DNA of 64,000 nucleotides. Origin: Synechococcus sp. A10-1-5-1 (GTDB taxonomy: Bacteria > Cyanobacteriota > Cyanobacteriia > PCC-6307 > Cyanobiaceae). The stretch is taken from the NCBI RefSeq assembly GCF_023115425.1, contig NZ_CP096032.1, positions 1,054,001 through 1,118,000 of the forward strand, read 5' to 3'. Below, in pieces: positions 1 through 64,000 of this stretch. Position numbers and translations under genes: made by a program. Within the stretch, counting starts at the first letter, position 1; the number at the start of each line of letters is the position of its first letter. The notes beneath the pieces are model-generated. The model ran no database searches and was not told the DNA's origin. It saw only the letters and a program-made list of their open reading frames with translations.

Positions 1-1314
1 CCTGTACTTCCGCAGCACCCGCAAATCAGGGCCGCCTTCAACCAACGGGAGGACCGCGGATACATCAGCCCGATCAGCGGCCAGTGGCGACCGGGGGACA
101 ACCTCGAAGCGCTGATCCTGGAGGCGATCCACTCAGCCCGCTCCGAAGTCCTCGTCGCGGTCCAGGAACTCTCCTTACCGGCCATCGCCAAGGCCCTAGC
201 CCAACAGCACCATCGAGGGATCCAAGTGAAGGTGGTGCTCGAGCACCTCTACAGCCAACCCTGGAGTGAGGAGCATGACGCGGGACTCACGCCCCATCAG
301 CGGCAGCGAAAAAGACAGCTCAGCGCTTTAGCCGACCGGAACGCAGACGGGCACCTCTCGGAAGGCGAACGGCAGCAAGGGGATGCCGTCGGCATCCTTC
401 TGCGCGCGGGGGTACCGCTGATCGATGACACAGCCGATGGCAGCAAAGGCAGCGGGCTGATGCACAGCAAATACCTGGTGGTCGATGGTCAGATCGTGAT
501 CACGGGATCCGCCAACTTCACGGCCTCGGGGATCCATGGGGATCCGGGCGCACCGCAAACCCGAGGCAACACCAACCATCTGCTGCAGATCGAGAGCCCA
601 GCGCTGGCCGCACTCTTCCGCCAGGACTTTGAGCGGATGTGGGGGGACGGCCCTGGGGGAAGAAATGACAGTCGCTTTGGTCTAGGCAAAGGGCAGAGAG
701 CTGCTCAGCTTGTCCGGGTTGGCGACACCGAAATCGCGATTCTTTTTGCTCCCCATCGCCGCCATGACCCACGCAACGGCCTAGCCCTGATTGCGGCCGA
801 GCTGGCGGAGGCAAAGGAACAAATCGATCTCGCCCTGTTTGTTTTCTCCGCCCAGTCACTCACCAACCAACTGGCCTCTCAGCTGCAGAAACAAGTGCGT
901 CTGCGGCTGGTGGCGGATCCGGGCTTTGCCAGCCGGCCTTTTTCTGAAGTCCTGGATCTGCTGGGGGTGGCGATGGCCGACCGCGACTGCAGGATCGAGC
1001 GGGGCAACCAACCGCTCCAACGGGGAGCCGAAGGGGTTGGAACGCCGCAGCTAGCCCGCGGCGACAAGCTGCATCACAAGTTCGCCGTGATCGATCGCAA
1101 GACCGTCATCACCGGCAGCTTCAACTGGAGCCCGAGTGCTGCCCATCAAAACGATGAGGTGCTGCTGGTGATCCGCTCACCGCAGGTCGCTGCCCACTTC
1201 ACCCAAGAGATGGATCGTCTCTGGCGCAGTGCCGATCTGGGCATCACCGAACGATTGCGGCGCAAGCTCGAACGCAACCGCCAGCGCTGCGGCAGTGGGA
1301 TCGAGCGGAATTAA
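1..1314 (+). CDS. Phospholipase D-like protein with EF-hand loop (5' end missing)
   Basis: The reading frame is open from the first base, so the start lies outside the window; 437 residues are visible. Two HKD motifs of the PLD superfamily are present: H-S-K-Y-L-V-V-D at codons 155-162 and H-H-K-F-A-V-I-D at codons 358-365, each followed by a GS.NF or GSFNW motif. Two HKD half-sites usually form one active site for phosphodiester transfer or hydrolysis. Between the first half-domain core and HKD1, codons 112-123 read D-R-N-A-D-G-H-L-S-E-G-E, a canonical 12-residue EF-hand or dockerin-type calcium loop. Family members include nucleases, cardiolipin synthases and secreted endonucleases. The calcium loop suggests an extracellular or periplasmic enzyme, but the signal peptide region is not visible. 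The next gene is convergent. Confidence 0.85.
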   Translation, partial: PVLPQHPQIRAAFNQREDRGYISPISGQWRPGDNLEALILEAIHSARSEVLVAVQELSLPAIAKALAQQHHRGIQVKVVLEHLYSQPWSEEHDAGLTPHQRQRKRQLSALADRNADGHLSEGERQQGDAVGILLRAGVPLIDDTADGSKGSGLMHSKYLVVDGQIVITGSANFTASGIHGDPGAPQTRGNTNHLLQIESPALAALFRQDFERMWGDGPGGRNDSRFGLGKGQRAAQLVRVGDTEIAILFAPHRRHDPRNGLALIAAELAEAKEQIDLALFVFSAQSLTNQLASQLQKQVRLRLVADPGFASRPFSEVLDLLGVAMADRDCRIERGNQPLQRGAEGVGTPQLARGDKLHHKFAVIDRKTVITGSFNWSPSAAHQNDEVLLVIRSPQVAAHFTQEMDRLWRSADLGITERLRRKLERNRQRCGSGIERN

Positions 1315-2189
1315 GCCGGCAGGATCTCGAGCTCGGGATAGGCAGGGGCCATCTCCACCAACCGCTGACGCAGGTGAGCCACGAGGGCCAGGAAGCGCGG
1401 GTGATCGGCAAACCGACGCGGTACGACCACGCTGTCACCCACGGTGAGGGGGATCTCAATCGGCAAAATCACCTGCTGCACCGGAAAGAGCTTGATCGAA
1501 AATGCTGAGGCATAACCGACCGTGACCTCATCAGCGGTTCGTCCTTCCCAAGCCTCGTAGGAGTAACGGCGCACCGCTGTGGGGGAATTCCATAAACCCA
1601 ATCCCTCGAGCGCAGCCTGGCATTGAGGGAGGGCTCCATCAGGCAAAGCCAGGCACGGGAATTGGCGAACATCTTCCAGAGTGACCGCTTCACCCAAGCG
1701 CGTTAAAGGGTGACCTGGAGACACCACCAAGTGAGTGGGCAATCGATCCAGGTGCACAACGGCGAAGTCGACGTCATCGTCATCTGGAACATCTGGAAAC
1801 CCGCCGATCCAAACATCGATAACACCATGCCTCAATAAATTCAAGGGAACAGCAACATCAAGGAAATCAAAGGCACCACATAACCATCCCTGCGGTGGCT
1901 GATCGAGCAATAACGGACCGGAATAATATTGGGCATCAATGCGCAGGGGAAGGTCCCGTTTCCAGCGGCAGTCTTGATGCACCTGCCGCTCCAAGTTCAG
2001 CAGGGTGGGATCGCCAACGACATCCCATTCTCCAGCTGATTTGTTGACATCCAAGCCGAATGCAGCAACAGCACGACGGGCTTTCCGAGACACCGAAGCT
2101 TGATCCAAGTTGAGCCGCTTGGCCACCCGATCGCCGGTGCGCAACCAGATCAAGTAGTCGAGGCAATCCAACTCATCGAGACCAATCAT
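1311..2189 (-). CDS. LysR-like transcriptional regulator, tandem copy 2
   Basis: About 292 residues. I chose the start M-I-G-L-D-E-L-D because it aligns with the start of the upstream paralogue; a longer frame to 2291 would run into that gene. The N-terminal 45 residues look like a winged HTH (C-L-D-Y-L-I-W-L-R, then an N-L-D-Q-A-S-V-S-R-K helix). The remainder resembles a LysR effector (periplasmic-binding-like) domain, with the segment D-V-W-I-G-G-F-P-D-V-P followed by an acidic run. It lies 7 bp downstream of a paralogue on the same strand, so the two are probably cotranscribed. The effector is unknown. The 3' end overlaps the end of the convergent PLD gene by 4 bp. Confidence 0.75.
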   Translation of the reverse strand: MIGLDELDCLDYLIWLRTGDRVAKRLNLDQASVSRKARRAVAAFGLDVNKSAGEWDVVGDPTLLNLERQVHQDCRWKRDLPLRIDAQYYSGPLLLDQPPQGWLCGAFDFLDVAVPLNLLRHGVIDVWIGGFPDVPDDDDVDFAVVHLDRLPTHLVVSPGHPLTRLGEAVTLEDVRQFPCLALPDGALPQCQAALEGLGLWNSPTAVRRYSYEAWEGRTADEVTVGYASAFSIKLFPVQQVILPIEIPLTVGDSVVVPRRFADHPRFLALVAHLRQRLVEMAPAYPELEILPA

Positions 2190-2196
2190 TGGCGTC

Positions 2197-3066
2197 TCAG
2201 CAGGACTCCAAAGCCGGCCGTGATGTGGACAGGAGCTGAGCACGCTCACGCAGCTGAACCACGAGCTGCTGAAAGACCTCGCTGTCAGCAAAACGGCGTT
2301 TGAGCACCAGAGAATCCCCCAAGATCAGCCCCGTCGAAAGCGGCAACGGAACCTTGGCCCCGGCAAAACAGGCAACGGTATGGGGTGACCCGTAGCTGAT
2401 GGTGAGCTGATCCTCGGTACGACCCTCCCAATGGCGGGGCTCATGCCGCGTCGCGCCTACAGGCCTGCGCTCCAGCCCCAAGCCCTTCAGATGCTGCTGC
2501 ATCTTGGGGAACGCTCCATCAGGGAGCGAAAGAACAGGAAATTCCTGCAAGTCCTCGACCGCCAGATCACCCTGATGCTCAAGAAGAGGGTGACAGCGAT
2601 CCACCAAGAAGTAGGCCGGATAACGGCTGAGGTGAACGACAGCGAAGTCATCGTCATCCCCTGGGAGATCGGGGTAGCAACCAATCCACACATCCAAGAT
2701 GGACTCTCGAAGCAGAGCCATGGGATAGGTGATGCCCATGAAGTCAGAGCGGCCGCAGACCCAAGGTCCAGACAACCCATCGAAATAGGGAGAGCCAGCC
2801 CCATAGATGCCGTCAATCCGCAACCCCTGGCCCCGTTCCCAGCGATAAAGCTGATGCACTTCACGCTCGGCATCCAACAGCGAGGCATCACCGGCCAGAG
2901 TCCACTCCCCTTCGAGCTTGCGTGCATCCAGCTTCAGGAAGTCAGCAACAGATCTGGCGTTGCGAGAAATGGTGGCTTGATTACAGGCCAAGCGATTCGT
3001 CGCTTCCTGACCCGATCGCAACCAGATCAAATAATCGAGACAGGACAGACGGAACGGGTCAAACAT
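2197..3066 (-). CDS. LysR-like transcriptional regulator, tandem copy 1
   Basis: 289 residues beginning M-F-D-P-F-R-L-S-C-L-D-Y-L-I-W-L-R. It is clearly homologous along its length to the adjacent downstream gene: shared C-L-D-Y-L-I-W-L-R, A-T/S-I/V-S-R, D-V-W-I-G and P-D-G-A motifs. The N terminus is an HTH with Q-A-T-I-S-R as recognition helix; the rest is a LysR-type ligand-binding fold with an acidic P-G-D-D-D-D-F segment. This diverged LysR-like family seems to be typical of picocyanobacteria (from memory, not searched). First gene of a probable two-gene unit. DNA target and ligand cannot be read from the sequence. Confidence 0.75.
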   Translation of the reverse strand: MFDPFRLSCLDYLIWLRSGQEATNRLACNQATISRNARSVADFLKLDARKLEGEWTLAGDASLLDAEREVHQLYRWERGQGLRIDGIYGAGSPYFDGLSGPWVCGRSDFMGITYPMALLRESILDVWIGCYPDLPGDDDDFAVVHLSRYPAYFLVDRCHPLLEHQGDLAVEDLQEFPVLSLPDGAFPKMQQHLKGLGLERRPVGATRHEPRHWEGRTEDQLTISYGSPHTVACFAGAKVPLPLSTGLILGDSLVLKRRFADSEVFQQLVVQLRERAQLLSTSRPALESC

Positions 3067-3211
3067 GACTTGTCGCGCTCGAACTCATCAATGCCGCTAG
3101 CGACAGCATGTAGATGCATGTAGATCATCTCCCGCCCAGAGATCGCCCCAGACCAACTCGGGGGCACCTGCAACAAAGGTATGGATCCCGCTTTTTGGAG
3201 ACAGACGCCCG

Positions 3212-3358
3212 TTACCGGCGCGTCCAGCGCCAAAGGCCCCAAAGGGCCAACACCAAGACCATCCACGGCAGCAGGGCCCGCAGCATCAGCGCCGCCAGCG
3301 CCAAGGCAAGCGCTGAGAAGGCAACACGCTTGGTCAAGGCCTTGGCCTCATCGGTCAT
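3212..3358 (-). CDS. Small membrane protein, hypothetical
   Basis: 48 residues from the ATG giving M-T-D-E-A-K-A-L; an alternative start 36 bp upstream adds 12 residues. A short charged head is followed by one or two hydrophobic segments (A-L-A-L-A-L-A-A-L-M-L and W-M-V-L-V-L-A-L-W) and a basic tail W-R-W-T-R-R. This fits a small inner-membrane protein with a cytoplasmic positive end. No family recognised. It sits upstream of the LysR-like pair on the same strand, with about 145 bp between. Confidence 0.5.
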   Translation of the reverse strand: MTDEAKALTKRVAFSALALALAALMLRALLPWMVLVLALWGLWRWTRR

Positions 3359-3431
3359 GAAGCGCCAGCGCGGCAGAAGAGGCATTGCTCCCACAGCAAA
3401 GGAGCCTCCCTTCTAGCCAGCAGGCATGAGG

Positions 3432-3455
3432 AAGGGCGGCCTGTTGGCCGCCCTT
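3432..3455. other. Perfect 10-bp hairpin without T-run
   Basis: AAGGGCGGCC - TGTT - GGCCGCCCTT forms a 10-bp stem with a 4-nt loop. No clear T-run follows on either strand, so it is either a weak terminator or a short palindromic repeat in the spacer. Confidence 0.4.
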
Positions 3456-3565
3456 GGCACCCGAGCGCCCGAACAAGGGCGTCCTATTGGTGTCTGTTGC
3501 TGTTCTAAGGGCGGTCAGGTCAGGCCGCCATAAGTAAAACAACCGGATTTTCCAAGCCCTGAGCA

Positions 3566-3595
3566 ATAAAAAAGACGCTGGTCCCCCAGCGCCTT
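3566..3595 (-). terminator. Rho-independent terminator, minus strand
   Basis: Read on the minus strand: AAGGCGCTGG - GGGA - CCAGCGTCTT, followed by TTTTTTATT. The stem has ten positions, one mismatched-type pair, and a good U-tract. No annotated gene lies immediately upstream of it on that strand. Confidence 0.65.
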
Positions 3596-3961
3596 CATCC
3601 CCCCATCCCCATCGGAGATAGGCACAAGTTACGGAGGCGATCTGAGCCGCGCTATCGGTATAAACACCGGTATTCAATTCACTGGAAGAAGAGTTTCTTC
3701 CAACTGTTGAAACCAAACCAGAGCTTTTGAGCCCCAACCAACGGCACCGCGTTATTTGAGGGTGACCCCGCTGCTGAGGGAATGCGGATCCAACGCAAAG
3801 GGCACTATGTGCTGCTGTGCTGGCAGAGCAAGCAGGACGGATGGATCAACACCCTGATGATTGATCTGTTGCATCCCCTGCGCAGCAAAAAACTGCTTCT
3901 GGGATAAGCGAGCTCCAAGCGCGCGTTTCGATCCAAGATGGATGCCAGAGAGCTCCACTCC

Positions 3962-6096
<2,135 letters not shown>

Positions 6097-6102
6097 TCGG
6101 CT

Positions 6103-9100
6103 CTAGCCCCGAGCCGCCTGAACGCCAAACCAGCGCTCCTCCAGGTTTTTGATCGCGACATAGAACGGCGGCACGACGCCAAGGGAGAGCACCGTGGCGA
6201 CCAACAGACCGCCGAAGATGACGGTGCCAAGCGATTGTTGACTGTTGGCACCGGCTGTTGTGGCCACAACCAAAGGGAAGAACCCCGCCAAAGAAGCAAT
6301 GGCGGTCATCAAGATCGGCCGCATCCTGGACTCAGCCGCAGCGATGGCCGCTTCGCCGTAGGACATCCCCGATTCGAGGTGCTGCTCAGCCACCTCGACA
6401 ATCAGGATGCCATTCTTCGCGGCCAAACCAATCAAGGTCACCAAGCCCACTTGGGCATAGATGTTGAGATCAATCGAGCGCAGCGAGAGGAAGGCCAAGG
6501 CGCCCAACATCGCCAGGGGCACGGTCATCAAGATGATCACCGGGGTGACATAGCTCTCGTACTGCGCCGACAGCACGAGATACACAAACAAAATCCCGAG
6601 GCCAAAGACCAACACACTGGCACTGCCGGCCGAGAGCTGCAGCGCCGCAATCCCCGTGAAGGCATAGCCGATGTTGTTGAAATCCAGGGCCTTGAATTGC
6701 TGTTGAATAGCCGTCAAGGCCTGACCGGAACTCTTGCCCAAGGCTTGAACACCCTGAATCAAGACCGTTCGGTACAGGTTGTAATGACTGATGACTGGCG
6801 GGGCACTGGAGAGTTCAGAGGACGCGAACTCTGAGACCTGGACCAACTTGTTGTCGCGGTTGCGGACGTAGTAGCTCAGGATGTTCTCCAGCCCTTGGCG
6901 GCCAGATGGCTCGGCCTGGACGTAGATGTTGCGCACCTGACCGCTCTCGTAGGTCAGACCTGAATAGTTACCCCCTGCCAAGACGGCGATCGTTTGCATC
7001 GCCTGCTGAAAATCGACATTGAGCGCACCCAGAATCGAACGATCAATCTTCAGACCAAAGGCTGGAGCGCTGGGAACGAACTGGGTATAGAGGTTGGCGT
7101 AGTCGCCACTGGCCTGCCCCTGGCTCACCAGCTGTTCCGCCAGTTGATCCAACTGGGTGAATGTATAGGCACCGTTGCTGAGATCGTTGAACTGGAAATA
7201 GAAGCCCCCCTGAGCAGAGAACCCTGGAATGGCTGGAGGCTGAGAGGCGGCAGCTAAGCCACTGCTGAAACGGGACAACTTGGCATTCAGCCGATCGACG
7301 ATCGCGGGTGCTTTGTTTTGGGAGCCAGAGCGCTCATCCAATGGCTTCAGACCAAAAAAGAACAAACCTTGATCAGGGCTATTGCCGTTGAACCCAGCCC
7401 CGCTGATCACACTGGCGGCGGTGATGTTCTTCTCCTGTTTGAGAACCTCGGCGATCTGCATGCCCACCTGTTGGGTTTGAGAGAGAGAGGCTCCGTTCTG
7501 CAGCTGGAAAATCCCCAAGCCATAGCCCTGATCCTCCTCAGGGATGAACGCCGTTGGCAGCGCGTTGAAGGCGATCGCTGTGGTGACAATCCCAGCCCCC
7601 AAGCTCATCAAAATCCAACGCCGGCGGTCAATTAGCCAGTGAAGTAAACGGCCATAGCCCTGCTCTAAGCGAGCAAAAAAAGCATTGAAGCGATCAAAAA
7701 TCAACGCCAGTCGACTGCCGGCAAAGCCAAACCCTGCAATCCCCACCACATAGGCCAGGGGGCCAAAGGAGGCGGCACTGAATTTGCCAAAGCCAAGGCC
7801 AATCACCAGCCCCGCCACGGTCCAACGCCAACCTTCGGGACGGGGAGGCTTCTCAGTCTTCAAAATCAGGCCCGCCATCATCGGCGAGAAGGTCAGGGCG
7901 TTGAACGTCGAGATCGCAATCGAGAACGCAATCGTTAAGGCGAACTGCTTGTAGATGATGCCGATACCGCCTGGGTAGAAGGCCACCGGCACAAATACCG
8001 CCATCAGCACCAGCGACGACGCAATGATCGCTCCGATCAACTCGCCCATACACTCCAGGGCGGCCTGCCGCGGCTTCATCCCCTGTTCCAGGTTTTTGGC
8101 CACCGCTTCGATCACGACAATCGCGTCATCCACCACCAAGCCGGTGGCCAAGACCAAGCCGAGCAAGGTGAGCTGATTGATCGAGAAGCCAAAGGCCTTC
8201 ATGAAGGCAAAGGTCCCCACCAAAGAGATGGGAATCGCCAGGCTCGGAACCACCGTGGCGCGCCAGTCCTGCAAGAACAGAAACAGGATCACGAGCACCA
8301 GCACAATGGCCAGACCCAAGGCGTCGGTCACCCCACCAACCGCCGACTCAATGAACTGACCGACGTTGTAGATCTGCTGAACCGTCACGCCCGGGGGAAC
8401 CTGAGCACGGAACTGCTCCATCAGGTTCACCACCGCCTCGCTCACCTGCAAGGCGTTGCTATCCGGGGTCTGATAGACGCCAACCGTGATCGCGGGGTAG
8501 CCATGGATATCACTCCCCTGCGTCGCAAACGTGTTGAAGCCATAGGTCGCTTCACCGACATCTTGTAATCGCAGCAGATTGCCCTGGGGAGAGCGACCGA
8601 CGATCAATTGGTTGAGCTGGTCAACCGAGACCAAGTTGCCGTTGTCCTCCACCAAGATCGGATAGGTGAAGAGCTGGTTGCCACCGGCCGGTGGGCCACC
8701 CACCAAGCCACCAATCGCCACCGCGTTCTGACTGCGTACGGCACTGACCACTTGGTCGGCAGTCAACTGATTGGCGGTGAGCTTGTTGGGATCGACGAAT
8801 AGCCAAAAGGCTGGATTACTCCCACCGAAGAGGGTCGCTTGGGCAACCCCAGGGATGCGCTCGAGTTGGTAGTAGAGCTGCTCGTAAATCAGCCCATTGA
8901 GGTAGGCACGATCGAACTGCCCCTCAGCCGACGACACCTGGTAGGCCAGCAGAATCGAAGGGGTGGTTTGAATCACCGAGACCCCGGTGCTGCTCACCTG
9001 CGATGGGAGCTGGGGCATCGCCAAGGACACCCGGTTTTGCACATTGACCTGGTCAATGTTGATGTCAGTTCCCTCGTCAAAAAAGACGTTGACCGTGCTG

Positions 9101-9366
9101 GCGCCGGTGTTGGTCGTCACCGAGGAGATGTAGGCCGCCCCCGGCACCCCGTTGATCTGCTGTTCCAAGACGTTGGTCACCGCCTGTTCGGTCACCAGGG
9201 AGTTCGCACCCCCGTAGTTGGCACTCACCTGAATCTGAGGTGGCGCAATGTTGGGCAGGTTTTCAATCGGCAGGGTGGGGATCGCAATGACTCCCACCAG
9301 AACGATCAAGATGCTGCACACCGTGGTGAGCACCGGGCGCTTGATAAATCGATCCGAAAGCGACAT
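6103..9366 (-). CDS. RND (HAE1 type) efflux pump inner-membrane transporter
   Basis: 1087 residues, typical of AcrB/MexB-type proton-driven drug and hydrophobe efflux transporters. The start F-I-K-R-P-V-L-T-T-V and TM1 are classic. The TM4 motif G-L-V-V-D-D-A-I-V-V-I-E carries the paired proton-relay aspartates. The repeat of two halves, each one TM, a large periplasmic porter loop and five TM, is evident, with the second half starting around F-I-P-E-E-D-Q-G. It forms a two-gene operon with the membrane fusion protein upstream (12 bp gap). No outer-membrane TolC is present in the window, so one must be encoded elsewhere. Substrate unknown. Confidence 0.93.
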   Translation of the reverse strand: MSLSDRFIKRPVLTTVCSILIVLVGVIAIPTLPIENLPNIAPPQIQVSANYGGANSLVTEQAVTNVLEQQINGVPGAAYISSVTTNTGASTVNVFFDEGTDINIDQVNVQNRVSLAMPQLPSQVSSTGVSVIQTTPSILLAYQVSSAEGQFDRAYLNGLIYEQLYYQLERIPGVAQATLFGGSNPAFWLFVDPNKLTANQLTADQVVSAVRSQNAVAIGGLVGGPPAGGNQLFTYPILVEDNGNLVSVDQLNQLIVGRSPQGNLLRLQDVGEATYGFNTFATQGSDIHGYPAITVGVYQTPDSNALQVSEAVVNLMEQFRAQVPPGVTVQQIYNVGQFIESAVGGVTDALGLAIVLVLVILFLFLQDWRATVVPSLAIPISLVGTFAFMKAFGFSINQLTLLGLVLATGLVVDDAIVVIEAVAKNLEQGMKPRQAALECMGELIGAIIASSLVLMAVFVPVAFYPGGIGIIYKQFALTIAFSIAISTFNALTFSPMMAGLILKTEKPPRPEGWRWTVAGLVIGLGFGKFSAASFGPLAYVVGIAGFGFAGSRLALIFDRFNAFFARLEQGYGRLLHWLIDRRRWILMSLGAGIVTTAIAFNALPTAFIPEEDQGYGLGIFQLQNGASLSQTQQVGMQIAEVLKQEKNITAASVISGAGFNGNSPDQGLFFFGLKPLDERSGSQNKAPAIVDRLNAKLSRFSSGLAAASQPPAIPGFSAQGGFYFQFNDLSNGAYTFTQLDQLAEQLVSQGQASGDYANLYTQFVPSAPAFGLKIDRSILGALNVDFQQAMQTIAVLAGGNYSGLTYESGQVRNIYVQAEPSGRQGLENILSYYVRNRDNKLVQVSEFASSELSSAPPVISHYNLYRTVLIQGVQALGKSSGQALTAIQQQFKALDFNNIGYAFTGIAALQLSAGSASVLVFGLGILFVYLVLSAQYESYVTPVIILMTVPLAMLGALAFLSLRSIDLNIYAQVGLVTLIGLAAKNGILIVEVAEQHLESGMSYGEAAIAAAESRMRPILMTAIASLAGFFPLVVATTAGANSQQSLGTVIFGGLLVATVLSLGVVPPFYVAIKNLEERWFGVQAARG

Positions 9367-9378
9367 CGCGGGCGTTCC

Positions 9379-10500
9379 CTAGGGCTTGCTCGCCGGAACG
9401 ATGGTCACCGGTAAACCCGTCCGCAGCAGGGCGGTGTTACTCACCACCACCTGTTCCCCCGCCTTTAAACCCGAGCGCACGGGGTAGCGGTTGTGCTGGA
9501 GATCGCCGAGTTGAACCAAGGTCTGGACAACGATCGGTGTCGAGCCCGGCATGGAGGCCAGGCGTTTTTTCTGTTTTTCAGGAACGGTGCTGGACGCTTT
9601 GATCTTGGCCAAGGCCTCCGAAAGACGAACGATCCGGTAGACGAAGGGCTGCTGGGCTTGCATCAACACCGCCGAGACCGGCACCGAGAGGGCCTGCTGA
9701 CGGCCGGTAATGATCCGGTTCAAGACGTATTGCCCTGTCTTGAGCTTGCCGGTGAGGTTTGGGAACGCCGCCTTGACCAAAACTGTGTTGGGTGACGAGG
9801 TGCTCCCACTGACTCCGAAATAGGGAGAGATGAACACCACCTTCCCGCTCCCCTCCACCGGCGGGTTGCCCTGGGTGCGAAGCAGAACGTCCTGATTCAG
9901 CGCCACGCGAGACGCTTCGGTCGCCGGAACGTCCATCAGCGTCCAAAGGGTGGTGTTATCAACGATCCCGGTAATCGCCTGCCCCTTCCTGACGTAGTCG
10001 CCCAGCTTCACCGTGTCGAGATCGCCGATCTCCCCATCGATGGGTGAGGTGACGTACTTGTATCCCAAGGTGGCGGCATCAGAGCGCACCCGGTCCGCAC
10101 TTTGAATCGCCTGGGTGACGTAGGCATCCCGCTGTTTTGTAGAAACAGCGCCCTGTTCATTCAAAAAGATGTAGCGCTCGGCGTTGAGCTTGTCCTTGCG
10201 TGCCTCGGCCTTCGCGGAGTCCAGGGCCGCCGTCTGCTGCACGTTGTCGAGCACCAGAATCGGCTCCCCCGCTTTCACCTTCTGGCCCTGCTTCACCAGG
10301 ATCTTCACCACCCGACCATCGGCCTCGGGCCGAAGCGAGACATCCGTGGTGGAGCTCAGGCGGCTGATGACGTCAATCGAGGGATTGAACTCAGCCGTGC
10401 CAATCGTTTGAACCTGAACCGCCGTGGGCTGGCGCTGTTGCTTGGGGCCGCATCCGACCAAGAGCAACAGCAATGGCAGGGGAACCAACAGGCGCCGCAC
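9379..10500 (-). CDS. RND efflux membrane fusion (periplasmic adaptor) lipoprotein
   Basis: 373 residues. The lipobox L-V-G-C (Cys17) after a leucine-rich signal predicts a lipidated N terminus. Biotinyl/lipoyl-like halves are visible (V-V-K-I-L-V-K-Q-G-Q-K-V-K-A-G and G-D-Y-V-R-K-G-Q-A-I), separated by a short alpha-hairpin, then beta-barrel and membrane-proximal domains ending A-G-E-Q-V-V-V-S-N. This is the AcrA/MexA role, coupling the inner-membrane pump to an outer-membrane channel. First gene of the operon; divergent from rarA with 86 bp between, which should hold both promoters. Confidence 0.9.
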   Translation of the reverse strand: MRRLLVPLPLLLLLVGCGPKQQRQPTAVQVQTIGTAEFNPSIDVISRLSSTTDVSLRPEADGRVVKILVKQGQKVKAGEPILVLDNVQQTAALDSAKAEARKDKLNAERYIFLNEQGAVSTKQRDAYVTQAIQSADRVRSDAATLGYKYVTSPIDGEIGDLDTVKLGDYVRKGQAITGIVDNTTLWTLMDVPATEASRVALNQDVLLRTQGNPPVEGSGKVVFISPYFGVSGSTSSPNTVLVKAAFPNLTGKLKTGQYVLNRIITGRQQALSVPVSAVLMQAQQPFVYRIVRLSEALAKIKASSTVPEKQKKRLASMPGSTPIVVQTLVQLGDLQHNRYPVRSGLKAGEQVVVSNTALLRTGLPVTIVPASKP

Positions 10501-10586
10501 GATGGTGACCCAGGAATTCGCAACCTAGGGACCCTGAAGCGTTCTGGCCCGCGGATGATGGAGATCGACACCCCATTCGGCGCGGC

Positions 10587-12770
10587 GTGAGCGATCTCTT
10601 CAGCCATCACGGTGAGCAGCTACGCCAGCACCATGCCCCCCTCGCCGATCGCCTCAGGCCAAAAAGCCTCGACGAGTTTCAAGGCCAGGAGGAGATCCTG
10701 GGCCCCGGTCGGCTCCTGCGGCGTGCCATCACCGCTGACCGTGTTGGCAACTTGATTTTTTACGGCCCGCCGGGGGTCGGCAAAACCACCTTGGCCCGGA
10801 TCATTGCAGCCACAACCCGGGCCCACTTCAGCAGCTTGAACGCTGTACTCGCTGGCGTGAAAGACCTGCGCCATGAAGTCGATGAAGCCAAGCGACGACT
10901 CGATCAGCACGGCCTACGCAGCTTGCTCTTTATCGATGAGGTGCATCGCTTCAACAGTGCTCAACAGGATGCCCTTTTGCCCTGGGTCGAGAACGGAACG
11001 GTCACTCTGATCGGAGCCACGACCGAAAACCCATTTTTTGAAGTCAACAAGGCCCTTGTCAGCCGCTCAAGGCTGTTTCGGCTTCAGCCCCTCCAGAACA
11101 AGCACCTGCACCAGCTTCTCGAGCGGGCACTCCGAGACACCGAGCGGGGCTATGGAGAACGCCCGGTCCAGATCAGTGCCGAGGCCGCCGAGCACCTGGT
11201 GGACGTGGCCGGCGGCGATGCCCGCAGCCTGCTCAATGCCCTTGAGCTGGCTGTGGAGACGACAGAGCCTGATGACAACGGTCAGATCGCCATCACGCTG
11301 GAGATCGCCGAAGAGTCGATTCAGCAACGGGCGGTTCTCTACGACAAACAAGGGGATGCCCATTTCGACACCATCAGTGCCTTCATCAAGTCCCTGCGCG
11401 GCAGCGACCCCGATGCCGCCCTGTTTTGGCTGGCCAAAATGGTCGAGGCGGGGGAGAACCCCCGCTTCATCTTCCGGCGGATGCTGATTTCAGCTGGGGA
11501 AGACATCGGGTTAGCCGATCCCCAAGCCGTTGTTGTGGTGGAAGCCTGCGCCGCGGCCTTCGAGCGGGTCGGGTTGCCCGAGGGGCTCTATCCCTTGGCC
11601 CAGGCGGCGCTCTATCTGGCCTCCACGGAAAAGAGCAACAGCCTGCTCGGTTTTTTTGACGCCCTCAAAAATGTCAAAGCCAGCAACCGCCAGGCCGTCC
11701 CCGCCCACCTTCGCGATGCCAACCGCGATGGCAAAGCCTTTGGCGATGGGGTGGGCTACCGCTATCCCCATGCCTACGCCGAGCACTGGGTCGCCCAGCA
11801 GTACCTCCCCAGCGATCTTCAAGGGCAGGTCTTCTGGCAACCCGGAACCCTGGGTTGGGAAGGGGAACGCCGCCAACGGCTGCAGCAACGGCGGGCCGCC
11901 CAACTCGCCGCGGCCGTTGAGCATCAACAGGAACTGGGCGAGATGCTCAGCAGCGGTCCCGATGACCCCGAGCTCGAGCGCTGGATCCAACGACAATCCG
12001 GCAGCGAGGGGGAACGCCTCGATCGCTTACGCCAGGAGCTCTGGAGCCAGGCGACTTGGCAGCGGCATGACCGGGTCTTGGTGCTCGAGGCCCGCTCCTT
12101 GCTCTGGGCCCTCGATCCCTTGCAACGCTGCCCCGAAGGTGGCGTGGTGATCCAAGCGGCCAGCGCCGCTGATCAGACACGACTTGGCACCCAACTGGAA
12201 GTGCTCGACAGCTTGGATCGCCCCCGTCTGATTCAAGAGCTCAGCGAACTGGAGGGCAGTGGCCAGCGCTTCGAATGGATCGCCAGCCGGCATCCGTTGA
12301 AGCAATGCAGCGACGAGGATCTCCAAGCCACTGTTGCCAGCTTCACAGCCCTGGCGGCCCCCAAAGCCCAACTGCGCCTGCTCTTCAGCCAGCCGAAACT
12401 CGGCCCGGCCGCCGGATTGAGGCAGGGCAGCACACCCCCAGAAGACCTTGCGGCCCTGCTGGAGCGGGTGATGGTGATCGAGCAGGAGATGCTCGCCCCG
12501 ACCCCCGACCCCGCAGCCCTCGAGGTGGCACTGACTCAGCAGGGCTGGAGGCTGGAATGGAAAACCTGGGAGGAGCGACTGGAACTGCCGGTCAACGAAA
12601 ACCTAGTGACGCGTTGGTTTGCAGCAGATGCCCCTTACCTCCAGCACCTCAGCAACCACCTCAGCCGCGCTGAAATCGATCGACTCTCGGCGGCTCTCAA
12701 ACAGCGCCTGAAGGGAAAAATCCCGCAAGTTCTGCAGCATCAACTCCTGATCGCTCGACGTTCGGCCTAA
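10587..12770 (+). CDS. rarA: RarA/MgsA AAA ATPase fused to a C-terminal methyltransferase-like domain
   Basis: 727 residues with a GTG start (next residues S-D-L-F-S-H-H-G). The first about 430 residues are a complete RarA (MgsA/WRNIP1) clamp-loader-like ATPase acting at stalled replication forks: Walker [10 protein letters not shown] at 60-68, Walker B L-L-F-I-D-E-V-H, sensor G-A-T-T-E-N, and the tetramerisation C-terminus G-Y-R-Y-P-H. Bacterial RarA normally ends near residue 440. Here a further 250-residue domain follows; [12 protein letters not shown] at its start and H-Q-L-L-I-A-R-R at its end resemble the first and last strands of a class I SAM methyltransferase fold, but the glycine-rich SAM loop is not clear. 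I recall this fusion as common in picocyanobacteria; its second function is unknown. Confidence 0.88.
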
Positions 12771-12776
12771 GACGAC

Positions 12777-12804
12777 AAAAAAGCCCCGGCATTGCCGGGG
12801 CTTT
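12777..12804. terminator. Bidirectional terminator between rarA and DUF1400 gene
   Basis: AGCCCCGGC - ATT - GCCGGGGCT, flanked by six A on the left and CTTT on the right. The T-run is better for the minus-strand gene, but the hairpin can serve both convergent genes. Confidence 0.8.
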
Positions 12805-12829
12805 GGAGTGGATCAAACGATCCGCTGGA

Positions 12830-13510
12830 TCACCAGAGACCGCGAACGGGCTGCTTCACCGGCTCGGGTGCTTCAGCGGTGTAAGCCGCAATGCAAGCCG
12901 GGGTGTTCATGTACCAGCTGAGCAGCGAGGTGGCCTGCTGGCTGTTCTCGATGCTGTTCACATCACAGACCTTCATCGAGCCCTGGAGGCGCTGGTCGGT
13001 GGGGAGCTGCTTCATCATCCCGTAGCTCGACAGCTTGCCGTCGGCAGAGTCGAGGATGATGGCGCTACGCACGGCCTGCAGGCTGTTCTGCTGGCTGTAG
13101 TAGGGGGTGTAGTTGTTCTCCTGAATGCTCTCTTTCAGGAACTGCTCACCCTTGGGGGAATACAGGAAGCGAGCCACTGCGGCCACATCCACGTCGTATT
13201 CCTGCTGGAGACCAGCCTGAAGCTGATCTTTCGACCAACCGGACAGGTTGGAGAGGTTGCGAGGAACGGGGTTGTCGATCACCTCAGAACCGCCCAGGGG
13301 CAGCAGGGTGTTGGAGCGAACGAAACCGTTGCTCACCGTCCGGGCGGTCTGGGTGGGAAGACCGGAAGGCTGAATGAAAGTCGGAGCGCCAAAGCCGACG
13401 CCGGACTGATCAGAATTGATGGTGGTTGGGCCGTTCTGAGGGATGGCCTGCGCAGACAGACCTGCCATCAGGAAACCAACGCCAGCCAAGGGAAGGAGTG
13501 CCTTGCGCAT
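12830..13510 (-). CDS. Secreted DUF1400-type protein
   Basis: 226 residues from the ATG giving M-R-K-A-L-L-P-L-A-G; the upstream open frame is rejected because a signal peptide starts here (M-R-K-A-L-L to A-Q-A). The central part (Q-Q-E-Y-D-V-D-V-A-A-V-A-R-F-L-Y-S-P-K-G-E, then L-Q-A-V-R-S-A-I-I-L-D-S-A-D-G) matches what I know of DUF1400, the N-terminal domain attached to alpha/beta hydrolases in many cyanobacteria. No hydrolase domain (G-x-S-x-G) follows, so this is the domain on its own. Two cysteines near the C terminus could form a disulfide. Located in the periplasm or outside; function unknown. Confidence 0.7.
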   Translation of the reverse strand: MRKALLPLAGVGFLMAGLSAQAIPQNGPTTINSDQSGVGFGAPTFIQPSGLPTQTARTVSNGFVRSNTLLPLGGSEVIDNPVPRNLSNLSGWSKDQLQAGLQQEYDVDVAAVARFLYSPKGEQFLKESIQENNYTPYYSQQNSLQAVRSAIILDSADGKLSSYGMMKQLPTDQRLQGSMKVCDVNSIENSQQATSLLSWYMNTPACIAAYTAEAPEPVKQPVRGLW

Positions 13511-13610
13511 GGGTTTGCAGAGGAAGACATCCCCGGTATGGCGAGCCAACGGACACGCAACACAGCAACTCTGGTTTGTTTTAAGAATCGGCTGCGTAAA
13601 AAAAACAACT

Positions 13611-14246
13611 TCAGCTGAACTTGCCCCACTGAACCTGATCGGCTCCATCCCCAACCACTCCGCAGAGCCAGCCACAGGACTCCAGGCACAAGGAGGGCGG
13701 CCTCAGGCCCCGTTGCAGATGGATCAACTCCTGCTGGGTGTCATCCCAATACCAATGGCGCAACTCCTCTGCGATGGAGGCGGCCATCCACTTAATGGCG
13801 GCCTCCTTGCGCACCCAGCTGCGCAAGACCTGCAGGCGACGAGCCTCCGCTGGCAATGCCAGCAGCGCCTGGGTTTCAGCAGTCGGGAAGAAGCGCTGGG
13901 CCAACAGTTCTGCCTGCAACGCACGATCACGGCGCTCTAGATCCACCCCCACGGCCCAGGGGGACCAGGCCAGCAACAGTTGCTCTCCGCTATGGCTGAT
14001 GCTCACAAACCCCCAGCCCGCCGCCAGGCGTGGTGCTTGCGACGGAGGACTGTGCAGCGGAACGGAGTCCGCAGGCACCTCAAATAACGAGGCCAGGCGC
14101 GCGCGCAACTGTTGACGGGTGGCCCGGTAACGCGGCTGAAGCGCCGTGGGCAAGTCGTCGCACCACTGCTGCTCTTGGGCAGAGAGGCTGGCCCCACAGG
14201 GCTGCTCCAAAGGGGAGAGCCACAGCAGGGGCGCCGCTGCCGGCAT
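13611..14246 (-). CDS. 4'-phosphopantetheinyl transferase (Sfp/HetI type)
   Basis: 211 residues from the ATG giving M-P-A-A-A-P-L-L-W; the longer frame would overlap the divergent bcp start. Motifs V-G-V-D-L-E-R (metal and CoA binding Asp and Glu) and W-V-R-K-E-A-A-I-K-W (the W-x-x-K-E-A motif) identify the superfamily. The enzyme moves phosphopantetheine from CoA to acyl carrier proteins, and in cyanobacteria usually serves fatty acid ACP. Upstream of, and on the same strand as, the DUF1400 gene, with 100 bp between. Confidence 0.85.
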   Translation of the reverse strand: MPAAAPLLWLSPLEQPCGASLSAQEQQWCDDLPTALQPRYRATRQQLRARLASLFEVPADSVPLHSPPSQAPRLAAGWGFVSISHSGEQLLLAWSPWAVGVDLERRDRALQAELLAQRFFPTAETQALLALPAEARRLQVLRSWVRKEAAIKWMAASIAEELRHWYWDDTQQELIHLQRGLRPPSLCLESCGWLCGVVGDGADQVQWGKFS

Positions 14247-14283
14247 GCCTTCTAGGCTCCCGCGAGTTGAACCCTCACCCCCC

Positions 14284-14751
14284 ATGGCCCTGCAGGTCGG
14301 AGACGTCGCACCGGAATTCAGCCTGCCCGATCAAAGCGGCACCAGCGTCAGCCTCAGCAGCTTCCGCGGTCAGCGCGTGGTGATCTACTTCTATCCCAAG
14401 GACGACACCCCGGGTTGCACCAAGGAAGCCTGCAACTTCCGTGATCAGTGGGCCAGCTTCGAGAAGCACGGCATCGCGGTGCTGGGGATCAGCAAGGACG
14501 GCGCCACCAGCCACAGCAAATTCATCAGCAAGTACGACTTGCCCTTCACCCTGCTCAGCGACGCCGAGCCCTGCCCCGTGGCCGAAAGCTATGGCAGCTA
14601 CGGCCTCAAAAAATTCATGGGCCGCGAGTACATGGGGATGATGCGCCACACCTTTGTGGTGGATGCCGAGGGCAAGATCGAGAAGGCCTACCTCAAGGTC
14701 AAGGCAGCCTCGATGGCGGATGACATCCTTCAGGACCTCGGCCTCAGCTGA
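14284..14751 (+). CDS. bcp: Thioredoxin-dependent peroxiredoxin (PrxQ/BCP)
   Basis: 155 residues from the ATG giving M-A-L-Q-V-G-D-V-A-P-E-F. Reduces hydrogen and organic peroxides. The active-site segment T-P-G-C-T-K-E-A-C-N-F has the peroxidatic Cys45 and the resolving Cys50 five residues later, the PrxQ signature. Later segments G-R-E-Y-M-G-M-M-R-H-T-F-V-V complete the fold. The 3' end overlaps the end of convergent coaX by 8 bp; the start is divergent from the phosphopantetheinyl transferase, 37 bp apart. Confidence 0.92.
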   Translation: MALQVGDVAPEFSLPDQSGTSVSLSSFRGQRVVIYFYPKDDTPGCTKEACNFRDQWASFEKHGIAVLGISKDGATSHSKFISKYDLPFTLLSDAEPCPVAESYGSYGLKKFMGREYMGMMRHTFVVDAEGKIEKAYLKVKAASMADDILQDLGLS

Positions 14752-15403
14752 GCTGATCCAGGGCCTCCAAACACAGATTGGAGGCCTCCACAACTCTGCT
14801 CTCCTTCAACCAGGGGGCCAGGCGCGGGGCGTCGCCACCGGTCAGCCACAGGGTGCAACCGCCGACGAGCTGATCCATCCCCTGCTTCACCGCACCAACC
14901 ATCGCCTGCAGGCAGCCCACTTCCATCGCCGCGGCGGTCTCCTTCGGCCAGGGCGGCAAGATCTGGCCTGAGCAATCAAGCGGATGGGTCTCTGGCAACT
15001 GCGCGGTCCCCTGATGCAGGCTGCGCAATTGCAACGCCAAGCCGGCACTCAAACGGCCGCCGGCGAAGGTTCCATGGGCATCCACCAGGGTGAGGCTCAA
15101 GGTCGTACCGGCATCGACGACCAAGACCGCGTCCTGCTGCTGCCGCCAAGCCCACCAGCCCGCTAGAGCCCGATCAATCCCAAGCCAAGGCGGAGCACCA
15201 GCCAAGGGGACCTGCTCCAACTGCAGCCGCTGCCCCGCGGGCAAGGCCAGGGCGGAGGGAATGGAGCCCACCGCCGCCCAAGCCCGTAGAGGCGGAGCAC
15301 GCCAGGGTGGCTGCGGGGGCGCCGTATCCCAACAGCGCAGCCCACAAGGCGAGGGCTCCGCCCAGTGCCACCGGCTGTTGCCCACTAGCAACAGCTCGGC
15401 CAC
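14744..15403 (-). CDS. coaX: Type III pantothenate kinase
   Basis: First step of CoA synthesis, ATP-dependent phosphorylation of pantothenate. 219 residues with a GTG start directly abutting the cysH stop (0 bp), implying translational coupling. Motifs: phosphate loop G-N-S-R-W-H-W near the N terminus, V-V-D-A-G-T-T in the centre, G-G-R-L-S-A-G-L-A-L-Q and L-W-L-T-G-G-D-A near the C terminus. It is shorter than the usual 250-260 residues, as in other picocyanobacteria as far as I recall. Second gene of a cysH-coaX unit. Confidence 0.85.
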   Translation of the reverse strand: MAELLLVGNSRWHWAEPSPCGLRCWDTAPPQPPWRAPPLRAWAAVGSIPSALALPAGQRLQLEQVPLAGAPPWLGIDRALAGWWAWRQQQDAVLVVDAGTTLSLTLVDAHGTFAGGRLSAGLALQLRSLHQGTAQLPETHPLDCSGQILPPWPKETAAAMEVGCLQAMVGAVKQGMDQLVGGCTLWLTGGDAPRLAPWLKESRVVEASNLCLEALDQLS

Positions 15404-16141
15404 TTAGATGCCCTCGCCAGCCATCCCAGGCAGGTGAATGCCGCATTCCTGCTTCAAACCGCCGAAGCGGGTGGCCCGTCCGCTGGTGCTGCCGTCATCC
15501 GGGGCACTGGAATGCCAGTCGCCCACCGTGGAATAGCCCTTGTCAAACAGGGGGTGCTGGGGCAGGTCGTTCTCCTGCATGTAATAGAAGACATCGCGAT
15601 TGTTCCAATCCAACAGCGGGCGCAGGGCCCAACGGCCACGGACGAGCTGGACGGGATCCATCGCTTTGCGGTGGTCGGTCTGACCGCCGCGGACGCCACT
15701 GGCCCAGCAGCTGACATCCAAGTCATTCAGGGCCCGGTCCAGGGGCTCCACCTTGCGAATGCGGTGGTAGGCCTCCAGGTCCTCCACCTGCCCGGTTTCC
15801 CACAAGCGGCCATGGAGTGCCTCCATCCGAGCGGGGCTCATGGAGGACTGGGCGACGTGGAGCTTCAGGCCAAGCCGCTCCACCAGAGCCTGGGAGTACT
15901 GATAGGTCTCGGGGGGCAAATACCCCGTATCCACCCAAATCACAGGAACCTGGCGATCCAACTGGCTGACCAGGTGCAGCGAGACCGCGGCCTGAATACC
16001 AAAGCTGGTGGTGAGCGCGAAGCCGTCACCGAAGGTCTCAAGTCCCCAACGCATACGCTCCAGCGCACTCAAGGACCGCAGCTGCTCACAGGCCTTCTGC
16101 GTGTCGAAGCCGGGTGCGGAGGGGGAGGCAGACGTCGTCAT
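15404..16141 (-). CDS. cysH: Phosphoadenylyl-sulfate (PAPS) reductase
   Basis: Reduces PAPS to sulfite with thioredoxin in assimilatory sulfate reduction. 245 residues from M-T-T-S-A-S-P-S. Motifs: T-T-S-F-G-I-Q-A-A-V-S phosphate loop, V-I-W-V-D-T-G-Y-L-P, R-I-R-K-V-E-P-L and the C-terminal E-C-G-I-H-L-P-G catalytic cysteine. The paired cysteines that ligate a 4Fe-4S cluster in APS reductases are absent (the position before R-K-V-E-P-L reads Y-H-R-I), so PAPS is the likely substrate. Divergent from the NDH-2 gene, 67 bp apart. Confidence 0.92.
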   Translation of the reverse strand: MTTSASPSAPGFDTQKACEQLRSLSALERMRWGLETFGDGFALTTSFGIQAAVSLHLVSQLDRQVPVIWVDTGYLPPETYQYSQALVERLGLKLHVAQSSMSPARMEALHGRLWETGQVEDLEAYHRIRKVEPLDRALNDLDVSCWASGVRGGQTDHRKAMDPVQLVRGRWALRPLLDWNNRDVFYYMQENDLPQHPLFDKGYSTVGDWHSSAPDDGSTSGRATRFGGLKQECGIHLPGMAGEGI

Positions 16142-16208
16142 TGCACCATCTTCCAATGTGGGGGGAGATGGTTAGGGTTCGGCCTGATCTTCTTCTCCAC
16201 CGTCTGCC

Positions 16209-17408
16209 GTGCCCCCATCCGAGGTTGAGCCCGCAGCTGTTGTGGTGATCGGCGGTGGGTTTGGTGGACTCAACACCGCTTTGCAACTGGCGGCCTCCGC
16301 TGAGCACCCCTCGGTGGTGCTGCTGGAGCCCCGCGAGCATTTTCTGTTCCTTCCTCTGCTTTACGAACTGCTCAGCGGAGAGCTGAAGCGCTGGGAGATC
16401 GCCCCCCGCTACCGGGAGCTGCTGGCGGGCTCCGGCGTGGTCTGGATTCAAGAGAGGGCCAGCCGCATCGATCGCACCAGCCGCACCATCACGACGGACA
16501 GCGGACGCCAGCTGCCCTACAGCAGCGCTGTGATCGCCAGTGGAGGCCAACTGGAGAGCTATGGAATTCCTGGGGTGCGCGAGCACGCCATTGGATTTCG
16601 CAATCTTGAGGATGTCGAGCAGATCCAGGGCTGGATCCAACAACTCAAAGGCAAGCAATCGCCCCTCCAACGCATTGGAATCGTGGGGGCCGGCGCCAGC
16701 GGTGTGGAGCTGGCCTGCAAACTCGCGGATCTGCTCGCGGGCAGCGCCATCGTCGAACTGGTGGAGCAAGGCCAAGAGTTGCTGCCGATGGCCAAGGCCT
16801 TCAATCGCGAACAGGCCCGTAAGGCTCTGCAGGAACGGGACATCCGGCTGCGCACCAACACCCGGGTCGCCTCCGTCGAGGCCCATGGACTGCAGCTGCA
16901 GCGTCTAGACGATGGGACCAACAGCCTCGAATCGCTGCGCTGCGATGGGGTGATCTGGACCGCCGGCTTAGCCGCCAGCGTCCCGGAACTGCAGCCCCCC
17001 CTGCCCCTCGACCCACGGGGCCGGCTGCGCTGCGAACCCTCCCTCCGGGTGGAAGGGAGCGACGAGCTGTTCGTGCTGGGGGATGCCGCGGCCTGCCCGG
17101 ATCACAGCGGTGAACATCCGAACGGTGCGCTGTATCCCGCCAATGCCCAGGTGGCTTATCAGCAGGCCAGTTGCATCGCCCGCAACCTGCAACGCCTGCG
17201 CATCGGAGCTCCCCTGGACGCCTTCGTCTGGAACGACCTGGGAGAAATGATGGGTCTGGGAATCGGTCAAGCCAGCCTGACTGGCATGGGAATCACCCTT
17301 GCCGGCCCTGCGGCTTTCCAACTGCGGCGCCTGGCCTATCTGGCGCGGATGCCCGGCCTGCCCCAACAGCTGAAGGTGGCTGGCGGCTGGCTCGCGAACT
17401 GGTTGTGA
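16209..17408 (+). CDS. Type II NAD(P)H dehydrogenase (NDH-2 family flavoprotein)
   Basis: 399 residues, GTG start. Two Rossmann motifs: V-V-V-I-G-G-G-F-G-G-L-N for FAD at about residues 11-22, and I-G-I-V-G-A-G-A-S-G-V-E for NAD(P)H near 158-169. F-V-L-G-D-A-A-A precedes the C-terminal membrane-associated part. Such enzymes oxidise NAD(P)H and reduce a membrane quinone without pumping protons. In cyanobacteria this class includes NdbA/B/C, of which NdbB reduces demethylphylloquinone; which one this is cannot be decided here. The stop overlaps the GTG of the next gene by 3 bp. Confidence 0.85.
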   Translation: MPPSEVEPAAVVVIGGGFGGLNTALQLAASAEHPSVVLLEPREHFLFLPLLYELLSGELKRWEIAPRYRELLAGSGVVWIQERASRIDRTSRTITTDSGRQLPYSSAVIASGGQLESYGIPGVREHAIGFRNLEDVEQIQGWIQQLKGKQSPLQRIGIVGAGASGVELACKLADLLAGSAIVELVEQGQELLPMAKAFNREQARKALQERDIRLRTNTRVASVEAHGLQLQRLDDGTNSLESLRCDGVIWTAGLAASVPELQPPLPLDPRGRLRCEPSLRVEGSDELFVLGDAAACPDHSGEHPNGALYPANAQVAYQQASCIARNLQRLRIGAPLDAFVWNDLGEMMGLGIGQASLTGMGITLAGPAAFQLRRLAYLARMPGLPQQLKVAGGWLANWL

Positions 17409-18070
17409 GCGCTCCCCTACCCCAGCCCAGCGGCCTGCTGCTTGACGCCATGGGGACGCTGATTGGCCTGCGGCAGTCAGTCGGCGAGAGCTACGCCGCC
17501 ATCGCCCAGGACTTCGACCTGGAGATCGCCCCCGAGGCGATCAACCGGGTCTTTGCGGGCCTGTTTCGCCAGGCGCCTGAGCTGGCTTTTCCCGAGCTCA
17601 GCGGTGAGGCCCTGAGCCAGGCGGAAGAGCGCTGGTGGACCGATTTGGTCGCCCAGGTGTTCCAAGCTTGCGGCCAGACGGAGCCGCTGCCTGAAGGTTT
17701 AGGCACAGCCCTGTTTCAGCACTTCGCCAAAGCCGAACCCTGGCTGGTCTACCCGGATGTGGCCGAGAACCTGCAGCGCTGGAAGCAGCGGGGCCTCAAG
17801 CTGGCGGTGGTCAGCAACTTTGACCAGCGCCTGCTGGCGCTACTGGAGGCACTGGAGCTCAGCCCGCTGCTCGATGCGGTGGTGGTGTCATCGGTGGTCG
17901 GGGCCGCCAAGCCCAGTCCCCTGCCGCTGCAAGCGGCACTCCAGCAACTCGGACTCAAGGCCAATCAGGTCTGGCACATCGGCGACAGCCCTGAGGATCA
18001 GGCCAGTGCGGCGGCCGCGGGGATTAGCTGCCTGCTGATCAAGCGCAAGAAACCGAACGGCACCCCTTGA
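17405..18070 (+). CDS. HAD-superfamily hydrolase
   Basis: 221 residues. The GTG start overlaps the NDH-2 stop as GTGA, the only start in this frame that leaves the HAD motif intact. Motif I L-L-D-A-M-G-T-L (nucleophile Asp), motif II V-V-S-N-F-D, motif III lysine in G-A-A-K-P-S-P and motif IV H-I-G-D-S-P-E-D-Q are all present, with a helical cap between motifs I and II. A HAD IA phosphatase of HDHD3/REG-2-like type; substrate unknown. It is sandwiched between NDH-2 and hflX in an overlapping run. Confidence 0.82.
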   Translation: MSAPLPQPSGLLLDAMGTLIGLRQSVGESYAAIAQDFDLEIAPEAINRVFAGLFRQAPELAFPELSGEALSQAEERWWTDLVAQVFQACGQTEPLPEGLGTALFQHFAKAEPWLVYPDVAENLQRWKQRGLKLAVVSNFDQRLLALLEALELSPLLDAVVVSSVVGAAKPSPLPLQAALQQLGLKANQVWHIGDSPEDQASAAAAGISCLLIKRKKPNGTP

Positions 18071-19683
18071 AGCAATCCGCGCTGATGGGCCGTACCGCCG
18101 GGTTGCGGCCTGCTCAAACCAGGCGATTGGAGCGGCTCAGCCACCGGCGCCATCCGGAGAGCGCCGGGGTGGACTGGATCAGCCTGCAGCGCCTGGCGGC
18201 CGAAAGCGCGGAGCTGGATCTGCCCCTCAGCCTGGTGCTTGACGAGCGGGGCCTCTGCCGATTGCTCTGGGTCGGTCCCCTGGAGCAATCGGGGCGACTG
18301 CTCGAGCGCCTACCGGGAGGGCCCCGCAGGCAGGGCAACGCCCTGCGCTTAATCACCTGCGTGGGCCGGGCGAAACACCTCGAACCCCATGGCCATGAAG
18401 CCGTCGTGGGGCTCGACCTGCAGCCGGGTTTTTGGCTGCGCTTCGGCAACCGCCCCCAGGCGGGTGGCCGCTGGCCTGCCGCGGCCTTCAGCCCAAGCTC
18501 GGATCCCCACTGTCCCTGGCGGACCCTGGAGGAGGACGATCTCGCGGCCCTCTGTGAGCTGGCTCCGCCGGAGGCAACAGAGCTGCCCCCAGCCCAGACG
18601 AGGGCGAGCGAGGAGCAGGTGCTGCTGTTGGTGCTCAGTCCCAACGACCCGGAGGATGCTCGCCGCGAAATCGCCGAGCTGGAGGGCCTGGTGCGCAGTG
18701 CTGGGGCCAAGCCCCTGGGGCTCGTGGTGCAGCGTCAGTCCAACCGCTCCGGCCAGAACCTCTGGGGCGAAGGGAAGGTGCAGGAGGCCGCCCTCGAAGC
18801 CAGGCGTTTAGGCGCCTCCCTGGTCGTGACCGATCGGGAACTCACCCCAGCCCAGGCCAGGAACCTAGAAGCACAGCTCGAACTGCCCGTCAGCGACCGT
18901 AGTGAGCTCATACTCGACATCTTTGCCCAGCGGGCCGCCAGCGCCGCCGGACGCCTCCAGGTGGAACTGGCACAGCTGCGTTACCGCTTGCCAAGGCTCG
19001 CTGGTCGGGGCCTCTCGCTCTCGCGGCAAGGGGGCGGAATCGGCACCCGAGGCCCCGGGGAGACCCAGTTGGAGAAAGACCGCAGGGCCATTGCCCGCCG
19101 CATCGACAAGTTGCAGCGGGATGTTCAAAAGCTGCGGGAGCACAGGGCCCGGCTCCGCAGCAACCGCCGCTCCCAACGGCGTCTGGCCCTCGTGGGTTAC
19201 ACAAACGCCGGTAAGAGCTCCTTGCTCAACGCCCTAAGCAAAGCGCCGCAGCAGGAGGCAGTCCTGGCGGAAAACAAGCTCTTCGCCACCCTTGACCCCA
19301 CCACCCGCCGGATCGCGCAGCCCCATCCAGAAGGGGGCGCTCCGACCCACCTGCTCCTCACGGACACGGTGGGCTTCATCCGAGACCTTCCGCCACCACT
19401 GGTGGAAGCCTTCCGCTCCACGCTGGAAGAGACCCTGGATGCCGACCGATTACTGCTGGTGGTCGACCTCTCCGATCCGGCCTGGAGTGAGCAGCTGCGC
19501 ACCGTCCACGCCATACTCGATGAGCTAGGCAGCGATGTGCCCCGGCAGCTGATCGCCAACCAGATCGACCGCTGCCCTTCCACCGCAATTGATCAGGCCA
19601 AAGCGCTCGACCCCCAGGTGCTGTTTGTCTCAGCGACCGGAGGTCTGGGACTCGAGCACCTCAAGAACAACCTCTTCGCCTGA
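18067..19683 (+). CDS. hflX: GTPase HflX, ribosome splitting factor
   Basis: 538 residues if the TTG overlapping the upstream stop is used; an ATG at 18085 gives 532. Contains the HflX N-terminal domain and a coiled coil (D-R-R-A-I-A-R-R-I-D-K-L), then the G domain: G1 G-Y-T-N-A-G-K-S-S at about 377, G3 D-T-V-G-F-I-R-D-L-P and G4 N-Q-I-D. E. coli HflX has 426 residues; the extra about 160 residues at the N terminus (V-D-W-I-S-L-Q-R-L-A-A-E-S) is the arrangement I know from cyanobacteria. It binds and splits stalled 70S ribosomes. Third gene of an overlapping run. Confidence 0.9.
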   Translation: MKQSALMGRTAGLRPAQTRRLERLSHRRHPESAGVDWISLQRLAAESAELDLPLSLVLDERGLCRLLWVGPLEQSGRLLERLPGGPRRQGNALRLITCVGRAKHLEPHGHEAVVGLDLQPGFWLRFGNRPQAGGRWPAAAFSPSSDPHCPWRTLEEDDLAALCELAPPEATELPPAQTRASEEQVLLLVLSPNDPEDARREIAELEGLVRSAGAKPLGLVVQRQSNRSGQNLWGEGKVQEAALEARRLGASLVVTDRELTPAQARNLEAQLELPVSDRSELILDIFAQRAASAAGRLQVELAQLRYRLPRLAGRGLSLSRQGGGIGTRGPGETQLEKDRRAIARRIDKLQRDVQKLREHRARLRSNRRSQRRLALVGYTNAGKSSLLNALSKAPQQEAVLAENKLFATLDPTTRRIAQPHPEGGAPTHLLLTDTVGFIRDLPPPLVEAFRSTLEETLDADRLLLVVDLSDPAWSEQLRTVHAILDELGSDVPRQLIANQIDRCPSTAIDQAKALDPQVLFVSATGGLGLEHLKNNLFA

Positions 19684-19741
19684 GGTCCGTCAGGCCCCGG
19701 CGCTGATGTGCCACCATCGGGCCCTTCATCAGGCCACGGCC

Positions 19742-20377
19742 ATGCCTCTGCAGCTCGGCGACACCGTTCCCGATTTCACGCAGGACTCTCAACTGGGTCC
19801 GATCAACCTCTACGACTTCGCTGGCGACAGCTGGGTTGTGCTCTTCTCTCACCCAGCCGACTACACCCCCGTCTGCACCACCGAACTCGGAGAGGTGTCC
19901 CGGCTGCGCGCGGAATGGGACAAGCGCAACGTCAAAACCATCGCCCTGAGCGTCGATTCTGCTGAGAGCCACAAGGGCTGGATCTGCGACATCAACGAGG
20001 TTCAGAAGACCACCGTCGACTATCCGATCCTTGCGGACGAAGACAAGAAGGTGAGCGATCTCTACGGGATGATCCATCCCAAGTCGCTCAACAACCTGAC
20101 GGTGCGCTCGGTGTTCATCATCGATCCCAGCAAGAAGCTGCGCCTTCAGATCACCTATCCCGCCAGCACGGGCCGGAACTTCAACGAGATCCTGCGGGTG
20201 ATCGACTCCCTGCAACTCACCGACCACCACCAGGTGGCCACCCCGGTGAATTGGACCGACGGCCAGGACTGCGTCGTGGTGCCCTCGATCCCCACCGACG
20301 AGGCCCGCAGCAAGTTCCCCAAGGGCGTGACCGAGATCAAGCCCTACCTGCGCATGACCCCGCAGCCCAACAAGTGA
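19742..20377 (+). CDS. 1-Cys peroxiredoxin (Prx6 type)
   Basis: 211 residues from the ATG giving M-P-L-Q-L-G-D-T-V-P-D-F. The peroxidatic cysteine is Cys45 in T-P-V-C-T-T-E-L; the C-terminal extension with W-T-D-G-Q-D-C-V-V-V-P-S and K-P-Y-L-R-M-T-P-Q-P is characteristic of the Prx6 subfamily. Reduces hydrogen peroxide and lipid hydroperoxides in the cytoplasm. Followed by a strong intrinsic terminator. Confidence 0.92.
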   Translation: MPLQLGDTVPDFTQDSQLGPINLYDFAGDSWVVLFSHPADYTPVCTTELGEVSRLRAEWDKRNVKTIALSVDSAESHKGWICDINEVQKTTVDYPILADEDKKVSDLYGMIHPKSLNNLTVRSVFIIDPSKKLRLQITYPASTGRNFNEILRVIDSLQLTDHHQVATPVNWTDGQDCVVVPSIPTDEARSKFPKGVTEIKPYLRMTPQPNK

Positions 20378-20410
20378 CAGTGAGTCTCTGAACTCTCGTC
20401 AAGAGCACCG

Positions 20411-20439
20411 GCCCTCGGGAGAATTCCCGGGGGCTTTTT
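20411..20439 (+). terminator. Rho-independent terminator of the 1-Cys peroxiredoxin
   Basis: GCCCTCGGGA - GAAT - TCCCGGGGGC followed by TTTTT: ten stem positions including one G-T pair. It ends 8 bp before the anmK start, so anmK must be transcribed from within or through it. Confidence 0.85.
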
Positions 20440-20447
20440 GCTGCGCG

Positions 20448-21593
20448 ATGCGGGTCTTGGGACTGATGAGCGGCACCAGCGCCGATGGCGTTGATGCGGT
20501 GCTCGCCAGCTTCCGTGGACCAATCCGCCGGCCCCACTGGACGATCCATAGCCGTGCATCGGTGGCTTACCCCGCCGCATTGCGCGCTCAGATCGTGGCG
20601 GTCGGCCAAGGGCAACCCACCAGCGCCGCGGAGCTGCTCGAGCTCGGGGAAGCCCTGACCGAAGTGCAGGCCCAAGCAGCCCTGGCCTGCGATTCAGACG
20701 GCAGCGCCCAGCGGGTGGGCTGCCATGGCCAGACCCTCTGGCACCGCCCGCCCAGCCGCGAGCGCGCCGGGAACAGCTGGCAACTGCTGCACGCGCAGCG
20801 TTTGGCCCTGCGGCTGAACACACCGGTGGTCTTCGACTTCCGCGCCGCCGATCTGGCCCTGGGCGGGCAGGGTGCCCCCCTGGTGCCAGCCGCGGACGCC
20901 GCCCTCCTACCGCCGATCGGCGGCTGGCGCGCCCTGCTGAACCTGGGGGGAATCGCCAACCTGACGCTGCTGCCTCCCCGTTCGGGGCCGGAGCACGATG
21001 CGCCGGTGCTGGGCTGGGACTGCGGCCCAGCCAACACCCTGTTGGACCTGGCGGTTCAACACTTCAGCCGAGGGGCCAAGAGCTTTGATGCTGGCGGGGT
21101 CTGGGCGGCCCAGGGCAAGGCCGATGAGGCCCTCATCGCCCGTTGGCTCAAAGAGCCCTATTTCCAGAGCCGACCGCCCAAATCCACTGGCCGAGAGCTC
21201 TTTGGCGCCGCGGATCTCCAGCGACGCCTGCAGCAAATGGATCACCCCCAACCCGCCGATGCCCTGGCCACCTTGACGGGCTTCAGCGCCGCGGTGGTTG
21301 CCCAGGACTTGCAGCGAGGCTCCCCACCCCTGGAGCTGCTCGTGGCGGGGGGAGGCGCACGGAACGCCAGCTTGATGGCTGAACTGCGGCGGCGTTGCCG
21401 CGGCCTCAGCCTGCGGCCCCTCGCCGAACTGGGCATCGCTGACAGCGACCGAGAAGCCTTGGCCTTTGCACTGCTGGCCTGGTGGCACCACCTGGGCGCC
21501 AGCGGTTCACTGATTTCGGTGACCGGGGCGCGGCAACCCTCCGTCCTCGGGATCTGCGCGGATCCGCCCGGGCGCTCAGGCCGACGACCTTGA
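20448..21593 (+). CDS. anmK: Anhydro-N-acetylmuramic acid kinase
   Basis: 381 residues. Phosphorylates and hydrolyses 1,6-anhydro-MurNAc released during peptidoglycan turnover to MurNAc-6-phosphate. Motifs: G-L-M-S-G-T-S-A-D-G-V-D at residues 5-16, D-F-R-A-A-D-L-A-L-G-G-Q-G-A-P-L-V-P, N-L-G-G-I-A-N-L-T and G-G-G-A-R-N. Length is normal. Single gene placed directly after a terminator. Confidence 0.92.
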   Translation: MRVLGLMSGTSADGVDAVLASFRGPIRRPHWTIHSRASVAYPAALRAQIVAVGQGQPTSAAELLELGEALTEVQAQAALACDSDGSAQRVGCHGQTLWHRPPSRERAGNSWQLLHAQRLALRLNTPVVFDFRAADLALGGQGAPLVPAADAALLPPIGGWRALLNLGGIANLTLLPPRSGPEHDAPVLGWDCGPANTLLDLAVQHFSRGAKSFDAGGVWAAQGKADEALIARWLKEPYFQSRPPKSTGRELFGAADLQRRLQQMDHPQPADALATLTGFSAAVVAQDLQRGSPPLELLVAGGGARNASLMAELRRRCRGLSLRPLAELGIADSDREALAFALLAWWHHLGASGSLISVTGARQPSVLGICADPPGRSGRRP

Positions 21594-21666
21594 GATCAAC
21601 TTCCGTCGCGAAGGATCGGCAAGAGGCGATGCCGTTCATAGGGTGAGCAGGACCGGCCAAGAATCG

Positions 21667-21900
21667 ATGAGTTCCGGCAACGCCCCCGCGCTCTACGAGC
21701 GCATCCGCAGCGACAACGACCTCACCCAGGATCTATTCCGGCAGGCCCTGCAGGACCCCTCAGGAACCCTTAGCCGCATCTGTGAACTGGGTAACAACTG
21801 GGGGCTCCCGGTGAGCCGCGACGACGTCAAAGCCCACCTGGCGAGCATCGAGGACCCGGAGACCAAGCAGTGGCTGCTCAAGGCCCGCGGCGGACTCTGA
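21667..21900 (+). CDS. Nif11-like small protein
   Basis: 77 residues from the ATG giving M-S-S-G-N-A-P-A-L-Y. The sequence A-L-Y-E-R-I-R-S-D-N-D-L-T-Q-D-L followed by a helix and a G-L-P-V-S-R-D-D-V-K-A-H-L segment fits the Nif11 (PF07862-like) pattern of F/Y-x2-+-x-SD-x-L and G-x3-[ST]-x-[DE][DE]. Nif11 domains serve as leader peptides of ribosomal natural products or as stand-alone proteins. This one ends R-G-G-L, with Gly-Gly but no core peptide, so a free-standing role is more likely. Family match is by eye. Confidence 0.5.
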   Translation: MSSGNAPALYERIRSDNDLTQDLFRQALQDPSGTLSRICELGNNWGLPVSRDDVKAHLASIEDPETKQWLLKARGGL

Positions 21901-22017
21901 GCGATTGCGCTGGGGGCGGCGGTCTTCGCCCATCCAACTGAAAAACAGCCAGTAGCTGACGATCGCGAGGCCAGCGGCCACCACCAGTGCCGCCACCTGC
22001 TCGAGTCGCTTGACCAT
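21760..22017 (-). CDS. Small single-pass membrane protein, antisense overlap
   Basis: 85 residues from M-V-K-R-L-E-Q-V-A-A. One clear TM helix (V-A-A-L-V-V-A-A-G-L-A-I-V-S-Y-W-L-F-F) after a short head, then a basic tail E-D-R-R-P-Q-R-N-R. The N-terminal third looks like a genuine small membrane protein; the last about 47 codons lie antisense to the 3' part of the Nif11-like gene (141 bp overlap), where one of the two frames may be only incidental. No family recognised. Confidence 0.45.
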   Translation of the reverse strand: MVKRLEQVAALVVAAGLAIVSYWLFFSWMGEDRRPQRNRSESAAGLEQPLLGLRVLDARQVGFDVVAAHREPPVVTQFTDAAKGS

Positions 22018-22141
22018 GGCGGTCGATGCAGTCGGGAACCTCCAGTCTGCAGGGCTGATCGGCCTGGAATCCGCCGGAGGGAGATGATGCTGGTACGACC
22101 CAGGGCGTGAGCCCGAACCGGCGCCCTCTACCGATACCGCC

Positions 22142-23866
22142 TTGCTTCGCCTCGAACGCGTCTCCAAGATCTATCCCACGGGCGAGGTGCTCCGGGATGT
22201 CACCTGGGAGGTGAAATCTGGCGAACGCATTGGCCTGGTCGGCGTGAACGGCGCCGGAAAATCCACTCAGATGCGGATCATTGCTGGGCTGGAGGAGCCC
22301 AGCAGTGGGCAGGTCGTGAAGCAGGGGGAACCCCGCATCGTTTACCTCCAACAGGAATTTGACGTCGAGCTGACGCGCACGGTGCGTCAGGAGTTGTTCC
22401 AGGCCTTTGGCGAAGCCGCCGAGGTGCTGAACCGCCAGCGGCAGGTGGAAGAGGAGATGGCATCGGAGAAGGCCGCCAGCGATCCCGATCACCTCGACGA
22501 CCTGATCCATGAGCTCGGCCGGCTGCAGAGCCGATTTGAGGGCCTGCATGGCTATGAGCTCGACGCCCGCATCGACAAGCTGCTGCCGACGATCGGTTTC
22601 ACCCCAGAGGGGGCCGAACAACTGGTGGGGGACTACTCCGGGGGCTGGCAGATGCGCATCGCCCTGGGCAAGGTGCTGCTCCAGGAGCCCGATCTACTGC
22701 TCCTGGACGAACCAACCAACCACCTCGATGTCGAGACCATCCAATGGCTTGAGGACTATCTGATCGGCCAAACCTGCCCGCTGGTGGTGATCAGCCACGA
22801 CCGGGCTTTCCTCGATCGGGTCTGCAACCAAATCGTTGAGACCGAACGGGGCATATCCCGCAGCTACCTGGGCAACTACACCAACCACCTCGAGCAAAAA
22901 GCCCTCGAGCGCGAAGCCGGACAGGCCGCTTTTGAGCGGCAACAGAAGGAACTCGCCACCCAACAGGCCTACATCGATCGATTCCGGGCCAGCGCCACCC
23001 GATCCACCCAGGCCAAGAGCCGCGAGAAGTTGCTGGACAAGGTCGAGCGAATTGAGGCTCCGACCGAGAGCGTCGGCGGTCCGCGCTTCCAATTCCCGCC
23101 AGCCCCGCGCAGCGGCCGTTTGATCGCCGAAATCAACGACCTCAGCCACAGCTACGGCGAGCAGATTCTCTTCTTAGGGGCCAATCTCGAAATTGAACGG
23201 GGGGACCGAATTGCCTTTGTCGGACCCAATGGGGCTGGGAAATCCACCCTGCTGCGCCTGGTGATGGGCATCGAGACACCCGATGAGGGCTCTGCCGGAC
23301 TGGGTGAGCACAACGTGATTGCCAGCTACTTCGAGCAGAACCAAGCCGAGGCCCTGGATCTGAGCAAAACGGTGATCGACACGATGTTCGAAGCCGTCCC
23401 GGACTGGACCCAAACCCAGGTGCGCTCCCTGCTGGGAAGCTTCTGCTTCAGCAATGACGCCGTCTTCAAAGAAGTGGGCAAGCTCAGTGGTGGCGAGAAG
23501 GCACGGCTCGCTCTGGCCTTAATGCTGCTGAGCCCCTGCAATTTGCTGGTGCTCGACGAGCCGACAAACCACCTCGACATCCCGGCCAAAGAGATGCTGG
23601 AGAACGCACTCCGGGACTATGAAGGGGCTGCACTGGTGGTCAGCCACGATCGCTATTTCATCTCCAAAGTTGCCAACAAGATTGTCGAAATCCGCGACGG
23701 AGAACTTGTCGTCTATCGCGGTGATTACGCCTACTACCGCGAGAAGAAAGCCGAAGAGTCAGCCGCAGCCCAGGCCGCATTGGATGCAGCGGAGCAAGAC
23801 GCCAAACGCAAGGCCAAGCGTGACAAACAAAAAGCCAAGGAGGCCGCCCGAAAATCAGCTGCCTGA
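22142..23866 (+). CDS. ABC-F family ATPase (translation factor type)
   Basis: 574 residues with a TTG start; no ATG or GTG in this frame precedes the first Walker motif. Two ABC domains, no membrane segments: Walker A G-V-N-G-A-G-K-S-T and G-P-N-G-A-G-K-S-T; signatures Y-S-G-G-W-Q-M-R and L-S-G-G-E-K-A-R; Walker B L-L-L-D-E-P-T-N-H-L-D and L-V-L-D-E-P-T-N-H-L-D. A linker with charged helices (L-E-Q-K-A-L-E-R-E-A-G) lies between, and a lysine-rich C-terminal helix follows. ABC-F proteins act on the ribosome E site. The exact subclass (Uup, EttA, YdiF or YheS) is not decided. Confidence 0.88.
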   Translation: MLRLERVSKIYPTGEVLRDVTWEVKSGERIGLVGVNGAGKSTQMRIIAGLEEPSSGQVVKQGEPRIVYLQQEFDVELTRTVRQELFQAFGEAAEVLNRQRQVEEEMASEKAASDPDHLDDLIHELGRLQSRFEGLHGYELDARIDKLLPTIGFTPEGAEQLVGDYSGGWQMRIALGKVLLQEPDLLLLDEPTNHLDVETIQWLEDYLIGQTCPLVVISHDRAFLDRVCNQIVETERGISRSYLGNYTNHLEQKALEREAGQAAFERQQKELATQQAYIDRFRASATRSTQAKSREKLLDKVERIEAPTESVGGPRFQFPPAPRSGRLIAEINDLSHSYGEQILFLGANLEIERGDRIAFVGPNGAGKSTLLRLVMGIETPDEGSAGLGEHNVIASYFEQNQAEALDLSKTVIDTMFEAVPDWTQTQVRSLLGSFCFSNDAVFKEVGKLSGGEKARLALALMLLSPCNLLVLDEPTNHLDIPAKEMLENALRDYEGAALVVSHDRYFISKVANKIVEIRDGELVVYRGDYAYYREKKAEESAAAQAALDAAEQDAKRKAKRDKQKAKEAARKSAA

Positions 23867-24010
23867 AAGCGGAAAGGCTTTAAAAGCATCTGCACTAGCG
23901 AATAAATACCTAGCGCACAAACTTCACATTTCCCTAGGCAAGAAGACTCATTCTTCTAGGGGTTATCGACATGTCGTGCATAGGCTGTCAAAGCCCTTCG
24001 TGAGCCGGCC

Positions 24011-24190
24011 ATGGATCCTCTATTCAGTACAACTCCATCGGCCTTCAGCTCGAACCACACGACCGCTGGCACCCCAGCCCGGAGCGAGGGCGATCCTGTG
24101 AGTAGCTACTTCGAGTGCATCACCGCCTGCTCTGTTGATGACGGCGAGTGCGTGACCCATTGCGTCGAGGTCCTGCGCGAGCAGCAATAA
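24011..24190 (+). CDS. 59-residue protein with twin CX3C motif
   Basis: Translation starts M-D-P-L-F-S-T-T-P-S and ends E-V-L-R-E-Q-Q. The first 30 residues are polar and probably disordered. Residues 31-59 contain Y-F-E-C-I-T-A-C-S-V-D-D-G-E-C-V-T-H-C-V-E-V-L: Cys36, Cys40, Cys47 and Cys51, i.e. C-x3-C-x6-C-x3-C, a twin CX3C helical hairpin that could bind a metal or hold two disulfides. No signal peptide. I have a faint memory of similar small proteins across picocyanobacteria. It ends 4 bp from the convergent htrA stop. Confidence 0.65.
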   Translation: MDPLFSTTPSAFSSNHTTAGTPARSEGDPVSSYFECITACSVDDGECVTHCVEVLREQQ

Positions 24191-24194
24191 AGCC

Positions 24195-25313
24195 CTAGCG
24201 CTTCATCAAGGTCGAGAGCTCAACGGGGGTCACGCTGACCTCAAGGGTTCGGCCTTCGCGCGCCAGCTGGAGCAGCAAGGGTCGTCCCACGCCATGGCGA
24301 CTCACCACTTGGATCAGAGCCGCGGGGTCAGCAACGGGTTGCCCCGCCGCGGCCACCACCACATCCCCGGCACGCAACCCAGCGCGAGCCGCCGGCCCTC
24401 CCGGAATCACGCTGCGCACCTTCGCACCCGAGCCACTGCGCACCGGCTCCAGGGCAACGCCCACCATCGCGTGGCTGACCTTGCCGCTGGCCACCAGCTG
24501 CTGGGCCACCGAGCTGGCCTGGTTCACGGGAATGGCAAAGCCCAAGCCAGCCCCTGGACCAGAGCGCACCAGTGTGTTGATCCCAATCACCTCCCCATCC
24601 GCATTGAGCAACGGTCCCCCGGAATTGCCGGGGTTAATGGCGGCATCGGTCTGAATCAATTGCAGACGCTTATCGGTGATCCCCAACGCTGCGGCGTTGC
24701 GATTGAGGTTGCTGACGATCCCCAAGGTCACGGTTTGATCCAGGCCAAAGGGATTACCCACCGCGATCACCCACTCGCCCACCTGTAGGGCATCGGAATC
24801 ACCAAGGGCTGCCACGGGCCAGGGGCCTGGCCCGCTCAAGCGAACGACAGCCAGGTCTGTGACGCTGTCGCTCCCCACAACCTTCCCCTCAACGCGGCGA
24901 CCATCTGGGAGACCGACCATCACCCGCGTACTGCCCTCCACGACGTGGGCATTGGTGAGCAGCAATCCCGAAGGGTCGTAGATGACCCCACTGCCCTGCC
25001 CCCGTTCCGTCCGTTGGGAGGGAGGCATCCGGGTCGCCCCACCTCCAGGCGGCAGCCCAAAAAACTGCCGCAGCATCGGGTCGTTAAACGGGAACGGGCT
25101 CACCAGAGCCCTGCCGGGGACCACCACCGTGCGCTCCGTGTCGATCGTGACCACCGCAGGGCCGGTGCGCTTGACCGCCTCGGCCACAAAGGACTGACGG
25201 GTGAGCGCAGGGGCTGGGGCGCTCTGAGCCAACACCGGCGGCAGGCCGATCAAGAGCGATCCACCACTGGCCGCCATCAGGAGGCTGGCTATCCGTGCCG
25301 CTGCGCCAGCCAT
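24195..25313 (-). CDS. HtrA/Deg-family serine protease
   Basis: 372 residues from the ATG giving [10 protein letters not shown], which begins a signal peptide ending near V-L-A-Q-S-A. The chymotrypsin-fold triad is visible: His in L-L-T-N-A-H-V-V-E, Asp in V-T-D-L-A-V-V-R-L and Ser in [10 protein letters not shown]. One C-terminal PDZ domain ([14 protein letters not shown]). Periplasmic or thylakoid-lumen quality-control protease, the HhoA/HhoB/HtrA class of cyanobacteria; which of the three cannot be told. Divergent from the DUF2973 gene, 113 bp between. Confidence 0.9.
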
Positions 25314-25426
25314 CGAATCGAGATCAAATCTGTGAAACCGTAAGCAGAACGCTCCAAAGCGCGCAAGCGCCGGCAGGCGCGCGATGATGGGTTCATCGGT
25401 ACCCCAGGCCTCCGCCTGGCTCGTCC

Positions 25427-25693
25427 ATGCTCGCCACCACACCCGATCTCGGTTTGGTCGCCAGCAAGCTGCTGCCGCTGGTTTACGGAGCCTGCTTCAT
25501 CGGGCTGCTGTGGCAGGCCTTTCGGATCATGGCCCGCGGCTACTCAGCGGTGCCGCGGCCAGGCGATCAAGACCGCGCCCCGCAAGGGGATCGGACAGGG
25601 CGGCTGACCATTCACCCTGAACTCTTGGATCAGGACGGACAGCTCACCCAAGACGACCTGCTGACGGTTCGTTTTGGTGAAGATGACGAGTAG
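25427..25693 (+). CDS. DUF2973-type small membrane protein
   Basis: 88 residues. One TM helix near the N terminus ([18 protein letters not shown]), then a polar tail with [13 protein letters not shown] and an acidic end V-R-F-G-E-D-D-E. This layout matches the cyanobacterial DUF2973 family as I know it. Function unknown. It faces away from the protease gene. Confidence 0.65.
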
Positions 25694-25755
25694 CCCGCCT
25701 GCCTGAACGACCCCCACACAGCCCGCTTGGCCCCTCCAGCTGGTACAACCAGTGG

Positions 25756-26166
25756 GTGCTTGTGAACATTGGCGGAGGCCGAGTGGAGCAAAGAACCCGG
25801 ATCGTGGCTGCTGTGCTCAAGGCCATCAAGCTGCCCCCGCGCTTCCAGCTCAAGTTGGTGAAAGAGGATCCCGTTCGCCTGGAACTGATCCTGACCCCCG
25901 CCTACGGCAAGGAACCCATCCTGGTGGGCCTTGTTGAGTCGCAGGATCTGGTGGCCCGTCGCGACCGCGAGGGGCGTGTCCCCCGTGATCTTCAGGGCAC
26001 CTGGGACTGGACTGTGCGCCACGGCAAGGTGAACACCGGCGGCTGGAATCCTTACCTCAAGGAAGCCCTGCAGACGATGTTCGAGACCGGCCTGCCGGCC
26101 ATCGTTTACGAAGAGCTGACCGGTGAGCTGTACCACCCGGTCGATGGCGCGCGCCACGTGCGCTGA
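25756..26166 (+). CDS. Conserved hypothetical protein
   Basis: 136 residues with a GTG start; a second GTG two codons later is also possible. A soluble mixed alpha/beta sequence with I-V-A-A-V-L-K-A-I-K-L-P-P-R-F-Q-L, W-D-W-T-V-R-H-G-K and N-P-Y-L-K-E-A-L-Q-T-M-F-E. No membrane segment or signal. I do not recognise a domain. It precedes hrpB by 17 bp on the same strand, so the two may be cotranscribed. Confidence 0.7.
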   Translation: MLVNIGGGRVEQRTRIVAAVLKAIKLPPRFQLKLVKEDPVRLELILTPAYGKEPILVGLVESQDLVARRDREGRVPRDLQGTWDWTVRHGKVNTGGWNPYLKEALQTMFETGLPAIVYEELTGELYHPVDGARHVR

Positions 26167-26183
26167 GGCCCGGGCCCGCCACC

Positions 26184-28703
26184 GTGCCGCTTCCGATTGA
26201 TCCGCTGTTGCCCGAGCTGGTGCAGCGGCTTGATGCCGGTGGCACCTTGCTCCTGCAGGCTCCCCCCGGAGCCGGAAAAACCACAGGGGTTCCCCTGGCC
26301 CTGCTCAAGGCCCTACCCCAGGAGAGCGGGCGGATCTTGATGCTCGAGCCCCGCAGGTTGGCGGCCAAAGCCGCGGCCCAGCGCTTGGCCAGCAGCCTTG
26401 GGGAAGACGTCGGCCAACGGATCGGCTATCGGGTCCGAATGGAGAGCCGGATCTCGGCCGACACCCGAGTGGAGGTCGTGACCGACGGTCTCTTCCTCAG
26501 GCAACTGCAGTCGGACCCCAGCCTAGAGGGGGTGGCCTGCGTGATCTTCGACGAATTCCACGAACGTCGCAGCGAGGCGGACTTGGCCCTGGCGCTGCTG
26601 CGGGAGGCCCGCGCTCTCATCGCACCGGAGGTGCGGCTACTGGTGATGTCAGCGACGCTGAACCTGCAGCCCCTGCGCGAACAACTCCCTGAGGCCGGGC
26701 TGCTCACCAGCGAAGGACGGAGCTTCCCAGTCGCGATTCAGCACCAACCGGCGCGGGAGCGGGAGACCCTCTCGGCGCAGGTGGTGCGGGCCCTTGAGAG
26801 CCAGTGGCTTGACCAACGGCAGGACCACGAGACCGCCCTGGTGTTCCTTCCGGGGCAACGCCAAATCCAGCAGTGCCAGGAGGCGATCTCCAGGACCAGC
26901 TGGGCCAAGGGTCTGGAGATCTGCCCCCTGCACGGCAACTTGCCCCTGGGGGAGCAAAGCCAAGCGATCCAAGCCAGTCGCAGCCCAGCAGGGAAGGTGG
27001 TGCTGGCGACGGCCATTGCTGAAAGCTCCCTGACCATTGCAGGGGTCGCCCTGGTCATCGATAGCGGCCTCAGCCGCCGCAGCCGCTTCGATCCATCCAG
27101 CGGCATGGAGAGCCTGGTCACCCTGCCGGCCAGCCAGGCCAGTGCCGAACAACGGGCCGGCCGAGCCGGACGACTGGGGCCGGGACGTGCGATTCGCCTC
27201 TGGAGCCCCGCGGAGCAACAGCGGCGCCCAGCCTTTGATCCACCCGCCCTCCTGGAGGCCGACCCCGCTCCCCTGGTGCTGCAACTGGCCCAGTGGGGTG
27301 CAGGGCTGGGCGATGACCTGCCCTGGCTCGAGCCCCCCCCGCGGCCCCACCTGCTGGAGGGGCAGGAGCTGCTGAAGCAACTGGGAGCCCTGAACAGCAC
27401 CGGACAGCTCAGCAGCCATGGCCGGCAACTCAGCCAGCTCGGGGTGCATCCGCGCCTCGGGCAGGTGCTGCTGCGATCCCGGGAGCTGGGTGTGCCAAGC
27501 CTGGGCTGCGCCCTGGCAGCCCTGTTGAGCGAACGGGACCCACTGCGGCTTGATGAGGCCGGCTGTGACCTGCTGCGCAGGCTGGATTGGCTGCGGCAGG
27601 GCCAGCGAGACCATCGCCGCCGCTCCATCCAGCAGCTGCAGGCCCAACTCGAGCGTCAGCTCAAAGGAACGACAGCGGCAGCCCGCCCCCCCCAACCACC
27701 CCTGAGCAGTGGCGACGAGGCGGTGCTCTGCGCTGAGCTGATTGCCCATGCCTACCCCGAGCGGGTCAGCCTGCAGCGCCCAGGCGCGCCCGGTCGCTAC
27801 CAGCTCCGCTCGGGCCGTGGGGCGGAACTCCATCCCGGCGACCCCCTCTGGGGAAGCGAAGCCCTGGCGATTGCCCATGCCGATGGTGGCGGCAGCGACT
27901 GCCGGATTCAGCTGGCCCTGGCCCTTCCCAAAAGCAGCATCGAGAACCTGGCGCAAGAACAGGGCGAGCGCCTGCAAGCGGTGAGCTGGGATCCGGCCCA
28001 AGAGCGGGTCAAGGCCGAAGAAAGCCTCCAACTGGGCGCACTCACGCTGGAGCGCCGGCCCCTGCGTGATCCCCCCGCCGCCGCCCTGCGGGCCGCGCTA
28101 CTGGAGGGATTGGTCGACCTAGGGCTGGAGGCCTTGCCCTGGAGCAAAGGCTCGCGGCAGTTGCAACAGAGGCTGTGCCTTGCCCACCGGGAATTGGGGG
28201 AGCCTTGGCTGGACCGAAGCGATGCGGTCCTTCTGGCAGATCCCCTGAACTGGCTGGGGGATCAACTCGATGGACTGCGCTCGCGCCAGGACCTGCAAGA
28301 ACTCAATCTCTGTGAGGCCCTTTGGAGCGGCCTGGACTGGTCGATGAGGCAAGAGCTCGAGACCCTGCTTCCCACGAGCTTGGCCATTCCATCCGGCCGC
28401 CAAGCCAGCCTGGATTACGGCAGCGGAACACCCGTGCTGGCCGTCAAATTGCAGGAACTCTTCGGCGCCGCCACCACCCCAACGGTCTTGCGCGGACGAC
28501 TCCCGGTCACGGTGCAGCTGCTCTCACCGGCCGGTCGACCCGCAGCGATCACCCAAGACCTGGCGGGCTTCTGGAGTGGGGCCTATCAGGACGTTCGGCG
28601 AGACCTGCGGGGCCGCTATCCCCGCCATCCCTGGCCCGAGGATCCAGCCAACGCGACGGCCACGGCCCTCACCAAAAAACGGTTGGAGCAACAACAGCGC
28701 TAA
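26184..28703 (+). CDS. hrpB: ATP-dependent RNA helicase HrpB
   Basis: 839 residues, GTG start. DEAH/RHA helicase: Walker A A-P-P-G-A-G-K-T-T near residue 30, motif II F-D-E-F-H-E-R-R, motif III S-A-T-L-N, motif VI Q-R-A-G-R-A-G-R-L-G. HA2 and HrpB-specific C-terminal domains follow and the tail ends Y-P-R-H-P-W-P-E-D-P, the conserved HrpB end. Length equals the family norm. RNA target in bacteria is not established. Convergent with the HAD phosphatase gene, 9 bp apart. Confidence 0.93.
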   Translation: MPLPIDPLLPELVQRLDAGGTLLLQAPPGAGKTTGVPLALLKALPQESGRILMLEPRRLAAKAAAQRLASSLGEDVGQRIGYRVRMESRISADTRVEVVTDGLFLRQLQSDPSLEGVACVIFDEFHERRSEADLALALLREARALIAPEVRLLVMSATLNLQPLREQLPEAGLLTSEGRSFPVAIQHQPARERETLSAQVVRALESQWLDQRQDHETALVFLPGQRQIQQCQEAISRTSWAKGLEICPLHGNLPLGEQSQAIQASRSPAGKVVLATAIAESSLTIAGVALVIDSGLSRRSRFDPSSGMESLVTLPASQASAEQRAGRAGRLGPGRAIRLWSPAEQQRRPAFDPPALLEADPAPLVLQLAQWGAGLGDDLPWLEPPPRPHLLEGQELLKQLGALNSTGQLSSHGRQLSQLGVHPRLGQVLLRSRELGVPSLGCALAALLSERDPLRLDEAGCDLLRRLDWLRQGQRDHRRRSIQQLQAQLERQLKGTTAAARPPQPPLSSGDEAVLCAELIAHAYPERVSLQRPGAPGRYQLRSGRGAELHPGDPLWGSEALAIAHADGGGSDCRIQLALALPKSSIENLAQEQGERLQAVSWDPAQERVKAEESLQLGALTLERRPLRDPPAAALRAALLEGLVDLGLEALPWSKGSRQLQQRLCLAHRELGEPWLDRSDAVLLADPLNWLGDQLDGLRSRQDLQELNLCEALWSGLDWSMRQELETLLPTSLAIPSGRQASLDYGSGTPVLAVKLQELFGAATTPTVLRGRLPVTVQLLSPAGRPAAITQDLAGFWSGAYQDVRRDLRGRYPRHPWPEDPANATATALTKKRLEQQQR

Positions 28704-28712
28704 GGCGAGACC

Positions 28713-29513
28713 TCAACTCCAGAGGTGACCAAACCCAAAGTGACGCAGGCCCTCGGCAATCCCCTGGCAGCCATGGCCTTGGGCGTAGTAGACCCCAGAG
28801 AGAGAAGGCAACTGCTCCACCAGGGCCGGCTCTGCATTGCCGACCATGACCCCCTTCAGGCCGGTTTCGAACATCGCCAGGTCATTGAGGGTGTCCCCGG
28901 CCGTGACCACCGAGGCATGGTCTGCTTCCAGCCAATCCAGCAGGGAGAGCAGCGTTGAACCCTTGTTCACCCCGCCAGGGAGCACATCGAAATAGCGGTT
29001 ATCCGACATCACCACCGTGGCCCCCTCCGCCTCAAGCACAGGGATTAGGTCCTGGTTGAACTGTTCCAGGTCGACGTAGAAGGCCAGACGACGATTGGAG
29101 CTCATCGGTTGCAGCTCAAGCCCAGGCTGACCTTCCAGCAAGGTTCTCAACCGCGGTTCGAGGGCTTGCCAGCGCTGCTCAATGGGATCCACGGCCAAGG
29201 GAACCGGCACTAGCGAGGCACCACAAGCAACCGTGCAGCCCACATCACCGATGACGAGATGGGGCGCGGCCAGCCCCAGCGGCTCGTCCTCCCCCAGCAC
29301 CTTCGCAATGGCGCCGAGGTCCCTACCGGTGCAGAAGACATGAAGAACACGCTCCCGCTGCTGAGCCAACCAGCGATAAAAGGCCCGGCGCTCTTCGCTG
29401 GGTCCCCCCAGGAGGGTGCCATCGAGATCTGTCACCAGGACCAGCTCGGGACAGTCCGGCAGTGGCGCCGAGAGCTGACTCTGCAAGCGTGCTCGAGGGG
29501 ACGTCACAGGCAC
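28713..29513 (-). CDS. HAD-IIB phosphatase, sucrose-phosphatase-like
   Basis: 266 residues with a GTG start (M-P-V-T-S-P-R). Motif I L-V-T-D-L-D-G-T-L-L, motif II F-C-T-G-R, motif III lysine in G-V-N-K-G-S-T-L and motif IV V-T-A-G-D-T-L-N-D-L-A-M-F, with a C2b cap between (F-Y-V-D-L, M-S-D-N-R-Y-F-D-V-L-P). This is the fold of sucrose-6-phosphate, glucosylglycerol/glucosylglycerate and trehalose phosphatases. A role in compatible-solute synthesis is the best guess, but no partner synthase is next to it. Confidence 0.8.
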   Translation of the reverse strand: MPVTSPRARLQSQLSAPLPDCPELVLVTDLDGTLLGGPSEERRAFYRWLAQQRERVLHVFCTGRDLGAIAKVLGEDEPLGLAAPHLVIGDVGCTVACGASLVPVPLAVDPIEQRWQALEPRLRTLLEGQPGLELQPMSSNRRLAFYVDLEQFNQDLIPVLEAEGATVVMSDNRYFDVLPGGVNKGSTLLSLLDWLEADHASVVTAGDTLNDLAMFETGLKGVMVGNAEPALVEQLPSLSGVYYAQGHGCQGIAEGLRHFGFGHLWS

Positions 29514-29540
29514 GCGGGCTAAGGCGCGCCAACGCTATCG

Positions 29541-29756
29541 GTGGGTCAAACTGGTTGTGGTTGTGCGTATCCCAGAGTCCTGGCCCGCTTCTACGCCAAA
29601 AATCGCCGCGACGGTGCCCGCCTGCTCAGTTCGGCTCTGGTGCTAACCACCCTTGCCCTGTTCAACATCCAGAACCCCGTTGGGCTGGTCTTGAGCCTCA
29701 TCGGCGCCCTGGTTTGTCTTTATTGGTGGAGCTGCTACCGCCAACTCGAGCGCTGA
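29541..29756 (+). CDS. Small two-TM membrane protein
   Basis: Up to 71 residues from a GTG; the true start may be further in, near V-L-A-R-F-Y-A-K. After a basic head (A-K-N-R-R-D-G-A-R) come two adjacent hydrophobic segments (L-L-S-S-A-L-V-L-T-T-L-A-L-F and L-V-L-S-L-I-G-A-L-V-C-L-Y) joined by N-I-Q-N-P-V-G, ending Y-R-Q-L-E-R. No family recognised. Lies just upstream of xseA. Confidence 0.6.
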   Translation: MGQTGCGCAYPRVLARFYAKNRRDGARLLSSALVLTTLALFNIQNPVGLVLSLIGALVCLYWWSCYRQLER

Positions 29757-29777
29757 TGTTCCTCCCCGCCTGAGCCC

Positions 29778-30941
29778 GTGCTGAAGAACGACTCCGGCAT
29801 TCCCCGTTACAGCGTCGCGGAACTGAACCAAGCGATTGGATCGCTGCTGGAACGTGGCTTTGCACCGCGGTTTCTGCTGGAAGCCACCGTTTCACGGCCC
29901 CAACTAAAAAAAGGGCATCTCTGGCTGACCCTGGTCGATGAATCGGCCTCGATATCCGGGGTTGTCTGGTCCTCCCAGCGGGAGCGCCTGAGCTATCAGC
30001 CCAGCGAAGGAGATGGGGTGCTGGTGGTGGGGAAGCTCAACTTCTGGGCCAGCCGCGCCAATCTCTGTGTCCAGATCCTCGACATCCGGCCGGCCCTCAG
30101 TGCGGTTCTGCGGCAGTTCGAGCGGGTCTGCTCGGTCCTTGAACCGGAGGGCCTGTTTGCGGCGGAGCGCAAGCGGGCCCTGCCGGAGATGCCAGCGGCG
30201 ATCGCCCTGTTGACCAGCGTCCCCAGCTCCGCCTTAGCGGACATGCTGCGCACAGCCCAGGAGCGCTGGCCAGCAACCACGGTTCACGTCGTGCCGATCC
30301 CCGTGCAGGGGATGGTCGCAGCCAAGATTCGTGAGCGTTTGGCCGAGGTCATCCAGACCAGCGGCGAGCAGCGGATTGAAGCGATCGTCCTGGCACGGGG
30401 AGGCGGAAGCCGAGAAGACCTTGCCGTCTTCGATGACGAGGAGCTAGCCCGCGACCTGGCGGCCAGTCCGATCCCGGTTGTGACCGGGCTGGGGCATGAG
30501 GATGACACCACCGTGGCGGATCTCGTCGCGGACTACAGGGCCGCCACTCCAACCGCCGCCATCGTTGCCCTCCTGCCCGATCGAGAAGCCCTGGCCCAGG
30601 GGCTCCAGCACCGTCTGGCGATCGTGCGCCAACTCATGCTGCACCGCCTGCAGCAAAGCCAGCAGCGGCTCGAGCTGCAGCGCCAGAGGCTGGGGGAATG
30701 CCACCCCAGCCTGCTGATCGAGCGGGAGCGCACCAGGCTGCAACAACGGCTGCAGCTGCTCGAGGCCCTCTCCCCACAACGATTGCTGAAGCGCGGCTTC
30801 TCCTTGGTGCGCAAGGCCGATGGCTCGCTGCTGCGCTCCGTCAGCCAAAGCCAAGACGGAGATCAACTCAGGCTGGAGCTGGTAGACGGCAAGATCGATG
30901 CCGTGGTGGAGCGGGTGAGCGCACACCCTGTCCAACCCTGA
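29778..30941 (+). CDS. xseA: Exodeoxyribonuclease VII large subunit
   Basis: 387 residues, GTG start. N-terminal OB fold (Y-S-V-A-E-L-N-Q-A-I-G, L-W-L-T-L-V-D-E), then the catalytic domain with R-G-G-G-S-R-E-D-L and T-G-L-G-H-E-D-D-T-T-V-A-D, and a helical C-terminal part that binds XseB. Processive single-strand exonuclease used in repair. The stop is 4 bp before xseB. Confidence 0.93.
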   Translation: MLKNDSGIPRYSVAELNQAIGSLLERGFAPRFLLEATVSRPQLKKGHLWLTLVDESASISGVVWSSQRERLSYQPSEGDGVLVVGKLNFWASRANLCVQILDIRPALSAVLRQFERVCSVLEPEGLFAAERKRALPEMPAAIALLTSVPSSALADMLRTAQERWPATTVHVVPIPVQGMVAAKIRERLAEVIQTSGEQRIEAIVLARGGGSREDLAVFDDEELARDLAASPIPVVTGLGHEDDTTVADLVADYRAATPTAAIVALLPDREALAQGLQHRLAIVRQLMLHRLQQSQQRLELQRQRLGECHPSLLIERERTRLQQRLQLLEALSPQRLLKRGFSLVRKADGSLLRSVSQSQDGDQLRLELVDGKIDAVVERVSAHPVQP

Positions 30942-30945
30942 CGCC

Positions 30946-31230
30946 ATGACGGAAGCCAAACCCCAAGCCAAACGCAAGAAGACCGCCAGCAAGGGCAAGG
31001 CGGCAGAGGCTGCAGAGCGAGAGCAGTGGCAGAAAGAGATAGAGGGCTTGAGCTACCAGGAGGCCAACACCGCCCTGGAACTCACCCTGGCCAAGTTGCA
31101 ATCGGCGGATTTGGAGGTGGAGGAGATGGCCGGTTTCTATCGACGGGCCGAGGCCTACGCCGCGCGCTGCCAAGTGGTGCTCGAGCAGGTCGCCCAGGAA
31201 GTGGTCGAATGGGAGGCACTCAGCGCCTAG
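30946..31230 (+). CDS. xseB: Exodeoxyribonuclease VII small subunit
   Basis: 94 residues. A lysine/alanine-rich head of about 25 residues is followed by the XseB helical hairpin: L-S-Y-Q-E-A-N-T-A-L-E-L-T-L-A-K-L-Q-S with D-L-E-V-E-E-M-A and Y-R-R-A-E-A-Y-A-A-R-C. Forms the exonuclease VII complex with the product of the gene 4 bp upstream. Confidence 0.9.
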   Translation: MTEAKPQAKRKKTASKGKAAEAAEREQWQKEIEGLSYQEANTALELTLAKLQSADLEVEEMAGFYRRAEAYAARCQVVLEQVAQEVVEWEALSA

Positions 31231-31238
31231 GGATCGCG

Positions 31239-31607
31239 ATGGACTCCAAACCCGTTCAGCAACCTGCGCTGGCCTGGATTTATCTCGCGCTGGCCGTAGC
31301 GGGTGGCGTTCTGCCCTGGCTTTCCAACCTGCAGTTCATCCGGGAGTACGGCGGCAGTTTTGACATCGCCCAGTTCATCGCCCTGGCGAATGCCAATCCC
31401 GCAGCCGAATCGCTGTCGCGCGATCTGCTGGTGGGAGCCTCAGCGATCACGGTCTGGATGATTGTCGAAAGCCGACGCCTACAGATGCGCCATCTCTGGG
31501 TTGTGTTGCTGAGCGCAGGAACGATCGCCTTTGCCTTCGCCGCTCCGTTCTTCCTCTTCCTGCGGGAGCGACGTCTAGCTGAGATGGCCCGAACTGCAGA
31601 AGCCTGA
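31239..31607 (+). CDS. DUF2834-type membrane protein
   Basis: 122 residues from the ATG giving M-D-S-K-P-V-Q-Q. Three TM segments: I-Y-L-A-L-A-V-A-G-G-V-L-P-W-L, L-L-V-G-A-S-A-I-T-V-W-M-I-V-E and L-W-V-V-L-L-S-A-G-T-I-A-F-A-F-A-A. The pattern G-x-x-x-P-W with F-x-x-x-N-A-N-P fits the DUF2834 family. Function unknown. Follows xseB by 8 bp. Confidence 0.75.
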   Translation: MDSKPVQQPALAWIYLALAVAGGVLPWLSNLQFIREYGGSFDIAQFIALANANPAAESLSRDLLVGASAITVWMIVESRRLQMRHLWVVLLSAGTIAFAFAAPFFLFLRERRLAEMARTAEA

Positions 31608-31616
31608 GCGCTCTCC

Positions 31617-31964
31617 CTAGCGATCGGTGACGTCCTGGACTTGAACGTCGACCACGGCATCGCTCGCGGGCGCATCAATGGGTTGTGACGCCGATCCAGC
31701 CGGAGGCACCTGAGTGAGATCAGCCCCACAAGCCGGGCAGAGCGGGGCGCCAACGCTGGGGGTCCCGCAGGCAGGACAGGTCACCAGACGGCGCTTGAAC
31801 CACTGCCAGGCCAAAAAACCGGCACCGCCGAGGACCAGAGGGCCAAAGACCAACAGCAGGGTGATGCCCTCGAGCACATCCACAAACAGACGACCGGCCA
31901 AGCCTGGAGCGATCAGCAGGACGCCGATCAGGGTGATCCAGAGCCAAGGAATCGGACGTTGCAT
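31617..31964 (-). CDS. Membrane protein with zinc-ribbon
   Basis: 115 residues. Two hydrophobic segments (L-W-I-T-L-I-G-V-L-L-I-A-P-G-L and I-T-L-L-L-V-F-G-P-L-V-L-G-G) come first. Then a cytoplasmic zinc ribbon: C-P-A-C-G-T-P-S-V-G-A-P-L-C-P-A-C-G, four cysteines as two C-x2-C knuckles. The tail is acidic. Function unknown. Convergent with the DUF2834 gene. Confidence 0.7.
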   Translation of the reverse strand: MQRPIPWLWITLIGVLLIAPGLAGRLFVDVLEGITLLLVFGPLVLGGAGFLAWQWFKRRLVTCPACGTPSVGAPLCPACGADLTQVPPAGSASQPIDAPASDAVVDVQVQDVTDR

Positions 31965-31995
31965 CGCCTAGCCAAACAGAGCTGCGCCGCCTCCA

Positions 31996-32913
31996 TCATC
32001 CCGCCGAAAGCTCACGGCGCTTGCTGCAGACCACACTCAAAGCCATGCCGTAATAGACGACCAACGCCACCAGCCAAACCCAGAGGCTGAGGACCAGAAC
32101 GCCACCGATCACCCCGTAGGCCTGGAAACGAGCACCCAGCGAGATCAAGCTTCGGCCTAGGGCGAGATTCAGGGCCGTCAGGGCTGAGCCAATCAGCAGA
32201 GCGCCGGGCAGCAGTGGCTTCAACGGGACCCTTCGCGTCGGCATGAATGCCAGCAAGACGAAAGCCAGGGAGCAGCTAATCAAGACGCTGATCCCCAAAT
32301 CCACCAGCAATGGGACAGGGGCCCAGAGGTGCAATTTCTCCGGTAGCCAACTCTCGAGGAGCGAGCGCCAGCTACCTGGCTTCAGCAAGCGCAGGTTCGT
32401 TGTGACCTGATCGAGGACCACAAAAAAGCCAATCAGAACAACAACAACAAGCGACTCAATGCGATTACGAATGAACTTCCAGACCGGCTTTTTCCAGTTT
32501 TCTGGTGGAGTCAGGATTGGACGAAAACCCCAAAGTCGATCAGCACCGCGCTGGAGACTGAGATACGCATTGGTCGATGAGATCACCAAGAAGATGAGAC
32601 CAATCAAGCCGGCTCCTGTCCCTTGTTTATACAGACGGAGCAGCGTCGTACTCACCAAGGGCAATGCTGAAGGGGGCAGGATCTGATCGGCAAAAGCAAT
32701 CACCTGATCTGCCAAGCCGTCCATTCGACCGAGGACCAGGCCAGCAACACCCAGTGCAATCAGAAGAATGGGGAAGAAGGATTGAAGACTGTGATAGGCA
32801 AATGCGGCGCTCAGATCCACACAGTCTTCACGATCCCAGAGGCGGTAGGCCTTCCAGAACGGCTTCACCATCGCGCGCCATCGACGCGAACGCACCAACA
32901 CCTGCAAATTCAT
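31996..32913 (-). CDS. YihY/BrkB-family membrane protein
   Basis: 305 residues. The N-terminal region F-W-K-A-Y-R-L-W-D-R-E-D-C-V-D-L-S-A-A-F-A-Y-H-S-L-Q-S is the YihY signature; about six TM helices follow, including F-F-P-I-L-L-I-A-L-G-V-A-G-L-V-L-G and G-G-V-L-V-L-S-L-W-V-W-L-V-A-L. Formerly called ribonuclease BN by mistake. Probable transporter or envelope protein of unknown substrate. Confidence 0.85.
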   Translation of the reverse strand: MNLQVLVRSRRWRAMVKPFWKAYRLWDREDCVDLSAAFAYHSLQSFFPILLIALGVAGLVLGRMDGLADQVIAFADQILPPSALPLVSTTLLRLYKQGTGAGLIGLIFLVISSTNAYLSLQRGADRLWGFRPILTPPENWKKPVWKFIRNRIESLVVVVLIGFFVVLDQVTTNLRLLKPGSWRSLLESWLPEKLHLWAPVPLLVDLGISVLISCSLAFVLLAFMPTRRVPLKPLLPGALLIGSALTALNLALGRSLISLGARFQAYGVIGGVLVLSLWVWLVALVVYYGMALSVVCSKRRELSAG

Positions 32914-33022
32914 CTGGCCTAAAACAACAATAGGCCTTCATCCAAAAAGGAACTCCGCGCTCGGAGTGGGCTTCAGAGCAAGTTCAGCCCCACAGGCCCC
33001 AGCTGCTGCTGTCGTGTAGACA

Positions 33023-33052
33023 CAAAAAAGCCACCCTTGTGGGGTGGCTTTC
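33023..33052 (-). terminator. Terminator of the rRNA operon
   Basis: Minus strand: AAAGCCACCC - CACAA - GGGTGGC followed by TTTTTT. It lies about 70 bp beyond the 3' end of 5S rRNA and is the first strong terminator after the operon. Confidence 0.85.
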
Positions 33053-33121
33053 TCGTCTCAACCCATGGCTTAACCGTTCAAGGACAAGCAGCATGAGTTG
33101 AGTGATTGGAGCGAATGTTTT

Positions 33122-33239
33122 ACCTGGCATCGACCTATTTTCTCAGGGGGCTACCCCCCAAATATCGTCGGCGCTACAGCGTTTCACAGCCGAGTTCGAG
33201 ATGGATCGGAGTGGTTCCACTGCGCCATGGACACCAGGA
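33122..33239 (-). rRNA. rrf: 5S ribosomal RNA
   Basis: About 118 nt. The RNA begins TCCTGGTGTC and ends GATGCCAGGT, so the terminal stem closes (CCTGG with CCAGG). The internal C-G-A-A-C-T-C-G loop typical of 5S is present. Ends judged from the terminal helix. Confidence 0.9.
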
Positions 33240-33268
33240 TAGGTATTCGCTCTCAGGTGAACCCTGAG

Positions 33269-33280
33269 AACTGCATAGGT
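33269..33280 (-). other. 3' half of pre-23S processing helix
   Basis: On the transcript this reads ACCTATGCAGTT, an exact 12-nt complement of AACTGCATAGGT in the tRNA-Ala to 23S spacer (36481-36492). A mismatch and two further pairs extend it. The helix would close the loop containing 23S rRNA and is the expected RNase III substrate. Confidence 0.75.
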
Positions 33281-33385
33281 TACGAGTCTGCCCTTGGCTT
33301 GCTTTCGCAGGCTTCCGGCAGTCGCTCTGGAAGTCAAAGCTCTCCACAGTGACCTGACGGACACTGTGTTTTGAGAGATGAGATT

Positions 33386-36260
<2,875 letters not shown>

Positions 36261-36681
36261 AATTTATCCTCCTAACGCTTCAGGCTGTTGAGGCCCATTC
36301 TCTCGACTTTCTCTTAATCAATCAACAGATTGCTCTGCTCACTCATCAGTTAGAAAGAAGGATCAAACTCCCCGCTCCTCGGCGGATTGGGAAGAACGCT
36401 AGAAGGTCTCGGCTCTCAAAAAATAGAATCACTAGCTCTTTCGAACTAGCCTCTATGAGATGCTTTGTCTTTCCAGACTCACCTATGCAGTTGTCAAGGT
36501 TCTGCTAAATCCCCTCCCTTTCAGGAGTGAACTCAGCATCAGCTCAACCAAATCAACACAACCGTGTCAATCGAATGAGCTGAGGCTGAATACGACTGGC
36601 TATCCAGTGGAATCATTCAGCGAACAACGTCTAGTCACCAACCAAGAAGCTCTTCCTGGCTTTGGAGTTCAGATATGTTAG
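36261..36681 (-). other. Internal transcribed spacer between tRNA-Ala and 23S
   Basis: 420 bp without coding capacity. On the transcript it contains GAACCTTGACAACTGCATAG, a conserved cyanobacterial spacer element that includes the 5' half of the pre-23S processing helix (36481-36492). A boxA-like antitermination role for the G-A-A-C-C-T-T part is inference. Confidence 0.7.
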
Positions 36682-36754
36682 TGGAGGTTAGCGGACTCGA
36701 ACCGCTGACATCCTGCTTGCAAAGCAGGCGCTCTACCAACTGAGCTAAACCCCC
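36682..36754 (-). tRNA. trnA: tRNA-Ala (anticodon TGC)
   Basis: 73 nt on the minus strand, starting GGGGGTTTAGCTCAGTTGG; the anticodon loop is C-T-T-T-G-C-A-A-G with anticodon TGC; T-loop G-G-T-T-C-G-A-G-T-C-C. The 3' CCA is not fully encoded beyond the discriminator. Spacer tRNA of the rRNA operon. Confidence 0.95.
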
Positions 36755-36779
36755 AAAGGATCCAAAATGGAGTTTGGAA

Positions 36780-36853
<74 letters not shown>

Positions 36854-36886
36854 AGGAAGTGAACCCTCTATGGGGTGACCTAGACA

Positions 36887-36899
36887 ACGTTTAGGAACT
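36887..36899 (-). other. 3' half of pre-16S processing helix
   Basis: On the transcript: AGTTCCTAAACGT, an exact 13-nt complement of ACGTTTAGGAACT in the 16S leader (38857-38869). The helix brackets 16S and is the probable RNase III site releasing pre-16S. Confidence 0.75.
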
Positions 36900-37027
36900 A
36901 AAAATCAATCGTTGTGCAGTCTTGCGACTCACAGGATTGAAGTTGAGGTACCGATCGACCTAAGGTGACAGGATTTCGGCCTAAGAATAAAAGTACTCAG
37001 GCATCAAAATCGTTGTTTGTCTCCCTG

Positions 37028-38509
<1,482 letters not shown>

Positions 38510-38856
38510 TGTAGATCAAATCCTATTGACTGCTTTCACAGTCTCAATTTGATTTGCTTCACCCACAGTCAGCACTGGCGCACTGCTGCAGTTGATGCCA
38601 CTTCCTCTGACAGAAGCGTTCAAAGAGTGCAAAACAAAATCTCTTTCGTTCAGACTTTCCAGGATCTCAGATCCGGTCGTTGCTCCACTCACTGCACACC
38701 GACACAACCGTCAACCGTGAGAGTCGACAATCATGCAAGCAGCAAGCTTCCACAACTAAATAATTTTTGACGGGACCTCACACCCTCACTGCATCTTCGT
38801 TAACCACTCACCTCAGCCTCTCAGCCTCAGCTCGCGACTAACGCAGTGAAAGCGTC

Positions 38857-38869
38857 AGTTCCTAAACGT
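38857..38869 (-). other. 5' half of pre-16S processing helix
   Basis: On the transcript: ACGTTTAGGAACT, 13 nt perfectly complementary to 36887-36899. It lies about 350 nt upstream of mature 16S. The flanking GACAAC on the transcript can add pairs after a short bulge. Confidence 0.75.
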
Positions 38870-38963
38870 TCAGTTGTCCAGGTGCTCCAACAACCACACG
38901 CTTCTCAGCTCGACCCTCTCAGGTCTCTCGGGTTATCGGTCCGCGGCCTCTCGACCGCTTGTT

Positions 38964-39059
38964 GAACTTACATCACCGGGTAAACCCAGTTTTCAGCTCA
39001 GAGCGGCATCACTGCCGCCGATCGAACCTACATCACCAGGTCACCCCAGCTTTCAGTTC
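38964..39059 (-). repeat. Two direct repeats forming hairpins in the 16S leader
   Basis: Copies of 36 bp at 38964-38999 and 39024-39059, about 75 percent identical. On the transcript each has an outer GAGC/GAAC - GTTC stem and an inner 5-bp stem (CTGGG-TTTA-CCCGG in one, CTGGG-GTGA-CCTGG in the other). Several differences keep pairing through G-T exchange, which supports an RNA structure. Confidence 0.6.
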
Positions 39060-39096
39060 GCTGCTCGCTCACCTCGCGGTTTGCTCGCAGCACACA

Positions 39097-39127
39097 AACA
39101 TAACACCACTCACCCCCCTGGGGTCAA
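39097..39127 (-). promoter_or_regulatory. Candidate rRNA operon promoter
   Basis: Minus strand: TTGACC (39127-39122), 19-bp spacer, TATGTT (39102-39097). It is the best sigma70-like pair I found upstream of 16S, but the spacer is long and the -10 matches only 4 of 6. It would give a leader of about 580 nt including the duplicated hairpins. Confidence 0.35.
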
Positions 39128-39206
39128 CCTCGGCACACCAGGATGACGAAAGCCCAGACCATTTCTAGGGTTTGAGCAGAGAGCCGCGACAAGCGGGAGG
39201 TCAATC

Positions 39207-40658
39207 TTGGCTAAGCAATTCAGCCAAGAGCGACTTCGTGTCAGGCCTAGCTCCCGCGAAGAAGCAGTCGTCGCGGCAGCAGAAGAGCATTTCGAGCGGA
39301 CCTTGGTTCGTATCCGAGGCGAACTCGTTGGATCGGTGGCAGCCCTCTCCCATCCAGGAGGTGGAGGTGACGCCCTCAACTACGACGAGGTCTTCCTGCG
39401 GGACAACGTCCCAGTCATGCTCTACCTGCTGCTGAAAGGCCGCTACCAAATCGTTCGCAACTTCCTCGATATCTCCCTGGAGCTGCAAAGCAGCACCTAC
39501 CAGACCCGCGGCGTCTTCCCCACCAGCTTTGTTGAGCAAGGCGAAGAACTCCTGGCCGACTACGGGCAACGCTCCATCGGTCGGATTACCAGTGTTGATG
39601 CCAGCCTCTGGTGGCCTGTCCTCTGCTGGCTCTACGTCAAACGCAGCAAGGACTACGAGTTCGGCTCCAGCCAGAAAGTCCAGAGGGGCATCCAGCTGCT
39701 GCTCGATCTGGTCCTTCACCCCACCTTTGAGGGCACTCCGGTGCTCTTCGTGCCGGACTGCTCCTTCATGATTGACCGCCCCATGGACGTCTGGGGCGCT
39801 CCACTCGAGGTCGAGGTCCTGCTGTTTGGCTGCCTTGGTTGCTGTTGCCAACTCATGGAGCTGGCCCAGAAAAGCCACAACAGCCGATTACTGGAACAGC
39901 GCCTGGTGCTGACCAAACAGTGGAAATACGACCTGCGCCGATACCTCCTGAAGCACTACTGGGTGACCAGCAAGACCATGCAAGTCCTGCGTCGCCGGCC
40001 CACAGAGCAATACGGCGAACAGCAGTCCCTCAACGAATTCAACGTCCAGCCACAGGTCATTCCCCCCTGGTTACAGGACTGGCTGGAGGACCGCGGGGGG
40101 TATCTCATCGGCAACATGCGAACTGGCAGGCCGGACTTCCGCTTCTACAGCCTGGGCAATTCTCTGGGCTGTTTGTTTGGCCTGATCACCGCACCCCAGC
40201 AACGGGCCCTCTTCCGACTGGTCCTGCACAACCGCGAGGCCCTCATGGCGCAAATGCCGATGCGCATCTGTCATCCCCCGCTCGAGGGTGACAAGTGGAG
40301 TGAGAAAACCGGATCCGACCCCAAAAACTGGCCCTGGAGTTATCACAACGGTGGCCACTGGCCCAGCTTGCTCTGGTACCTCGGCGGAGCCGTGCTCCTG
40401 CATCAAAAACTCCATCCAACAGCCGATGTCCTGCTGATGGGGCAAATGCAGGCCATGCTCGAAGAGTGCTACTGGATGCAGCTCAACCAACTGCCCAGGC
40501 AGCAGTGGGCCGAGTACTTCGATGGCCCCACTGGCACCTGGGTCGGTCAACAGGCTCGGACCTACCAGACCTGGACCATCGTCGGATTCCTACTGCTCCA
40601 CCACCTCCTGCGGGTCAAGACCGAAGACGTGGGCATGCTCGACATCAACACACCCTGA
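39207..40658 (+). CDS. Alkaline/neutral invertase (GH100)
   Basis: 483 residues. The start is TTG, supported by a GGGAGG Shine-Dalgarno 6 bp upstream (g-c-g-G-G-A-G-G-t-c-a-a-t-c-TTG). Hydrolyses sucrose to glucose and fructose in the cytoplasm. Family GH100 is indicated by N-Y-D-E-V-F-L-R-D-N-V-P, Y-Q-T-R-G-V-F-P-T-S-F, R-I-T-S-V-D-A-S-L-W-W-P, Y-H-N-G-G-H-W-P and the C-terminal D-G-P-T-G-T-W-V-G. Length is right for the family. Divergent from the rRNA operon and ended by a hairpin shared with petD. Confidence 0.92.
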   Translation: MAKQFSQERLRVRPSSREEAVVAAAEEHFERTLVRIRGELVGSVAALSHPGGGGDALNYDEVFLRDNVPVMLYLLLKGRYQIVRNFLDISLELQSSTYQTRGVFPTSFVEQGEELLADYGQRSIGRITSVDASLWWPVLCWLYVKRSKDYEFGSSQKVQRGIQLLLDLVLHPTFEGTPVLFVPDCSFMIDRPMDVWGAPLEVEVLLFGCLGCCCQLMELAQKSHNSRLLEQRLVLTKQWKYDLRRYLLKHYWVTSKTMQVLRRRPTEQYGEQQSLNEFNVQPQVIPPWLQDWLEDRGGYLIGNMRTGRPDFRFYSLGNSLGCLFGLITAPQQRALFRLVLHNREALMAQMPMRICHPPLEGDKWSEKTGSDPKNWPWSYHNGGHWPSLLWYLGGAVLLHQKLHPTADVLLMGQMQAMLEECYWMQLNQLPRQQWAEYFDGPTGTWVGQQARTYQTWTIVGFLLLHHLLRVKTEDVGMLDINTP

Positions 40659-40668
40659 GATCGGGCAC

Positions 40669-40698
40669 AAAAAAAGCCCCGGCTTAACGCCGGGGCTT
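40669..40698 (-). terminator. Terminator after petD, shared with invertase
   Basis: AAGCCCCGGC - TTAAC - GCCGGGGCTT with seven A on the left, so the U-tract serves the minus strand (petD). The same hairpin can weakly stop the convergent invertase transcript. Confidence 0.85.
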
Positions 40699-40723
40699 GA
40701 AGGCTGAAGAGCAACCCACTCGA

Positions 40724-41206
40724 TCAGAACAGGCCCAGGGTCAGGGACTTGTCGATGGGCAGAGCAGCGCCGATGCCCAGATAGATCGTGAACACGGTGC
40801 CGAACAGGAAGGCACCCATGGCCACGGGGCGACGGAAGGGGTTCTGGAACTTGTTGAAGCTCTCGATGAAGGGCACCAACATCAGACCCAGAGGAATCAT
40901 GGTCTGCAGAGCAATACCCAGGAGCTTGTTGGGCACCACACGCAGGATCTGGAAGACGGGATACAGGTACCACTCAGGAAGAATTTCCAGAGGAGTGGCA
41001 AAAGGATCGGCCTTATCGCCCAGCATCGCGGGGTCGAGGACAGCCAGGCCCACCAGGCAAGCCAGGGTTCCCAGGATCACCACCGGGAAGATGTAGAGCA
41101 GGTCGTTCGGCCAGGCCGGCTCACCGTAATAGTTGTGTCCCATGCCCTTGGCGAGCTTGGCCCGCAGCTTGGGATCGCTGAGATCTGGCTTCTTAAGGAT
41201 GTGCAT
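40724..41206 (-). CDS. petD: Cytochrome b6f complex subunit IV
   Basis: 160 residues starting [12 protein letters not shown], the standard PetD N terminus. Three TM helices ([28 protein letters not shown] and [14 protein letters not shown]). P-E-W-Y-L-Y-P-V-F is the Qo-site P-E-W-Y loop. Partner of cytochrome b6 encoded 124 bp upstream. Confidence 0.97.
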
Positions 41207-41330
41207 GAGAGTGACCGTCGTGAAGGTCGTGTATTGCCCAGTGAAGGAAGGCTAGAAACCGCCCTGGGTTTGGCGGAGCCGTCAATGGAGAGCCGTCAGG
41301 GATCGCAACAATGCGATCCCCAGGCAGAGA

Positions 41331-42011
41331 TCACAAGGGACCGGAGATGCCCTGCTTCCGAATCATCAGGAAGTGCATGAGCATGAACACCGCCAGCAGC
41401 CAAGGCATCACGAAGGTGTGAAGGCTGTAGAAGCGGGTAAGGGTGGCCTGGCCAACGCTCTCGCCGCCGCGGAGCAGCTCAACCATGAAGTCGCCCACCA
41501 CGGGGACAGCTGCGGGAACACCCGAAACGATCTTCACGGCCCAGTAACCGACCTGATCCCAAGGGAGGGAGTAACCGGTCACGCCGAAGGAGACGGTGAT
41601 CACGGCCATGGTCACACCAGTGATCCAGGTGAGCTCACGGGGACGCTTGAAGCCGCCGGTCAGGTACACGCGGAACACGTGCAGGATCAGCATCAGCACC
41701 ATCATCGAGGCGCTCCAGCGGTGAACGGAGCGGATCAGCCAGCCGAAGCTGACGTCAGTCATCAGGTACTGAACCGAGGCGTAGGCCTCAGCCACGGTCG
41801 GCTTGTAATAGAAGGTCATCGCGAAGCCGGTCGCGAACTGAACCAGGAAGCAGACCAGGGTGATGCCGCCCAGGCAATAAAAAATATTGACGTGGGGCGG
41901 TACGTACTTCGACGCGACATCGTCAACGATCTCCTGAATGTCCAGGCGCTCGTTGAACCAGTCGTAGACGGGCGATGACTTTCCGCCAGCGGCGGGTGAG
42001 GAATTCGCCAT
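41331..42011 (-). CDS. petB: Cytochrome b6
   Basis: 226 residues, core subunit of the b6f complex in the thylakoid membrane. Four TM helices with the paired heme histidines ([11 protein letters not shown] and [14 protein letters not shown] and L-M-H-F-L-M-I) and the heme c-n cysteine in N-I-F-Y-C-L-G-G. Compared with the usual marine form [11 protein letters not shown], the N terminus has eight extra residues (A-A-G-G-K-S-S-P) between S-S-P and V-Y-D-W-F. First gene of petB-petD; divergent from ctpA. Confidence 0.97.
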
Positions 42012-42061
42012 GCAGCGATTGGGTTTGGTTGGCAGAGTCTACCGATCTGCTCCTGCCGCAC

Positions 42062-43333
42062 GTGAGCGCGCCGCCGCTTGTGACATCACCGCCACAAAAA
42101 CCGATTCAGCGGCGCTCAAGTGAGCTGAAATCGATTGCCGCCACTGCGCTTTCGTGGATTCTCAGCCTCTGGCTGACCGCCACCCCTGCCCTGGCGCTCA
42201 ACGATGGCCAACAACTTGTGGTCGAGAGCTGGCGCTTGGTCAACCAGAGCTACGTCGATCCAGACCGCTTCGAAACCATTCATTGGAAGCGGCTGCGGCA
42301 AAAGGCCCTGGAGCGGTCAATCCAAAGCAGCACCGATGCCTACGAGGCCATCGAAGCGATGCTCGCCCCGATTGGGGATCCCTACACCCGCCTGCTCAGA
42401 CCCGCTGACTTCCTCACCCTCAAAGCCAATACAGAAGGAAGCGTCAGTGGCGTCGGACTGCAGCTGGGCATTCGACAGGACGACACGGCCATCGTCGTCA
42501 TAGCCCCCCTCGAGGGCTCCCCCGCCGCCGAGGCGGGGATCAGCAGTGCCAGCGTGCTGAGCCAAGTCGACGGGTTGAGCACCGCGGATTTGGGACTGGA
42601 AGCCACCGCCGCTCGTCTGCGGGGGAAGGAAGGCACCTCCGTTCTTCTAGAGCTGATCACCCCAAAAGGCAAAACCCAAGAAGTGGAGCTCAAGCGCCGG
42701 CAGGTGGACCTGCAGCCCGTCCGCAGTCGCCTGATCCAATCTTCAGGACATCGGTTGGGTTACATCCGCATTGCCCAATTCGCCGAGCCGGTCCCCCAGG
42801 AGCTAGCCAAAGCACTGGAAAGCCTTCAGTCCCAGGGCATCGACGGCCTGATCCTTGATCTCAGAAACAACTCGGGGGGATTGGTCAGCGCAGGCTTGGC
42901 CGTCGCCAACGTCTTTTTGGATGGGGGCCCGATTGTGGAAACCCAAAACCGTGATGGGTTCAGCGATGCCCAGCAGGCCAGCCGCGGCCAGCTCTATGGC
43001 GGGCCGATGCTCACCCTGGTGAATGGCGGAACCGCCAGTGCCAGTGAAATCCTGGCTGGAGCGTTGCAGGACGATGAGAGATCTCCCTTGCTGGGCACCC
43101 GGACCTTTGGCAAAGGCTTGATCCAAAGCCTGATCGGCCTGGGCGGTGACGGCAGTGGGCTCGCCGTCACCGTGGCCCGCTACCTCACCCCCAGCGGCCG
43201 GGACATCCAGAACCTCGGAATCGAGCCCAACCAGCGCTTGGCAGATCCTGAACCCTTAAACCCCGGCGGGGATGGAGACACCTGGCTGGAGGTGGCCGTC
43301 AATCAACTGGCTGATCAGATCGAGGCCGGATGA
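42062..43333 (+). CDS. ctpA: Carboxyl-terminal processing protease
   Basis: 423 residues from the GTG giving V-S-A-P-P-L-V-T; the open frame extends further up but into petB. A signal peptide follows (A-A-T-A-L-S-W-I-L-S-L-W-L to A-L-A). PDZ domain V-S-G-V-G-L-Q-L-G-I and the S41 catalytic pair: Ser in G-G-T-A-S-A-S-E-I-L and Lys in R-T-F-G-K-G-L-I-Q. Lumenal protease; CtpA in cyanobacteria matures the D1 protein of photosystem II. Overlaps the next gene by 4 bp. Confidence 0.92.
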   Translation: MSAPPLVTSPPQKPIQRRSSELKSIAATALSWILSLWLTATPALALNDGQQLVVESWRLVNQSYVDPDRFETIHWKRLRQKALERSIQSSTDAYEAIEAMLAPIGDPYTRLLRPADFLTLKANTEGSVSGVGLQLGIRQDDTAIVVIAPLEGSPAAEAGISSASVLSQVDGLSTADLGLEATAARLRGKEGTSVLLELITPKGKTQEVELKRRQVDLQPVRSRLIQSSGHRLGYIRIAQFAEPVPQELAKALESLQSQGIDGLILDLRNNSGGLVSAGLAVANVFLDGGPIVETQNRDGFSDAQQASRGQLYGGPMLTLVNGGTASASEILAGALQDDERSPLLGTRTFGKGLIQSLIGLGGDGSGLAVTVARYLTPSGRDIQNLGIEPNQRLADPEPLNPGGDGDTWLEVAVNQLADQIEAG

Positions 43334-44592
43334 GCGCTCGCACTTATCACGATCCACTGCACGGGGCGATCCGCCTGTCTCGACGGGAGCCAGCGGAAGC
43401 CCTGGCGATCGATCTGGTCGACACGCCGGTCTTTCAGCGCCTCAGACGCATCCGACAACTGGGACCGGCCTACCTGACCTTCCACGGAGCCGAGTCCAGC
43501 CGCTTCACCCACTCCCTGGGGGTTCTGCATCTGGCCCGCCAAGCCCTGGGGAACCTGGGGCGCAACCATCCGGAACTGGACGAGCACCGTGGAGTGCTCT
43601 ACGCCGCGGCCCTGCTGCACGACGTGGGGCATGGCCCGCTGAGCCACTCCGGGGAGGAGATGTATGGACTGCACCATGAGAGCTGGTCCAGTCGCCTCAT
43701 CCGCGAGCACCCCTCACTGCGGGATCCCCTCGAGGCCTTTGCGCCGGGGACCGCTGATCAAGTGGCGGACCTGCTCGAGCACGGCCGCTACCGCAATCCA
43801 GCGATCAAGGCCCTGGTCAGCAGTCAGCTCGATTGCGATCGCCTCGATTACCTGCTGCGGGACAGCTACAACACCGGGGCCAGCTACGGGGTACTCGACC
43901 TCGAGCGCATCCTCGCCAGCCTGACCCTGGCCCCCGATGGCCAGCTGGCGCTGCAGCCCAAAGGACTCATGGCGGTGGAGCACTACTTAGTGGTGCGAAA
44001 CCTGATGTACCGGAGCGTCTACAACCACCGCCTGAATGTGGTCTGCAACTGGCTGCTGAACCGAACCATCGCGGTCGCACGCGAACTGGGTCCGGCTCAG
44101 ATCTGGGCCGATGCCGTGATGCAGCACTGGCTCTGGGACCCCCAGGCTCTGGATCTCGAGTCGTTTCTGGGTAATGACGATGTCAGAACGGGCTACCACC
44201 TGCAGCGTTGGCTGGAGGAGGGACCGGCCCCGCTCCAACAGCTCTGCCGGCGCGTGCTCAACCGAGAACTGCTGCGGGCCTCGGATCTGAGCCAACTCCC
44301 GCAGGAGAGACGCCTGGCCTTGCTGGCACGAGCACAGACCCTGAGTGAGGCAGCCGGACTCCGCCCAGACCTCTGCTGCGGACTGCACCAGCAGAGCAAC
44401 CACGGGTATCACCCATATAAAGGTGGACTGCGGCTCTGGGATGGCCATCAGCTGGGAGCCATCGAGCAGCGTTCACCCCTGATTCGCAGCTTGATCCAAC
44501 CGACCCAAACCGCCTGGTTGATTCACCCACCGGAGATCACCCCCGCGATCCGCGAGGCCCTGGCCCTGGAAGTTGCGGCTGGAGATCCCTAA
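43330..44592 (+). CDS. HD-domain phosphohydrolase
   Basis: 420 residues, ATG overlapping the ctpA stop (ATGA). HD motif: R-F-T-H-S-L-G-V, then A-A-L-L-H-D-V-G-H-G-P-L-S-H and a later D-R-L-D-Y-L-L-R-D, the pattern of SAMHD1/dGTPase-like hydrolases (YdhJ/Cog1078 type). Likely a metal-dependent nucleotide phosphohydrolase; substrate not decided. Continues the plus-strand series towards minC. Confidence 0.88.
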   Translation: MSARTYHDPLHGAIRLSRREPAEALAIDLVDTPVFQRLRRIRQLGPAYLTFHGAESSRFTHSLGVLHLARQALGNLGRNHPELDEHRGVLYAAALLHDVGHGPLSHSGEEMYGLHHESWSSRLIREHPSLRDPLEAFAPGTADQVADLLEHGRYRNPAIKALVSSQLDCDRLDYLLRDSYNTGASYGVLDLERILASLTLAPDGQLALQPKGLMAVEHYLVVRNLMYRSVYNHRLNVVCNWLLNRTIAVARELGPAQIWADAVMQHWLWDPQALDLESFLGNDDVRTGYHLQRWLEEGPAPLQQLCRRVLNRELLRASDLSQLPQERRLALLARAQTLSEAAGLRPDLCCGLHQQSNHGYHPYKGGLRLWDGHQLGAIEQRSPLIRSLIQPTQTAWLIHPPEITPAIREALALEVAAGDP

Positions 44593-44602
44593 GTTGCACG
44601 CC

Positions 44603-45256
44603 ATGCAGGCTGACTCCCGTCGCTTCCTCCTCAGGCCCCTTCGCAAGGCTGAGGCTTCGCCTCTCGAGGAAATTCGCTCACAGCTGGGGGCTGCAGACGG
44701 CATGGGCACCGCGGCGCTGGTCTGTGAGGACCGCCTCCTGACCCTGCCAGAACTCCAAGCAATTGCCGAGCAGCTCAAAGAAGCCCATTGGACCTTGGTG
44801 CGCGTCGAATCCCGGGAGGCCCTCAGCCTGGTGCCTGCCGCAGCGCTTGGACTGGAGACCGCCCTGATCCGAGACACCCAACGGGAGCCGACTCGAGCTG
44901 GGCCGGACGCCAAGGACCTGACCATCCACCGGGGCACCCTCCGCTCGGGCGACCACCTGCAAGTCGACGGCTCAGTGCTGGTGCTGGGGGATGTGAACCC
45001 GGGGGCCCGGGTCAGCGCTGGCGGGGATGTAAGGGTCTGGGGAAGGCTGCGCGGCATTGCCCATGCCGGCCAAGCCGGCAACACGGCCGCCCGGATCGTG
45101 GCGCTGCAGCTGCGGCCGCTGCAATTGCGGATTGCCAATGCCGTGGCGCGGGGCCCTGAGGATCTTCCTCCTCCAGGATTCAGTGAGGAAGCCCTGCTGA
45201 TCGAGGGGGTGATTGCCATCCGACCGGCCGAACCGCTCTGGCCCCAGGACGGCTAA
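44603..45256 (+). CDS. minC: Septum site-determining protein MinC
   Basis: 217 residues from M-Q-A-D-S-R-R-F-L. Inhibits FtsZ assembly away from midcell, recruited by MinD. The C-terminal beta-helix domain is clear: I-H-R-G-T-L-R-S-G-D-H-L-Q-V-D-G-S-V-L with L-G-D-V-N-P-G-A-R and G-D-V-R-V-W-G-R-L-R-G-I-A-H-A-G, then I-V-A-L-Q-L-R-P-L-Q-L-R-I-A. The N-terminal FtsZ-binding domain is more diverged. The stop overlaps the convergent chromate transporter stop by 4 bp; minD follows only 2.2 kb later. Confidence 0.88.
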   Translation: MQADSRRFLLRPLRKAEASPLEEIRSQLGAADGMGTAALVCEDRLLTLPELQAIAEQLKEAHWTLVRVESREALSLVPAAALGLETALIRDTQREPTRAGPDAKDLTIHRGTLRSGDHLQVDGSVLVLGDVNPGARVSAGGDVRVWGRLRGIAHAGQAGNTAARIVALQLRPLQLRIANAVARGPEDLPPPGFSEEALLIEGVIAIRPAEPLWPQDG

Positions 45257-45849
45257 CGGTTCACCAAGCCGAACGCCCCCAGGCCAGCAGCCACGGCCAT
45301 GAACCAGAGGGGGGAGATCTTGGTGCGCAGCATCAAGAAGCACACCACCGCCGAGACGGCATAGGCCGGCGTGTCGTGATCGGAGATGCGCAGGATCTTC
45401 AGGCCGACGGCAAAGAGCACGCCCAAGGTGATCGGCCCCATCGCCCGCTCGAAGGCCAGCCGAAAGGGTGAGGTCTTGAAGCGATTCCAGCTCAAGGCCG
45501 CGATCACCATCAACAAAGTGGAGGGCAGCAGGATCGCCACCTCCGCCATCACCCCACTAAACAGCGCCCAGAGCGGCCCCTCCTCAAAGGCCGCTCCCAT
45601 GCCAAGCAAGCCCACGATCATGGAGCTCGGGCCCGGGGCCCCTTCGGCAATGGCGTAGATCTCGGCGAACTGCTGGGAGCTGAGCCAGCAGTACTTGTCG
45701 ACCGCCATGTAGTGGTACTCCACCAGCAGCGTGTTCCCACCGCCCAGGGAAAAGAGCGAGAGGCTGAGGAAATCCCAGATCACGGCGATCAGGTTGCGCC
45801 AATCGCCCAGATGGGCTGGTTGGCAGACCGCAGCAAGAAGCAGGGTCAT
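45253..45849 (-). CDS. chrA: Chromate transporter family protein (half-size, second)
   Basis: 198 residues. Short-chain CHR protein: S-L-S-L-F-S-L-G-G-G-N-T-L-L-V, A-E-I-Y-A-I-A-E-G-A-P-G-P-S-S-M and several TM segments. Full-length ChrA consists of two such halves; here they are separate genes. The ATG overlaps the stop of the preceding half by 4 bp (ATGA). CHR proteins export chromate or related oxyanions, but many have other or unknown substrates. Confidence 0.85.
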   Translation of the reverse strand: MTLLLAAVCQPAHLGDWRNLIAVIWDFLSLSLFSLGGGNTLLVEYHYMAVDKYCWLSSQQFAEIYAIAEGAPGPSSMIVGLLGMGAAFEEGPLWALFSGVMAEVAILLPSTLLMVIAALSWNRFKTSPFRLAFERAMGPITLGVLFAVGLKILRISDHDTPAYAVSAVVCFLMLRTKISPLWFMAVAAGLGAFGLVNR

Positions 45850-46379
45850 GGCTTTCTCGGCCAGTACCAGGCCATCGCCAAGGGACCCGCCACCAGCACC
45901 AGGGGCACCAGGCGAACGTGGAAGACGGTCATCGCCACAAAGCTGATGGCCGCCAACAAGAGCGCGACGCGGTCATGGAGATAGGCAGCGGCAATCTTGA
46001 AGCCCATCGAAAGGGCCATCCCTGCGGACGCCGTGATCACTCCCGCCAGGAGACGATCCACCGCCATTGACGTGTGCAGGTAGTAGTAGGCGAGCCCCAG
46101 CCCCATCAAGACGCTGAAGGGCAGCAACAGGATCCCCGCCACGGCCGCCAAGGCACCGCCTAAGCCGCGGAAATGGCTACCGATGTAGATCGCCATGTTG
46201 ATCTGGTTCGGCCCGGGGAAGAGGCGCGCCACCGTCAGACCGGTGATGAACTCCTGCTTGGTCATCCAGGCCTTGTCCTCAACCACGATCCGCTCGCTCC
46301 AGGCCGAGAGCCCGCCGCCAAAGGAGGAGAGAGCGACCTGCTGCATGCCCCAGAACAACTGCCAATGGGTGGGAGGCAT
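45846..46379 (-). CDS. chrA: Chromate transporter family protein (half-size, first)
   Basis: 177 residues. N-terminal CHR motifs: L-S-S-F-G-G-G-L-S-A-W, then T-G-L-T-V-A-R-L-F-P-G-P-N-Q-I-N-M-A, the conserved P-G-P motif, with about five TM segments. The start ATG shares one base with the stop of the upstream PLD-like gene (TGATG), so the three genes form a tight unit. Expected to make a heterodimer with the other half in the inner membrane. Confidence 0.85.
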   Translation of the reverse strand: MPPTHWQLFWGMQQVALSSFGGGLSAWSERIVVEDKAWMTKQEFITGLTVARLFPGPNQINMAIYIGSHFRGLGGALAAVAGILLLPFSVLMGLGLAYYYLHTSMAVDRLLAGVITASAGMALSMGFKIAAAYLHDRVALLLAAISFVAMTVFHVRLVPLVLVAGPLAMAWYWPRKP

Positions 46380-47365
46380 CAGTCGTGAACGAAGTGGGGG
46401 TCGGGCGGCAGCTCTCCCGCCTCGTGATACGCCGGATCCAGGGGGTCAGGGGCGCTGTACTTCTTGGCTGCCTCCCAGTCAGCGTTGAAGGCCTGCGAAA
46501 GCCGAGCGATCACATCGGGCGCATCCACCTCGATGCCCAGTTCCCGGCGGAGATCAAAGGCACTGCGGTCGATGTTCATCGAGCCGGTCAGGGCGGCCTG
46601 CTCATCCACCAGGATCAACTTGGCGTGCAGCTTCGGCTGCTTCTGACGCCGGATCTTGACCCCGGCATGCTCCAGCAGCCGTAGGGAGCTGAAAGTGTCA
46701 TAGACATCCCAATCGCTCAGGCCGTGCTTGCCGCCGCAGAGCACCCGCACCTTCACCCCCCGCTGCTGGGCAGCCACCAGCCGCTCCAGGATCACGGCAT
46801 CCACAAACTTGGGGTGCTGAATCCGCAGTGACTCCTGGGCGCTATCGATCACCCGGGCCATCTGCCCGCGGCTGTGGACATTGCTCCAAACCAAGCCCAC
46901 ATCCAGGCGCGGATCAAACGCCACGCGTTCCCAGTCCGCTTCAAACCCAGCCACCACCTGCTCGATGACCAGCGGGTCATGGCTCACCACGCCGTAATCA
47001 CGGGTTTCGGTGAAGTACTTGTCTGAGAGGTTGAAGGTGGCAATCAGGGCCGCCTGGCCATCGATCACCATGGATTTCTCATGGGTGACCGGGAAGCGCT
47101 CGCTGGTCCAGGCCACCTCCACACCCCAACCCTCAAGCAAGGCATAGGCCTCGTCGTTCCACCGGTCACCGCCGGAGGTATGGGGATTGAGCATCACGCG
47201 AATCTGCACACCGCGCTGCTGGGCGCGAAGCAGGGCCTGCTCGACGGCCTCGCTCTGCAGCTTGAACTGCTTGATCAGTAATTGGGACTGGGCCTGGTCG
47301 ATCAATGCAACGACTGCCTCGGCCCCGTCATCGGGCATCACGAGAAGACGCTGACTGGCTGCCAT
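46379..47365 (-). CDS. Phospholipase D-like (cardiolipin synthase-like) protein
   Basis: 328 residues. Two HKD motifs: T-H-E-K-S-M-V-I-D-G (about residue 94) and K-L-H-A-K-L-I-L-V-D (about residue 245), followed by T-G-S-M-N-I-D. No signal or N-terminal TM helices, unlike true cardiolipin synthases, so it is probably a soluble phosphodiesterase or nuclease. First gene of a unit with the two CHR genes. A distant homologue of the PLD gene at the left end of the window, but without an EF-hand. Confidence 0.83.
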   Translation of the reverse strand: MAASQRLLVMPDDGAEAVVALIDQAQSQLLIKQFKLQSEAVEQALLRAQQRGVQIRVMLNPHTSGGDRWNDEAYALLEGWGVEVAWTSERFPVTHEKSMVIDGQAALIATFNLSDKYFTETRDYGVVSHDPLVIEQVVAGFEADWERVAFDPRLDVGLVWSNVHSRGQMARVIDSAQESLRIQHPKFVDAVILERLVAAQQRGVKVRVLCGGKHGLSDWDVYDTFSSLRLLEHAGVKIRRQKQPKLHAKLILVDEQAALTGSMNIDRSAFDLRRELGIEVDAPDVIARLSQAFNADWEAAKKYSAPDPLDPAYHEAGELPPDPHFVHD

Positions 47366-47444
47366 GGCGGCCCAGAGATGACCTCTGATGTCTAGAGAGA
47401 AACGGCTGAATTGGCCTTAACCTTCAACCACGTTTCGGTTCGCT

Positions 47445-48260
47445 GTGGCCTCCAGTAGTCGCTTCATCCTGATCTGCTCAGGCAAAGGGGGTGTGGGCAA
47501 AACCACCCTCACCGCCAACTTGGGCATTGCTCTAGCCAGGCAGGGCATGCGCACTGCAGTGCTGGATGCCGACTTTGGTCTGCGCAACCTTGATCTCCTG
47601 CTGGGCCTCGAGAACCGGATCGTCTACACCGCCCAGGACGTTCTCGCTGAGACCTGCCGCCTGGAGCAGGCGCTGGTGAAGCACAAGCAGGAGCCCAACC
47701 TGGCTCTGCTGCCGGCGGGAAATCCGCGGATGCTCGAGTGGCTGAAGCCCGAGGACATGCAAACGATCGCCGAGATGCTCGGCGAGATCCATGACGTCGT
47801 GCTGATCGACTGCCCGGCAGGCATCGAGGACGGCTTCAAGAATGCGGCCGCTGCTGCCAAGGAAGCCATCGTCATCACCACCCCTGAAGTGTCCGCGGTG
47901 CGGGACGCTGACCGGGTGATCGGATTGCTCAACACCCGGGGCATCAAGCCGATTCAGATGGTCCTTAACCGGGTTCGCCCGAAGATGATGGCCAACCAGG
48001 AAATGCTGGCGGTGGATGACGTCACCGACATCCTGGCCCTGCCGCTGCTTGGCCTAGTGCTGGAAGACGAGCAGGTGATCGTGAGCACCAACCGCGGTGA
48101 ACCCCTCACCCTGAACGGCTCCAACTCCCCCGCCGCGACGGCCTACAGCAACATCGCCCGGAGGATCTGCGGTGAGGACGTGCCGCTCATCGATCCCTCC
48201 AAGGTGAAGCAAGGCTTGCGCGCCAAGCTCAGCCGCCTGATGCAAACCAAGATTTTCTGA
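47445..48260 (+). CDS. minD: Septum site-determining ATPase MinD
   Basis: 271 residues, GTG start. Deviant Walker [12 protein letters not shown] at residues 10-20, [10 protein letters not shown] and D-C-P-A-G-I-E. The C-terminal amphipathic membrane-targeting helix [12 protein letters not shown] is intact. Membrane ATPase that positions MinC; followed 4 bp later by minE. Confidence 0.97.
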
Positions 48261-48264
48261 ACTG

Positions 48265-48639
48265 ATGAGCCTGCGCGAATTCATCGACAAGTTGCTTGGG
48301 CGTCAGCCCGCCAGCGCCACCACGGCCAAGGAGCGCCTGCAGCTGGTGCTGGCCCATGACCGCAGCGACCTGAACCCAGAACTGCTGGAGCAGATGCGCC
48401 GCGAGATCCTCGAGGTGGTTAGCCGCTACGTCGAGATCGACCTCAGCGAAGGCGATGTCAGCCTCGAGACCGAGGACCGCGTGACCGCCCTGGTGGCCAA
48501 CCTGCCGATCCGGCGGGCCATCTTCAAACCCACCCCGGCCGAAACCGAGGACGAAGCAGAGGCAGAGGAAACCAACGAAGCCCCTACAGCCGAAGCAGAA
48601 GAGAGCGAAGCCGAAGAGGCCATCGTCAGCCAGGGCTGA
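48265..48639 (+). CDS. minE: Cell division topological specificity factor MinE
   Basis: 124 residues. The MinE core spans about residues 1-90 ([29 protein letters not shown]). The last about 35 residues are a low-complexity Glu/Ala tail ([13 protein letters not shown]) not present in E. coli MinE (88 residues). Drives MinD oscillation. Cotranscribed with minD. Confidence 0.95.
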
Positions 48640-48673
48640 TCGTTGGGAAAGCTGAGGGGAGCTGCCTCTCCCC

Positions 48674-48877
48674 ATGGTTGCCCCCGCAGGACTTCAACCC
48701 ACCCCAGCAGAGCGGCGCGTGCTCTCTGAATTGCGACACGGCAAAAGCAACGGATCGATCGCGACCGCCCTGGCCATCAGCCGGCGCACGGTCGAATGCC
48801 ACCTCTCACGACTCCTCAGCAAAACCGGTTGCCGCAACCGCACCCAGCTGCTGCTCTGGTCCATGACCGAGCGATAA
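48674..48877 (+). CDS. LuxR-type HTH protein without receiver domain
   Basis: 67 residues, essentially only a GerE/LuxR helix-turn-helix: L-T/P-x-A-E-R-R-V-L-S-E-L-R-H-G-K-S-N-G-S-I-A-T-A-L-A-I-S-R-R-T-V-E-C-H-L-S-R-L-L-S-K. The usual N-terminal sensor or receiver is missing, so activity may depend on amount or a partner. Between minE (34 bp upstream) and tRNA-Thr; it could be cotranscribed with minDE. Confidence 0.85.
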   Translation: MVAPAGLQPTPAERRVLSELRHGKSNGSIATALAISRRTVECHLSRLLSKTGCRNRTQLLLWSMTER

Positions 48878-48903
48878 GCTCTGGCGAGGGAGCAGTCCCT
48901 GTT

Positions 48904-48975
48904 GCCGGCTTAGCTCAGTGGTAGAGCAGCGCTTTTGTAAAGCGAAGGCCATCGGTTCAAATCCGTTAGCCGGCT
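48904..48975 (+). tRNA. trnT: tRNA-Thr (anticodon TGT)
   Basis: 72 nt: acceptor GCCGGCT pairs with AGCCGGC, D-arm T-A-G-C-T-C-A-G-T-G-G, anticodon loop C-T-T-T-T-G-T-A-A-A-G (TGT, reads ACA-type threonine codons), T-arm A-T-C-G-G-T-T-C-A-A-A-T-C-C-G. No CCA encoded. Confidence 0.95.
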
Positions 48976-49025
48976 TATCCCACACCATTCCTTGGCCAAC
49001 TCCGATTCAGGAGGAGCCAACTCGA

Positions 49026-50690
49026 TTAAGCCGGAGCATTCACGGCCACGGAACCACGCAGGCTTTGAACAGCGGGCGAAAGAATCTCGATCCCGGCCTC
49101 GGCGAAGCGATCTTGCAGGCGTCCGTGCAATTCGGACAGGGACTCGCGATAGCGGGACGGATCACTCACGAAGGCCGTGACCTCGTAGCTGACATGAAAG
49201 TCGTTGAGAGCGGTTTGCAGGACGTAGGGCTCCTGAAGATCGCTGACCCCGGTGGTCTCCCGGGCTGACTGCAACATCAGGGCATGGATGGTTCGCCATG
49301 GGACCTCGTAGCCGAGGGTGACCGAGGTGGCGATGGCAATGGGCTGTTTGATCTCCCGCTGGGAAAAACTGAAGTTCACCACGGAGGCCCCAATCACGGT
49401 GGCATTGGGGATGCTCACCAATTCATTCCGCGGGGTCTGAATCCGCGTGACTAAGAGGGCTCGCTCCTGCACAACACCAGTCACCCCGTTGATCTCAACG
49501 CGGTCCCCCTCCCGAAACGCTCGGGTGTAGATGAGCATCAGGCCACTGATCACGTTGTTGGCGATGGCGCTGGAACCCAAGGCGGCCAGAACACCCAGAA
49601 ACAGACCGGCCCCTTGAAAGACCCGGGTTCCAGATCCGGGGATGTAGGGGAAGGCCGCCGCACATCCGGCGAGCACCAGCAGGATCGACACGATCCGAGC
49701 CGTCGGTTTCGCCCACTCCTGATAGAAGCCTGGGATGGCGATTCGCCCTTGATCCAGAGCCCGAAACCAAGCCCCGCTCAACCGGACCAGGACAAACGTG
49801 ATCCCCAAAATCAAACCGACGGAAACCAGACCAGGGATCGCCTCAACCACGCCATCAAGAACCCCACCGATGAACTGGAGGATCTGACCGCGCAGCCCCT
49901 TCGACATTGCCATCGTTGGCGGGAAGAAGGCGAGCAAAAGCGGCACCAGTAGGTAGGTGACCAGAGCCAGCAGGGACCAGTGCACCACCTGCCTGATCTG
50001 CTGCAACAGCGCCTTCAGTCGCTCCGCCCCGATCGGTAGAGGGAACCGCTTCAAGCGCCTGAACGGCACCCCGAACATCGCTCCGCGATCCACCTGGGCA
50101 CGGAGTTGTCGATTGGCCGCGCTTTGGAGGCGGATCCAGCCCAAGTACAAACCCAGGAAGAGCGCCGCGAGTGCCGTGGCTTTCAACCAGGAGGTCAGCG
50201 AGTGATTGACCCGGTATTGGCGAATCGCCAGTTGCAGGGCCGTGAGATAACGACCAGATAGCTCCTCGCGACTCAGTTCAAAACAACGGGCCTGTTTGTC
50301 ATCAACCGCGATCACCGCCCGGGGTTCAAGCCCAGGCTGCTTGAAGCCAATGATCGAGAACGGCTCATCCTCCCAACGCTGGAGCCGGGACGGCTGCAGC
50401 GCGTAGTCCTTGGCAATCTCCAGCAGGGCTTCCTCCTGACGCTCGCCATAGGCGCGCAAGGACTCCCCAGCGGGAGGCCGGCGGACTTCAAGCACCGGCT
50501 CACCAGCCAACGCAATGACCTGAGGATCTGGACTGCAACCGGGAATCGCGGGTTTCTCCAGGACTTCAGCAGCCTGAACCTGGACCAAGCCAACAAGCCA
50601 TAACGCCCCAACCAAAAGAACCAGAAGCCCCCGGAGAAGGCCTCGCCGGAACGCCATCAGCTGCGGCATGAACGGGCTGCGTAGCAGCAC
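49026..50690 (-). CDS. MscS-family mechanosensitive channel
   Basis: 554 residues. Signal or first TM near the N terminus (L-R-G-L-L-V-L-L-V-G-A-L-W-L-V-G, ending V-Q-A-A-E), a periplasmic region of about 140 residues, several TM helices, then the pore helix region G-S-S-A-I-A-N-N-V-I-S-G-L-M-L-I-Y-T-R-A-F-R-E-G-D-R-V-E-I, and the MscS beta domain V-S-I-P-N-A-T-V-I-G-A-S-V-V-N-F-S. Osmotic release channel of the larger YbdG/YnaI-like architecture. In-frame ATG codons 21 and 33 bp downstream are alternative starts. Confidence 0.88.
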   Translation of the reverse strand: MLLRSPFMPQLMAFRRGLLRGLLVLLVGALWLVGLVQVQAAEVLEKPAIPGCSPDPQVIALAGEPVLEVRRPPAGESLRAYGERQEEALLEIAKDYALQPSRLQRWEDEPFSIIGFKQPGLEPRAVIAVDDKQARCFELSREELSGRYLTALQLAIRQYRVNHSLTSWLKATALAALFLGLYLGWIRLQSAANRQLRAQVDRGAMFGVPFRRLKRFPLPIGAERLKALLQQIRQVVHWSLLALVTYLLVPLLLAFFPPTMAMSKGLRGQILQFIGGVLDGVVEAIPGLVSVGLILGITFVLVRLSGAWFRALDQGRIAIPGFYQEWAKPTARIVSILLVLAGCAAAFPYIPGSGTRVFQGAGLFLGVLAALGSSAIANNVISGLMLIYTRAFREGDRVEINGVTGVVQERALLVTRIQTPRNELVSIPNATVIGASVVNFSFSQREIKQPIAIATSVTLGYEVPWRTIHALMLQSARETTGVSDLQEPYVLQTALNDFHVSYEVTAFVSDPSRYRESLSELHGRLQDRFAEAGIEILSPAVQSLRGSVAVNAPA

Positions 50691-50736
50691 GAAAAAGAGC
50701 CGCTCATCCTCTCACCACTACCGACTCAGTTGACAC

Positions 50737-50760
50737 AAAAAGCCCCGCAAGTGCGGGGCT
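50737..50760 (-). terminator. Terminator of the DUF4278-like gene
   Basis: AGCCCCGC - AAGT - GCGGGGCT with AAAAA on the left, so the U-tract is on the minus strand. It lies 24 bp after the stop of the 33-residue gene and also separates it from mscS. Confidence 0.85.
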
Positions 50761-50784
50761 AGAAGGATTTAAATCAAGCGGGAA

Positions 50785-50886
50785 TCACTTGACGTACTTG
50801 AGGCCTCGGTAGTTCAGCTGAGGATGCTTGGAAGAGACAGCCTCTTTGTTCTGCTGGTACTTCTGGCCGCGATAGGTGAGGGTCAT
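50785..50886 (-). CDS. DUF4278-like 33-residue protein
   Basis: Starts M-T-L-T-Y-R-G-Q-K-Y and ends N-Y-R-G-L-K-Y-V-K. The two Y-R-G boxes are the hallmark of DUF4278, small cyanobacterial proteins (usually M-K-L-x-Y-R-G near the start and a second Y-R-G). A GAGGAA Shine-Dalgarno lies 6 bp before the ATG and a strong terminator follows, so it is a real monocistronic gene. Function unknown. Confidence 0.75.
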   Translation of the reverse strand: MTLTYRGQKYQQNKEAVSSKHPQLNYRGLKYVK

Positions 50887-51060
50887 GGGTAGTTCCTCGG
50901 AGTCAGCCCAGGTCCCCGTTCCATGGCCTGGATCGAACTGCGCCTCAGGCAACCAAAAGGTGCCGAGGTGAACGTTTTGTAGCTGTTGCTACAGCACTGT
51001 TTTAGCCGCGTCGAAACCAGGCGTGTCGTTCAGGCGATTACACAACGCAGATTTCGATGC

Positions 51061-51285
51061 TTAATCGCTTGGGCAGTTCTGCCGTGGGGTCAGAAAGAAC
51101 AGCAAATCGCACTGAAAACGCGTGAAATCACTCAGGGCGTTCTCCACATCCCCTGGATAACCCTGATCGGTCTGATCGGAAGAAGGAAGTGGACCGATCG
51201 GCGGCGGCAGGGGCTCAGCCATCGCTGTACCAGGCAGAGCCGAGAGGGTCGCCGCAAGAACCAAAGCAGGCCAACGCGTCATCAC
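51061..51285 (-). CDS. Small secreted protein
   Basis: 74 residues. A signal peptide M-T-R-W-P-A-L-V-L-A-A-T-L to A-M-A is followed by a proline-rich segment P-L-P-P-P-I-G-P-L-P and a short domain with two cysteines (F-Q-C-D-L, Q-N-C-P-S-D) that could form one disulfide. No family recognised. The start is one of two adjacent ATGs. Upstream are the psaL terminator and psaL on the same strand. Confidence 0.65.
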   Translation of the reverse strand: MMTRWPALVLAATLSALPGTAMAEPLPPPIGPLPSSDQTDQGYPGDVENALSDFTRFQCDLLFFLTPRQNCPSD

Positions 51286-51340
51286 AGCACCACAGCTCTA
51301 CTGACTCGATAGCCATGGCCCCAACGAACGGCAAGGCATC

Positions 51341-51375
51341 AAAAAGCCCGCCGGACCCCAAGGGATCTGGCGGGC
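51341..51375 (-). terminator. Terminator of psaL
   Basis: GCCCGCC-GGA - loop - TCT-GGCGGGC with AAAAA on the left; the U-tract is on the minus strand, 32 bp past the psaL stop. Confidence 0.85.
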
Positions 51376-51406
51376 AAAGAGTGAATGGACGTGGATCGGG
51401 CTGGGC

Positions 51407-51898
51407 TCAGCCGACGCTCCAGACGCCACCGGCAATCTTCACCAGGGGAGCCACGATGGTGGTTCCAGCCAGGAACCAAGCGAAGGCAGCACCGCCGCAA
51501 CCGCCGAGCCAGAAACCGCTAGCGAATTCAGCCCAGCCAGCCTTGGTGAACAGGTCAGCAGGTGGGTTGTCGATGGTGGCGTCAGCCGGCTGCACGTTGG
51601 GGCCGCGGCCAGCGGTGCCGTAAATCGAGAGGCAGACCGTCAGGATCGAGACCAGACCAACGGCAGCCAGCAGACCAGCGGTGCTGGCGTACTCGGTGGC
51701 GCGCAGGGGGCCGCAGATGGTGAAGGGGCCGTAAAGGAAAAAGCCATGGGCCATACCCACTTCCAGACCGCGACGGTTGGGAGAGAGGGCGGGGCGATAA
51801 GCAGGCAGCGCGCCCAGGAAAGCGCGGCTGAAGTAGCTGCTGTTGACGGGAGTGGCCAGATTGCCGACGCAGGGGTCGGCCACGGGGGTCACGGTCAT
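51407..51898 (-). CDS. psaL: Photosystem I reaction centre subunit XI
   Basis: 163 residues from [19 protein letters not shown], the standard PsaL N terminus. TM helices and the conserved [17 protein letters not shown] segment are intact. PsaL mediates PSI trimerisation in the thylakoid. Follows psaI by 44 bp on the same strand, the usual cyanobacterial psaI-psaL pair. Confidence 0.97.
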
Positions 51899-51942
51899 CG
51901 GGGGAAGAACGTCAGGTGGCTCGGGAATAAAGCGGCGACAAC

Positions 51943-52059
51943 TCAGTCGCGGGCTTCGATCACGTTGAACAGCAGGGCCATGGCCACAGCAGGAGCCAGG
52001 ATCCCGACAAGGGGCACGAACACCGAGGGCATCCAGGCGGCGACGAAGTCTCCGGTCAT
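51943..52059 (-). CDS. psaI: Photosystem I subunit VIII
   Basis: 38 residues: starts [16 protein letters not shown] and ends V-I-E-A-R-D, with a single TM helix [15 protein letters not shown]. Sequence and position next to psaL identify it. Helps dock PsaL in trimeric PSI. Confidence 0.93.
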
Positions 52060-52171
52060 CAGCGTGGGCCAATACAGCTACCGTTCGGCACTGTAAGGAG
52101 CCCTGCCGGAGCTGCTCTTCGGGGCCTCCAGGGGCGACATAAAAGTTCAGACCAACCAGCCGCGCCGAGCC

Positions 52172-52648
52172 ATGACCCAGGCCCTCACCGGAATCGTTCT
52201 CGCAGGTGTCGTGGCGGCCTGCTGGGTCCTGGGCCGGCCCAAGCGCAACATCCTGCGCTCCACCGATGCTTCCGCCATTGCGGCCCTGAACCGCGGCCAA
52301 ATGGAATTGGTCATCCCTGGTGGCGGGAACGACTCCACAACTCAGGCGGGCAGCGCCATGGTTGTGCTTCCGGCAGCCAGCGATCGCCGCGGCCGCGGGG
52401 AGCTGCTGAAGCAACTCGAGCAGCAGTTCCGCGCAGGTGGTGAGCAGCGCCGCACCGCCATGGCGATCTGCCAGCTCTGGCGCCACCGCGAGGCCCTGCC
52501 GCTAATTCGCCGCGGCCTGCGCGATGCCGATCAGGTTGTTGCCCAGCTCGCCGCTGAAGCCATGACCAACTTCCGCGGCCGCAGCAGCGCTCCAGTCGCC
52601 GTGGCTCAACCGCTCAAACTGCCGCGCAACGTCTCCCGGATGCGATAG
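52172..52648 (+). CDS. Conserved hypothetical protein with HEAT-like helices
   Basis: 158 residues. N-terminal hydrophobic segment ([17 protein letters not shown]) as a membrane anchor, a linker, then two helical pairs reminiscent of HEAT repeats: [27 protein letters not shown] and [10 protein letters not shown]. Divergent from psaI, 112 bp apart. The last 43 bp overlap the end of the convergent glycosyltransferase gene. Confidence 0.75.
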
Positions 52649-53574
52649 ATCGGGCGGCCCTGGCTCTCGTGATAAGTGCGCATCTGCACCTCTGAAAGCA
52701 AGCCAAAGCAGAAGAGCTGCACCCCGGTAATGAGGGCCAAGACGGCCACCAAGAGCAAAGGCCTGTTGCCGATCTCTGCGCCCCCCAACTTCACCATGAG
52801 CAGATAGGCGCTCAGGAGCGCGCCGATGGCCATCGCGCTGAGGCCCCCGAAGCCGAAGACGTACATCGGCCTGGTCAAGAAGCGCTTCATGAACCAGACG
52901 GTGAACAGATCCATCAGCACCCGAAAGGTGCGATCGATCCCGTACTTGCTCTGGCCGAACTGCCGGGCGTTGTGGTTCACCTTCACCTCCGCGATCCGCG
53001 CGCCCTCAATGAAGGCCAAGGCGGGCAGGAAGCGATGCAGCTCCCCGTAGAGGTTCATGTCCTCCACCAATTCGCGGCGGTAGGCCTTGAGTGAGCAGCC
53101 GTAGTCGTGCAGCCGCACCCCGGTCACCCGCGCGATCAGGGCATTGGCGATCTTGCTGGGCAGCAGCCGGCTAACGGCGTGGTCTTGGCGCTGGTGACGC
53201 CAACCGCTGACCAGGTCATACCCCTGCTCCAGGCGCTCCAGCAGCATCGGGATGTCGGCCGGATCGTTCTGCAGGTCTCCATCGAGGGTGACGATCAAGC
53301 GCCCGCGGCTGGCATCAAAACCAGCAGCCATAGCCGCGGTCTGGCCGTAATTACGTCGCAACAACACCGCCACGACTTCAGCGGCCCCAGCCGCCTGTTG
53401 ACGCAAGACCTCGGCGGTGCGATCGGACGAACCGTCATCCACCAACACCAGCTCAAAGGAACGCCCCAAGGGACGCAGGGCCAGCAGCAGCTTCTCCACC
53501 AGAAGCGCCAGGCTCTCCTCCTCGTTGAACAGAGGCACCACGATCGAGAGTTCTGGAACGCTGGCGCTGCTCAA
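52606..53574 (-). CDS. Family 2 glycosyltransferase, DPM1/GtrB-like
   Basis: 322 residues. GT-A domain: L-S-I-V-V-P-L-F-N-E-E-E-S, V-L-V-D-D-G-S-S-D-R-T, V-T-L-D-G-D-L-Q-N-D-P-A-D-I-P and R-H-Q-R-Q-D. Two C-terminal TM helices (F-G-F-G-G-L-S-A-M-A-I-G-A-L-L-S-A-Y and L-L-L-V-A-V-L-A-L-I-T-G-V-Q). The type transfers a sugar to undecaprenyl or dolichyl phosphate for envelope glycans. Acceptor and sugar unknown. Confidence 0.88.
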   Translation of the reverse strand: MSSASVPELSIVVPLFNEEESLALLVEKLLLALRPLGRSFELVLVDDGSSDRTAEVLRQQAAGAAEVVAVLLRRNYGQTAAMAAGFDASRGRLIVTLDGDLQNDPADIPMLLERLEQGYDLVSGWRHQRQDHAVSRLLPSKIANALIARVTGVRLHDYGCSLKAYRRELVEDMNLYGELHRFLPALAFIEGARIAEVKVNHNARQFGQSKYGIDRTFRVLMDLFTVWFMKRFLTRPMYVFGFGGLSAMAIGALLSAYLLMVKLGGAEIGNRPLLLVAVLALITGVQLFCFGLLSEVQMRTYHESQGRPIYRIRETLRGSLSG

Positions 53575-53624
53575 GGGAACGGCTCAAGTTCGCTGGAACC
53601 TAGAGGAAAGCCCTTGAAAAAAGC

Positions 53625-54707
53625 TCAGCCGGGGAGCGACCAAGCCACCCCGAGCCCCAGGTAGGTCCCCAGCAAGTAGCCCAGCAGACCAATCGCCACC
53701 GAAGGCACCGCCAGTTCGGCCCGTCCAATCGCCGTCGCCAGGGCCAAAGCCGTACTGGGACCACCGATGGAGGCCTGGGAGGCCACCAGGGTTTCAGCCA
53801 AGGGCCACCGCAGCCAGCGGCGGAAAACCAGCAGCAGCAAGAGGGCCTGCACCAGCACCACCAAGGCGGCGTAGAGCAGCACCGGCAGGCCCTCCCCCAG
53901 GAGTCCCGCCACCGGGGAGCTCAGGCCCATCACCGTGAAGAAGGGCTGGATCAAGAGCAGACCGAGTCCATAGCAACCGCGCCGGCCTGCCGGCGCCGGC
54001 AGCTGGGCCACCAGCAGAGCCACCGTGGTCAACACCAGGATCGAGGGGACGCCAGGCAACACGGCGCTGAGCGCCTGGGCCAACACCAACACAGCCAAGC
54101 CCCAGAGGGCGGCGAGCCACCAGGAGCGCTCCGGCTGATCGCTCGGGGCAGCATCGGTCGAGGCCGCCTCCATGGGGGTGTCGGCCCGCAGCCCCAGCCA
54201 GGTGCTGACGGCAAACCAAACCGCAAACACGACATAGTCAGCGGCGGTGGCCAGGGTCAACAGGGTCTCCGGCGGATTCAAGGTGCGGGCCACCGAGACG
54301 AAATTCAGGCTGCCTCCGGTGAAGGTGGCGGTGTACATCCCCGCCAAGACGCCCCGCTCGTCCCCCAGCAGGGGATGCAGCAACCAGGCCCCCAAGAGAA
54401 CACCAATCACCGTGCTCAGGGCCGCCATCAGAAACGGTCCGAGCAATTGCCTGGCCTGGGGCCACAGACGCCGCAGATCGACCGCAAGCAGGAGCAGGCC
54501 AATCGCCAGTGACGTCAGCGGACCGTTCACCCAGCTCGCCGCCTCGGCCTGCAACTGCACGCCGCCGAGGTTGCTCACCAGCAGCCCCAACAGCAGCACC
54601 ACCATCGTCATCCCCAGCTGACGCCCCCAAGGGGTGCGCCGCGACAGCACCCATCCCAGGGCCGTCAGGGAGAGGACCAGAAGCAGAGACCAAAGCATGG
54701 GCATCAA
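53625..54707 (-). CDS. DUF819-family membrane transporter
   Basis: 360 residues with about ten TM helices. Conserved G-M-Y-T-A-T-F-T-G-G-S-L-N-F-V-S-V-A-R and, in the second half, A-S-Q-A-S-I-G-G-P-S-T-A-L-A-L-A suggest an inverted-repeat transporter related to the DUF819 (YjcL-like) group. Substrate unknown. Overlaps the start region of the NlpC/P60 gene stop by 4 bp; cotranscribed with it. Confidence 0.75.
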   Translation of the reverse strand: MMPMLWSLLLVLSLTALGWVLSRRTPWGRQLGMTMVVLLLGLLVSNLGGVQLQAEAASWVNGPLTSLAIGLLLLAVDLRRLWPQARQLLGPFLMAALSTVIGVLLGAWLLHPLLGDERGVLAGMYTATFTGGSLNFVSVARTLNPPETLLTLATAADYVVFAVWFAVSTWLGLRADTPMEAASTDAAPSDQPERSWWLAALWGLAVLVLAQALSAVLPGVPSILVLTTVALLVAQLPAPAGRRGCYGLGLLLIQPFFTVMGLSSPVAGLLGEGLPVLLYAALVVLVQALLLLLVFRRWLRWPLAETLVASQASIGGPSTALALATAIGRAELAVPSVAIGLLGYLLGTYLGLGVAWSLPG

Positions 54708-55456
54708 GGGAGGGTGGAGCCGTCGTGGCAGCGCACCACCCGACCGGCGCCGCGCAATTCCTGGCGGTAGTGAACACTGACCGGATCGATCAAGTGAAGG
54801 TCAAGGCCGTCCAGACCCAAGCCATCACGGCCGTGCTCCCGGCCGGAGCTGTGCAGGTAACGGCCCTGCCCGAGGTAGAGCCCGACATGGGTGCAGCGCT
54901 GGGGACGTCCAAAAAAGATCAAGTCCCCAGGCCGCAGCTGGCTGTAGCAACCCGGGGCCACCGCCACCGGCTGGCAGAACCGCTCCTGTTGGTAGGCGTC
55001 CCTGGGGATCCACACACCAGCGGCGGCATAGGCGGCCTGGGTGAACCCCGAGCAGTCGAAATCAGGGCCGAGGCTCCCGCCCCAGAGGTAGTGATTGGCC
55101 TGCTGCCGCGCGGCCTCAGCGAAGGCCAAGACGGCCGGCAAGCGTTCCGCGATGGCCGCCTGGCAGAGGAGCTGCGGTTGAAAACCCTGGATGCAGCGGG
55201 CATGGCCCAGGAGGTCCCGCGGATCGATCCAGCCCGGGTAGCCGTCCTCGAGCAGACGAACCCGGATGCGCTGGCCCGTCGGCGCGGCTTGATCCAGCAC
55301 CTCTAGGGACCGTCCGGCCCAGGCCTGGGTGGCCAGCCCCGCACCAAACCAATGGCTGTAGAGGTTGAGCGGCGCATCGATCCGCCAACAGCTCCCCGGA
55401 TCCAGCAACTCCAAGGCCACGGGTGTTCCCACGGACAACCTGCTTAACCTCGCCAT
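54704..55456 (-). CDS. NlpC/P60 peptidoglycan hydrolase with SH3-like domain
   Basis: 250 residues from M-A-R-L-S-R-L-S-V-G. An N-terminal bacterial SH3-like part (R-I-R-V-R-L-L-E-D-G-Y-P-G-W-I) precedes the NlpC/P60 cysteine peptidase: D-F-D-C-S-G-F-T-Q nucleophile Cys, T-H-V-G-L-Y-L-G-Q-G catalytic His. Cleaves gamma-D-Glu-diamino acid bonds in peptidoglycan, as the cyanobacterial AvPCP/NpPCP enzymes do. No signal peptide is evident. Divergent from the beta-lactamase-like gene. Confidence 0.88.
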   Translation of the reverse strand: MARLSRLSVGTPVALELLDPGSCWRIDAPLNLYSHWFGAGLATQAWAGRSLEVLDQAAPTGQRIRVRLLEDGYPGWIDPRDLLGHARCIQGFQPQLLCQAAIAERLPAVLAFAEAARQQANHYLWGGSLGPDFDCSGFTQAAYAAAGVWIPRDAYQQERFCQPVAVAPGCYSQLRPGDLIFFGRPQRCTHVGLYLGQGRYLHSSGREHGRDGLGLDGLDLHLIDPVSVHYRQELRGAGRVVRCHDGSTLP

Positions 55457-55473
55457 GACCCCGAGTGGCTGCG

Positions 55474-56367
55474 ATGGCGTTCTACTGCCCTGATGGGGAG
55501 ATGGAGCAAGCACTGGCTGCGGCGATCAGGAGCCTGGAACAGGACGGCCGGCCGGGACTCAGCGAGCAGCTCTCGGTCACCTGGATTTGCTACGGGCTAT
55601 CCCTGCGCAACGGCTCCGCTGCAGAGGGCAAGGGCACCCACTGGCGCGGGGAGGAAGCCCGCTATCCAGCCAGTGTGGTGAAACTCCTCTATCTCCTGGC
55701 TGCCGAGGCCTGGCTGCAACGGGAGCTCATCGAGGACAGCCCCGAGCTGCGCCGGGCCCTGGCCGACATGATCCGGGACTCCAGCAACGACGCCACCGGT
55801 TTTGTGGTGGACCTGCTGACGGGTACCTGCAGCGGCCCGGAACTGCCGGCTGGGCCCCTCGAGCAGTGGAGCCAGCAGCGCCAACTGATCAACCGCTGGT
55901 TTGATGAGCTGGGTTGGCCCGAATGGCCGGGCAACAACGCCTGCCAGAAGACCTGGGGGGATGGCCCCTATGGACGGGAGCGCCAGTCCTATGGGCCCCA
56001 GCTGGAGAACCGCAACCGCCTAAGCAGCAACCTGACGGCACGGGTTCTGCAGGCGGTCATGGCCCAAGAACTGCTGTCACCGGCGGCATGCGGCCGCATG
56101 CAAGAGCTGCTGGCCCGGAGCCTGGATCAGGGGGAGCGAGCTGCGGACCCCGAGAACCAGGTGGATGGATTTCTGGGCGGGGGCCTGCCCGAAGGCGCCC
56201 GGCTCTGGAGCAAGGCCGGCTGGATGAGCCAGGCCCGCCACGACGCCGCCTACATCGAGGTCGAGGGGAAGGCTTCGGCGCTGGTGGTGGTGCTCAGCGA
56301 AGGTCCCGAGCGGGCCCAGGACGAGACGTTGCTGCCGGAACTCTGCCGGCGCCTGCTCGAGCTCTAG
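55474..56367 (+). CDS. Beta-lactamase-like serine hydrolase
   Basis: 297 residues from the ATG; a GTG three codons earlier is the alternative. Class A-like fold with S-x-x-K in Y-P-A-S-V-V-K-L-L-Y-L and S-x-N in R-D-S-S-N-D-A-T-G; a K-T/S-G-like box is represented by L-W-S-K-A-G-W-M. No signal peptide, so an intracellular or non-classical esterase or peptidase is possible. Whether it hydrolyses beta-lactams cannot be said. Confidence 0.78.
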   Translation: MAFYCPDGEMEQALAAAIRSLEQDGRPGLSEQLSVTWICYGLSLRNGSAAEGKGTHWRGEEARYPASVVKLLYLLAAEAWLQRELIEDSPELRRALADMIRDSSNDATGFVVDLLTGTCSGPELPAGPLEQWSQQRQLINRWFDELGWPEWPGNNACQKTWGDGPYGRERQSYGPQLENRNRLSSNLTARVLQAVMAQELLSPAACGRMQELLARSLDQGERAADPENQVDGFLGGGLPEGARLWSKAGWMSQARHDAAYIEVEGKASALVVVLSEGPERAQDETLLPELCRRLLEL

Positions 56368-56372
56368 AAACT

Positions 56373-56401
56373 CAAAACCCCAGCCCGGGGTCGGACTGGG
56401 G
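56373..56401 (-). terminator. Terminator of tRNA-Ser
   Basis: Minus strand: CCCCAG - 12-nt loop containing CCCCGGG - CTGGGG followed by TTTTGAG, 9 bp after the tRNA. Six-pair stem. Confidence 0.65.
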
Positions 56402-56409
56402 CTTGGAAC

Positions 56410-56497
56410 GGAGAGGGAGGGATTCGAACCCTCGACAGAAGTTGCCTCCTGTAACTCCTTAGCAGGGAGCCGCTTTCAACCACTCAGCCACCTCTCC
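56410..56497 (-). tRNA. trnS: tRNA-Ser (anticodon GCT)
   Basis: 88 nt on the minus strand, class II with a long variable arm. The acceptor GGAGAGG pairs with CCTCTCC-type 3' arm; the anticodon loop is C-C-T-G-C-T-A-A-G (GCT, for AGC/AGT); T-loop G-G-G-T-T-C-G-A-A-T-C-C-C. Confidence 0.95.
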
Positions 56498-56515
56498 AGC
56501 GGCCCGCAAAGACTA

Positions 56516-57733
56516 TCAGGCGCTGGCACCGCAGACAGCCCGTTGGGGCAGCCGCGGCAGGCGATGTTTGAAACCACAGAGGATCTCCCAGGGGATGGTT
56601 CCCATCGGCTCACTCCAGGCCTGGGGATCGATCCGCTCCCCCGCCTCTTCTCCCAACAACGTGACCACGCTGCCGGCCTCGAGCTCAGGGACATCGGTGG
56701 CATCCAGCACCATTTGATCCATGGTGATCGCCCCCACCTGGGGGAGCCGATGCCCGGCGAAGAGCACCTCCAGGCGATTGGAGAGCAACCGCGGGACGCC
56801 ATCGGCATAGCCGATCCCCACCACCGCCAAGCGGCTGGGCCTTTGGGTGATGAAGCGATGGCCGTAGCTGACCCCAACCCCGGCCGGCACCTCACGAATC
56901 AAGCTGACCCGGGCGCGGACATGCATCGCCGGCTGCAGGGTCAATTCGCCGCCCAGGTGATCAGATGGCCGCTGGCCATAGAGGGCCAGCCCCACCCGCA
57001 CGAGGTCGTAGTGCAACTGGGAGCTCCGCAGGGTGCCAGCGGAATTGGCCAGATGGCGGCAGCCAGGGGCCAACTGCTGTTGCTGCAGGCCCAGCAGCAC
57101 CGAATCAAAGCGCTGCTGCTGGGTAGCCGTCAGGGCATCGAGGCCATCGCCGGGGGCATCGGCTCCGGCCAGATGGGAGTAAACCCCGGCCATCTCCAGC
57201 GAATCGAGGCCCTGAATGGCTTCCACCAAGCGCGGTCCTTCCTCCCAGGGCGCCCCCAGACGGGTCATGCCGGTGTCCAATTTCAGGTGGACCGCCAGCT
57301 GGCGGCCGCTGCCGCTGGCCAGGTTCTGGCAAAGCAGAGCTTCACGCATGCCGCTGAGGGTGGGCATCAACTGCCAATGCAGGCAGGCCCGCAATTCATC
57401 CGGATGGCTGAGGTTGCCGAGCACCAACACGGGCTGATCCAGCCCCGCCTGACGCAACTCCACCCCCTCCTGCAGGGTGGCGACACCAAAACAGCTAGCC
57501 CCGCCAGCTGCGGCCGAACGGGCAACCGGTACGGCGCCATGGCCATAGCCATCGGCCTTGACCACGGCCATCAGGGCACAGCCTGGATGGAGAGAGCGCC
57601 TCAGGGCATCGGCATTGGCCTGGATCGCCGCCTCATCGATTTCCACCCAGGCGCGCTGTCTCGGGTGGGGCTGCGGCGCCAAGGCAGCGGCCGCAGGGTC
57701 CTCAAAGGCAGCAGCAGGCGATGCGTCAACCAT
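56516..57733 (-). CDS. alr: Alanine racemase
   Basis: 405 residues from M-V-D-A-S-P-A-A; the frame allows six more. PLP enzyme making D-alanine for peptidoglycan. A-V-V-K-A-D-G-Y-G-H-G carries the PLP lysine; the catalytic tyrosine is in V-S-Y-G-H-R-F; G-Y-A-D-G-V-P-R-L and M-D-Q-M-V-L-D are further signatures. Normal length plus about 25 extra N-terminal residues. Divergent from the HNH gene, 75 bp apart. Confidence 0.93.
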   Translation of the reverse strand: MVDASPAAAFEDPAAAALAPQPHPRQRAWVEIDEAAIQANADALRRSLHPGCALMAVVKADGYGHGAVPVARSAAAGGASCFGVATLQEGVELRQAGLDQPVLVLGNLSHPDELRACLHWQLMPTLSGMREALLCQNLASGSGRQLAVHLKLDTGMTRLGAPWEEGPRLVEAIQGLDSLEMAGVYSHLAGADAPGDGLDALTATQQQRFDSVLLGLQQQQLAPGCRHLANSAGTLRSSQLHYDLVRVGLALYGQRPSDHLGGELTLQPAMHVRARVSLIREVPAGVGVSYGHRFITQRPSRLAVVGIGYADGVPRLLSNRLEVLFAGHRLPQVGAITMDQMVLDATDVPELEAGSVVTLLGEEAGERIDPQAWSEPMGTIPWEILCGFKHRLPRLPQRAVCGASA

Positions 57734-57808
57734 CCGCCCTTGGCAGTGCACCTAGCATGCATAGAAATTACGGGGTTGCCCAGCGCAACACCCCCAGGCA
57801 GCGCTCCC

Positions 57809-58327
57809 ATGGGCTCGGTTCTGGTTCTAAATGCCTCCTACGAGCCCCTGAACGTCACCAGCTGGCGGCGGGCCACGGTGATGGTCCTCAAGGGAAAGGC
57901 CGAAGGGCTGGAGCACTCACCGGGGCGGCAACTCAGGCCGGGCCTGGGTCTACCGACGGTGATTCGCTTGCGGCAGTTCGTGCGGGTCCCCTTCCGGCCG
58001 CTCCCCCTGACCCGCCGCAACGTCTTCCACCGCGATAGCCATCGCTGCCAGTACTGCGGCAGCAGTAGCGAGCGGCTCTCGATTGATCACGTCATGCCCC
58101 GCAGCCGCGGCGGCAGTCACAGCTGGGACAACGTCACCACGGCCTGCCTGCGCTGCAACGTCCACAAGGGCAACCGCACGCCCAAGGAAGCGAGCATGCC
58201 CCTGCATTCTCCGCCCAGGCGGCCGATCAGCGGTGCGGTCTTTGAAGCCCAGAGGCAAATGGCCATTGGGGGGCACCGGGAATGGGCCAAGTACGTCGAA
58301 GGCTGGGAGGCCCCGCTCGCTAGTTGA
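57809..58327 (+). CDS. HNH endonuclease-like protein
   Basis: 172 residues from [19 protein letters not shown] fold: C-Q-Y-C-G zinc knuckle, [29 protein letters not shown] with a second C-x2-C. This is the widely conserved cyanobacterial stand-alone HNH protein (McrA-like). Nicking or cleavage role in the cell is unknown. A very long ORF running antisense through alr in the same frame is not part of it. The end overlaps the prfA stop by 8 bp. Confidence 0.88.
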
Positions 58328-59423
58328 CCCCGCTGGCCTGATCGGCCAATTCCTCCAGCTGACGCCGTTGATCAGCTGAGACACAGGCACCGATCAGCTC
58401 AGCCAGCTGACCTTGCAGCACCGGCTCGAGCGAGAAGTTGCGGCCGAGACGGTGGTCCGTCGTGCGGTTGTCCTTGTAGTTGTACGTGCGGATCTTCTCG
58501 CTGCGATCGCCGCTGCCCACCTGGGCAAGACGGGCGGAACGCTCCTTGGCATTGGCCTCGGCCAGTTCCCGCTCATAGAGCTTGGCCCGCAGGATCTCCA
58601 GGGCCCGTTCCCGGTTCTGCAGCTGGGAGCGCTCCTGGGTGCAGAACACCCGGATCCCGGTGGGTTTGTGCAACAGGTCGACCGCCGTCTCCACCTTGTT
58701 CACGTTCTGGCCGCCGGCACCACCCGAGCGGGCCGTGCTGATCTCCAGGTCTGTCGGGTCGATCTGCACCTCAACCGGATCGGCCTCGGGCATGACCGCC
58801 ACCGTCGCGGTGGACGTATGAACACGTCCCTGGGATTCAGTGGCTGGAACCCGCTGCACCCGGTGTACGCCGGCCTCGAACTTCAGCTGACTGAAGACGC
58901 TGTCGCCCTGGATCGCCAGGATCAATTCCTTGTATCCGCCGAGTTCCGCCTCTGAGGCACTGACCGGCTGCACCTTCCAGCCGATGCTCTGGGCATAGCG
59001 CTCATACATCCGTGCCAAATCACCGGCCCAGATGGCCGCCTCATCACCGCCTGCCCCGGCCCGAATCTCCAGCATCACGCTGCGTTCGTCCCGGGGATCG
59101 CGGGGAAGCAGTGCCAGGGTCAGCTGCTCTTCCATGGCTGCAATCTGAACAGCCAGACCACTGAGCTCCTCCTGGGCCAGGGCCTCCATTTCTTGGTCCC
59201 CGCGGGACTCCTTCAGAAGCTCTTTGGCGTCTTGTTCCTGTTTGCGCCATTGGCAGAGCTGGTCGTAGCCCAAGACCAGGGGCTCCAGCCGGGCCCGCTC
59301 GCGCGCGATGGGCTCCAGCTGAGCCGGGTTGGCAGCCACATCCGGGTCTGCCAACTGACGCTCCAGGGTGTCAAAGGTGGTGCGTGCCGTCTCCAGACGT
59401 TCACGCAGGAAGGAAGCATCCAT
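58320..59423 (-). CDS. prfA: Peptide chain release factor 1
   Basis: 367 residues. The G-G-Q motif is in [12 protein letters not shown] (R-S-G-G-A-G-G-Q), and the RF1-type sequences [12 protein letters not shown] and [12 protein letters not shown] are present. Recognises UAA and UAG. Separated from rpmE by a terminator, so it has its own or a read-through promoter. Confidence 0.95.
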
Positions 59424-59442
59424 GAGAGCGGCTCAAGCGAGC

Positions 59443-59473
59443 AAAAAGCCGGACGCCCTGGAGCATCCGGCTT
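59443..59473 (-). terminator. Terminator of rpmE
   Basis: AAGCCGGA - 11-nt loop - TCCGGCTT with AAAAA on the left (U-tract on the minus strand), 37 bp beyond the rpmE stop. It closes the rplM-rpsI-rpmE group. Confidence 0.8.
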
Positions 59474-59509
59474 GAGGAATCAAAAATCACGTCGCGCGTG
59501 AGTGACAGA

Positions 59510-59773
59510 TCAGGCCTTAGCGGCAGCTTCAGTCTTCTGATCGGCATTGGCCTCGGCGCCAGCGGCACTGCCCATGCCGTACTTGCGCATGAAGCGATCC
59601 ACACGACCCTCGGTGTCCAGGATTTTCTGGGTGCCGGTATAGAAGGGATGGTTGCCGCTCCAGACGTCGACGTGGATCTCGGGAGAGGTGGAGCCAGTGG
59701 TCATCACCACTTCTCCGTTGCAGATCACCTTGGCATCGGGGTACCAGGTGGGATGAATGTCGGCCTTCGGCAT
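59510..59773 (-). CDS. rpmE: Ribosomal protein bL31
   Basis: 87 residues starting M-P-K-A-D-I-H-P-T-W-Y-P; central G-S-T-S-P-E-I-H-V-D-V-W-S-G-N-H-P-F-Y-T-G and the K-I-L-D-T-E-G-R-V-D-R-F box. Only one cysteine (I-C-N-G), so it is a zinc-free (C-minus) type. Alanine/glutamate-rich tail. Follows rpsI by 32 bp. Confidence 0.95.
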   Translation of the reverse strand: MPKADIHPTWYPDAKVICNGEVVMTTGSTSPEIHVDVWSGNHPFYTGTQKILDTEGRVDRFMRKYGMGSAAGAEANADQKTEAAAKA

Positions 59774-59805
59774 GACGGGTAAGGGGCTGAGGGGCGAAAG
59801 CGCAA

Positions 59806-60207
59806 TCAGCGCTTGGAGAACTGAGGAGCCTTACGGGCTTTCTTCAGGCCGTACTTACGACGCTCCTTGGCGCGGGGGTCACGGCTGAGGTGGCCCTCGG
59901 TCTTGAGGGGCTTGCGGTTGTCCGGAGACAGTTCGCACAGGGCACGAGCAGCGCCCTGCTTGATCGCATCGGCCTGGCCGGTCAGACCACCGCCACGAAC
60001 GTTGACCAGCAGGTCGTACTCAGAACCCAGACCCAGGGTCTGGAGAGGAGCCTTGACGGCCGCCAAATAGGAGGGGTTGTAGTTCAGGTAGTTGTCACCG
60101 GGACGACCATTGATGGTCACGGTGCCATTACCTGGAACGACGCGAACGCGTGCCACGGCGGTCTTACGACGGCCGGTTCCCCAGTAGACGACTTTGGAGG
60201 TGCTCAT
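59806..60207 (-). CDS. rpsI: Ribosomal protein uS9
   Basis: 133 residues. [16 protein letters not shown] at the N terminus and the C-terminal [11 protein letters not shown] that reaches the P-site tRNA. Overlaps the rplM stop by 4 bp, the usual L13-S9 pair. Confidence 0.97.
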
Positions 60208-60665
60208 TTGGTGGAAGCGGCAGAAGCGGCGGGATCGAGGGCCAGAGCCTTGGGCTGCTGGGCGGCGTGGGGGTGCTCAGCACCCTTGTAGACCTTCAGC
60301 TTGCGGAACAGCTGACGTCCGAGAGCGTTGTGAGGGAGCATGCCCTTCACAGCCTTCTCGATGATCCGCTCGGGGATCCGTGCCTGCAGTGCAGCAAAGG
60401 TCTCGGTCTTCATGCCACCGGGGCGACCGGAGTGGCGGCGATAGAGCTTGTCGGAAGCCTTGTTGCCGCTCACCTTCACCTTCTCAGCATTGATCACCAC
60501 GACGAAATCGCCGGCGTCGATGTGAGGAGCGAAGTTGGGGTTGTTCTTACCCCGCAGAACTGAAGCGACCTCGGTGGCAAGCCGGCCGAGGGTCTGGTTC
60601 TCAGCGTCCACCAGATACCACTGGCGGGCTGAGGAATCCTGGGGAGGGACGAGAGTCTTGTTCAT
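60204..60665 (-). CDS. rplM: Ribosomal protein uL13
   Basis: 153 residues from [10 protein letters not shown]; the longer open frame upstream is rejected because L13 homologues begin here. [16 protein letters not shown] and [10 protein letters not shown] are family signatures. First gene of the L13-S9-L31 group, preceded by a 239-bp spacer with two hairpins. Confidence 0.96.
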
Positions 60666-60820
60666 CGCGCCGGCGGGCCGGTTCGGATAGGACCCCATCA
60701 CCACGCTTAGGCGGGTGGGGTTGGACAGGGTGTCTGGACTGTGGGTCTCGACTAGTGACGGCAGCCACCCGATCACTCGGGTGTCAATCGCTCGTTGAGT
60801 GAACCTACCGCTTCGCCGAT

Positions 60821-60876
60821 CCCCACTACTGGGGACAGGGTTTACAGGCAGGGGCTGGCCGCCGATGGACATCGGC
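60821..60876 (-). promoter_or_regulatory. Two hairpins in the rplM upstream region
   Basis: CCCCA - CTAC - TGGGG at 60821-60834 and GCCGATG - GA - CATCGGC at 60861-60876, both perfect. Neither has a T-run. They may form part of an untranslated leader of rplM, or mark the end of the truA transcript. Confidence 0.35.
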
Positions 60877-60904
60877 AGGTCAACTCTGAGACCGGCAGAC
60901 CCAG

Positions 60905-61774
60905 TCAGTGCAAGGACTGACCCGGTGCTGCTGGCGGTGCATCAGAGCCCTCCAGCAAATACCGCGGTTGACAATCGTACCAGGCAGCCCTGTGGAAGAT
61001 CTCACTCGGGTAGCCCACACGCAGCAGGCACAATCCCTGCGGCGGAGCGGCTTCTTTGACTTCATCACGGGCCTGACTGCGCCAGCGGCGACTGAAGGCC
61101 TCCAGGCTGAGCCGGCCCTCACCCACGGCCACGAGCTGTCCCATGACCAGGCGAACCATCCCGTAAAGGAAACCGCTGGCCTGGAGCTCGACCTCGAGTA
61201 GATCGCCCCGACGCACAACCGCGACCTCTTGCAGGGTGGTGCGGGAGTGGGTGCGGGCGCTACCGGCGCGCTCGAAGGCCGCGAAGTCGTGCTCCCCGAG
61301 CATGTCCTCAAGGGCCGCCCGCATCCGTCCATCATCAAGCCTGAACTGGTAGCGGTGCCAGCTCCAGGGGGCCAAGAACAGGTTCGGGATACGGGCGTTG
61401 TAGATCGTGTAGCGGTAGCGCCGATAGGTCGCCGAGAAGCAGGCGTGCCAGTCCGAAGCCACCTCAACGGCAGAACGCACACGGATGCTGGCCGGAAGCC
61501 TCCCGTTCAGGGCCGCCGGCCAACGGTGTGCGGGAATCGGCCCAGCGCAGTCGAAATGAACGACCTGAGCTGATGCGTGGACACCGCTATCGGTCCGTCC
61601 CGCCGCGACCACGGTCGCGGGACCAGATGGGTCCAACTGCGCCAGGGCCCTTTCCAGGGTTTCTTGAACACTGGGATCCCGCGGCTGGCGCTGCCAGCCG
61701 CAGTAGGCCGAGCCGTCGTATTGAAGACAGAGGGCGATCCGCCTGAAGTGCTCTGTTGGCGTGATTTCGGTCAA
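60905..61774 (-). CDS. truA: tRNA pseudouridine(38-40) synthase
   Basis: 289 residues with a TTG start ([12 protein letters not shown]), supported by an AGAGG Shine-Dalgarno 8 bp upstream. The longer ATG frame would begin inside the rplQ terminator. Motifs: [14 protein letters not shown], the catalytic Asp in G-R-T-D-S-G-V-H-A and F-L-Y-G-M-V-R. Modifies uridines 38-40 of the anticodon stem-loop. Confidence 0.92.
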
Positions 61775-61794
61775 GGCTGAAGCCTCTAGAGCAA

Positions 61795-61829
61795 CAAAAA
61801 ACCGCGCAGAGGACAAACCTCCGCGCGGT
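61795..61829 (-). terminator. Terminator after rplQ
   Basis: ACCGCGCAGAGG - ACAAA - CCTCCGCGCGGT, one mismatch in a 12-bp stem, with AAAAAAA on the left giving a U-tract on the minus strand. It ends the alpha operon 31 bp after the rplQ stop. Confidence 0.88.
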
Positions 61830-61859
61830 CATGCTGATCAAGCGAAGGATCTCTTGAGA

Positions 61860-62210
61860 TCAGACAAGCTCGATGATCGCCATCTCAGCGTTGTCACCAC
61901 GGCGGGGGACAGTGCGGATGATGCGGGTGTAACCGCCATTGCGGTCGCCGTAACGCTCCTGGGCCTTGTCGAACAGGGCGTGCACCAGTTGCTTGTCGTA
62001 GATGTAGCCGATGGCGCGGCGACGGGCGGCCAGGCTGCCGTCCTTGGCCAGGGTGATCATGCGCTCGGCTTCATCACGGAGAGCCTTGGCGCGGGCCTTG
62101 GTGGTGGTCAGACGACCCTCACGGATCAGCTGGGTGGTGAGAGCGCGAAGCATGGCTTTGCGCTGGTCGGCGGGGCGCCCCAACTTGGGGACTCGGCACT
62201 GGTGACGCAT
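61860..62210 (-). CDS. rplQ: Ribosomal protein bL17
   Basis: 116 residues starting [17 protein letters not shown]; family motif [13 protein letters not shown] and C-terminal [15 protein letters not shown]. Follows rpoA by 42 bp. Confidence 0.97.
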
Positions 62211-62252
62211 GACTAAATCGAATGAAACGAGGGAGAGACAGGTGCTACGCGA

Positions 62253-63191
62253 TCAGGCGCTAGTACGGCTCTGGGGCAGGGAGATACCGATGCGCTCAAG
62301 GGCCTCGATCACCTCGTCAGCCGACTTGGAACCGAAGTTCTTGATTTCGAGCAAGTCTTCGTAGCTGAAGCCCATCAGGTCAGACACGGAGTTGACTTGA
62401 GCGCGCTTCAGGCAGTTGTAGGCGCGAACCGAGAGATTCAGCTCTTCCAGGGGGATCTGAGCTTCGGCAGAGGGCTCGGGCTCCTGGCTTTGCTCCTCCT
62501 CCATGGTCAGGGTCGCCATGGGCTGAATCAAAGTGATCAGCTGGTTGGCGGCCTGGGCCATCGCGTCATCAGGCGTCAGGGAGCCGTCGGTCTGAATCTC
62601 CAGACGCAGGCGCTCACGGGCTGAACCGCCTTCGCCGACGGCGGTCTCGTCGATGGTGTAGTTCGCACGTTGGACGGGCATGAACACCGCGTCGATCTGC
62701 AGAAGATCAACCGCGCTGGTGTCCTCGACACGGCGGTCGACCGGGCGATAACCGACGCCACGCTCGACGTGGACTTCCAGCTCGAGGCTGTGGCCCTCGG
62801 CAACGGTCGCGATCGGACGCTCGGGGTCGATCACGGAGACCTGAGAGGAAAACTGGAGGTCACCAGCGGTGACAGTGGCAGGGCCATTGACCACCAGGCG
62901 GCCAATCTCCAATTCGCGGCTACGGCTGTTGACGGCGACGTCCTTGCAGTTGAGAAGGATGTCGAGGACGTCTTCACGGACACCGGGAACCGTGGCGTAT
63001 TCGTGGTTCACACCAGCGATACGCACGGCGGTGATGGCACTGCCCTCAAGGGCGCCCATCAGCATGCGGCGCAAGGAATTGCCCAGGGTGGTCGCCTGGC
63101 CACGCTCAAGCGGGCCAATGACGAAGACGCCGGTTTGGGAACGATCGTCAGCGATCTGGTGTTCAACCCGATCGATCTGGTACTGCAACAC
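62253..63191 (-). CDS. rpoA: RNA polymerase alpha subunit
   Basis: 312 residues. N-terminal assembly domain with [22 protein letters not shown]; a linker rich in Glu ([13 protein letters not shown]); C-terminal domain with [14 protein letters not shown] and [14 protein letters not shown]. Normal length. Confidence 0.97.
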
Positions 63192-63247
63192 GGTCTGAAG
63201 CTCAGATAGGTGGATGGACCCCCTCTGGGGCTAGTCGATGCGTCGAA

Positions 63248-63640
63248 TCAGACCCGGCGACGCTTGGAACGGCGGCAGCCGTTGTGGGGCAGCGGGGTGA
63301 CGTCACGAATCAGGGTGATCTCGAGACCAGCGACCTGCAGAGCACGGATGGCGGTTTCACGACCGGAACCAGGACCGCGAACCAGCACCTCGATTTGGCG
63401 CATCCCCTGCTCAAGGGCGCGACGGGCAGCTGCTTCGGCGGCGGTTTGGGCAGCGAAGGGAGTGCCTTTACGGGCACCCTTAAAACCGCTTGCACCAGCG
63501 GAGCTCCAAGAGATCACTTCACCTGCGGTGTCAGTGATGGAGACGATGGTGTTGTTGAACGTGCTCTGAATGTGAGCAACGCCATTGGGGACGTTGCGCT
63601 TCGTCTTCTTGGAACCAGACTTTTTGGCGGGCTTGGCCAT
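63248..63640 (-). CDS. rpsK: Ribosomal protein uS11
   Basis: 130 residues, lysine-rich N terminus [15 protein letters not shown], then [18 protein letters not shown] and [10 protein letters not shown]. The C terminus [13 protein letters not shown] is the family end. Confidence 0.97.
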
Positions 63641-63762
63641 GAGTAAAGCCCTGCAGAGGCAGGGAGGTGATCGGGGGTCTAAAGGAGCGACCTGGTGACG
63701 ACGGCACCATGGGGGCCGAGCGGCAGGCGCTATGGAGCCAAAGGCCTAGAGCAAGCTGAGGC

Positions 63763-64000
63763 TTACTTCTTCTTACCGGCCACGGTCTTGCGAGTGCCGC
63801 GGCGAGTACGGGCGTTGGTGCGGGTGCGTTGACCGCGAACGGGCAGACCGACGCGGTGACGGCGACCACGGACGCAGCCGATGTCCTGCAGGCGCTTCAT
63901 GGCCATGCCCTCTTGACGACGCAGGTCGCCTTCGAGGGTGAAGCTCTCGGTTGCACCGCGCAGCTTTTGGACGTCGGAATCATCCAGGTCCTTGACGCGG
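63763..64000 (-). CDS. rpsM: Ribosomal protein uS13 (5' part beyond window)
   Basis: The last 78 codons are visible; the start lies to the right. [25 protein letters not shown], then [21 protein letters not shown] and the K-K-K tail identify S13. First visible gene of the leftward ribosomal cluster. Confidence 0.95.

Follow-up and report, generated by a model that had tools for sequence, protein, structure and literature searches.

In Synechococcus sp. A10-1-5-1, minC is separated from minD and minE by three overlapping genes on the opposite strand, which encode a phospholipase D-like protein (PLD) and two half-size proteins of the CHR family (CHR1, CHR2). We found the same gene order in cyanobacteria, actinobacteria and Verrucomicrobiota, and PLD-CHR-CHR appears to be a genuine, as yet unstudied molecular system. 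Our preferred reading, which we put forward tentatively, is that of a conserved and horizontally spread three-gene envelope module, in which a probably lipid-directed PLD is combined with a split CHR anion transporter. No description of such a unit was found in the CC-licensed PMC literature; of three papers there that contain both chromate transport and phospholipase D, one of them fungal, two name the terms in passages unrelated to each other. CHR proteins are commonly annotated as chromate transporters, but to our knowledge few of them have a known natural substrate. A near-constant enzyme partner of the CHR pair in three phyla provides a handle on what such transporters move.

Gene arrangement at the min locus

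The window is the whole DNA stretch of 64,000 nucleotides that was analyzed here, and Table 1 lists the features of the locus. An earlier note on this DNA had described minC on the plus strand, the three genes on the minus strand with TGATG and ATGA overlaps, and minD-minE on the plus strand; the open reading frames and the sequence both agree with this order. The PLD stop and the CHR1 start have one nucleotide in common (TGATG), the CHR1 stop and the CHR2 start share four (ATGA), and the 3' ends of CHR2 and the convergent minC overlap by 4 nt. The window genes that flank the block are division genes, not lipid genes, which speaks against the envelope-lipid reading.

Table 1. Features of the minC-minE region (positions refer to the window)
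Feature	Position	Strand	Length or start	Assignment and context	Supporting match
minC	44573-45256	+	TTG start as listed; in-frame ATG at 44603 also possible	left flank, convergent with CHR2	MinC_C (Pfam), 98 bits
CHR2	45253-45849	-	198 aa	C-half of split CHR-family transporter	PF02417, 94.5 bits
CHR1	45846-46379	-	177 aa	N-half of split CHR-family anion transporter	PF02417, 103.3 bits
PLD	46379-47365	-	328 aa	two-HKD phosphodiesterase, first gene of the unit	PLDc_2 (Pfam), 171 bits, two stretches
PLD-minD intergenic region	47366-47444			between divergent genes	minD -10-like box TTAACCT at 47417-47423
minD	47445-48260	+	GTG start	right flank, divergent from PLD	TIGR01968 (NCBIfam minD_bact), 345.7 bits, cut-off 212.9
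minE	48265-48639	+			PF03776, 91 bits

On the minD side, the box TTARYCT was present in 41 of 67 PLD-minD intergenic regions, compared with a mean of 0.68 of 67 in mononucleotide shuffles, although these regions come from related loci and are thus not independent. The unit is oriented away from minD, and this conserved promoter-like box precedes minD, so that PLD-CHR1-CHR2 and minDE probably each have a promoter of their own.

Occurrence of the block in the family of the window

When 151 genomes of the family were inspected, PLD was divergent to minD at all 52 PLD places and was followed by CHR1 at 49 of them. PLD was present in 15 of the 59 genera sampled. In family genomes without PLD, minC lay directly beside minD at every minD place (84/84). 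This result bears out the suggestion that a three-gene unit had been inserted between minC and minD, and relatives that lack the cassette but have an unlinked minC were not found. Most simply, an ancestor within this family gained the block between the two genes, and in many picocyanobacteria an acquired unit interrupts the minCDE cluster.

In a collection of 80 related loci, matches to both CHR halves followed PLD in 77, a count that includes one locus with a broken CHR pair (L191) and one with CHR2 in two frames (L155). The three exceptions were a locus that has lost CHR (L189) and two that reach contig ends (L140, L146). PLD and CHR1 overlapped in 71 of 84 loci, and a short CHR1/CHR2 overlap was seen in 69 of 84. 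Conservation of the block across many genomes shows that its gene order is more than chance.

Other genomic sites and other phyla

In three cyanobacterial genomes the block was located directly upstream of ddl-ftsQ-ftsZ, a second division locus, and the min site was empty; a fourth genome carries it elsewhere, away from min. A single event could account for both L178 and L154/L167, given the open forks of the tree, which used 58 of 91 rows with the min-site rows thinned. Division loci make up two of the three cyanobacterial site types, which is striking but was noticed post hoc.

Outside the cyanobacteria, the block accompanied all seven close PLD homologues in the order of the Mycolicibacterium genome G375, one of which has a collapsed CHR pair, and it was present in 6/6 genomes with a match in the phylum of the Chthoniobacterales genome G374. 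In the former order, the distribution was patchy (9/298). PLD, CHR1 and CHR2 thus occur together in several phyla and at sites that are unrelated, as expected for one unit, and travel as a block; the opposite case, in which PLD is never next to chrA elsewhere, was not encountered.

Some PLD relatives occur without CHR genes nearby. This applies to L234 and L235 (39-40% identity) and to the plasmid homologues H1 (40%) and H3 (30%), the two whose neighbors were inspected among eight plasmid records, all below 60% identity. It also applies to eight places in six other cyanobacterial genomes (34-38% identity), for which the absence of CHR refers to 1.5-kb flanks, some ending at contig ends (L203 starts inside PLD). 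PLD copies at 40-43% identity in G960 and G1013 have the CHR pair and others at 39-40% lack it, so that identity is no clean mark of CHR-linked PLDs.

Among 14 loci examined, a gene of the LPG_synthase_TM type (MprF-flippase-like) followed the block in seven actinobacterial loci and ABC (MsbA-like) genes in five loci, although part of these neighbor Pfam scans used genes from a rough ORF caller, which mis-called several, including the PLD of some loci. The flippase-like gene of L198 passed the TIGR00374 cut-off (52.9 vs. 43.2 bits).

A probable split CHR transporter

CHR1 and CHR2 belong to the CHR superfamily, and both exceed the gathering cut-off of PF02417 (28.6 bits). CHR1 aligns to positions 6-167 of TIGR00937 and CHR2 to positions 201-366, and because of this alignment to separate halves the two proteins seem to represent the N- and C-terminal parts of a transporter that is split. 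Neither protein reached any of the curated chromate-exporter cut-offs (TIGR00937, NF053759, NF053760). For TIGR00937, a full-length model applied here to half-length proteins, the scores were 55.3 and 53.8 vs. 171.7 bits, and for the half-length model NF053759 (180 positions) the best score was 47.2 vs. 250 bits.

Matches of the structural model of CHR1 (pLDDT 79.9, pTM 0.58) did not go below E 3.2 in Foldseek or above Z 6.4 in VIA-align, and a sequence search of the PDB with CHR1 gave one match (E 0.2) of no use. Kinship of a CHR half with undecaprenyl-phosphate flippases found no support, as the CHR1 model was without meaningful structural match; the word chromate was not mentioned in the papers found on DUF368, DedA and undecaprenyl phosphate.

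It is possible, if somewhat unlikely, that the block is an oxyanion or phosphorus-nutrition unit, in which the CHR pair would move anions resembling sulfate, phosphate or chromate and PLD would hydrolyze phosphodiesters (e.g., phosphatidylglycerol, glycerophosphodiesters) under phosphorus shortage. The Pfam assignment to the CHR family is consistent with this, and so are passages of published work: a chromate-transporter mutant of Synechococcus PCC 7002 (A1320) appears with 98.84% and 63.99% in two table columns of a section on P-deficiency (PMC11358556), and ChrA of marine picocyanobacteria was reported to be enriched in P-poor waters (PMC7522525, PMC10119275). However, these passages concern ChrA and do not mention a PLD partner, and the genes behind the actinobacterial block point to envelope lipids.

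Chromate resistance of the classical type, conferred by split CHR halves with PLD as accessory, appears improbable. The split architecture is the same as in YwrB/YwrA of Bacillus subtilis, which a passage of PMC8940164 describes as SCHR chromate efflux pair (YwrBA), and the halves map to the two halves of TIGR00937. The low TIGR00937 scores argue against it, although a half-length protein is hardly able to reach a full-length cut-off, and neither a ChrS/ChrB-type regulator nor a resistance gene was detected among the eight window proteins scanned (Pfam, NCBIfam).

Properties of the PLD protein

PLD carries two HxKx4D motifs in one chain, HEKSMVID (H95, K97, D102) and HAKLILVD (H247, K249, D254), and these motifs, the PLDc_2 match and the fold place it in the two-HKD PLD superfamily. 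It has no membrane segment (highest 19-residue hydropathy 0.95) and a pI of 5.3. Cardiolipin synthases have N-terminal membrane segments, and the cardiolipin synthase cut-off TIGR04265 was not reached (77.7 vs. 290 bits). The C-terminal tail (about residues 303-328) is partly conserved across phyla.

For the structural model (pLDDT 87.5), the best PDB match was phospholipase D 7e0m (Z 30.8 over 307 residues). PLD3/4 and F13 were also among the nearest folds, followed by polyphosphate kinase, PLD2 and phosphatidylserine synthase; the PLD3/4 nucleases, with Z of about 29-30, were tied with 7e0m. Because of the PLD fold and the MprF-flippase-like genes and MsbA-like ABC pairs often located behind the actinobacterial block, we consider this presumably cytosolic two-HKD phosphodiesterase to be probably lipid-directed. 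The sharing of the PLD fold with nucleases and the best NCBIfam match, DISARM DrmC, count against a lipid substrate.

The cassette PLD is not the only PLD of its genome, as another two-domain PLD is encoded at window positions 1-1314. Two further frames of 716 and 722 aa in the same genome are probably polyphosphate kinases.

A defense unit, with PLD as nuclease or membrane effector and CHR as membrane partner, is very improbable. DrmC is the best match of PLD in NCBIfam (NF038319) and in PADLOC (E 1.1e-23), and the patchy occurrence in the order of G375 would fit such a role. However, the NF038319 score remains below the cut-off (89.2 vs. 133 bits), and CHR1 and CHR2 had no PADLOC match. Moreover, the cyanobacterial site is nearly constant, unlike defense islands, PLD distances are in step with those of minC and minD (r 0.89 and 0.76), and the acidic character of PLD is weak evidence against a nuclease.

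Selection and partial joint decay

Comparison of the window with L121 gave dN/dS values of 0.075, 0.062 and 0.060 for the three unit genes, 0.144 for minC and 0.018 for minD; between the window and close relatives, purifying selection acts on all three unit genes. Together with the gene overlaps, this selection argues for one unit.

In two genomes, G124 (locus L189) and G142, CHR is lost and PLD carries K97T, N112D and N264S. At 96 otherwise invariant columns, PLD shows six and nine changes in G124 and G142, respectively, compared with 0-2 in 83 CHR-intact rows, where rows with CHR genes running off the contig were counted as intact and the 87 rows exclude L234, L235 and L210 (far) as well as L197 and L229 (near-duplicate and duplicate). 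The decay in these two genomes, a CHR-less lineage with mutated catalytic residues in PLD, is one event. In G045 the PLD match is truncated and a CHR2 remnant of 34 aa is left.

Other loci behave differently. L191 and L231/G566 have broken CHR genes and yet complete HKD motifs without clear dN/dS rise (in L191 minD dN/dS is also raised, in L231 there is no rise), which disfavors a strict dependence of PLD on CHR. The CHR-intact row L130 has a changed HKD2 aspartate (D254N), so that altered motifs also occur outside the CHR-less genomes. The two dead PLD copies in the 1G10 group gave a dN/dS of 0.235 when compared with each other and of 0.12-0.14 vs. sisters, not 1; as a test of co-decay, dN/dS thus gave a mild rise only between these two copies.

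Taken together, the overlaps, the selection and the partial co-decay make the single function considered in the earlier note likely, but strict dependence is opposed by L191 and L231/G566. The other option raised there, an accidental neighborhood of the PLD gene and the CHR pair, is rejected as almost negligible: CHR has otherwise no functional relation to division loci, but the same order recurs across three phyla and several unrelated sites with frequent gene overlaps.

Proposed function of the module

In the envelope module that we prefer, CHR1 and CHR2 would together make up a single heteromeric anion transporter in the membrane, and PLD would be its dedicated cytosolic enzyme. PLD would most likely act on a membrane phospholipid or related phosphodiester, either by headgroup exchange or by cleavage, and the transporter would carry the anionic substrate or product of PLD across the membrane.

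A more specific version, which we consider unlikely, is that the CHR pair, instead of pumping oxyanions, carries an anion that is lipid-linked or part of a headgroup, that PLD makes or removes the headgroup, and that the module remodels and flips anionic lipids, its neighbors reflecting a role in division and wall growth. If true, the place beside minD, ddl-ftsQ-ftsZ or an MprF-like flippase would reflect membrane shaping for these processes. Membrane binding of MinD needs anionic lipid.

Comparison with known systems

PLD has two complete HKD motifs and the fold in common with phospholipase D and cardiolipin synthase (7e0m, TIGR04265), but differs by the lack of a transmembrane segment, by its own C-terminal tail and by its genetic tie to CHR. 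DISARM DrmC is the best sequence match in NCBIfam and PADLOC, yet the score is below the cut-off and the neighbors of PLD that were scanned comprise the CHR pair and min genes. MprF/TIGR00374 flippase-domain proteins are represented behind the block in the seven actinobacterial loci, but not beside it in the cyanobacterial loci with scanned neighbors.

CHR1 and CHR2 resemble the N- and C-half of full-length ChrA (LCHR, TIGR00937), but here the halves are two genes and are linked to PLD. They carry the motifs FGGG and GGGN in place of FGGP, the motif of ChrA. YwrB/YwrA of B. subtilis (Chr3N/Chr3C) is alike in that two half-size CHR genes form one efflux system, but in the passage of PMC8940164 that describes it a ChrS regulator belongs to the pair and PLD is not mentioned. 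The unit described here, in contrast, has PLD as its first gene and CHR halves that score below the chromate-efflux cut-offs.

Genomic organization of the unit

The minus-strand block between minC and minD is a real, conserved system built from known parts. An earlier note had described three overlapping minus-strand genes flanked by min genes, and the open reading frames of the window, its sequence and profile matches bore out all of this. By profile position, CHR1 corresponds to the N-terminal and CHR2 to the C-terminal half of one CHR transporter. PLD is acidic (pI 5.3), has both of its HKD motifs complete and lacks a membrane segment. At 71 of 84 PLD/CHR1 junctions the closest candidate start overlaps the stop of the gene before it, and 69 of 84 CHR1/CHR2 junctions overlap by 1-8 nt, but these counts are biased towards overlap since the start closest to the stop was taken each time. 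Comparison of the window with locus L121 gave dN/dS values of 0.075 (PLD), 0.062 (CHR1), 0.060 (CHR2), 0.144 (minC) and 0.018 (minD); for the more distant L122 the values were 0.143, 0.210, 0.162, 0.264 and 0.126, respectively.

The second PLD-family protein of the window lies about 45 kb from the cassette and has an insert in the first domain region. The 716- and 722-aa frames are separate and probably each encode a polyphosphate kinase, which would give this 2.4-Mb genome two of them. The adjacent 326- and 289-aa ORFs look like tandem paralogues, with LDCLDYLIWLR or a near-identical stretch close to both starts.

Features of the window (unless stated otherwise), its genome and locus L198
Feature	Position	Strand	Remarks
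PLD	46379-47365	-	H95/K97/D102, H247/K249/D254
CHR1	45846-46379	-	
CHR2	45253-45849	-	
minC	44573-45256	+	
minD	47445-48260	+	
minE	48265-48639	+	
TTARYCT box	47417-47423		PLD-minD interval; motif match
LuxR-type HTH protein, 67 aa	48674-48877	+	right after minE; best NCBIfam PedR, 45.4 of 120 bits
Second two-domain PLD-family protein	1-1314	+	frame runs on leftwards (542 aa in genome); HSKYLVVD, HHKFAVID
Two adjacent ORFs, 326 and 289 aa	1311-3066	-	translations
PLDc_2-matching frames, 716 and 722 aa	G000:C1 607063-607878, 1645197-1646018		profile match
Small protein before PLD	L198 9405-9932		no Pfam or NCBIfam match

Insertion at the min site

Among 151 Cyanobiaceae genomes, that of the window included, PLD was present in 51, at 52 places. 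All 52 copies are divergent from minD (76-177 bp apart, match to match), CHR1 follows PLD at 49 (exceptions: G124, G142, G045), and minC lies on the far side of the unit at 49; at the remaining three (two in G087, one in G127) minC gave no match at the cut-off. In PLD-less family genomes, minC is directly upstream of minD on the same strand at 84 of 84 minD places. Thus, adjacency is the usual state and is split by the unit, as the earlier note had proposed, and no unlinked minC was found in these cassette-less genomes. A search of 244 genomes sampled across the phylum (family members included), with E 1e-40 as the cut-off, gave PLD matches in ten. Four of them belong to this family and match at 73-100% identity; the other six carry homologues of 34-38% identity at eight places, none of which has a CHR match in the flanks examined. 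The simplest reading is that an ancestor within the family gained the unit. Over 48 loci, distances of cassette and flanks run in step (r for PLD-CHR1 0.85, PLD-CHR2 0.89, PLD-minC 0.89, PLD-minD 0.76), which is consistent with vertical inheritance after the gain.

Of 67 PLD-minD intervals, 41 contain a TTARYCT box, compared with 0.68 on average in mononucleotide shuffles, and in 38 of the 41 it lies 28-38 bases upstream of the first MinD residue in the alignment. Since the loci are related, this indicates conservation, not 41 independent cases. We read the motif as a putative -10 box of minD, which makes it likely that minD is transcribed from its own promoter rather than through minC.

Other sites and other phyla

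Of 102 loci encoding a relative in the genome collection 80 were kept; judged by record title or content, 72 are cyanobacterial, and judged by record title, eight are from other phyla. One contig labelled as a Bifidobacterium breve MAG (L187) bears a cyanobacterial minC beside the block; it is probably mis-binned and was counted as cyanobacterial. The block lies at the min site in 68 of the 72; the exceptions are L154, L167, L178 and L190. In L167 and L178 the block sits between a miaB-like gene and ddl, followed by ftsQ and ftsZ in the same direction. In L154 it directly precedes ddl-ftsQ-ftsZ, and about 4.6 kb of other sequence with a weak partial MiaB match separates miaB from PLD. A ddl match was obtained in 52 of 61 family genomes searched, and in all 30 loci whose neighbourhoods were listed, including that of the window's genome, a miaB-like gene lies 46-125 bp directly upstream of ddl, so that the block interrupts this cluster as well. 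The genomes carrying L154, L167 and L178 have minC next to minD, and their min site is thus empty; that of L190 gave no match for minD at the cut-off.

All eight non-cyanobacterial loci (Chthoniobacterales, Mycobacterium/Mycolicibacterium, an uncultured actinobacterium) have PLD-CHR1-CHR2. Together with the ddl-ftsQ-ftsZ site, this answers the earlier note's question of whether the genes travel as a block: they do. In the order of the Mycolicibacterium genome G375 (Mycobacteriales), a PLD match reaching E 1e-60 or better is present in 9 of 298 genomes. CHR1 and CHR2 matches follow all seven copies of 53-56% identity, one of which (L231, genome G566) has a CHR pair collapsed by deletion, and neither of the two copies of 39-40%. 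At the same threshold, 6 of 337 genomes in the phylum of the Chthoniobacterales genome G374 match the PLD profile, all six with the CHR pair behind PLD. Since the PLD copies of G960 and G1013 are CHR-linked at 40-43% identity to that of the window, identity alone cannot tell linked from unlinked PLD. G1013 (L255/L257) has a tandem duplication, PLD-PLD-CHR1-CHR2, and L222 (G377:C142) is a second split CHR pair in one genome with no PLD match within 1.5-kb flanks. A quick PLD tree of 58 rows, which predates the survey of G374's phylum, places cyanobacterial rows on one side (SH-aLRT 90, not starred), actinobacterial and verrucomicrobial rows on a separate side (SH-aLRT 90), and three distant CHR-less rows outside (SH-aLRT 100).

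PLD where CHR is lost

CHR is gone in G124 (Synechococcus sp. 1G10; L189) and G142 (L246), and both PLDs carry K97T in the first HKD motif, N112D, K116Q, Q33L and N264S; these shared changes make one event most likely. At the 96 PLD columns invariant in CHR-intact rows, our yardstick, G124 has six changes and G142 nine; the 83 rows counted as CHR-intact have none (75), one (4) or two (4). dN/dS between the two PLDs is 0.235, only mildly raised over the 0.097-0.145 measured between CHR-intact sisters. In G045 the PLD match is truncated at residue 179, and CHR2 survives as a remnant of 34 residues. HKD changes also occur outside CHR-less genomes, since CHR-intact L130 carries D254N in the second motif. 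L191 (stop and deletion in CHR1) and L231 count against co-decay of PLD with CHR: their HKD motifs are complete, with zero and one change at invariant columns, respectively, and dN/dS does not single out their PLDs.

Possible function

The nearest fold to the predicted PLD structure is phospholipase D 7e0m (Z 30.8, rmsd 2.8, 307 residues). The PLD3/PLD4 nucleases tie with it (Z 29-30), so that lipase and nuclease are not separable by fold alone; F13, polyphosphate kinase, PLD2 and phosphatidylserine synthase come next. Among 14 actinobacterial or verrucomicrobial loci, seven (L194, L198, L199, L200, L228, L232, L236) have an LPG_synthase_TM (MprF-flippase-like) gene behind CHR2, and the same seven match a small family-less gene before PLD. 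Five (L195, L196, L197, L238, L239) have MsbA-like ABC half-transporters behind the block, the L195 protein scoring 401 of 602 bits with the MsbA model, which makes it a similar protein but not a member of that family; L237 and L192 have neither. Because of near-copies (L199/L200, L195-L197), independent cases are fewer. We infer that this gene context favours an envelope-lipid role over oxyanion stress. In L198 and L236 the small protein has, by eye, a signal-peptide-like start; weaker matches in L195-L197 and L239 lie away from the block. A link of the unit to phosphorus is possible: the mutant table for P deficiency in PMC11358556 lists a Synechococcus PCC 7002 ChrA mutant with a low value.

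The CC-licensed PMC literature searched held no description of the PLD-CHR1-CHR2 combination. The protein families are already known and their combination is the new part.
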